A stretch of 23,316 nt of DNA from IMG/VR virus record IMGVR_UViG_3300044911_000036, positions 1 through 23,316 of that record, one strand, 5' to 3'. The first letter of the stretch is position 1, and each line of letters begins with the position of its first letter. This DNA is from a virus. The translations under genes and the position numbers were made by a program. The notes beneath the pieces are model-generated. The model ran no database searches. It was not told the DNA's origin and saw nothing but the letters and a program-made list of their open reading frames with translations. Positions 1 through 23,316 of this stretch are shown here, piece after piece.

Positions 1-497
1 TCGCGGCCCACCAGCAGCTTGCCCGTCTCAATCGAATAGATCGGGCATGGCGTAGATGCCAAGGCCATCGCCTTGTAGACGTTGGCGTTGTCGCACATGA
101 CCGAGATGCCGCTGACTTGCAGCCCTAAACCGCCAGCTTCCTGCGGGGTGCCGAGCAGGCGGGCGTCCTTGCGGCGGTTGCATTCCTGATCTTGCTCCAT
201 GCTGCCCTCGGCACGGCCAAAGATGCTGATCTGGAAAGCCTGCTGCTTAGGTATCAGGCAGCTATCATTGCCGCCGCCGCCCATGACTGTCGGTGCAGCC
301 GCTGTCGGCACTGGCGTGCTGAATGGAGCAGACCCAGCACCGTTGTAGTTGGTGGTGCTGTCGTTGTTGTTGGAGCCGATGGTCGAGTTGGTGTTGCCGG
401 AGTTCGTGTTCAGGTCGCCCGTGACTTGGGCGTTGGCGGTGACTGTCAGTAGACAGAGCAGAGCGCACCCATAACGTCCCGCGTATCGCCAGAGCAA
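1..497 (-). CDS. Secreted phage protein, 3' end missing (runs off left edge)
   Basis: An open frame runs from about 497 to base 1 with no stop, so the C-terminus lies outside the window. From a tentative TTG at 497 the N-terminus is a short basic stretch, a hydrophobic core (CALLCLLTVTA) and an ANA-Q site, which is a classical signal peptide for export. A Asn/Ser/Thr/Gly-rich low-complexity segment follows, then a more ordered region with four cysteines (DSCLIP, QECNRR, VMCDN, TPCPIY) that could form periplasmic disulfides. The frame overlaps the preceding lipoprotein gene by about 50 bases. No ATG is available and no good ribosome site is visible, so the start is uncertain. Exported proteins of this style occur near the lysis or tail end of phage late operons, but I cannot name a function. 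Confidence 0.6.
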   Translation of the reverse strand, partial: MLWRYAGRYGCALLCLLTVTANAQVTGDLNTNSGNTNSTIGSNNNDSTTNYNGAGSAPFSTPVPTAAAPTVMGGGGNDSCLIPKQQAFQISIFGRAEGSMEQDQECNRRKDARLLGTPQEAGGLGLQVSGISVMCDNANVYKAMALASTPCPIYSIETGKLLVGR

Positions 498-661
498 AGC
501 AGTTCGTTGGCCGCGTCTCCGTGCGCCATGTAGTAAAGCGTTTCCGCGTTCTGTCTGATCTCGCACTGGCGGTCACCTTTCGGGCAGGCCGTCGTGTAGG
601 CCACGGACGATACAGTAACAGGGCCGCAGCCGGCGACCAAGAGGACAAGGATCAGTCTCAT
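446..661 (-). CDS. Small lipoprotein, possible outer-membrane spanin
   Basis: This 71-aa protein starts with a very short hydrophobic signal ending in LLVAGC. That is a good lipobox, with Cys12 as the predicted lipidated residue, so the mature protein would be anchored in the outer membrane or inner-membrane outer leaflet. Four more cysteines follow (CPKGDRQC, LLC, ALC). It starts by an ATGA overlap with the stop of the upstream membrane/coiled-coil gene. A small lipoprotein directly after a single-TM coiled-coil protein is the layout of two-component spanins (Rz/Rz1), which fuse the inner and outer membranes at lysis. Against this, Rz1 proteins are usually proline-rich and this one is not, so spanin identity is inference only. 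Confidence 0.6.
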   Translation of the reverse strand: MRLILVLLVAGCGPVTVSSVAYTTACPKGDRQCEIRQNAETLYYMAHGDAANELLCSGDTRDVMGALCSVY

Positions 662-900
662 CTGCTAAGGCTCCGCATCAGTTCGTCGATCTTCTTGTCG
701 AGGTTGTCCAGACGCGAGATAACCCGGTTCATGTCGGTGTGCATGTCGGCCCGCGTAACGTAGTCACGGGCTACTTCCTCGCGTGTGCGGTTGAGCAGGA
801 TTTGCAGCCGCTTCACTTCCTCGACGTGGTTCTTCAGCACCCAGCCGATCAGGCCGAGTGCGCCGCTAAGAACGAAGTTCCAGAGCATCTCGGGTGTCAT
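658..900 (-). CDS. Single-TM coiled-coil protein, possible inner-membrane spanin or holin-like
   Basis: The 80-aa product has one N-terminal hydrophobic helix (about residues 4-23, MLWNFVLSGALGLIGWVL). A long charged, heptad-like helix follows to the C-terminus (MNRVISRLDNLDKKIDELM). This topology fits an inner-membrane protein with a coiled coil projecting outward, as in Rz-type i-spanins. It would also fit a small phage membrane accessory protein. Only one base separates it from the preceding DUF6321-like gene, and its stop overlaps the start of the downstream lipoprotein gene, so the pair is probably coupled. No endolysin is recognisable next to it, which weakens a lysis-cassette reading. 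Confidence 0.65.
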   Translation of the reverse strand: MTPEMLWNFVLSGALGLIGWVLKNHVEEVKRLQILLNRTREEVARDYVTRADMHTDMNRVISRLDNLDKKIDELMRSLSR

Positions 901-901
901 G

Positions 902-1198
902 TCACTTCACCTTATTCCGCTTCGAAATGGCCGCAGCCTTTTTCTTGGCATCTGCCTTGCTGGACGCGCCCCATGCCTTCAGAGACAGCAGCAAGCGCGT
1001 CGGTTCACCGTCTTTGCGCTCAGGCCCCGGCATGTTTCCCATGCGCGCGAGGAATGAAGCCCGGCGAGGATTGTCGCCAGACTTCACCGGGGCCTTGAGG
1101 TTCATGCCCTCGGCCTTCGCAGAGGCGCGCCCCTTGGCGTTCAATCCGCCCTTGGCACTCTTGCCCTCTTTTCTGGTCCAGGCCGGGGTCTTCGCCAT
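902..1198 (-). CDS. Small basic protein, DUF6321-like
   Basis: This 98-aa, very Lys/Arg/Ala-rich protein opens with MAKTPAWTRKEGKSAKGGLN and continues with NAKGRASAK and NPRRASFLARMGNMPGP. Those segments match my recollection of the phage-borne family annotated DUF6321, small basic proteins of unknown role. I chose the ATG at 1198 rather than an upstream in-frame ATG because it lies one base after the preceding stop, whereas the longer form would overlap that gene by about 30 bases with non-family residues. It could be a nucleic-acid-binding or virion-packed basic protein, but the sequence does not establish this. Confidence 0.75.
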   Translation of the reverse strand: MAKTPAWTRKEGKSAKGGLNAKGRASAKAEGMNLKAPVKSGDNPRRASFLARMGNMPGPERKDGEPTRLLLSLKAWGASSKADAKKKAAAISKRNKVK

Positions 1199-1199
1199 C

Positions 1200-1493
1200 T
1201 TAGTACCGCGGCGGCCAGTTGTCGTAGCCATTGATCTGGATCGTGGCAGATCCCGACGTATAGTCGCCCGTCTTGATGCCGGCCCGATAAAAGTTTTTCA
1301 TCGGGTCATAGCCGACCTCTTCCGACGGCGCCGTCCAGGTGTCAACATCGCGCCAGGTGGTGCCGTCGGTCGAACGCTGCACCGTCACGGTGGCAACGAA
1401 GGTTCCAGAGATGGACAGGTTGAAGTCCCCGATGATGTAGACCGCATCGGTGAAGGTGTTTTGCGCTGATAGCGTTTTGGTTGTCGCAGGCAT
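1200..1493 (-). CDS. Small beta-rich structural-type protein
   Basis: The 97-aa product is rich in Thr, Ser, Val and aromatic residues with alternating patterns (GTFVATVTVQRSTDG, TWRDVDTWTAP, SATIQINGYDNWP). This suggests an all-beta sandwich like phage decoration or tail-associated proteins. Two adjacent ATGs exist, at 1496 and 1493. The AAGGAGG ribosome site lies only two bases before the first but five before the second, so the second is preferred. It follows a tiny ORF and precedes the DUF6321-like gene. I cannot assign it to a named family. Confidence 0.7.
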   Translation of the reverse strand: MPATTKTLSAQNTFTDAVYIIGDFNLSISGTFVATVTVQRSTDGTTWRDVDTWTAPSEEVGYDPMKNFYRAGIKTGDYTSGSATIQINGYDNWPPRY

Positions 1494-1503
1494 CATCGCC
1501 TCC

Positions 1504-1590
1504 TTATTTGACGATTACGGGGTGGAACACTGCCTGAAAGACAGCGCCAAAGATCGGTCGCACGGTTTGGGCCGGCTTGCCGTTCATCAT
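1504..1590 (-). CDS. Tiny 28-aa ORF between two structural-type genes
   Basis: A 28-codon ORF starts MMNGKPAQTVRP and ends FHPVIVK. Its ATG at 1590 overlaps the stop of the upstream gene (ATGA), an AAGGA element lies about seven bases upstream, and its stop leads directly into the AAGGAGG of the next gene. It therefore fills the only gap in an otherwise contiguous series of coupled genes. The product is hydrophobic and basic toward its end (GAVFQAVFHPVIVK). Real translation is plausible from context, but no function can be given. Confidence 0.5.
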   Translation of the reverse strand: MMNGKPAQTVRPIFGAVFQAVFHPVIVK

Positions 1591-1841
1591 ACACCATCCT
1601 TGGCCGCCGCATAAGCAGCCCGCGCCTCGTCGGTAAACACAGCGCCGGCGATGGCCGCAACGTCTGCATCCTCACCCGAAAGATCTGCATGGGGCGTCAG
1701 CACATGGCGATGGAACGTGCGGCTGATCTCTGCGCCGTTCTCTACGATGATCGTCGCCGTGCGGACCTGCACCACGGGATAACCCACAGCCAGTTGCAGA
1801 ACCTCAATCTTGTCGTTCTTTGTCTCTTTAGTCAGTGCCAT
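1587..1841 (-). CDS. Hypothetical 84-aa protein downstream of the spike
   Basis: The protein begins MALTKETKNDKIEVLQLAVG and ends in an alanine-rich helix (DEARAAYAAAKDGV). Its centre has beta-like segments (VVQVRTATIIVENGAE, TFHRHVLTP). It has one of the best ribosome sites in the window, AAGGAGATAAACATG, so it is probably well expressed. It sits just after the beta-helix spike gene, and its stop overlaps the start of a 28-aa ORF. Small proteins at this position can be tail-fibre accessory factors, but nothing in this sequence proves that. The MALTK opening resembles that of the spike; I treat this as minor. Confidence 0.7.
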   Translation of the reverse strand: MALTKETKNDKIEVLQLAVGYPVVQVRTATIIVENGAEISRTFHRHVLTPHADLSGEDADVAAIAGAVFTDEARAAYAAAKDGV

Positions 1842-1861
1842 GTTTATCTCCTTGGCTTATA

Positions 1862-1881
1862 GGACTGTCCACCCTCGAGGG
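1862..1881. repeat. Two adjacent short palindromes in the gap after the spike gene
   Basis: The 43-base gap between the spike stop and the next gene contains GGACTGTCC (1862-1870) and, one base later, CCCTCGAGGG (1872-1881), a perfect 10-base palindrome. Neither has the loop plus T-tract expected of an intrinsic terminator. They could be a weak RNA structure, a recombination boundary next to the variable spike cassette, or chance. Confidence 0.35.
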
Positions 1882-1884
1882 GCA

Positions 1885-3477
1885 TTAAGCATCAATCGCC
1901 CCGAAGAGTTTCCACGTCCCCGAAGTTCCTGCCGTTGTGCAAATCCACCCAACTTTTCCACCCGCCGTTGGCGCACGGTCGTAAACGATAGACCCAGCAG
2001 TCCATGTTCTTGTTGTCGGTGCCGCTGCTCCAGTGTCAATGAAACGATAGCCATCAAACTCACGCCAGTTGATTTCATTGACTACGTTATTAGAAACACT
2101 TTCATTTGTTACTCTACGAATAACAATAGGGTCGTCAACAGTGCTGTATGATCCAGATGGAATGGCGAAGGAGTTGCCAGTTACAACAAAACTTTTCCCA
2201 GTTTGAGCAGTAACGTCATACAAAAGAACCCCAGTCGTTAAGCCAGCAGTAACAAAACGCATCACATTGTTTGAATAAACTTTCTGACGATTGTTTGCAC
2301 TTCTGATGTAAATGGGAACATTCGTGATTTCCTGAGCATAAAAGTTGTTCCCATCAAAGGTGATGTCGTAAGAGTTACCAGCAGATGCTGCAGTGTTTTC
2401 TGATGTAAAAAAGTTAGTCACTTTCCCAACACGAATTATGTTATTCGATATGACTACGTTTCCGAATGATAAGCCAACCAAAGCCCCGTTAAGAACTTCA
2501 GCACCGTTACCGTCTGTATCTGTAAAATTATCGACAACATTACCATCAATTACAAAGTGGGTCGGACTACCACTTGCTCCTTGCCCAGTATAGTCCCCAA
2601 ACTCAATGGCTTTGATTGCAAAATTAGAAGCATTATTATCGGTCATGTCTGTAATGTTATTGCCTACAATGGACCATGAACCTTTTACACCTTCTGCGGC
2701 AATTCCAAACACACTATTAGCAGAGCAAACATTATTGCTCACAACACCATTGGTTCCGCCGTGAAAGTCAATGCCTTTACGCCAGTTGTCATTGGCTTGG
2801 TTGTTGGAAACAATCGTGTCTATTGGATCGCAAGCATTCCATGTAGCAAAGCCGTAGCCAGTATTATTGCTTGTGCTAATACCGTTCAAACGAAGAATAC
2901 AGTTAGTGACAATACCTTGGTTTGTGTTGCCAAATGAAACCCCAGCCACACGGTTGCTGTATAGGTTACAATTTTGGATGCGTGGACGATTGCAGTATGT
3001 TCCTGCGGAAACAAAGTCATATTCAACATTGATACCGCAACGGTTAAAGCCATACGCCGTTACATTATCAGCCGTGAAGTCATCACTGCCACTCTGGACT
3101 TGGATGCCAGAAATGTATCCACCATAGTCTCCACTGACAGTAAATGTCCCAGTATACTCCAAACGGATGTCTTTGATTGTCACACGATCCGTATCGACAA
3201 CAATCATGCTTTCCAAAACGGATGGTGTTCCACTTTGTGCATAATTACCAGTCAAACGTGCATCGTTTCCGTAAACCGTTGTGCCATTTGTTGAAATGGT
3301 CAGACCACCAGAAACTTTGTAGACCTTGCCCTTGGTGAACTCAAAGCTAAGGTTAGCATTGATACAGGCTTGAATTGCAGCAGTATCGTCAGTCGTCCCG
3401 TCACCAACCGCGCCATAGTCATCGACATTGGCGACTTGGCTTGCAATCATTCTGTTGTGTGCTTTTGTCAGAGCCAT
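1885..3477 (-). CDS. Right-handed beta-helix tailspike (pectate-lyase-3-like), probable receptor-binding or depolymerase protein
   Basis: The 530-aa product starts with VDDYGAVGDGTTDDTAAIQA, the entry motif of phage pectate-lyase-type beta-helix proteins. It continues as many short Asn/Val/Gly-rich coils typical of a right-handed parallel beta-helix (NNVCSANSVFGIA, SNNIIRVG, YSNNVMRF, VSNNVVNEI). The last 40 residues (GSIVYDRAPTAGGKVGW, TTAGTSGTWKLFG) form a module often found at the C-terminus of phage spikes. By family it should trimerise at the virion tip and bind or cleave surface polysaccharide. No catalytic residues can be assigned by eye. It lacks its own head-binding domain, which lies in the gene at 4129-4968. 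Start: a GAGG element precedes the ATG. The core is much more AT-rich than the neighbours, a sign of separate origin. Confidence 0.85.
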   Translation of the reverse strand: MALTKAHNRMIASQVANVDDYGAVGDGTTDDTAAIQACINANLSFEFTKGKVYKVSGGLTISTNGTTVYGNDARLTGNYAQSGTPSVLESMIVVDTDRVTIKDIRLEYTGTFTVSGDYGGYISGIQVQSGSDDFTADNVTAYGFNRCGINVEYDFVSAGTYCNRPRIQNCNLYSNRVAGVSFGNTNQGIVTNCILRLNGISTSNNTGYGFATWNACDPIDTIVSNNQANDNWRKGIDFHGGTNGVVSNNVCSANSVFGIAAEGVKGSWSIVGNNITDMTDNNASNFAIKAIEFGDYTGQGASGSPTHFVIDGNVVDNFTDTDGNGAEVLNGALVGLSFGNVVISNNIIRVGKVTNFFTSENTAASAGNSYDITFDGNNFYAQEITNVPIYIRSANNRQKVYSNNVMRFVTAGLTTGVLLYDVTAQTGKSFVVTGNSFAIPSGSYSTVDDPIVIRRVTNESVSNNVVNEINWREFDGYRFIDTGAAAPTTRTWTAGSIVYDRAPTAGGKVGWICTTAGTSGTWKLFGAIDA

Positions 3478-3890
3478 GATTAACCTCAGCTTGTAAAGTA
3501 TGAGAAAGATACGGCCAGATCACCAACACCGCTAGAAATAGCACTTACTAGCAAGTTTGCTCTTCCTGTTGTAGTTACGTTTTCAAGGGCGATGTAGGTG
3601 CCAGCATTCGCCAATATCCAGCCTTGGATGCCAACAGTACTAGCGATGCTATCCGCCCTTACGTAGACTGGAAAGAAACGGTTCGTACCAGCAGATACTG
3701 TGGGAAATGGAAGACCTTGAATATAAGCAGCGTTAGCAGCAGTTAGGCCAGTTGTGTTAATGTTCAGCATTGAAATTGTACAGTGAACTACATTCCCAAC
3801 CTTAGTGTATTGAGCATATGTATTTGAAGTCGAGGCCAAGTTACCTCCAGAAATAGCATCAGCAAATACTGGGCTGAACGTCCCCTCTTC
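2040..3890. other. AT-rich island covering the spike core and the end of the fibre gene
   Basis: Hand counts of 60-base samples give GC 19/60 at 2401-2460, 22/60 at 2581-2640, 27/60 at 2641-2700 and 27/60 at 3541-3600. By contrast they are 37/60 at 3901-3960 and 42/60 at 5221-5280. The drop begins inside the gene at 3486-4118, close to its DDYEEGTFSP segment, and ends inside the last 50-odd codons of the beta-helix gene, whose C-terminal module is GC-rich again. Edges are approximate. The pattern suggests a laterally exchanged host-range cassette. Confidence 0.65.
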
Positions 3891-4118
3891 ATAGTCATCG
3901 AACAGTTCGCTTGTGCCTGTGCCGGGGGTGGCAGAAAAGTCGATGCCCTTTCCGTCGGCCAAAACGACGTTGCCGTCCTTGAGCGTGACGCCATCCAGCG
4001 TGATACCAGCGGCAGCGGTTTGCTCAACGATCTGGTCAACCGTCAGCACGCCGTCCACAGTGACATTGTTGAATGTCGGGTTGCGACCAAATATCCCGCC
4101 TTGCTGTCTGATAGTCAT
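3486..4118 (-). CDS. Tail-fibre-like structural protein with a variable C-terminal half
   Basis: The 210-aa protein has an N-terminal stretch of short beta repeats (NPTFNNVTVDGVLTVDQI, AAAGITLDGVTLKDGNVVL) like the shaft segments of phage fibre proteins. A DDYEEGTFSPVF segment follows, a motif I associate with phage fibre C-terminal domains. The remainder (TYAQYTKVGNVVHC, NRFFPVYVRADS) looks like a compact beta-sandwich tip. It lies between the head-binding adaptor gene and the beta-helix spike gene, separated by 10 and 8 bases, so all three are probably co-expressed parts of one receptor-binding apparatus. AAGGGGGCGACTATG gives a convincing start. The C-terminal half is AT-rich and the N-terminal half GC-rich, so the gene is likely mosaic. 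Confidence 0.7.
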   Translation of the reverse strand: MTIRQQGGIFGRNPTFNNVTVDGVLTVDQIVEQTAAAGITLDGVTLKDGNVVLADGKGIDFSATPGTGTSELFDDYEEGTFSPVFADAISGGNLASTSNTYAQYTKVGNVVHCTISMLNINTTGLTAANAAYIQGLPFPTVSAGTNRFFPVYVRADSIASTVGIQGWILANAGTYIALENVTTTGRANLLVSAISSGVGDLAVSFSYFTS

Positions 4119-4128
4119 AGTCGCCCCC

Positions 4129-4968
4129 TTATGGCACGAGGTTGGTGATCGTGGTTACGGTTCCACCGACCACCGTCGCCACACCGAATGAAAAGAATTT
4201 GCCTGTCACCGTTCCGGTGATCGCATATGATGCGGCTGGCACATAAACGGCCTGCGGCGCGGTTGCAGACCATGCCGCGTTGAAAGCCGCAGTGTCGTCT
4301 GTCACGCCGTCACCAATAGCTCCGAAATCTCTGACTGACGGCACTTCAGCCATCTTTGCCTGAGCCGTGCGGTTGATCGCGCCTGAGAAGCCGGAATTAA
4401 ACACCACCGCAGATGAGTTTGTTCCGCCGAGGTTGCTTACGCTGGCGGCCACCACTTCGATTTCTGAAAGCAAGGGCGGCGCGGTGCTGAACGTCAGAAT
4501 TCCGCCCGTGATCGAATAGTTGTCCTTGGATTGGTAGACCCCGTCGATGAACACATCAGCAGCCGTTCCAACAAGAACTGCTCCTGTCAGCGTGAAGTTC
4601 ACCGTTGCACCATCGCCAACGAACGTGTCATAGGTCAAAGCCGATCCGCCCGACTGCGCAGAACCAGGGGCAATGCCATATCCTACCGGGCTGTAGATCA
4701 CGAGAGATTGAGACTTGTCCCGCACCGTCACTGAGAACTGATCGTTCGCATAGATCAGCGTCGGGGTGCCATTGCGCATGACATAGCCATTGGACGTGCG
4801 GATCGGCTGCGCTGCGGGTTGCGTCAAGTTGATGTCGTAGTAAACTTGGATCGGATGCGTTTCAGGATTTTTGCCAGCCACGCCGAAATACAGAAAGCCC
4901 GCGTCCAGCGGATCACCGTTCTTGTCGGTGAAGATCGGATAGGGCGGGGCGAGTTGCGTCAGCGGCAT
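4129..4968 (-). CDS. Tailspike adaptor with P22-type head-binding domain, truncated beta-helix entry
   Basis: Residues about 7-90 (PYPIFTDKNGDPLDAGFLYF, IYANDQFSVTVRDKSQSLV) match the layout of the P22 tailspike head-binding domain, which docks the spike on the virion. A beta module follows (VGDGATVNFTLTGA, VFIDGVYQSKDNYSI), then a beta-helix entry motif (VRDFGAIGDGVTDDTAAFNA). The protein ends only about 60 residues after that motif instead of continuing as a long beta-helix. At 279 aa it is far shorter than a full tailspike (P22 is 666 aa). It therefore probably acts as an adaptor to which the separately encoded spike or fibre attaches, or else it is a spike that lost its body. The start has GAGAGGAACAACCATG. 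Confidence 0.85.
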   Translation of the reverse strand: MPLTQLAPPYPIFTDKNGDPLDAGFLYFGVAGKNPETHPIQVYYDINLTQPAAQPIRTSNGYVMRNGTPTLIYANDQFSVTVRDKSQSLVIYSPVGYGIAPGSAQSGGSALTYDTFVGDGATVNFTLTGAVLVGTAADVFIDGVYQSKDNYSITGGILTFSTAPPLLSEIEVVAASVSNLGGTNSSAVVFNSGFSGAINRTAQAKMAEVPSVRDFGAIGDGVTDDTAAFNAAWSATAPQAVYVPAASYAITGTVTGKFFSFGVATVVGGTVTTITNLVP

Positions 4969-5020
4969 GGTTGTTCCTCTCGCGTGATTTTTACCACGAA
5001 ATGCGGGGGCTTGGATAGGG

Positions 5021-6943
5021 TCATTGCGGGGCTGACTGCGGCGGCTCTTCAGCGGCCTTTTCGGCGCGCAGTGCCACCGTTAGTTGCTTGATGAGTTCCT
5101 GCTCCTGCGGGCTGCCTTTGGTGGTCTGCGGCAGCTTCAACAGGATGTTGCGGACAGGCGCGCTTTCATACAGACGGGCAATGCCGCCGATAGTGGCGCC
5201 CCCAACGATACCGGCACCAGCGCCGCCGAGAATGTCGGTCAAGACAGCCGCGCCGACGACGGGAACAGCCTGCACGCCAGTCGGTGGCGAGACGCCAGCG
5301 CGCCCAGCTTGCTCGGTCATCTTCAGCGCGCGGGTCAGCCCCTCAACGGCCTTCAGATCCTGCCCAGAGAAAAACACGCCGATAGGAGATCCAAGGCGGA
5401 TCAACTGACGCTTGAACTGATCGGGGCTTAGGTTCTCGAAGTTGCCGCCGACCTTGTTAAAGGCTTCCTGCAAAACAGCCGTGCGGGCGTTGCGCTTGCC
5501 TTCAGCGGACAGGCCGCGATAGAGCGCTTTGATGTCGCTGGGCTTGGCCGAGAACAGCATCGTGCGGATGACTTCGGGCGACGTGTCACCCTTTGCCAAT
5601 GCGGCCTTCATTGCGCCAAGTTCAAGTTCACCCGCCATGCTGGCAAGCTGCTTGTTGGCGATGTTCCACTTGTCGAAATCACGGCGCTGGCCGTTTGCCT
5701 TGATGTAGTCCGCCATGTCCTCGCGCAGCGGCGCATAGATGCGGCTGAGAACTTTCTCGCCTTCGCTACGAACGGCGGCCAGGCTTGGATCAGTGAACGC
5801 CTCGCCGATCTGCTTGCGCAAAACCTCGATGGTTGCCAGCGGCTGGCCCTGCACGACTGTCTGCGTCTGGCCGTTTGGAAGCGCGACCTCGCGGGTGCCG
5901 GTCAGGTCGTCACGCCAAGTCATCAACCGATCGACCACGGGCTTAAACTGTGTCGGGCTGATCTTGTTCAGGCGCGCGATTTCTTCGTCAATCTTCGCAA
6001 CAGATTTCGCCACTGGAACTGTGGTGTTTGGCTGAGACAGGCGCTCAATCACCTCGGTCTTCATGCCGGTGTATTTGGTCAGGTTCTCGCCGCGACGGGC
6101 CAGAAGATCCTTCGCCACGTTTGAGATTATGGTGTTGTCTGCGGCTGACGCTTCGGTGACGCCATAGTTGCGCAGAAGCTCAACAGATGCGTCAATGCGC
6201 TCTTGCTGCTGTGCAGCACGCGGGCCGCCCGTGCCTGCCATCGGGATCATCTCGCCAGTGCGTTGCAGCCAGCGGCCTGCAAACGTCGTCGGCTGGCGCA
6301 CGTCGGTAGTCATCACACGAACACCGGCATCTTCTGCCTCACGCACGGCAGCAGGCAATGCAGCCGATGGTGCTTCCGCACTGATGCCAGCGGCACGCCC
6401 GCCAGCGACACCGCCAGCCAGACCAGCCGCAAGCTGCGCGCCTGGGCCGCCGCCCGCCTCTGCAACAACCTGCGCTGCCCCGCCGCCAGTGCCGCCAGCG
6501 GCAGCCTGCGCGCCGGGCTGGGCCGCAAGCTGTCCAGCCACGCGCTGCGCTCCAGTGGTCAATACGCGCTCTGCACCGCGTGCCATAGCTGCCTGACCGC
6601 CAGCACCAACGGCACCCTCGCTGATGGCGCCAATCACGCGCTCGGTGGCCGTCTCTGGCTCAGGTACGCCAAGGTCGGTCAGCGCACGCTTGACCTGCTC
6701 TCGCAGCGGCTGCGTCTCGGTTCCGAACAGATAGTTCTGCACCGCAGCAATTGGGTCATAGGCGAGGCCAGCAACACCAGCCAAACCTTGCGCGCCGTAA
6801 CGAGCCGTCAGCCCGAGTTGGCGCTCCAGATCGGCGGTCTTGCTCGGCTCAGACATAACCTCAACGGGGATGCCTTGGCCTTCAGCCTTCATGGCAGCAG
6901 CCACTGCGGCGATGGCTTTCAGGTCAATCGCTTCATCCGCCAT
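5021..6943 (-). CDS. Large Ala/Gly-rich ejection (internal virion) protein, P22 gp16 position
   Basis: This 640-aa protein is helix-rich, with an Ala/Gly-rich amphipathic region at about residues 95-200 (GAISEGAVGAGGQAAMARGA) that could insert in or line a membrane channel. Its C-terminal part is charged and helical, with another small hydrophobic stretch (VPVVGAAVLTDILGGAGAG). It is the third of three consecutive genes at the place of P22 genes 7, 20 and 16, whose products are packed in the capsid and ejected to form a periplasm-spanning conduit. Assignment rests on position, size and composition rather than a sequence match. The start overlaps the upstream gene by 11 bases, with AGAGGG upstream. 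It could also carry an enzymatic domain that I cannot recognise. Confidence 0.7.
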   Translation of the reverse strand: MADEAIDLKAIAAVAAAMKAEGQGIPVEVMSEPSKTADLERQLGLTARYGAQGLAGVAGLAYDPIAAVQNYLFGTETQPLREQVKRALTDLGVPEPETATERVIGAISEGAVGAGGQAAMARGAERVLTTGAQRVAGQLAAQPGAQAAAGGTGGGAAQVVAEAGGGPGAQLAAGLAGGVAGGRAAGISAEAPSAALPAAVREAEDAGVRVMTTDVRQPTTFAGRWLQRTGEMIPMAGTGGPRAAQQQERIDASVELLRNYGVTEASAADNTIISNVAKDLLARRGENLTKYTGMKTEVIERLSQPNTTVPVAKSVAKIDEEIARLNKISPTQFKPVVDRLMTWRDDLTGTREVALPNGQTQTVVQGQPLATIEVLRKQIGEAFTDPSLAAVRSEGEKVLSRIYAPLREDMADYIKANGQRRDFDKWNIANKQLASMAGELELGAMKAALAKGDTSPEVIRTMLFSAKPSDIKALYRGLSAEGKRNARTAVLQEAFNKVGGNFENLSPDQFKRQLIRLGSPIGVFFSGQDLKAVEGLTRALKMTEQAGRAGVSPPTGVQAVPVVGAAVLTDILGGAGAGIVGGATIGGIARLYESAPVRNILLKLPQTTKGSPQEQELIKQLTVALRAEKAAEEPPQSAPQ

Positions 6944-8237
6944 AACGCGCCCTCTGCTCTGGGGTCATCACATTCCACATGTCTTCTGGCGTAACGCCTG
7001 CCGCCGTTGCTGCGTTGGTCACGTTTTGGTTCGTTATGAATGACTGCGGGATGGCAGTAGTTGCTCCCGGTGCCGGAGTGGTCGCTGCACGCGCACCGAA
7101 CACGTTGACCGGGTCAAGGCCGTAGTTATCAACGATCTGCTGATAACTTGCCTGCACCTGAACCTCTTGCGCCTTGGCCGCATCAAGATATCGCCCTGCA
7201 AGCCGCTGGAAATCAGCTCTTTGTTGAGGCGTAAGGAACTCCCCTTTTTCAATTTTGTTGGGAAGTGCAGATAGCGTTGCGAGCAGACCGCCAGCATTTG
7301 CAGCAGTTGCAAATTCGGTTTCACGCACCACTGATCCAGGGTCCAGCATTTTCATGAACGACGTAACAAGCGCGATGTCGCCAGCGCCGCTTTGATCTGC
7401 CGCCGAAGTCTGGATAACAGAGAAATTACGTTCCGCAGCGGAAAGATCCTCGGTTCGCTTGCCATACTCGCCACGCAGGCGGGCTTCTTCCGCCACCTTT
7501 TGCTGAAGCGTCAAGCCTTCCTCAGATGCTTTTTCGTCAACGCGGATCGCCGCGTCAAGAACGCTCTTCGGGATCAAGCCAGCCTCAACGTCTTGTGCGA
7601 TCTTGCCGAGAGGAGATGCGCCTTCTGCCGTAACATTGCCCTGCCCGGTCTGCTTGATGATCGCGTCCATGACGCCGGCATCAATTGCCCCAGAAGCCGT
7701 CAGAAGCGCCAGCGTGGCCACACCTTGGCCCTGCGGGTCGATCTCCACCAGCTTGCGGTTGGCACGCAGGGCAGCGGCTTCCTGCGCGTCTCCTGCGTTC
7801 TCTGCGGCTGCGATGCGCTCGTCCAGCATGGCCAAGGCCACCTCGGGCTTGCCGCCCAGAAGGCTGGTCGAAAGCTGGATGCCGAATTGCGTGTCAGCCT
7901 CACGGCGCGGGGCTTCCATCGCCTCAAACGCACTCTGGAACTCGCCAAAGGTCGAGGCATTGTTCAGCGCAAACTGGTTCAGCGCATCGGTCGTCAGCGT
8001 GCCACTGATCGCCATGTCACGCAGGCTAGAAAGCTGCGCTTGCATGGCCTCAGCCTGCGCACGCTGGCGCTCTGCCTCGGCACGGCGCATTTCAAACTCA
8101 GAGGCAGCGCGGGCCTCTGCGGCGGCACGCATGTCCATAACTTGGCGCTGCTCGATGTCGGCGCGCCCAAGACCATAACCGCGCATCGCCTCTTCAATGG
8201 GGTTTTTCACGTCAAGCATGTAGTTGATGGGTTCCAT
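6933..8237 (-). CDS. Ejection (DNA-injection) protein, P22 gp20 position
   Basis: The 434-aa product begins with a long charged helix (residues about 35-75, AEARAASEFEMRRAEAERQR) likely to form a coiled coil. A helical body follows. It includes SFMKMLDPGSVVRETEFATA (about residues 290-310), a segment I have seen in internal virion or injection proteins of several podoviruses. Tyr- and Gln-rich helices follow (AKAQEVQVQASYQQI) and the C-terminus ends in MTPEQRARYGG. Its start shares bases with the stop of the preceding ejection gene (TGATG), and its own end overlaps the next, indicating coupled synthesis of the three ejection proteins. The role inferred from P22 is passage of DNA across the cell envelope. 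Confidence 0.75.
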   Translation of the reverse strand: MEPINYMLDVKNPIEEAMRGYGLGRADIEQRQVMDMRAAAEARAASEFEMRRAEAERQRAQAEAMQAQLSSLRDMAISGTLTTDALNQFALNNASTFGEFQSAFEAMEAPRREADTQFGIQLSTSLLGGKPEVALAMLDERIAAAENAGDAQEAAALRANRKLVEIDPQGQGVATLALLTASGAIDAGVMDAIIKQTGQGNVTAEGASPLGKIAQDVEAGLIPKSVLDAAIRVDEKASEEGLTLQQKVAEEARLRGEYGKRTEDLSAAERNFSVIQTSAADQSGAGDIALVTSFMKMLDPGSVVRETEFATAANAGGLLATLSALPNKIEKGEFLTPQQRADFQRLAGRYLDAAKAQEVQVQASYQQIVDNYGLDPVNVFGARAATTPAPGATTAIPQSFITNQNVTNAATAAGVTPEDMWNVMTPEQRARYGG

Positions 8238-8929
8238 CAGAACGCCCCTCCGCCGTAGAACATGCCCTGCCCGAATGTCAGCGGTGCGCTGGCACCTTGC
8301 GGCGTATAGCCTTGATACGCCATGCCGCGACCGATGGCCATGCCAGCGCTGCCGATCAGGTTGCCAAAGGCTTGCCCTTGCGCCAACGCACTGCCGGCAC
8401 GCGCGGCGCCCTGCTGCTGCATGAGGCTAGAGATATTCTGGCCAGTCTGCATGCCAGCAGTGCCGACGCCAGCCGCTGCGTTCTGACCAGCCGATGCAAG
8501 GCCGCCAAGGCGGCTGTATTGCTGCTCGATCAGGCCAGACAGGATCTGCGGGCGAAACTGGGCCAGCGCGCCCTGCACGTTGCCACCACGCAGGCCGCCG
8601 GTGGCAGCGGCGTTCTGCAAGATCGCGGTCTCACCCTGCTGCGCCAGCGCGGCAAACTCCGGACCTTGCTCAATCGCTTGCAGGGCCGCACGTTGGGCAT
8701 CCGCACCAGCCGCACCTGTCAGCGCCATCTGCTGGCCAAAAGCCGTCGTGCCACCCGTGACAAACGGCGCAAGAAGTTCGCGCACCGCGTCAAATTGGCG
8801 GCGCTGTTCCTCAATGCCAGCCTGCGCTGACGCGGTTTGTGCGGCTGCGCCCCTGCGTGCTGCGCTGGACTGCACACCGGCGCTCAGAAGAGAGCTGCCA
8901 AGCAGGGCAAGACCTGTGCTAATGGCCAT
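8237..8929 (-). CDS. Small Ala/Gln/Gly-rich ejection protein, P22 gp7 position
   Basis: The 230-aa protein starts with a hydrophobic segment (MAISTGLALLGSSLLSAGVQ). A helical region rich in Ala, Gln and Gly follows (LRGGNVQGALAQF, QQQGAARAGSALAQGQ), with a glycine-rich tail (TFGQGMFYGGGAF). This composition and its place as the first of three ejection-type genes match P22 gp7 and related small injection proteins. The ATG at 8929 is preferred over a longer in-frame start at 9019, because AAGGA lies nine bases upstream and the longer form would lie within the GNAT gene. It overlaps the end of that gene by 11 bases. Confidence 0.7.
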   Translation of the reverse strand: MAISTGLALLGSSLLSAGVQSSAARRGAAAQTASAQAGIEEQRRQFDAVRELLAPFVTGGTTAFGQQMALTGAAGADAQRAALQAIEQGPEFAALAQQGETAILQNAAATGGLRGGNVQGALAQFRPQILSGLIEQQYSRLGGLASAGQNAAAGVGTAGMQTGQNISSLMQQQGAARAGSALAQGQAFGNLIGSAGMAIGRGMAYQGYTPQGASAPLTFGQGMFYGGGAF

Positions 8930-9479
8930 GACGGATTTCCTTCGTGAATGTGCGCTCAATCGGCATAAATCCGCTGCGGGAATAAACGCGCTCCATCGTC
9001 CCCGCTCGCTCGTTTTCAAGCGCGATCATAAACAACTGGCTTGCGCCGATCTGCTCGGCCCAGCCCTCGATTGCAAACATCATCTGCTTGCCGGCGCTAG
9101 ATCCGCGTTCTGCCGGATCGACCCACCAAAACAATTCCTGCGCGACGGTCACGCTGGGCGCGAAATAAAGCGGGAAGGCCATTGCGCCCGCAATGCCAAC
9201 CACGTCGCCGCCCTTTTCAGCCACCCAAACCTGCGCTGCGTCTGAAGCGTCAACGTGATCCAGAAACGCGCCAAAGCCCGCTTCATCGAAATCAACGCGC
9301 CGGCCCATCGGAGACGCGGCGAAAAACGCCCGCGCCTGCTCAATCACGCCTGCCTTGTCTGATTTTTCAGCTTGGCGAACCAGCACCGGGCAACCCTCTT
9401 TGGATCTTGCCTGCTGGTGGGCCAAAGTCTCAGCGTCCGCATTATCGCAGAAATCGGTTTTTCGGGCAAGGCTCGTCAT
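8919..9479 (-). CDS. GNAT-family N-acetyltransferase
   Basis: After a non-conserved 30-residue leader, the 186-aa protein shows a GNAT layout. It begins with VLVRQAEKSDKAGVIEQA, then AAQVWVAEKGGDVVGIAGAM (the beta-hairpin before motif A). Next comes LFWWVDPAERGSSAGKQMM, which holds an R/G-x-x-A/G-type acetyl-CoA pyrophosphate loop. A C-terminal SGFMPIERTFTKEI strand ends the domain. It would transfer acetyl groups from acetyl-CoA to an amine on an unknown substrate. It lies between the lytic transglycosylase and the ejection genes with ATGA and 11-base overlaps, so it is part of the late operon. That suggests a role in virion assembly or as a co-packaged enzyme. A later internal start is possible because the leader is not part of the fold. 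Confidence 0.85.
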   Translation of the reverse strand: MTSLARKTDFCDNADAETLAHQQARSKEGCPVLVRQAEKSDKAGVIEQARAFFAASPMGRRVDFDEAGFGAFLDHVDASDAAQVWVAEKGGDVVGIAGAMAFPLYFAPSVTVAQELFWWVDPAERGSSAGKQMMFAIEGWAEQIGASQLFMIALENERAGTMERVYSRSGFMPIERTFTKEIRHGH

Positions 9480-10018
9480 TGCAAACGGAACCTTTCCAGG
9501 ATGGCATATGGATTATACAGGGAAAGCGGATCGACTGGTTCCCCGTAAAGATCCGCCACACGGTTCGACGGCTGGTATCCACGCGCGAAATCGCTTTCCT
9601 CGGCGCCACCCGGCATCGGGCGAAAACGGGATTGCGTGGGCGTTGTGCCTTGGCCACCGTACCCGCCCATGATCTTGGCGACATAGTTCTGCGTTTCTTC
9701 AAACGGGGGGATGCCGCCGTATTTGCGCACGTTGCCGGGGCCAGCATTGTAAGCGGCCAGAGCCAAGTTGGTGTCCCCGAACTCGTCAAGCTGCTGGCGA
9801 AGATACCGCGCACCGCCCCGCAAATTTTCTTCGTCATCATACGGATCAACGCCAAGATCGGCAGCCGTTCCGGGCATCAACTGGGCAAAGCCAATCGCGC
9901 CGGCAGAGGATCTGGCATCTTGGTTGAAGCTGCTTTCAGCCTCGACCAATCGCGTAAACAGATCGGGGTCAACGCCCTCTTCGATGGCGATCATGCGGGC
10001 CATTTCGCGGTAATCCAT
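9476..10018 (-). CDS. SLT-type lytic transglycosylase (virion peptidoglycan hydrolase)
   Basis: This 180-aa protein carries the transglycosylase SLT signature. LVEAESSFN holds the predicted catalytic Glu28, GAIGFAQLMPGTA spans about residues 40-52, and ALAAYNAGPGNV covers about 86-97. These enzymes cut the MurNAc-GlcNAc bond of peptidoglycan, forming 1,6-anhydroMurNAc. No signal peptide is seen, so it should be delivered from the virion to open the cell wall during DNA entry rather than at lysis. The ATG at 10018 shares one base with the upstream stop (TGATG); a longer in-frame start at 10045 would lie inside the previous gene. The C-terminal 60 residues are a non-catalytic tail rich in Pro, Gly and Tyr. 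P22 has no separate gene of this kind in its gp14 region. Confidence 0.93.
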   Translation of the reverse strand: MDYREMARMIAIEEGVDPDLFTRLVEAESSFNQDARSSAGAIGFAQLMPGTAADLGVDPYDDEENLRGGARYLRQQLDEFGDTNLALAAYNAGPGNVRKYGGIPPFEETQNYVAKIMGGYGGQGTTPTQSRFRPMPGGAEESDFARGYQPSNRVADLYGEPVDPLSLYNPYAILERFRLQ

Positions 10019-10389
10019 CAATCGTCTCCTTCGTGCGCCTGGCATGCGCGCAAGGCGGAACAGACGAAATCAAACTTCTTGCAATAGCCGCGACCGCCGC
10101 CCGAGGCGTCATAGTCCGTCACCGGGATGCTTTCCATCATGGCCTGCATCATCGGGTCAACGCAGAAGTATTCGCAGTTCAGGCACATGCGACGGCGGGC
10201 TTCCTTCTCGTTCATGTCCCAGGCTTTGGCCAGCCCAGCCCAGAACGGCTTGTTCGCCTTCGGATCGAGCGACGGGTTGGCCGGGCCAAACTGCCAGCTA
10301 TCAATCGCCACCTGCTTGTTCTTCTTGTTTTCGGCTGCGCTGGAGATCTTCATCTTCGGCAGACCAAACTCAATCATCATGTCGTCCAT
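10018..10389 (-). CDS. Six-cysteine protein, putative metal- or cluster-binding
   Basis: The 123-aa protein has six cysteines, all in the C-terminal half. Three are spaced C-x2-C-x3-C (residues about 69, 72, 76, in MCLNCEYFC) and three lie at about 103, 110 and 116 (GYCKKFDFVCSALRAC). The N-terminal half is polar and basic (ENKKNKQVAI) with an aromatic centre (NKPFWAGLAKAW). Such spacing suggests a zinc or iron-sulfur site, or disulfides in the mature virion. I cannot match it to a named family. It is coupled by a TGATG overlap to the transglycosylase gene and by TAATG to the upstream beta-type gene. Confidence 0.75.
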   Translation of the reverse strand: MDDMMIEFGLPKMKISSAAENKKNKQVAIDSWQFGPANPSLDPKANKPFWAGLAKAWDMNEKEARRRMCLNCEYFCVDPMMQAMMESIPVTDYDASGGGRGYCKKFDFVCSALRACQAHEGDD

Positions 10390-10724
10390 TACGAAACCTC
10401 CCGGCCTGAGCAGCGAATTGTGAGCGACGTGGCAGCACCGGCCAACGTCGAGATAAACCCGCCAGCTTCCAGCACATGGCCGACCAACTCAGGGCAGGTG
10501 TAGGTTTCATCAGGCGCGATAGTGCGAGCGTCGATGATGAGGTTGGATGCCCCGGCAGATCCGCCCGATGTCACAAGGTTGACCGAGATAGCCACGTTGC
10601 CGGCGCTGGTGTTCGTCACCGTGAACTTGTCGATGATCGCCCGCACAGCCGTCGCGGTGTACTGTGTGGTCTGCGCGTTCTCTGCCTGCTTAGGCGGAAT
10701 CAGAACCTTTGGTGTGACTGCCAT
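10389..10724 (-). CDS. Small beta-sandwich structural protein, paralogue of its neighbour
   Basis: The 111-aa protein aligns by eye with the next upstream gene. KFTVTNTSAGNVAISVNLV here corresponds to NLDIVNTSAGALTYRVFLV there, then SGGSAGASN to SAGTAGTSN, and both end in beta segments rich in Thr, Ala and Gly. The shared core suggests a duplicated beta-sandwich fold used for decoration, neck or tail structures. AGGAGGCCAGCATG supplies a strong ribosome site. The last residues (SLTIRCSGREV) precede a TAATG overlap with the cysteine-rich gene. The exact virion location is not inferable. Confidence 0.75.
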   Translation of the reverse strand: MAVTPKVLIPPKQAENAQTTQYTATAVRAIIDKFTVTNTSAGNVAISVNLVTSGGSAGASNLIIDARTIAPDETYTCPELVGHVLEAGGFISTLAGAATSLTIRCSGREVS

Positions 10725-10736
10725 GCTGGCCTCCTA

Positions 10737-11072
10737 TTAAACAGCTTCTGCGCCGCTGGCGGTGATCGTGATGCCCGCGCCGGATGCTTGGATTTGGATC
10801 GTGTCACCAGCGTTGAGGATTTGCGTGCCGGTCCACTGGATGTTTTCTTTTGTGTCGATGGAAAAGTCGTAGAACAGCGCATTGCTTGTTCCGGCTGTTC
10901 CCGCTGATGGCACCAAGAACACCCGATAGGTCAGAGCGCCAGCCGATGTGTTTACGATGTCAAGGTTTTTCACAAAGCCGCGCGTGCTGGCCGGAACAGT
11001 GTAAAGCGTCGTCACTCCAGTGGTGATCGCGGCTTGGCCCAGCTTTGTCGGCGTGATGTCGTTAAAAGCCAT
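10737..11072 (-). CDS. Small beta-sandwich structural protein, tandem paralogue
   Basis: The 111-aa product has the same length as the next downstream protein and shares the VNTSAG core. It is followed by FLVPSAGTAGTSNALF and IQWTGTQILNAGDTIQIQAS, typical of an all-beta fold. It starts immediately after the stop of the preceding gene (TAA then ATG, no gap), with GGAGG eight bases upstream. Its place after the gp10-like hub and before the transglycosylase suggests a virion role, such as neck or tail decoration. Functional divergence between the two copies cannot be judged. Confidence 0.75.
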   Translation of the reverse strand: MAFNDITPTKLGQAAITTGVTTLYTVPASTRGFVKNLDIVNTSAGALTYRVFLVPSAGTAGTSNALFYDFSIDTKENIQWTGTQILNAGDTIQIQASGAGITITASGAEAV

Positions 11073-11480
11073 TTAGTAAGCCTCCAGCCAAAGCAGGACA
11101 TTTGTGTATCTCACTGGGTTTTGCCCGCTTTCCCAGCGATTTCTTGCGGCAGCATATTGCAAAATATCCTCATTGTCTGGCGCATACGCAACCACGTCCA
11201 GCAACCGATCCAGTCGCGGGTCTTGCTGTGCCGCCGCCACCGCCAGAAGATCAGCCATTTGCCGGGCATCGGTCGCCTCAGACAGCGCCGCCTCGGCCTT
11301 GTTGTCAGCCGCACCTAGCGCCAGCGTGTTGTCCACGATCAACTGCGTCAGAGTTGCGATGTCGGCAGGCGTCAACTGCCCAGCCACCTTGAACAGCCGC
11401 TCGATCGCGCGGATGGCGTCAGGGTCATTCCCGACGAATGCGGCGATCTGGTTTCGATTGAGAGGGGTTGGGTCAGCCAT
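11073..11480 (-). CDS. Helical protein just after the gp10-like hub
   Basis: The 135-aa protein starts MADPTPLNRNQIAAFVGNDP and is almost wholly helical. RAIERLFKVAGQLTPADI is followed by a heptad-like central segment (NKAEAALSEATDARQMADLL) and a Trp/Tyr-rich C-terminus (NVLLWLEAY). The LNRNQIAAF...IRAIE opening recurs, to my recollection, in small proteins of other podovirus structural modules. ATG 11480 shares a base with the gp10-like stop; a longer form starting at 11567 would lie inside that gene. In P22 the gene after 10 is 26 (tail needle), so this product is a positional candidate for a needle or plug analogue. It is shorter and not obviously a long trimeric coiled coil. Confidence 0.7.
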   Translation of the reverse strand: MADPTPLNRNQIAAFVGNDPDAIRAIERLFKVAGQLTPADIATLTQLIVDNTLALGAADNKAEAALSEATDARQMADLLAVAAAQQDPRLDRLLDVVAYAPDNEDILQYAAARNRWESGQNPVRYTNVLLWLEAY

Positions 11481-12880
11481 CAGAACGCCAGCGGTTCGAG
11501 CCGCGCCTCCAGCCGTGCCATCGCGAGTTGCGCCTCGCTGGTGCCGCGGAACTTCTGCAAGCGCCAATTGCGCATATGGCCCTGCTGAAGCCAGACCACC
11601 CGTTTATTATACTCGCCCAGCTTGCCCACGCGCGCAGGCTTCTCGACGCTGTAGGTCAGGCCATCGACCGAATAGGATGTCCACACGGTCGGATCGGCAC
11701 CGGACTGCACACGGCCCGTCAGCGATACCAACTCCATGTCATGGAAGATCGCCCCACGGCTTTCGTTGTAAACGATGGTCGTGCCAAACTCCCAGCCGAT
11801 TGTCTCGCCCCAGTGGCTGGCGATGCTCTTGTCCAGATAGCCCACGTCGGTGTCGTTGGGCTTGCCGACGTTCCACCGATCATAGGCCCAAATCGCGTCA
11901 CTGACAGCCCACTGTCCAAGGCCCGTCAGAGACGTGCGCAGGAAGAACCAGACAGGCTGCCCGACAGCCTGCGATCCAGCGGCATCAAAGACGATGGTCT
12001 GATCGGGCAGGTGAATGTCAAGGAACTGATGGCCGCCCTCGGTGCGCTCCTGCATGAACGAGGTGGAAAGCTGGGCTTCGGTGTAACCCGCAAGGATTTC
12101 CTCAATCTCGCGCGTGGCGATCTTCTGCGCTGTGCCGTTGGCCCCGATGTAGATTGAGATGTTCTCGTTGGTGCCGCTGCCCATGAAGGCAATATTTTCG
12201 CCAAAGACGCAGCAGGTGTGCGTGCCAAGCGTCCCCTTCTGGATCTGCGCGCCAGTGATGCGCTGGAACGGAAAGCCCGCCGTGCCGGTGTTGTCGAACA
12301 CCTCGATGGTGTGGCGGTTCAGCGCGTAGATTTCGTTGCGCAGTTTCAGCAGAGCCTTCACCGGGTCAGGATCGGCTTCCGAAGATCCATACTTCAGGGG
12401 ATCGACGGCGAATGGGTTGTTCAGTTCTGTGATGACGAGAAACTCGCCGTCGGTCGTCATGAAGTAACCATCGACCCAGACAACAGTCAGAGCCGTGCCG
12501 AGATCTGGGTCAGTGACCTGCGTCAGCGTCGTGCCGTCATAGAGATACAGGCGCCCGCCCGATGCCACGGCCAGATAGTCGAAGCTGTAGGTGAACGTCA
12601 CGCGGCCACCGCTGCCCACGTCCCCGATCACCGTGACGGTGCCGTTCTGCGCAACAGTCACCAGCTTTGTCCCCATCACGCGGTACAGCACGCCGTTCCA
12701 ATTCAGGCCGCCACGGTTTGAGCCAGGCCCGTCACCAGTCTTTACAATGCCATCAGCGGGACGGAGATAGCCCTCCGAGATGCCCGTGGCTCTCGGCACA
12801 GGCACAAGGTTGACAGGATAGCTCGTCCGAAAATCGGGCGAGCCATCCGTGTAAATCCCGTTGATGATGCCGATCTGCAT
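11480..12880 (-). CDS. P22 gp10-like tail hub / packaged-DNA stabilization protein
   Basis: The 466-aa product is close to the 472 aa of P22 gp10 and shows the family's features. The N-terminus is YTDGSPDFRTSYPVNLVPVP, followed by repeated short beta blades (NGVLYRVMGTKLVTVAQNG, RLYLYDGTTLTQVTD, VVWVDGYFMTTDGEFLVI). The middle contains VFGENIAFMGSGTNENISIY and the end GHMRNWRLQKFRGTSEAQLA. In P22, gp10 sits below gp4, forms the tail hub to which tailspikes attach, and helps retain packaged DNA. Position after the gp4-like gene is conserved, except for two inserted structural genes. Start: AAGGGGCAGCAATG. Confidence 0.9.
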   Translation of the reverse strand: MQIGIINGIYTDGSPDFRTSYPVNLVPVPRATGISEGYLRPADGIVKTGDGPGSNRGGLNWNGVLYRVMGTKLVTVAQNGTVTVIGDVGSGGRVTFTYSFDYLAVASGGRLYLYDGTTLTQVTDPDLGTALTVVWVDGYFMTTDGEFLVITELNNPFAVDPLKYGSSEADPDPVKALLKLRNEIYALNRHTIEVFDNTGTAGFPFQRITGAQIQKGTLGTHTCCVFGENIAFMGSGTNENISIYIGANGTAQKIATREIEEILAGYTEAQLSTSFMQERTEGGHQFLDIHLPDQTIVFDAAGSQAVGQPVWFFLRTSLTGLGQWAVSDAIWAYDRWNVGKPNDTDVGYLDKSIASHWGETIGWEFGTTIVYNESRGAIFHDMELVSLTGRVQSGADPTVWTSYSVDGLTYSVEKPARVGKLGEYNKRVVWLQQGHMRNWRLQKFRGTSEAQLAMARLEARLEPLAF

Positions 12881-12889
12881 TGCTGCCCC

Positions 12890-13822
12890 TTAAAATTGGA
12901 TGGACAGTTGGAAAGTTTCCAAGCGCACGACGTTGTTGGCCGTGGCGGGCTGCGCGGTAATTGCAAAGACTTGATTAGCAGTAGCATCCACCGACAGGGA
13001 TACAACCGCACCCGTTGAAAGACCGTGGCCAGTCACGCCCGCTGCGCTGCCTACTATCTGCGAAGCCCCGCGATTGTAGAGGATTTTTTGCACATCGACG
13101 CTGGCGTTGCTTGTAGCGGCAACAGTCAGCAACGCGCTACCGCCGAAACTCATTCCTAGATTTTTTGCCACGGCGCTGTTGGTCATGCCAAACAGGGCTT
13201 CAATAAACATGACGCCGCCGACGCCCATTGACGAACCCGGCACGGTGACAGAAGCCAGCGTGACGACAGTGTTCGCCACGGCTACGGTCGGCGTGCCAAG
13301 CCCAGCCACGAACGGCAGGTTGATGGTGATCTTGAGGCCTGTGGTGTCCGTATCCAGAGCCGTGACGGCATAGAACCCGTTGACGCCCGTGCCGGTCGCC
13401 CAAGTCACATAGACGCTTGCGCCAACCGCAACAGCGGCGGTCAGGCCATGCGCGCCCGCGCTAACAAGGCGAACAAGGCCGGCGTTGGTCTCATAGGTCA
13501 GCGTGATGAATGTAGCTGCTGGCTGCACCAGGGTGACAGGTGCCAGAGAGCCAAGCACCAGGGCTGGGAAGCTGCGCAGCTTGGGCTGCACTGCGACATC
13601 GTATTCCACCGTCGCGCCGCGATTGTAGATCGTGGCAACGCGGTCGTTAGCGTAGGGGCCGAAGGTCTGCGCGCGGTTGAGCAGCTCGACCACGCCGGTC
13701 GGGGTTTGCACGCCGATTTGAACCAGCGTCGGCTGGTCGCCAATGCTGCCCACGCTCAAGGACGATCCGCGCGGGATCAGGATTTCTTTTTCAGTGCTTA
13801 CTGCGGATGCGTAGAGGAACAT
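12890..13822 (-). CDS. Beta-rich decoration or fibre-like structural protein
   Basis: The 310-aa protein is dominated by Val/Thr/Ala beta segments and carries two copies of a HGL-type element (GAHGLTAAVAVG and TGHGLSTGAVV), seen in phage fibre and neck proteins. The central region (GSSMGVGGVMFIEALFGM) is hydrophobic. The start is ambiguous. ATGs at 13828 and 13822 both follow AAGGA, and the second has the better eight-base spacing, so I chose it; an even longer frame from 13858 would overlap the preceding gene. Lying between gp4-like and gp10-like genes, it probably belongs to the head-tail connector periphery or capsid surface. No named family is recognised. Confidence 0.7.
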   Translation of the reverse strand: MFLYASAVSTEKEILIPRGSSLSVGSIGDQPTLVQIGVQTPTGVVELLNRAQTFGPYANDRVATIYNRGATVEYDVAVQPKLRSFPALVLGSLAPVTLVQPAATFITLTYETNAGLVRLVSAGAHGLTAAVAVGASVYVTWATGTGVNGFYAVTALDTDTTGLKITINLPFVAGLGTPTVAVANTVVTLASVTVPGSSMGVGGVMFIEALFGMTNSAVAKNLGMSFGGSALLTVAATSNASVDVQKILYNRGASQIVGSAAGVTGHGLSTGAVVSLSVDATANQVFAITAQPATANNVVRLETFQLSIQF

Positions 13823-13839
13823 GGTCATCGTCCTTGTGT

Positions 13840-14286
13840 TTAGGATACCCGATACCATGCCGACGTAGCAGCATCATATCGCATGGTGAAGAAGGCGTTG
13901 GCAGCGGCCAAGGTGGTCGGCGCGCCGGTGACTGTCTTGCCTGCGCCCGAGACGGTCAGCGAGGAAACGATCTGCGTGCAGTTGACGCTCACCTCTTGCT
14001 TGTCGGTCGGCGCCGAGGGCAGCACGATGGTGCCAGCCGCGAAGGTGGCCGTCGGCGTCAGCAACAGCCAAGTGTCGCCGACAGCTACAGTCACAGAAAA
14101 CCCCGTAGCGCTGGGTGCCGCGTATTGCGTCGTCAGCGAACCCGGCAGCGCCAGGTTGTCCTGCATGAAGGTCAGCAGCAGGTTGATCGAGGCCTTGCGC
14201 GTGTCGCCGTTATTCGTAGCCCAGACGGCGAGCAGATCGCCAAGCTGGATCGTGTCAAGCGAAGAAAGCTGATTGATGTTGGTCAT
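13840..14286 (-). CDS. Head-fibre-like structural protein
   Basis: The 148-aa product begins MTNINQLSSLDTIQLGDLLA and continues with VWATNNGDTRKASINLLLTF. I recognise this N-terminal pattern from small proteins next to connector genes in podovirus genomes. The rest is beta-rich (AVGDTWLLLTPTATFAAGT, VNCTQIVSSLTVSGAG) and ends in a Tyr/Trp segment (YDAATSAWYRV). GGAA lies eight bases before the ATG, and four bases separate it from the gp4-like stop. It is probably a fibre or decoration protein with an N-terminal virion anchor. Its exact position on the particle is unknown. Confidence 0.7.
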   Translation of the reverse strand: MTNINQLSSLDTIQLGDLLAVWATNNGDTRKASINLLLTFMQDNLALPGSLTTQYAAPSATGFSVTVAVGDTWLLLTPTATFAAGTIVLPSAPTDKQEVSVNCTQIVSSLTVSGAGKTVTGAPTTLAAANAFFTMRYDAATSAWYRVS

Positions 14287-14290
14287 CGCG

Positions 14291-14776
14291 TCATTCCCAT
14301 GTCAATGCGCTGTCCGGGCCAACCGTCAGCGGGTCAATTGGTTGACGCAGGAATGCGTCGTTGTAATAGCGCCAGCCCTTGTTGCCCTGGCCGCTCGGGA
14401 TCGTCATGTTGCCAAGCTGCATTTCGGTCGGGAAGGTCGATCTGGACAGCAGCGCCTTGTACGACATTTGAGCGTTGGCCTTCGTGTCTGGTGAAACTGT
14501 CTTACCATAACCCGGCGCGATGCGCACGGCCAGATTGAGGTGCATGGCTTCAAGCGCGTCATCGGGAACGCCGATGATCTGATCCAGATCGCTGGCAGCG
14601 TTGGACGACGGCAGAGGATAGCGCAGGCGGATGCCCTTGCCGTTCCACGTTGCCATCATCGCGTCGAGGCGCTGCAAGGCACCTTCCAACTGCTGCGGGG
14701 CCAAGTCGAAGACATAGCCAGCGAGGCCGATCTCTTCGAATGCCCGGTTCACGATGTCGCGCTTGGTGTATGCCAT
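14291..14776 (-). CDS. P22 gp4-like head-tail adaptor (tail accessory factor)
   Basis: The 161-aa protein matches P22 gp4 in size (166 aa) and style. It has an N-terminal KRDIVNRAFEEIGLAGYVFD helix pair, then LEGALQRLDAMMATWNGKGI, DDALEAMHLNLAVRIAPGYG, and a C-terminal arm with polar and aromatic residues (NKGWRYYNDAFLRQP). In P22, gp4 forms a ring under the portal and recruits gp10, and it has also been reported to have peptidoglycan-hydrolysing activity. The ATG at 14776 shares a base with the upstream stop; an adjacent in-frame GTG at 14779 is a less likely start. Its position downstream of the coat gene and upstream of the gp10-like gene fits the P22 order. Confidence 0.9.
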   Translation of the reverse strand: MAYTKRDIVNRAFEEIGLAGYVFDLAPQQLEGALQRLDAMMATWNGKGIRLRYPLPSSNAASDLDQIIGVPDDALEAMHLNLAVRIAPGYGKTVSPDTKANAQMSYKALLSRSTFPTEMQLGNMTIPSGQGNKGWRYYNDAFLRQPIDPLTVGPDSALTWE

Positions 14777-14997
14777 CACTCAGCCTCAGATTTGCGCGGA
14801 CGGCCACGCTTCGGCTTGTCCTCGGGTTCAGGATCTTGCACAGCACCGCTGGCGGCCTCAATAGCCTCTCGCACGGTGAAGTGCCAGCCAGCCTTGATGC
14901 TGGCTTCAATCTTATCATCTTCCACGATGCACAGATCAAACGTCTCGGTTGCGCTACGCTTGAACGCGCCGGGAGATTTGTAAAGCATGGTCGTCAT
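14776..14997 (-). CDS. Small protein with AT-hook-like C-terminal tail
   Basis: The 73-aa product has a compact N-terminal part (SPGAFKRSATETFDLCIVED, then AGWHFTVREAIEAA). Its acidic/proline linker leads to KPKRGRPRKSE, a near-perfect AT-hook core (basic residues flanking RGRP) that in known proteins inserts in the minor groove of AT-rich DNA. It starts by an ATGA overlap with a Lys-rich small gene and ends in a TGATG overlap with the gp4-like gene. Small proteins like this near capsid genes could help DNA packaging or head completion, but this is inference from the motif alone. Confidence 0.75.
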   Translation of the reverse strand: MTTMLYKSPGAFKRSATETFDLCIVEDDKIEASIKAGWHFTVREAIEAASGAVQDPEPEDKPKRGRPRKSEAE

Positions 14998-15146
14998 TTT
15001 TTGCCCTTCTTGGCTGTCTTTTCCGATGCCTTGAATGCGGCTGCGGTCGGCGCGCCCTTGGTGCCAGGCTTGCGCATCTTCTCGCCAGATCCAGCTTTGA
15101 TGCGCGCCTTCTTGGCTGCGATGTTTGCGTAGAGACCACCCGGCAT
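14994..15146 (-). CDS. Small Lys-rich protein, 50 aa
   Basis: A 50-codon gene opens MPGGLYANIAAKKARIKAGS and ends in KTAKKGKK, strongly basic throughout (KMRKPGTKGAPTAAAFKAS). Its ATG shares a base with the stop of the preceding 55-aa gene (TAATG) and its stop overlaps the next start (ATGA), so it fits exactly into a coupled series. I recall similar MPGGLYANI-type small basic proteins from other podovirus genomes. It may bind nucleic acid or capsid, but the function is unknown. Confidence 0.75.
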   Translation of the reverse strand: MPGGLYANIAAKKARIKAGSGEKMRKPGTKGAPTAAAFKASEKTAKKGKK

Positions 15147-15313
15147 TATTTCTTCCCCTTCGGTGCTTTGCCGGGCTTTCCGGCTTTCATGGCTGCGGTG
15201 CGTGCGGTGTTCAATGCGATGGCGATGGCCTGCTTGCGCGGTTTGCCAGACTTCTCCTCCATCTTGATATTCTCACCGATGGACGTGCGGCTGTAACCTT
15301 TTTTCAACGGCAT
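15146..15313 (-). CDS. Small basic protein, DUF6496-like, 55 aa
   Basis: The ORF encodes MPLKKGYSRTSIGENIKMEE followed by KPRKQAIAIALNTARTAA and a Gly/Lys/Pro-rich tail (KAGKPGKAPKGKK). The GYS...I..NI....G.PRKQAIAIAL pattern matches my memory of the phage family annotated DUF6496, of unknown role. The ATG at 15313 is used because an ATG five bases upstream gives only a four-residue frame. The gene lies after a terminator-like hairpin that follows the coat gene, so its expression may be lower than that of the coat protein. Confidence 0.75.
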   Translation of the reverse strand: MPLKKGYSRTSIGENIKMEEKSGKPRKQAIAIALNTARTAAMKAGKPGKAPKGKK

Positions 15314-15338
15314 GGCATTAAACCCCTAGATGGTTGAA

Positions 15339-15360
15339 GGGGGCGAGTTTCCCCGCCCCC
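15339..15360 (-). terminator. GC-rich hairpin after the coat gene, terminator or attenuator
   Basis: GGGGGCG at 15339-15345 pairs perfectly with CGCCCCC at 15354-15360, with an eight-base loop. On the transcript it lies 11 bases past the coat stop. The following bases are only CTTC-rich, not a true T-run, so termination is probably partial. A partial terminator here would raise coat protein levels over the downstream minor proteins, as is common for phage capsid genes. Confidence 0.65.
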
Positions 15361-15371
15361 AAAGATCACAA

Positions 15372-16667
15372 TCAGGGAACCTGATTGAAGAGCAAGATGC
15401 CCGACATTTCGGGCTGCTTGTTCACAACGCCGAAGAAGGTATCCATACGATACTTCGTGACGGCGGTGTTGATGTCGTAGAACTTCTGCATCACCAGTTC
15501 GATGCCCTGATCTGTGGTGCCACGCATGATTTCCACGCCAGCGTTAGCGGGGATTGCGTAACGGCCCGGCAGGATTTCCAGAGCGTCTTTCTGCCAGAAG
15601 CAGTTGATGTCAGCGGCATCGACGTTCATGATACGAACCGTCGAACCGTTGGCCGGGGTGGCCGTGACGTTCTTGTACTGCAGTTCAGCATCGGTGCCGC
15701 CCTGAGCCGAGATGATCGGCGGGGAGATGACGATGGTGTTGTTGCCTGCAGTGCCGCCGCCCGAGGTGATCGAGATCACGCGGAACGTCTTAAGCTGGCC
15801 AGTGTCGCCCTTGGTGATGTGATGCACCGCGTTGACGCCAGCCAAGGTGAAGCAGTCGCCAACACGCATAACAGCGCCAGCAGCCAGAGTGACGTTCAGC
15901 GACTCAAAGCGGTTGTCCACGTTGGAGGTTTCACCCGTACCTGCGGTCGAGGTGGCCACCGGGACGTAGTACTGGTTCGCGCCGTTGATGGTGATGTCGC
16001 CGACCGGGGTGGTGTTGGCCGCGATGCGGTTGGCATAGTCCATCTTGTAGGTCTGGAAGCCAGCGACTTCGCCGACGAACGAACGCTCGTAGGCGGTGGT
16101 CGGCTTGCCCGTCATGGTCTGACGGCCAGCGAGATCCGACGCCATGCCGTTATACGAGCGCGAAGACAGCGCCAGATAACGGTCGAACATCTGGACGCCC
16201 TGCTCGTTGAACACAGCGTCGCATTCAGCCACGTCCGAATAGCCGCCGGCAGAGCCAGAGCGGGTCACGACGAGGGTGGACTGAGCCGCTGCGACGTTCA
16301 TGATGGCGACGTTGATGTCCGAAGCAAGTTTCTGCTTTGCGGAATCGCCCAGGCGGCCTTCCTGCAACTGGTCGCGCAGTTCTTTCGCGTCCAGAGCAAA
16401 CGGCACGGTCTTGCTGAAGCCGATGGTGGCCGGGACAGCAAGCTGCGTGAAGTCAATGAAGCTGGACGAGATGTCGGTGCGCGGTGCGCCGTTGATCGAG
16501 GTCGCAATGTAGGGCTGCGGACGCCAGATCTGGTCGTTGGTGCGGGCCATCATTTCGTCGCCGGTGTTGTACACCGACACGTTGCGCGACATGACAAGAG
16601 CGTCGTTGAAGCCTTCGAGGATGTTCTCGAACGCTACGCGCTCTTCTTTACTAAACGAGTTCGCCAT
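15372..16667 (-). CDS. Major capsid protein, P22 coat (gp5) family
   Basis: The 431-aa length equals that of P22 gp5 (430 aa) almost exactly. The N-terminus (FENILEGFNDALVMSRNVSV, NTGDEMMARTNDQIWRPQPY) and the segments DFTQLAVPATIGFSKTVPF, KELRDQLQEGRLGDSAKQKL and TYERSFVG-like AYERSFVGEVAGFQTYK are typical of P22-type coat proteins. These are HK97-fold shells with an inserted domain. Coat monomers assemble on the scaffold around the portal. It lies directly after the scaffold gene with 25 bases between, and AAGGACCGCTAAAATG gives the start. A GC-rich hairpin follows the stop. Confidence 0.93.
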   Translation of the reverse strand: MANSFSKEERVAFENILEGFNDALVMSRNVSVYNTGDEMMARTNDQIWRPQPYIATSINGAPRTDISSSFIDFTQLAVPATIGFSKTVPFALDAKELRDQLQEGRLGDSAKQKLASDINVAIMNVAAAQSTLVVTRSGSAGGYSDVAECDAVFNEQGVQMFDRYLALSSRSYNGMASDLAGRQTMTGKPTTAYERSFVGEVAGFQTYKMDYANRIAANTTPVGDITINGANQYYVPVATSTAGTGETSNVDNRFESLNVTLAAGAVMRVGDCFTLAGVNAVHHITKGDTGQLKTFRVISITSGGGTAGNNTIVISPPIISAQGGTDAELQYKNVTATPANGSTVRIMNVDAADINCFWQKDALEILPGRYAIPANAGVEIMRGTTDQGIELVMQKFYDINTAVTKYRMDTFFGVVNKQPEMSGILLFNQVP

Positions 16668-16692
16668 TTTAGCGGTCCTTCATGTGTGGGGG

Positions 16693-17556
16693 TTAGCCCT
16701 TGGCCTTCTGCTTCTTATACTGGAAAACCTTGGAATAGTCGCCAGTCTTTTCTGCTTCAGACCGCAGGCGGTCTAGGGTGCTGTCAACCGCGCCAGACGG
16801 GCGGGCGGTGCCGCTGATCTTGCGCTCGGGTGACGATTGAGCCTTACGGTTCGAGATCTTCAACTGCGTCTCCAATTTCGCAACCGCGAAGGCGAACTTC
16901 ACGGGATCGGTGATGGAAGCGATTTCCTTCGCTTTTTTCGGGTTCTTGCCCAGAGCATAAACGACAAGAGCCGGGTTTTCGGCACCTTGCACAATCATCC
17001 CCTGCTGCATGACGCTAAGGGTGTCTTGGACGACATCCTCGGCAAACTCAAAGTCACGCACCTTCAGGCTGGCCTTCGCCCCCTGATAGCCCTCCAACTT
17101 GCGCTCCCATTCTTTCTGAACAGCTTGGTGTTCAGACTTCATGGCAGCCTCACGGTCGTCGTGCTGGCGCTTCTTGTCGTACCATGCGGTAAGTTCCCGC
17201 TCGTATCGGTCGGTGTCGTAATCGGCTTTCTCAAGCGTTGGCTTCGGTCCAAGGGGCGCGACCCCAGGTGTGTTCCGCTGTTCGACCTGCGCTAGACGCT
17301 GTTCAAGCTCCTTGGCTCGACGTTTCTCCTCACGATACTGCTTGCGAAGGTCACGAACCCAATCGGGCGCGCGGGCCTCCTCATCTTCTTCCGGGGCTGG
17401 CGCTTCCCCGTTAATCGAAATGACGACCTCTCCATCTTCGGCATCATCGCCTTCACCTTCAGCCTCGTCTGCCATCTCGGCATCTTCGGCCTCTAGTTCA
17501 GTTTCTTCAGCCTCGACTTCAAAGTCCTCTTCGATCTGTTCTGCCAATTCAGTCAT
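16693..17556 (-). CDS. Scaffolding protein, P22 gp8-like
   Basis: The 287-aa product is close to the P22 scaffold length (303 aa). It has a very acidic N-terminus (about residues 8-65, for example VEAEETELEAEDAEMADEAE). A charged coiled-coil region follows (VRDLRKQYREEKRRAKELEQ), then a long helical middle and a basic C-terminal tail (YSKVFQYKKQKAKG). In P22 the basic C-terminal helix-turn-helix binds the coat protein and the scaffold leaves the procapsid intact on packaging. Position between portal and coat genes is diagnostic. GAGGATCGCATG gives the start. The acidic stretch is unusually long but within the habit of such proteins. Confidence 0.9.
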   Translation of the reverse strand: MTELAEQIEEDFEVEAEETELEAEDAEMADEAEGEGDDAEDGEVVISINGEAPAPEEDEEARAPDWVRDLRKQYREEKRRAKELEQRLAQVEQRNTPGVAPLGPKPTLEKADYDTDRYERELTAWYDKKRQHDDREAAMKSEHQAVQKEWERKLEGYQGAKASLKVRDFEFAEDVVQDTLSVMQQGMIVQGAENPALVVYALGKNPKKAKEIASITDPVKFAFAVAKLETQLKISNRKAQSSPERKISGTARPSGAVDSTLDRLRSEAEKTGDYSKVFQYKKQKAKG

Positions 17557-17581
17557 GCGATCCTCGCGATTTTCTCACCCA

Positions 17582-19651
17582 TTACATTGTGCGGCTGGGC
17601 GGTTGCCGCATTCCGGTGGCGACGGTCTCTTGCAGAGCCTTCGCCGTTTCTACGACGTTGGTGCGCTCTTTCTGCTGAATGCCAGCAAGCACCTCAACGG
17701 TCTTGGCGCGGGTCTCTTCCGCACGCGCCAAGGTGTATTCTGTATTGGCCTGAGCCTGGCCCGCTTTGGCCTGCGCTTCCATCGCGGCGGCCTGAAGATA
17801 AAGCGCCTGCGGATCGGGCTGCTGCGCGGCCTGCATTTCGGCCAACAGCTTCTCGCCTTCCTGCTCGGTCGGCTGGATGACGCCCATCTTGATCAGCTTG
17901 TCGCGGAAGTAGGCACGCACCTCGCCGATGCCCTCGCCGTCCATGTTCATCATGGCCATCGATGTCAGCACCTGCTGCGTCTCAGGATCTGGCGCGATCT
18001 GGATCATGCCCAACAGCGCGCGAACCGTGGCGCTGCGCTTGGTGGCCGAGGCCGGGCCGACATCGACAGCCACGTCAAACTTGGCATTGGACAGGTCGTT
18101 TTCGTATTCGACTTCGCCGGTCTTGGGGTTGAGCATCGGCTTGCCGATCTCAATGCTGGACAACTCACCGCCGAGGCCCACAGACTTCATCTTGCGGCCA
18201 GGCTCGACCACGATGTCACGCGCCATCGACAGCCAGACCTCACCGCAACGCTTCACGGCCTTGGACATGTTCGACATGTAGATAAAGGTCTGCATGTCCA
18301 GACGCTGCTGGATCAGTTCCACGGCCTTGCCGCTGATGTTGGAGACGACCTCCTCGGCAGCGTCGGGCTTGCCCAGCAGATCGCTCATGTCCTGCTCAGT
18401 AATCTGCAACAGGCCAGCGAGCGCAGGCGGGATCTGCGGCGGCTTGGTGTAGCCGACCGGGCCGGCAAGCGTCTCACCGCCGTTGGCATCGGTCACGGTG
18501 TTCAGGAGCAGGTAGGGATAGTTTTTGAGGTTGTCCTCGGACCACATCATTTCGTGGCCGGCGACCTGCTCGGGCGTAAAGATCGGCTTCTCAACGGTCG
18601 AAAGCGCGCTGATCTCGCCCAGCTTGGAAAGCTGCATGTTCTTCAGCCGCTGGGCATCCTTGGCCAAACGCACATGACCCATGCACCGCTCGACGTTGTC
18701 CACGAACCAACGCTTGCCGTAGACCGGAATGATCGGGATCTGGTCGCCGGCAATGTAGCCGCTGTCCTCCAGCACCTTGCTGCCGCTCATGATGTACTTG
18801 CGCACCTTGCGGCGCTTCACGCGGCGCTGGCGGACCTCTTTGGTGCCGACAGCCTCAAGCATCGTTTCCAGTTCAGGATCTTGCTCGAAGTCTTTTTCAG
18901 AATACTTTTCTTCCTGCCCGTCGAGGGTCTGGAAAATGCGGATCAGTTCCGACGCCTCTTCGACGCGGTAGACCTCGGCAACGTAGACGACATCAGGTGT
19001 CGCCCAGTCAAATCCCACCTGCTGGATGCCCTTCGGCCAGGTGGTCGGGTCATCTTCCCAGACTTCGCGGTAGGCATCTGGCGTCATCGCCGTCAGCACA
19101 TAGCACATGCGCGCGTCAGACTTGTCCTGGCGCTTGGCATCCAGATCGAAGAACACGGTGGTGTCAGCGTCATAGATCGGCTCAATGCGGATGCGCTGCT
19201 TTTCGTTCTCTTCGTCGTACTCGTCTTCGTAGACAGCACGCAGGCGGAATGCACCGAAGCCACCGCCGACAGCCTCCTCGAAAGCGTTGTCGTAGGCTTC
19301 ATTGGCGCCGCTGTCCTGCTCGTCAGAACGGAACAGGCCATCGCACACGTCGGCCATCTTGTCGTCGTCGGTGCCGTCCTTGCTCACGAAGTCAACCGTG
19401 ATGCGGTTGTTGCGGTATTCGTTGATGATCCGCATGACGGACAGGTGAACCTTGTTCACCTCAAACTTGGGCTTGTTTAGATATTGCTCATAGAGGTTGC
19501 CCTCCCACTGCGCGCCCGAGATCGAGTAAAAGCGGCGATCCTCCAAGCACTGCAAACGCTCATCGCGCATGGTGCTTTGGATGGTGTCAAACTCTGACAT
19601 CGCTTCGGCATGAACATTTGCAAGCCGCTGGTCTCTGGTCATGCGGGCCAA
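17582..19651 (-). CDS. Portal protein, P22 gp1-like
   Basis: The 689-aa protein is near the size of P22 portal (725 aa). Recognisable segments are DERLQCLEDRRFYSISGAQW, VNKVHLSVMRIINEYRNNRI, GGFGAFRLRAVYEDEYDEEN, IPVYGKRWFVDNVERCMGHV and SGKAVELIQQRLDMQTFIYM. The C-terminal 80 residues are a helical Ala/Gln/Glu-rich region (QAAAMEAQAKAGQAQANTEY) like the barrel of P22 portal. Twelve copies form the ring through which DNA is packaged and ejected. The start is unsettled: a TTG at 19651 has AAAGG eight bases upstream, while the ATG nine bases downstream (19642) is farther from it. I list the TTG. The gene follows the large terminase after 61 bases. Confidence 0.93.
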   Translation of the reverse strand: MARMTRDQRLANVHAEAMSEFDTIQSTMRDERLQCLEDRRFYSISGAQWEGNLYEQYLNKPKFEVNKVHLSVMRIINEYRNNRITVDFVSKDGTDDDKMADVCDGLFRSDEQDSGANEAYDNAFEEAVGGGFGAFRLRAVYEDEYDEENEKQRIRIEPIYDADTTVFFDLDAKRQDKSDARMCYVLTAMTPDAYREVWEDDPTTWPKGIQQVGFDWATPDVVYVAEVYRVEEASELIRIFQTLDGQEEKYSEKDFEQDPELETMLEAVGTKEVRQRRVKRRKVRKYIMSGSKVLEDSGYIAGDQIPIIPVYGKRWFVDNVERCMGHVRLAKDAQRLKNMQLSKLGEISALSTVEKPIFTPEQVAGHEMMWSEDNLKNYPYLLLNTVTDANGGETLAGPVGYTKPPQIPPALAGLLQITEQDMSDLLGKPDAAEEVVSNISGKAVELIQQRLDMQTFIYMSNMSKAVKRCGEVWLSMARDIVVEPGRKMKSVGLGGELSSIEIGKPMLNPKTGEVEYENDLSNAKFDVAVDVGPASATKRSATVRALLGMIQIAPDPETQQVLTSMAMMNMDGEGIGEVRAYFRDKLIKMGVIQPTEQEGEKLLAEMQAAQQPDPQALYLQAAAMEAQAKAGQAQANTEYTLARAEETRAKTVEVLAGIQQKERTNVVETAKALQETVATGMRQPPSRTM

Positions 19652-19712
19652 GTTGCGCGCCTTTCGCTGGATATTTGGGCCGAAGTATACGGCAGGTTGA
19701 TCCGAATATCAA

Positions 19713-20939
19713 TCACCGTGCCATCGGCATGCTGACGGGGACAAGGCGGGCCTTCGGCTTGTCCTGCTTGGCCACGCGACGGGCGCCCTCGCAGGCATAG
19801 CGCAGCGCGTCGATGACGTGGTTTTCCTTGTCCTCCAGCACAGGCAAGATGCTGCCCGTGTCCCGGTCGGTCTTGTAGCTGTAGAGCGTCAGTTCATCAA
19901 TGGTGTGCTTGCAGCGGGGATGCACCACGATGTCAAAAGACTTCAGCCATTCGACGCCCTCCTCGACCGACTTCGGCCCCTTGACCGCCGGCATGATCTT
20001 CGGAAAGCCGTTCTTGCGCATGTGGCTGATTGTCTCGGGCCGCGCGCTGTCGGCCACCATCGGCCAGCGTTCAGCCTCGGGGATCGTCATAAACAGCGAA
20101 GGCGTGTCAACGATCTCGCAGCCCACCTGATAGGCTTCGTGATCGATATACAGCTTGCGCCCGATGATGTGGCAGCGAATGCCGACGGTCGGGTCAGTGG
20201 CAAAGCCCCAGTCAGCGCCGAGGCGATGGACGGCATCAGGCGGTGCCTCAAAGTCCTCAATGGTCCAGTTCTTGAACACGCGGGTTTCGCTGTTGCGGAC
20301 ATACTCGCCCTTCCAGACGTGCAGGTATTTGTCTGGATCTCTCCGCTTGTCGTATTCCATTTCGTCCTTGAGAACGTCAGGGAACCACGGGTTGTCGCTA
20401 TAGTTCACCTCGACGATCACGCTGTCAGGCGGCGGCGTTGGCCCACGCAGCAGGCCCTCAATGGGGTCCGTGTCGAAACGTGGGTTCCAACTGAACAGCA
20501 GTTGCGATCCTGGCTTGCGGATGGTCGGGCGCAGGAGATCCAGCGAGAACTGGCTGATCGACTGGGCTTCTTCCACCCAAGCGATGTCAAAGCCCTCCAG
20601 CGACTTCACGCTGTCGGCTGTGTGGTTCTGCATGCCTTGGAAGATGATCACGCCGCCGTGCGGGCATTTGATCTCTGCCTGCTGCACCTGAAACAGATGA
20701 CCGACGCCCAATTCCTCGATCTTGTTTTCGATCAGCTTCTTGACCGACTGCTTCAGCGACTTCTGCACCTCGCGCACGCAGACCACGTCGGTCTTGCGCA
20801 TCACGCAACGCTCCACGATCCATTCCGCAAAGAAGGTTGACTTGCCAGAGCCGCGCCCGCCGAACGCCCCGATGTAGCGGGCGCTCTCGCGTTGCAGGAT
20901 TGGCAGCGCCCAGCGAGGCGTGTTGATGGTGAGGTTCAT
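19713..20939 (-). CDS. Terminase large subunit (PBSX/Terminase_3 type)
   Basis: The 408-aa ATPase-nuclease shows the P-loop GGRGSGKST (about residues 27-35), a Walker B with catalytic Glu in IAWVEEAQS (about 119-127), and a coupling motif FSWNPR (about 150-155). The C-terminal RNase H-like nuclease acidic residues lie in GADWGF (about 244), MVADSARPE (about 298) and HVIDALRYAC (about 378). It docks on the portal, pumps DNA into the procapsid and cuts the concatemer. Unlike P22, whose small terminase gene lies directly upstream, the small terminase here is separated by the 477-aa gene. GGA lies just before the ATG; no strong ribosome site is seen. Confidence 0.95.
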   Translation of the reverse strand: MNLTINTPRWALPILQRESARYIGAFGGRGSGKSTFFAEWIVERCVMRKTDVVCVREVQKSLKQSVKKLIENKIEELGVGHLFQVQQAEIKCPHGGVIIFQGMQNHTADSVKSLEGFDIAWVEEAQSISQFSLDLLRPTIRKPGSQLLFSWNPRFDTDPIEGLLRGPTPPPDSVIVEVNYSDNPWFPDVLKDEMEYDKRRDPDKYLHVWKGEYVRNSETRVFKNWTIEDFEAPPDAVHRLGADWGFATDPTVGIRCHIIGRKLYIDHEAYQVGCEIVDTPSLFMTIPEAERWPMVADSARPETISHMRKNGFPKIMPAVKGPKSVEEGVEWLKSFDIVVHPRCKHTIDELTLYSYKTDRDTGSILPVLEDKENHVIDALRYACEGARRVAKQDKPKARLVPVSMPMAR

Positions 20940-20952
20940 TGGGGTCCGACTA

Positions 20953-22386
20953 CTAACGAGCGCCTGATGTCGGCGCGACAGGGAAATATCCGAACTCGTT
21001 CACGTCGTTGCCATCAAAGTAAATGTCTTTGACCTTCACTTTCTGGGAAATAATCTTCCCAGGCTCATCCCCGCTTCTGCCATATCCAGAAGCCCCATGA
21101 AGTTTGGCATATGTCGGGCTAAGGGTGATAAAATCCCCCTCGTTGATCGTCGTGATGTTGGGATCATTAGGCACGGCGCGATAGATTGTGACCTCTGCAT
21201 CAGGCTTGCCTCTTACAGCCATGATTGCCCTGTAGCTCTCTTTGTTTGCCTGACCAAACTCATCGCCAGAAAACTGAGGACCAGGAGCATAGAAGCGCGG
21301 ACCATTTGCGGAGTAGAAATCTGCGGGATACCCGGCCTGCTCACCAGTGGTGGACCTGGTTAGGTCATCGAGGCGAATTGGCAATTCGTCTTGAGGACCA
21401 CGGGGCTGTTGCTGCATTCGATACGACGTATCGACTGGAGCAGAAATGTTAAAATTCTCCGGGGCGTTCATCGCTCTTTCCACGTCTTCAAATGTCAGGT
21501 TTGGCGCAATCCTCTCCTGCATTCTTGGAGAAACCATGTTGACGGATGACATCTCATCGATGTCTGCAAATACTTCTTCAAGGGTAGCGCCTGGCTTGCC
21601 CGGCGGCCTGCGCCCAAGGCGATATGCTGTCGTTGCCGCTGCTTTGGATGACACCTGACCGCCCATCACCGGGAAGTCCTGCATAACGCGCTCTTGCAGC
21701 GTCTGGCCTATGCCTTGGCCGCGAGATGCTTCTGGCACCTCCAACTCAAGGACCGATGCGCTGCCATCTGGTCGCACGACAACCTCAATGGTGCCGCCGC
21801 TTCGCGGATCGGTGTAACGTACACGCTCGGAACCGGCTCCGAAGATGTTCGATGCGTCACGGCGTGATACATCAAGACCTCCACCCCTGCCAACGCCTGG
21901 GATCGGGTTGCTGTACATTACCGGCACGGGACCGGGCTGGTTGAGGCGGTCAACGATATCGCGACCAGCCGCACGCATAGTGTCTCCAGCAGCCTGCGTC
22001 GTGGGTGAGAACCCCAGCAGCCCCTCCATCATTGCGCTGGCAGCAGGCACACCGATGGCCCTTGCGGCTGCGATAGGTGCGGCGATGCCGGCCACGCCTG
22101 ACGCCATCTCTCCCAAGGATGCGATGCGGTCCCAATAGCTCTGATCGGGCGCCATCATGCGAGATCCTGCCCGCATTGCGCCGCCGATGCCCTCGACCGG
22201 GTTGAAGGTCTGGTTCAGAAAGGCAAGCCTCTCACCGATGCCGCCGACGTTCAGCAGGCTAGGATCTTGCGGCGGCACGCCACGGGCCTCGGTATCGGGC
22301 CGCACGCGGCGCACGGGATACAGCATGCCGTCTGCGCGCCGCTCATATAGCACGTTTCCGATTTCGCGCAGGTCTTCGATAGCCAT
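20953..22386 (-). CDS. Multidomain protein with GNAT-like and ADP-ribosyltransferase-like regions, between the terminase genes
   Basis: The 477-aa protein has four parts: a polar N-terminus; an Ala-rich hydrophobic region at about residues 90-125 (GVAGIAAPIAAARAIGVPAA), like ejection proteins; a GNAT-like section with LELEVPEASRGQGIGQTLQE (about 213-232, acetyl-CoA loop RGQGIG); and, after a linker, a C-terminal domain. That domain contains VTIYRAVP (Arg403), GDFITLSPTYAKLHG (about 418-431) and YFDGNDVNEFGYFP (Glu464). This order resembles the R-S/T-E arrangement of ADP-ribosyltransferase folds in phage polyvalent proteins. Such enzymes modify host proteins with NAD. It could be packed in the head and injected, but that is inference. 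The coding region for the C-terminal domain is lower in GC (25/60 at 21001-21060 against 35/60 at 22201-22260). AAGGG precedes the ATG by eight bases. Confidence 0.7.
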   Translation of the reverse strand: MAIEDLREIGNVLYERRADGMLYPVRRVRPDTEARGVPPQDPSLLNVGGIGERLAFLNQTFNPVEGIGGAMRAGSRMMAPDQSYWDRIASLGEMASGVAGIAAPIAAARAIGVPAASAMMEGLLGFSPTTQAAGDTMRAAGRDIVDRLNQPGPVPVMYSNPIPGVGRGGGLDVSRRDASNIFGAGSERVRYTDPRSGGTIEVVVRPDGSASVLELEVPEASRGQGIGQTLQERVMQDFPVMGGQVSSKAAATTAYRLGRRPPGKPGATLEEVFADIDEMSSVNMVSPRMQERIAPNLTFEDVERAMNAPENFNISAPVDTSYRMQQQPRGPQDELPIRLDDLTRSTTGEQAGYPADFYSANGPRFYAPGPQFSGDEFGQANKESYRAIMAVRGKPDAEVTIYRAVPNDPNITTINEGDFITLSPTYAKLHGASGYGRSGDEPGKIISQKVKVKDIYFDGNDVNEFGYFPVAPTSGAR

Positions 22387-22389
22387 GCC

Positions 22390-22773
22390 TTAGCCCTTCG
22401 GATCGATGATGGTTCGCTTGATTTCGACGGGAATAGCGCCGCCGTCTGGGCCGGATAGCTCTTGCTTGGTCGCGTCAGAGTAGCCGTGCTTGGACAGCAT
22501 CATCTTGGTGATCGGCGGATTGAACGTGCCGTCGAGGCCATTATTGAGCAATTCGCGCTCTTGCTTTTGCGCGATTGCCTTGAGGATGTCAGAAAAAACC
22601 TTGTCCTTGTCCCGCGCCCAATCGTAGCAAGTCTCACGGTGCATGCCGATTTCGCAAGCCAGACCGGCAACTGACGGCACCTTGTCGCCCGCCTTGATCC
22701 AGCCGCCGTTGGCGTATTCCCACGCCTTCTCAACGATCTCTGGCGAATAGTCTGTCAGCCTTCCAGACGGCAT
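22390..22773 (-). CDS. Terminase small subunit, P22 gp3-like
   Basis: The 127-aa protein has an N-terminal helical DNA-binding region (SPEIVEKAWEYANGGWIKAG, then VPSVAGLACEIGMHRETCYDW), which looks like a helix-turn-helix at about residues 30-52. It continues with a helical body (LKAIAQKQERELLNNGLDG) and a C-terminus with ITKMMLSKHGYSD and VEIKRTIIDPKG, typical of small terminases of this type. Such proteins form rings that recognise the packaging site and stimulate the large subunit. I chose ATG 22773 (GAGGTGAGCAATATG) over a longer in-frame start at 23046, whose extra 91 codons are an out-of-frame reading of the upstream gene. The stop is three bases before the next start. Confidence 0.88.
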   Translation of the reverse strand: MPSGRLTDYSPEIVEKAWEYANGGWIKAGDKVPSVAGLACEIGMHRETCYDWARDKDKVFSDILKAIAQKQERELLNNGLDGTFNPPITKMMLSKHGYSDATKQELSGPDGGAIPVEIKRTIIDPKG

Positions 22774-22820
22774 ATTGCTCACCTCATCTCGGGCGATGCT
22801 GCCCGGTCGCTGGGCGCATT

Positions 22821-23042
22821 CTAACGCTTCACCGCCAAATATGCAAACTGTCCGACGCCCTCGCGCTTGCAGAACAGGAAGACCAGCTTGTCGGTCTCGG
22901 CTCTGGCAGCCGCGTGGCGATGCAGGCCGCCGCAGGTCTGGCCGATCCAGTAGACGATGCGGTCGCCCTTCTGCGCCTCGGCCAGCGCGCGGTAGAAGGC
23001 ATCCGGCTTCGTCTCGCCGGTGATGTAGATGGTGCTGCTCAT
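22821..23042 (-). CDS. Hypothetical 73-aa protein
   Basis: The product starts MSSTIYITGETKPDAFYRAL and has a plausible small alpha/beta composition (KGDRIVYWIGQTCGGLHRHA, TDKLVFLFCKREGVGQFAYL). Its ATG overlaps the stop of the upstream partial gene (ATGA), and the gap to the small terminase is 47 bases. I do not recognise the family. The coding reality of this frame, rather than the competing frame that runs into the small terminase, is supported by the normal residue balance and the ATGA junction. Its place directly upstream of the packaging genes may indicate an early-to-late boundary protein. Confidence 0.7.
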   Translation of the reverse strand: MSSTIYITGETKPDAFYRALAEAQKGDRIVYWIGQTCGGLHRHAAARAETDKLVFLFCKREGVGQFAYLAVKR

Positions 23043-23316
23043 TCAATCACTCCGTCGCTGAGAAAGTCAAAGTCATCTTCCAGATCCTGCGGCGCGCGTC
23101 TGACCGCCTTTACCTCGGCGCCGGGGAATGCCAGCTTGACCGCGTCCACCAGCCCGTTGCGGTGTTCGTGCAGGGCGACGGCCACCTCACGCATGGTGTG
23201 GATCGCGATGCCGGGCCGCTTGGCATAGGCGGCGGGCCACTCGCGTCCGTCAGCGATGATGCCGTAGACCTGGCCCTCGTATTCGTGTTCCCAGATGTCA
23301 GGATCGGAAACAGGCC
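23039..23316 (-). CDS. C-terminal part of an unidentified gene (5' end beyond right edge)
   Basis: An open frame enters from the right edge and ends with a TGA at 23041-23039. The last 90-odd residues include YEGQVYGIIADGREWPAAYA, PGIAIHTMREVAVALHEHRN, VDAVKLAFPGAEVKAV and an acidic tail (LEDDFDFLSDGVIE). The stop overlaps the start of the next gene (ATGA). An acidic, Phe-rich C-terminus can serve as a protein-interaction tail, for example in single-strand binding proteins, but the rest does not look like one. No function can be given from this fragment. Confidence 0.7.
   Translation of the reverse strand, partial: PVSDPDIWEHEYEGQVYGIIADGREWPAAYAKRPGIAIHTMREVAVALHEHRNGLVDAVKLAFPGAEVKAVRRAPQDLEDDFDFLSDGVIE

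What the first reader, a model, noticed from the sequence alone, without database searches (positions are those of the whole stretch)
20953..22386. Probable virion-delivered GNAT plus ADP-ribosyltransferase-like protein inserted between the small and large terminase genes
The sequence shows an acetyl-CoA-loop-like RGQGIG inside an LELEVPEASRGQG strand-helix unit. It also shows a C-terminal YRAVP ... GDFITLSPTYAKLHG ... NEFGYFP array that fits an ART fold (Arg403, Thr/Ser421-423, Glu464). Phages such as T4 inject ADP-ribosyltransferases (Alt) to reprogramme the host. An Ala-rich hydrophobic region like that of ejection proteins makes injection conceivable. Two post-translational modification domains in one packaging-operon protein would be an unusual effector. 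Both enzymatic readings are from motif memory, not a search.
Basis: partly seen in the sequence, partly recalled or inferred. Interest (0 to 1): 0.78.

Follow-up and report, generated by a model that had tools for sequence, protein, structure and literature searches.

The report
Swappable phage enzyme between packaging genes
An uncultured virus of bacteria carries, between its two DNA-packaging genes, a protein that joins an acetyltransferase-like domain to a compact ADP-ribosyltransferase-like domain; close relatives hold different enzyme pieces in the same place, so it looks like an exchangeable weapon that probably enters the host with the viral DNA.

Summary
The gene is real: 20953-22386, minus strand, 477 aa, between a gp3-type small terminase and the large terminase of a P22-like phage. 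The middle (aa 171-295) is a GNAT. Its model matches only GNATs among the entries listed, and a 75%-identical homologue passes Pfam's cut-off. The C-terminus (aa 316-477) belongs to a phage family that PHROGs labels 'ParB C-terminal domain' and Pfam lacks. Its model is confident (pLDDT 88), and all 24 PDB entries matched at Z 2 or more are ADP-ribosyltransferase (ART)-fold by my classification, though Z stays under 5. Homologues are fused to MuF and portal proteins, ART-PolyVal and GNATs, often beside packaging genes; virion delivery is likely but not shown. The window phage and nine chosen relatives, 94-97% identical across the TerL flank, carry ten different payloads with breakpoints at domain edges. 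It works like polyvalent and MuF effectors but lacks a MuF domain. NAD use, acetylation, target and packaging are untested; the Q/E-x-E motif of arginine-modifying ARTs is absent. A new variant of a known kind.

The parts
20953..22386 (-). Effector gene, 477 aa: N-terminal module + GNAT + ART-like C-terminal domain
   Evidence: ORF; homologues; dN/dS
21892..22386 (-). N-terminal module (aa 1-165), shared by slot proteins that carry quite different C-terminal cassettes; proposed packaging/delivery module (inferred)
22012..22125 (-). Ala/Gly-rich hydrophobic stretch (aa 88-125) inside the N-terminal module
   Evidence: sequence; hydropathy (maximum 1.56, borderline)
21502..21876 (-). GNAT cassette (aa 171-295)
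   Evidence: alignment A3; model; GNAT matches; weak Pfam; homologue L150 over the Pfam cut-off
21706..21723 (-). RGQGIG acetyl-CoA-loop motif (aa 222-227)
   Evidence: sequence; R222, G223, G225, G227 invariant in A3
20956..21441 (-). Compact ART-like domain (aa 316-477), PHROG 2579 family
   Evidence: E 1.4e-25; A2; model; ART-fold matches
21178..21180 (-). R403, candidate NAD-site arginine on the first core strand
   Evidence: invariant; strand in model
21118..21126 (-). T421-L422-S423, candidate S/T position of the R-S-E triad
   Evidence: S/T in 104 of 105 (421) and 98 of 105 (423) homologues with a letter
20995..20997 (-). E464, candidate catalytic glutamate (followed by FGY)
   Evidence: E in 99 and Q in 5 of 104 homologues with a letter
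22390..22845 (-). Small terminase (gp3-like), upstream neighbour
   Evidence: PF16677
19713..20939 (-). Large terminase, downstream neighbour 13 bases after the effector stop codon
   Evidence: PF04466
20956..20957 (.). Recurrent right-hand recombination edge: DNA homology resumes here, to within a base, in 12 of the 19 relatives compared
   Evidence: positions 2360-2361 of the reverse complement

Best explanation
This is a small polyvalent effector of a P22-like phage. It is made late, with the head and packaging proteins, and most likely loaded into the capsid and ejected into the host with the DNA. The N-terminal module (aa 1-165) is constant and is taken to be the packaging or delivery part (inferred). 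The C-terminal two-thirds is an exchangeable payload. Here the payload is a minimal GNAT that would transfer an acetyl/acyl group from acyl-CoA, followed by a compact R-[S/T]-E ART that would use NAD+ to ADP-ribosylate a host macromolecule. Shown here: the gene, modules, folds (by model), residue conservation, cassette exchange and linkage of homologues to virion proteins. Inferred: catalysis, substrates, packaging and injection. The likely benefit is reprogramming the host, or disarming defence, in the first minutes of infection, with payloads swapped under host-driven selection.
For: GNAT: AF2 model pLDDT 79.9; all 50 listed VIA-align entries are GNAT-fold proteins by my reading, Z up to 7.5 over model residues 1-81. 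The 75%-identical cassette in L150 passes the Acetyltransf_CG cut-off (35.4 against 30 bits). ART: model pLDDT 87.6, pTM 0.82. All 24 PDB entries at Z 2 or more are ART-fold proteins by my classification (KptA, CNFy ART-like part, Arr, TreX, TreTu, Vis, PARP10/14/16, ExoT, ART2.2) although the Foldseek candidates included many other folds. R invariant, S/T and E nearly so. Delivery: homologous domains are C-terminal to MuF (L099, L115, L117, L125) and fused to portal proteins (L107; L109 just under the cut-off), to a transglycosylase and LPD23 (L069), and in tandem with ART-PolyVal (L057, L058, L060-L062). At least 39 of 141 homologous loci have a detectable TerL, portal, scaffold or coat gene nearby, all co-directional. 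Cassette: flanks 94-97% identical DNA, payloads unrelated, shared breakpoints. GC3 0.53 (ART) and 0.58 (GNAT) against 0.81 (TerL).
Against: ART matches are weak (Z 4.9 or less; Foldseek best E 0.16), and middling Z can arise by chance. No HMM or profile match to any ART family. The window copy departs from its family at a nearly invariant His (Q326; H in 63 of 66) and Trp (F419; W in 65 of 66). No Q/E-x-E motif. No proteomics, and no known packaging signal in the N-terminal module. The GNAT lacks a normal N-terminal helical part, and its model past aa 245 is weak.
Confidence: 0.58

Rival explanations
1. The protein is an enzyme made in the infected cell and not packaged. It modifies host or phage proteins late (for example to block superinfection, or to tune the terminase or portal beside which it is encoded).
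For: No direct sign of packaging in the window protein itself; it lies 13 bases from TerL in what looks like one operon. T4-like Vibrio phages carry a standalone copy among replication genes, and mycobacteriophages as a small solo gene, so the domain can act without virion parts.
Against: MuF and portal fusions of homologues; constant N-terminal module with variable payload; the same N-terminal module follows a virion-type lysozyme domain in L010.
Confidence: 0.22
2. The C-terminal domain has an ART-like shape but no NAD chemistry: a binding module, or a nuclease or DNA-binding domain as the PHROG name 'ParB C-terminal domain' suggests.
For: PHROG label; low Z; no Q/E-x-E motif; Q326 and F419 in the window copy; BFVD also gives a weak match to a MuF C-terminal protein (E 5e-3).
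Against: No ParB family in full-length members Myrna gp78 and Pupper gp109. R, S/T and E sit where R-S-E ARTs keep their triad and stay almost fixed in about 105 homologues. Only ART-fold entries reach Z 2. Members occur in tandem with ART-PolyVal.
Confidence: 0.17
3. The ORF is a neutral mosaic scar of recombination between phages and the modules no longer work.
For: Low GC3 and mosaic structure; window-specific changes at two family-conserved sites.
Against: dN/dS 0.12-0.14 for the module families; the intact ORF is in three other contigs at 100, 100 and 99.8% identity; R403, S423, E464 and the whole GNAT loop are kept.
Confidence: 0.03

Closest known systems
Polyvalent proteins of phages and conjugative elements (PMC5512222)
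   Same: Several effector domains in one late-gene polypeptide. GNAT next to ART is described there. Homologues of the present domain occur in 1,000-2,500 aa proteins and with LPD23 and ART-PolyVal.
   Different: Much smaller (477 aa). The ART here has an R-[S/T]-E pattern, whereas the polyvalent-protein ARTs described are H-Y-D type (PMC5512222). The fixed TerS-TerL slot with reassortment of GNAT and ART cassettes was not found described.
MuF polymorphic toxins (PMC5576092)
   Same: Constant N-terminal virion module with variable C-terminal toxin, encoded with the terminase and portal genes; some carry ARTs. Homologues of this very domain are MuF-fused.
   Different: No MuF domain in the window protein; a different N-terminal module. 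No immunity gene was looked for systematically.
Phage T4 Alt
   Same: ART with R-S-E residues, injected into the cell with the DNA (PMC5512222, PMC9503650).
   Different: No sequence match, no Q/E-x-E motif, a P22-like podovirus and not a myovirus, and joined to a GNAT.
ART-PolyVal, PF18760
   Same: Occupies the equivalent payload position in sister slot proteins (L027, L036) and sits beside this domain in others.
   Different: Profile comparison finds no relation (0.2% probability).
Gordonia phage Skog gp173 ('acetyltransferase' / 'ParB C-terminal domain')
   Same: GNAT-like part followed by the same C-terminal domain.
   Different: 23% identity; located near the tail sheath gene; GNAT support in Pfam only E 0.095.

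Membership tests
GNAT superfamily | GNAT fold with beta4-RxxGxG/A-alpha3 acyl-CoA loop | tested here: met
   Model; GNAT entries fill the 50 listed VIA rows; R222, G223, G225, G227 invariant; homologue over the Pfam cut-off. The window copy itself is below the cut-off (16.6 against 30 bits).
GNAT superfamily | Acyl-CoA binding and acyl transfer | not testable with these tools
   Needs biochemistry.
ART superfamily (R-S-E clade) | ART split beta-sheet fold | tested here: inconclusive
   All 24 entries at Z 2 or more are ART-fold by my classification, but best Z 4.9 and Foldseek best E 0.16.
ART superfamily (R-S-E clade) | Arg on strand 1, Ser/Thr on strand 2, Glu on a late strand | tested here: met
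   R 105/105, S/T421 104/105, S/T423 98/105, E 99 + Q 5 of 104. The placement on strands is from the model.
ART superfamily (R-S-E clade) | NAD+ binding and ADP-ribose transfer | not testable with these tools
   Needs biochemistry.
Arginine-modifying ARTs such as T4 Alt | Q/E-x-E motif before the catalytic Glu (my knowledge) | tested here: not met
   The residue two before E464 is V here and I/L/V/F in the family.
ART-PolyVal PF18760 | Match to the Pfam model | tested here: not met
   No match for the window protein; hhalign 0.2%.
Polyvalent proteins | Two or more effector domains in one polypeptide | tested here: met
   GNAT + ART-like domain.
Polyvalent proteins | Encoded with late/packaging genes of a portal-terminase phage | tested here: met
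Polyvalent proteins | Co-transferred with DNA | not testable with these tools
   Inferred from MuF and portal fusions of homologues.
MuF polymorphic toxins | MuF domain PF04233 | tested here: not met
   Absent from the window protein; present in homologues of its C-terminal domain.
ParB C-terminal domain (PHROG 2579 label) | ParB family domain | tested here: inconclusive
   Strong match to the PHROG, but no Pfam ParB match in Myrna gp78, Skog gp173 or Pupper gp109 and none listed among folds.

The most novel reading that the evidence does not exclude
A MuF-free, combinatorial virion-effector system: a phage packaging locus in which a fixed N-terminal delivery module is paired with two interchangeable enzyme positions (GNAT type x ART type), one of them a new compact R-S-E ART family hidden under a 'ParB' label and shared by MuF, portal and polyvalent proteins. 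Acetylation and ADP-ribosylation would act together on one host target.
Probability: 0.4. Interest if true: 0.78.

Novelty: new variant of a known kind. Interest (0 to 1): 0.62.

Why it matters
If right, it gives a widespread but mislabelled phage domain (171 records in the phage collection; 284 IMG/VR stretches) a testable enzymatic function. It also shows that a packaging locus can serve as a natural exchange site for injected host-modifying enzymes. Comparing swapped payloads in otherwise near-identical phages would show directly which host factors each enzyme is aimed at.

Tried and rejected
Pfam on the isolated C-terminus: nothing. phmmer and a profile of 66 homologues against PDB sequences: nothing. 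hhalign of the domain family against the ART-PolyVal-like cassettes of sister slot proteins: no relation. NCBIfam and PADLOC on the window protein: nothing. GNAT cassette against 50,697 phage records: no match, so the cassette is known here only from metagenomes. Plasmids: only two Arthrobacter hits for the C-terminal domain. KptA and Arr genes were located in genomes holding homologues but not pursued, since residue-level superposition needs model coordinates that the tools do not give. ParB as the function: not supported. A host could not be assigned; the nearest relative by portal with a named host is Pseudomonas phage PfAn1, 52% identical.

Full report
What is there. The window is a 23.3-kb virus record from a P22-like phage: portal PF16510, P22 coat PF11651, scaffold, head closure and DNA-transfer protein genes, all on the minus strand. 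The finding is a 477-aa ORF at 20953-22386, minus strand, lying 3 bases after the small terminase gene and 13 bases before the large terminase gene. Related P22-like phages PfAn1 and ct3Oc712 have no gene between the terminases as annotated, so it is accessory.

The GNAT. Pfam sees only a weak Acetyltransf_CG match in the window protein (aa 204-238, E 0.0086). Twenty-three homologous cassettes align without large gaps over 125 residues, with an invariant RGxGxG loop and a strongly conserved VSSKAAxxTAYRLGRRP...SSVN tail. The 75%-identical copy in L150 passes the Pfam cut-off. The AF2 model (pLDDT 79.9) matches only GNATs among the 50 listed entries, Z up to 7.5 over aa 165-245. It is a short GNAT; its end beyond aa 245 is modelled less well. 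Median dN/dS is 0.12 over unsaturated pairs.

The C-terminal domain. It matches PHROG 2579, labelled 'ParB C-terminal domain' (E 1.4e-25), and nothing in Pfam or NCBIfam. Homologues occur in Mycobacterium, Gordonia and Vibrio phages, in 284 IMG/VR stretches and in 27 stretches of bacterial or archaeal assemblies. Sizes range from 129-aa solo proteins to internal domains of 2,000-3,000-aa proteins. Sixty-six aligned copies keep Y-R(403), N-x-G-D-W-[VI]-[TS]-L-S, Y-A-x-x-H and E(464)-F-G-Y. In a wider set of about 105 homologues R403 has no exception, 421 is S/T in all but one, and E464 is E in 99 and Q in 5; Q is seen in chromosomal copies from Sinomonas. The AF2 model is confident (pLDDT 87.6, pTM 0.82): R403 lies on the first core strand, T421 on the next, and E464 precedes the last. 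Of 842 chains compared by VIA-align, 31 chains (24 entries listed) reach Z 2, and by my classification every listed one is an ART-fold protein: KptA, Arr, TreX, TreTu, Vis, PARP10/14/16, ExoT, ART2.2 and the ART-like part of CNFy. The candidate list itself held haemagglutinins, ribosomal proteins and more. Best Z is only 4.9, so the fold is likely and not proven. The Q/E-x-E signature of arginine-modifying ARTs (my knowledge) is missing: position 462 is I/L/V/F. The target is therefore open (protein, nucleic acid, or NAD+ itself). The window copy has Q326 where 63 of 66 have His, and F419 where 65 of 66 have Trp.

Company it keeps. Homologues of this domain are C-terminal to MuF in L099, L115, L117 and L125, fused to a portal protein in L107 (with MuF further on) and, just under the Pfam cut-off, in L109. 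They lie with a transglycosylase and LPD23 in L069 and next to ART-PolyVal in L057, L058, L060-L062, L068 and L070, of which L062 passes the Pfam cut-off. The domain recurs with GNATs of different kinds: the window and L094 (GNAT1-ART), L150 (GNAT1-ART-GNAT2) and L056 (ART then another GNAT). With profiles seeded from this phage plus one other TerL, 39 of 141 homologous loci already show TerL, portal, scaffold or coat genes within the stretch held, all in the same direction. That is a lower bound. These facts make a virion-linked effector much more likely than a casual metabolic gene. They do not prove packaging of this protein.

The slot is a cassette-exchange site. In IMG/VR relatives the same slot holds proteins that share the N-terminal module but differ completely after it. 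Comparing DNA, the window and nine chosen relatives share 94-97% identity through TerL, often on through the portal (L005, L008, L012, L015, L019, L021, L024, L027, L041), yet hold ten different payload arrangements. Homology repeatedly stops at aa 135 or about 165 and at the GNAT edges (171, 295), and resumes at the last codon in 12 of the 19 relatives compared. Positions are reassorted. L005 and L008 are 96.6% identical through the GNAT but carry different ART-like ends; L008 and L015 share the end but have different GNATs; L019 pairs the L015-type GNAT with the L005-type end. Sister payloads include ART-PolyVal (L027 E 6.7e-7, L036 E 1.7e-6, both just under the cut-off) and two large unidentified cassettes. 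The ART and GNAT parts here have GC3 of 0.53 and 0.58 against 0.70-0.81 for neighbours, in line with recent import. These relatives were chosen for display and are not a random sample.

Mechanism. Best reading: the constant N-terminal module brings the protein into the head during assembly, and the payload is ejected with DNA and modifies host components at once. The GNAT-ART pairing suggests two modifications on one pathway. Shown: gene, modules, folds by model, conservation, exchange, association. Inferred: catalysis, targets, packaging, ejection.

Relation to known work. Polyvalent proteins with GNAT beside ART are described (PMC5512222), and ARTs near terminase genes have been proposed to be packaged (PMC9503650). 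MuF polymorphic toxins have a constant virion part and variable C-terminal toxins (PMC5576092). This protein works like those. It has no MuF domain, and its ART is not ART-PolyVal. I found no paper using the PHROG 2579 label together with phage, and none on an ART in the small terminase slot. Supplements could not be read and the library is partial, so absence there is weak evidence.

Noticed in passing
L035:181-3523: TerS and TerL appear to have been replaced by an unrelated pair, with TerL upstream of the effector, while the effector and a 92%-identical portal stay together. The new TerL still ends in RLVPVMMPMAR, like the window TerL tail RLVPVSMPMAR, suggesting a recombination edge at the TerL C-terminus.
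   Followed up: partly
window 22390-22845 and loci L009, L012, L019, L030: The small terminase next to the slot also varies (30-48% aa identity) between phages whose TerL and portal are 85-99% identical.
   Followed up: no
L012:4998-6893, L038, L040; L022-L024, L030: Two large conserved payload cassettes in the same slot have no Pfam, NCBIfam or PADLOC match (L014 is the L012 type, L024 the other) and may be unknown effectors.
   Followed up: partly
L010:3858-6440, L031:3732-8375, L142: The N-terminal module follows a lysozyme-bearing virion-like region (Phage_lysozyme2 tested in L010; L031 and L142 read as alike). In L031 one 1548-aa ORF holds two copies of the module with different payloads.
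   Followed up: partly
L178, L181, L184, L189, L190: Chromosomal solo copies of the ART-like domain in Arthrobacter, Sinomonas and Brachybacterium. In Sinomonas the catalytic Glu position is Gln (DQYGY); the Arthrobacter copy continues into what looks like a helix-turn-helix region.
   Followed up: no
L005, L008, L009, L015, L019, L021, L027 C-termini: Most slot proteins share a conserved C-terminal tail (ending PPSQWDQLVVGPQ) that the window protein lacks.
   Followed up: no

What the first reader, a model, noticed from the sequence alone, without database searches (positions are those of the whole stretch)
20953..21500. Lower-GC 3' half of the inter-terminase gene suggests a domain added by transfer
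Counted samples are 25/60 GC at 21001-21060 and 28/60 at 21421-21480, against 35/60 at 22201-22260 in the same gene and higher values in the terminase genes. The change coincides with the ART-like C-terminal region, which suggests a cassette joined to an older N-terminal virion protein.
Basis: partly seen in the sequence, partly recalled or inferred. Interest (0 to 1): 0.5.

Follow-up and report, generated by a model that had tools for sequence, protein, structure and literature searches.

The report
Swappable effector cassette between phage terminases
In this uncultured phage, the low-GC end of a gene lying between its two DNA-packaging genes is a replaceable cassette, one of many alternative enzyme-like modules that close relatives carry at the same spot, probably delivered into the bacterium at infection.

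Summary
The GC step is real: the three sample counts are exact, and 0 of 5,000 permutations match the change point. Comparison settles the rest. The gene is a mosaic: leader, N-core, GNAT acetyltransferase, ART-like domain. Ten complete genes with terminases at least 97% identical show ten module orders; 34 complete genes show 26; some close relatives have no gene there. The cassette domain has relatives at up to 194 viral stretches, matches no Pfam family, and keeps an Arg-Ser-Glu triad in 39 of 39 aligned members; its similarity to ADP-ribosyltransferases is consistent but weak (best Z 4.7). Family members often sit beside terminase, portal or internal virion protein genes. Most likely it is a virion-carried polyvalent effector. 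Corrections: GC alone is weak evidence, since the step occurs in 32 of 34 such genes; it starts about 28 codons before the junction; the N-terminal part is itself a mosaic. Packaging, injection and activity are inferred.

The parts
20953..22386 (-). Inter-terminase gene, 477 aa, modular
   Evidence: ORF; mosaic homology
22264..22386 (-). Leader, aa 1-41, exchanged among relatives
   Evidence: Shared at 98-100% by L010, L012, L014 and L020, replaced by other leaders in L004, L018, L021
21982..22263 (-). N-core, aa 42-135, Ala/Gly-rich with a moderately hydrophobic stretch
   Evidence: Alignment A1; hydropathy maximum 1.56 at aa 98; fused behind a phage tail lysozyme domain in L009 and L030; poorly predicted structure
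21877..21981 (-). Hinge aa 136-170; homology to several relatives ends in it
   Evidence: Blastn edges at aa 135 and 164-173
21502..21876 (-). GNAT acetyltransferase-like module, aa 171-295
   Evidence: Fold search; weak Pfam match; 82% identical homologue in L166 passes the Pfam cut-off
20953..21501 (-). Exchanged low-GC cassette, aa 296-477 and stop
   Evidence: No blastn match outside contigs of the same phage; GC 0.516
21469..21501 (-). Seam peptide NLTFEDVERAM, aa 296-306
   Evidence: Motif found at module joints of other proteins
20956..21450 (-). ART-like domain, aa 313-477; R403, S423, E464 invariant in the alignment
   Evidence: A5; AlphaFold2 pLDDT 90.2; VIA
22390..22773 (-). Small terminase subunit (GP3_package), itself exchanged among relatives
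   Evidence: Pfam E 7.7e-22; identity about 30-100%
19713..20939 (-). Large terminase subunit
   Evidence: Pfam Terminase_3 E 3.7e-35
17582..19651 (-). P22-type portal
   Evidence: Pfam E 1.5e-158

Best explanation
The terS-terL junction of this P22-like phage group is a site for an accessory gene. The gene there is a modular effector of the polyvalent-protein kind: an N-terminal part followed by enzyme-like modules that are gained, lost and swapped between phages. In this phage a GNAT acetyltransferase-like module is followed by an exchanged, lower-GC cassette holding a compact Arg-Ser-Glu ART-like domain. Shown: the mosaic, the cassette borders, the empty site in close relatives, a GNAT-like fold, the invariant triad. 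Inferred: the protein is made late, carried in the head with the ejection proteins, enters the cell with the DNA, and there acetylates and ADP-ribosylates host proteins to aid takeover or disarm defence. Variation in hosts and their defences would explain why the modules are swapped so often.
For: Homology ends at aa 295 and returns at the gene's end against relatives 88-95% alike in DNA on both sides (L004-L007). Ten complete genes with TerL at least 97% identical have ten module orders, 34 have 26. Empty sites occur in L044 and L046 (TerL 98-99%). GNAT-like fold. ART-like domain: triad in 39 of 39, confident model; of the 20 VIA rows shown, 18 are of the ART superfamily by my recall of those families. 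Virion context in relatives: 7 of 10 neighbours tested hit terminase, portal, internal virion or virion structural families; N-core fused behind a tail lysozyme domain; LPD23 and LPD38, polyvalent-associated domains, in L062 and L202.
Against: No proteomic or biochemical data. Three of ten neighbours tested had no PHROG hit. Solo homologues of the domain also sit beside replication genes (Vibrio phage VH7D) or among small genes near a recA-like gene (BigBubba), so some members need not be virion proteins. Foldseek finds no significant PDB match for the ART-like model, and 0 of 39 members match a Pfam ART profile.
Confidence: 0.68

Rival explanations
1. The modular protein acts inside the cell late in lytic growth (on packaging, superinfection or host shut-off) and is not carried in the virion.
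For: Solo homologues of the domain lie outside virion clusters in some phages. Ref. PMC9503650 itself offers a role against defences that target the packaging apparatus (passage seen). No virion data exist.
Against: Neighbour genes in several unrelated phages are terminase, portal or internal virion genes, and the N-core is fused to a tail lysozyme domain.
Confidence: 0.22
2. The cassette domain is not an ADP-ribosyltransferase but another fold or a catalytically dead binding domain; PHROG labels its family 'ParB C-terminal domain'.
For: PHROG_2579 label; Foldseek none significant; VIA Z at most 4.7; no Pfam ART hit in 39 members; no profile similarity to the ART-PolyVal-like modules.
Against: Arg, Ser and Glu are invariant in strand order in 39 of 39, and ART-fold structures dominate the VIA list.
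Confidence: 0.25
3. The GC step is ordinary variation along an unbroken gene, with no transfer.
For: The step recurs in 32 of 34 genes, and low GC is partly a property of the domain.
Against: All nucleotide homology to close relatives is lost at aa 295.
Confidence: 0.02

Closest known systems
Phage polyvalent proteins (Iyer et al. 2017, PMC5512222; passages and sections 9 and 34 read)
   Same: Several enzyme domains in one protein, GNAT beside ART, genes among portal-terminase virion genes, repeated domain accretion
   Different: Smaller gene at a fixed terS-terL site, swapped between phages with near-identical terminases; the ART-like domain is of Arg-Ser-Glu type, whereas that paper describes His-Tyr-Asp ARTs in polyvalent proteins
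MuF polymorphic toxins (Jamet et al. 2017, PMC5576092; passages read)
   Same: Constant N-terminal part with variable C-terminal effector domains, in phage head gene clusters
   Different: No MuF domain found; TerL follows directly with no immunity-sized ORF between; the N-terminal part also varies
T4 Alt (described in section 9 of PMC5512222)
   Same: Arg-Ser-Glu type active site; a phage protein thought to enter with the DNA
   Different: No Alt/VIP2 profile match; fused to a GNAT module; injection not shown here
PHROG_2579, labelled 'ParB C-terminal domain'
   Same: Homologous over aa 313-469, E 1.4e-25
   Different: Only the C-terminal part (332-462 of 472) of that family is matched; the label gives no enzyme
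ART-PolyVal (PF18760)
   Same: Sub-threshold matches occur in other C-terminal modules of relatives (L006, L024, L025, L034, L035)
   Different: The window's domain does not match it, by hmmscan or by hhalign to those modules

Membership tests
Phage polyvalent proteins | Two or more distinct catalytic-type domains in one polypeptide | tested here: met
   GNAT-like plus ART-like; the second is weaker
Phage polyvalent proteins | Encoded among portal-terminase virion genes | tested here: met
   Between TerS and TerL
Phage polyvalent proteins | Polyvalent-associated (LPD-type) domains | tested here: inconclusive
   None in the window protein; LPD23 in L062 at the same site and LPD38 in the ART-bearing L202
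Phage polyvalent proteins | His-Tyr-Asp type ART, as described for this class in PMC5512222 section 9 | tested here: not met
   Arg-Ser-Glu invariant in 39 of 39; this argues against that ART clade, not against a multidomain effector
Phage polyvalent proteins | Packaged in the virion and injected | not testable with these tools
   Context only
ADP-ribosyltransferase superfamily | ART fold | tested here: inconclusive
   Foldseek none significant; VIA best Z 4.7 to KptA, 18 of 20 rows shown ART-type by recall, the other two CNFy
ADP-ribosyltransferase superfamily | Catalytic triad in strand order (Arg, Ser, Glu; motif type from PMC5512222 and recall) | tested here: met
   R403, S423, E464 invariant, in or next to strands of the model
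ADP-ribosyltransferase superfamily | Match to a Pfam ART profile | tested here: not met
   0 of 39 members at E 1
GNAT acetyltransferases | GNAT fold | tested here: met
   Best Foldseek E 1.5e-3; best VIA Z 7.9, nearly all 50 rows acetyltransferase-type
GNAT acetyltransferases | R-G-x-G-I-G acetyl-CoA loop (motif recalled) | tested here: met
   RGQGIG in the protein sequence
GNAT acetyltransferases | Pfam profile above cut-off | tested here: inconclusive
   Window below cut-off (16.6 against 30); L166 homologue above it (35.4)
MuF polymorphic toxins | MuF domain at the N-terminus | tested here: not met
   No such Pfam match up to E 1
MuF polymorphic toxins | Constant N-terminus with variable C-terminal domains | tested here: met
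   the N-terminus varies too
MuF polymorphic toxins | Small immunity ORF directly downstream | tested here: not met
   TerL starts 13 bases after the stop codon

The most novel reading that the evidence does not exclude
A polymorphic virion-effector locus: phages with near-identical terminases exchange ejected effector modules at one site, much as polymorphic toxins exchange C-termini. Modules are joined through short peptide seams (RPPxTFxDxERAM, PRNEAEAMA) kept as protein more than as DNA, which may be processing, docking or unfolding sites for ejection. The cassette here belongs to an Arg-Ser-Glu ART-like family that Pfam lacks and that is spread through packaging and ejection clusters of many phages.
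Probability: 0.4. Interest if true: 0.78.

Novelty: new variant of a known kind. Interest (0 to 1): 0.6.

Why it matters
It turns a composition hint into a natural experiment. Phages with near-identical packaging genes carry different effector modules, or none, at one address, so deleting or exchanging this gene in a laboratory phage could show what polyvalent virion effectors do and which host defences they answer. It also points to a widespread ART-like family without a Pfam model; a published survey counts ARTs in only 3% of podoviruses and siphoviruses (PMC9503650, section 13), which may miss families that have no profile.

Tried and rejected
GC as evidence on its own: rejected as weak. 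The step recurs in 32 of 34 genes, and other genes of the window deviate more.

The seam as a DNA recombination anchor: in 222 pairs with unlike flanks, identical codons at same-residue sites were 0.41 against 0.33 expected from codon usage. The peptide is conserved and the DNA only somewhat above expectation, so I lean to a protein role; not decisive.

Same ART clade as the ART-PolyVal-like modules: hhalign probability 0.3; the second alignment is poor, so this is a weak negative. Sequence search of solved structures with the ART alignment: two chance-level matches. Foldseek against the PDB with the ART-like model: nothing at E 0.001 or better. PADLOC: 0 of 10 proteins. N-core against 12 other window proteins: E 4 or worse. 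The first genome-contig scan found no relative of the gene. Modules in 46 prophage or genome loci around TerL relatives: only modL021 in L262 and a weak match in L225. The full-length alignment A4 misplaced the ART fragments and was not used. The model of aa 1-295 is poor outside GNAT (pLDDT 52), so the N-core has no usable fold.

Rows dropped: of 41 ART rows unique at 95%, A5 holds 38 plus the window (L176, L210 and L213 left out). Two of 77 ART ORFs were dropped because too little other sequence remained. L034 has no TerL on its contig; without it 33 genes still give 26 orders, since L035 has the same order. Module orders count only modules that I modelled.

Literature: the searches listed no paper that I recognised as describing this locus; the library holds open-licence papers only.

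Full report
What is there. The window is a whole IMG/VR virus record. On the minus strand TerS (22390-22773), a 477-aa ORF (20953-22386), TerL (19713-20939) and a P22-type portal follow each other. Codon-usage-corrected GC of aa 296-477 is low (z -6.0), but several other genes also deviate: the gene at 1885-3477 has z -19, the gene at 3486-4118 z -9, the gene at 6933-8237 z -3.9, and TerL +4.1.

The comparison that decides it. A scan of viral contigs with the ORF gave 42 loci. In contigs whose TerL and portal are 97-100% identical to the window's, the ORF matches only in parts. Blastn of 3.9 kb around the gene shows homology edges near the gene start or aa 52, at aa 135, 164-173, 171 and 287-295, and a return at the gene's last bases or at TerL. 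In the loci held at that call, nothing outside contigs of the same phage matches aa 296-442. For example, L010 shares aa 1-164 at 96% and then has a different 467-aa end; L004 and L006 share GNAT at 98-99% and then differ; L015 and L016 carry other modules between N-core and GNAT. L001, L002 and L003, from other metagenomes, carry the same junction.

View of the site from TerL. A TerL-anchored scan (the best 80 kept of at least 598) gives 43 loci with TerL at 81% identity or more. Two are uninformative (L068, L090). Of the other 41, read by eye, 29 hold a gene between TerS and TerL, 11 have TerS overlapping TerL by four bases, and L076 seems to hold a broken remnant. Several loci are near-duplicates, so these are not independent counts. 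L044 and L046 (TerL 99% and 98%) are clean empty sites: the last codons of TerS run straight into the TerL start. Among 34 complete genes that I picked from the scans, including the window and four found through the seam motif, the modules I modelled occur in 26 orders; 33 lie between a TerS-like gene and TerL, and L034 lies directly before the portal with no TerL found. Ten of them have TerL at least 97% identical to the window's (the window itself, L004, L006, L010, L014, L018, L020, L021, L025, L040), and these ten have ten different orders. TerS is exchanged too (about 30-100% identity) while its last 20 or so codons are often kept.

Modules. GNAT, aa 171-295: Foldseek's top rows are acetyltransferases (best E 1.5e-3), and VIA's 50 rows are nearly all of that type (best Z 7.9). 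The 82% identical module of L166, where GNAT is likewise followed by the ART-like domain, passes the Pfam cut-off. Gordonia phage Skog gp173 also aligns across both regions, at 23% identity. Other C-terminal modules at the site include an LPD23 module above cut-off (L062), ART-PolyVal-like modules all below the Pfam cut-off (L006, L024, L025, L034, L035) and several unassigned ones. A gene with the same N-core and a PBECR5 module above cut-off lies just after TerL in L019. Some modules recur inside very long phage protein families. My script labels ARTb, ARTd and ARTf have no profile support.

The cassette domain. Its nearest relatives are 74-75% identical, in other phages; 194 stretches were confirmed, 80 kept, three of them the same phage. 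I parsed the other 77 ORFs: the domain sits at many positions in proteins of 129 (cut at a contig end) to 2,669 aa with differing neighbours. No member of a 39-row alignment matches a Pfam ART family; PHROG_2579 matches with E 1.4e-25 under the label 'ParB C-terminal domain'. R403, S423 and E464 are invariant in all 39. The AlphaFold2 model is confident (pLDDT 90.2, pTM 0.85). Foldseek has no significant PDB hit. VIA, a second look at Foldseek's own list, shows 20 rows, 18 of them ART-superfamily structures by my recall (KptA, Arr, TreX, TreTu, PARP16, PARP14, Vis, Tse6, ART2.2) and two CNFy, but at Z 4.7 or less. Among viral models, 15 match at E 0.001 or better, one named as carrying a large polyvalent protein associated domain. 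I therefore call the domain ART-like, not ART.

Composition again. The domain core is GC-poorer than the rest of its own ORF in 70 of 77 relatives. Over aa 313-477 the family mean is -0.022, the window's value -0.093, and 1 of 75 relatives is as low. So part of the dip belongs to the domain and part to this gene's GC-rich N-core; the remainder fits transfer from a lower-GC phage. No donor was identified.

How it probably works. Genes with these modules lie in packaging or head clusters of unrelated phages: after TerL and before a portal (L152), after TerL (L201), after a portal (L183, L209), before an internal virion protein (L166) or a virion structural protein (L161) by profile, and after TerL in L009, L030, L019 and L031 by my reading of the ORFs. 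Seven of ten neighbours tested had such hits; three had none. The N-core is fused behind a tail lysozyme domain in L009 and L030. Published work places GNAT beside ART in phage polyvalent proteins and argues for head packaging (PMC5512222, passages and sections 9 and 34; PMC9503650, passages and section 13). From this I infer an effector carried in the virion, injected, and modifying host proteins. Against it stand solo homologues beside replication genes and the lack of any experiment.

Seams. The peptide [PNAG][LVI]TFx[DE][VA]xRxM occurs 31 times in 29 of 54 proteins, at joints between different N-terminal parts and different modules. Nine of the 54 were fetched by the motif itself, and L051, L070 and L074 proved to be genes upstream of TerS. 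Its DNA is only somewhat more alike than codon usage predicts.

Verdict. The cassette reading is borne out by comparison rather than by GC. The picture is richer than a two-part fusion: a highly polymorphic variant of the known polyvalent-protein kind.

Noticed in passing
window 1885-4118 (-): Two genes downstream of the virion cluster have much lower GC (0.44 and 0.49) than the rest of the phage (codon-usage z -19 and -9); by position probably tail or host-recognition genes.
   Followed up: no
window 8919-9479 (-): A free-standing GNAT acetyltransferase gene (Pfam E 7.5e-10) sits among the late genes, next to a transglycosylase gene.
   Followed up: no
window 22390-22773 and L010, L018, L021: TerS is exchanged as well: 37-39% identical in phages whose TerL is 97-99% identical, with the last 20 or so codons kept.
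   Followed up: partly
L030 4819-9378: A 1,519-aa protein holds the N-core twice, with different modules after each copy, behind a tail lysozyme domain.
   Followed up: partly
L147-L223: Other recurrent peptide seams, such as ELRRQANI-RFGYDPNE and PRNEAEAMA, flank the ART-like domain in many relatives.
   Followed up: no
L076 1210-1778: A short, apparently broken gene at the site: an N-terminal piece and a C-terminal tail piece in separate ORFs.
   Followed up: no
L051 1575-2861, L070 1-942: In two phages without the gene, an ORF that reads like a ParB/DNA methylase fusion lies just upstream of TerS (my reading, no profile search).
   Followed up: no
L262 3163-4866: The unassigned C-terminal module of L021 has a relative near a terminase in a Pirellulaceae genome bin.
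   Followed up: no
L034 1955-3523: The gene lies directly before the portal and no TerL is found on this 5.8-kb contig.
   Followed up: no
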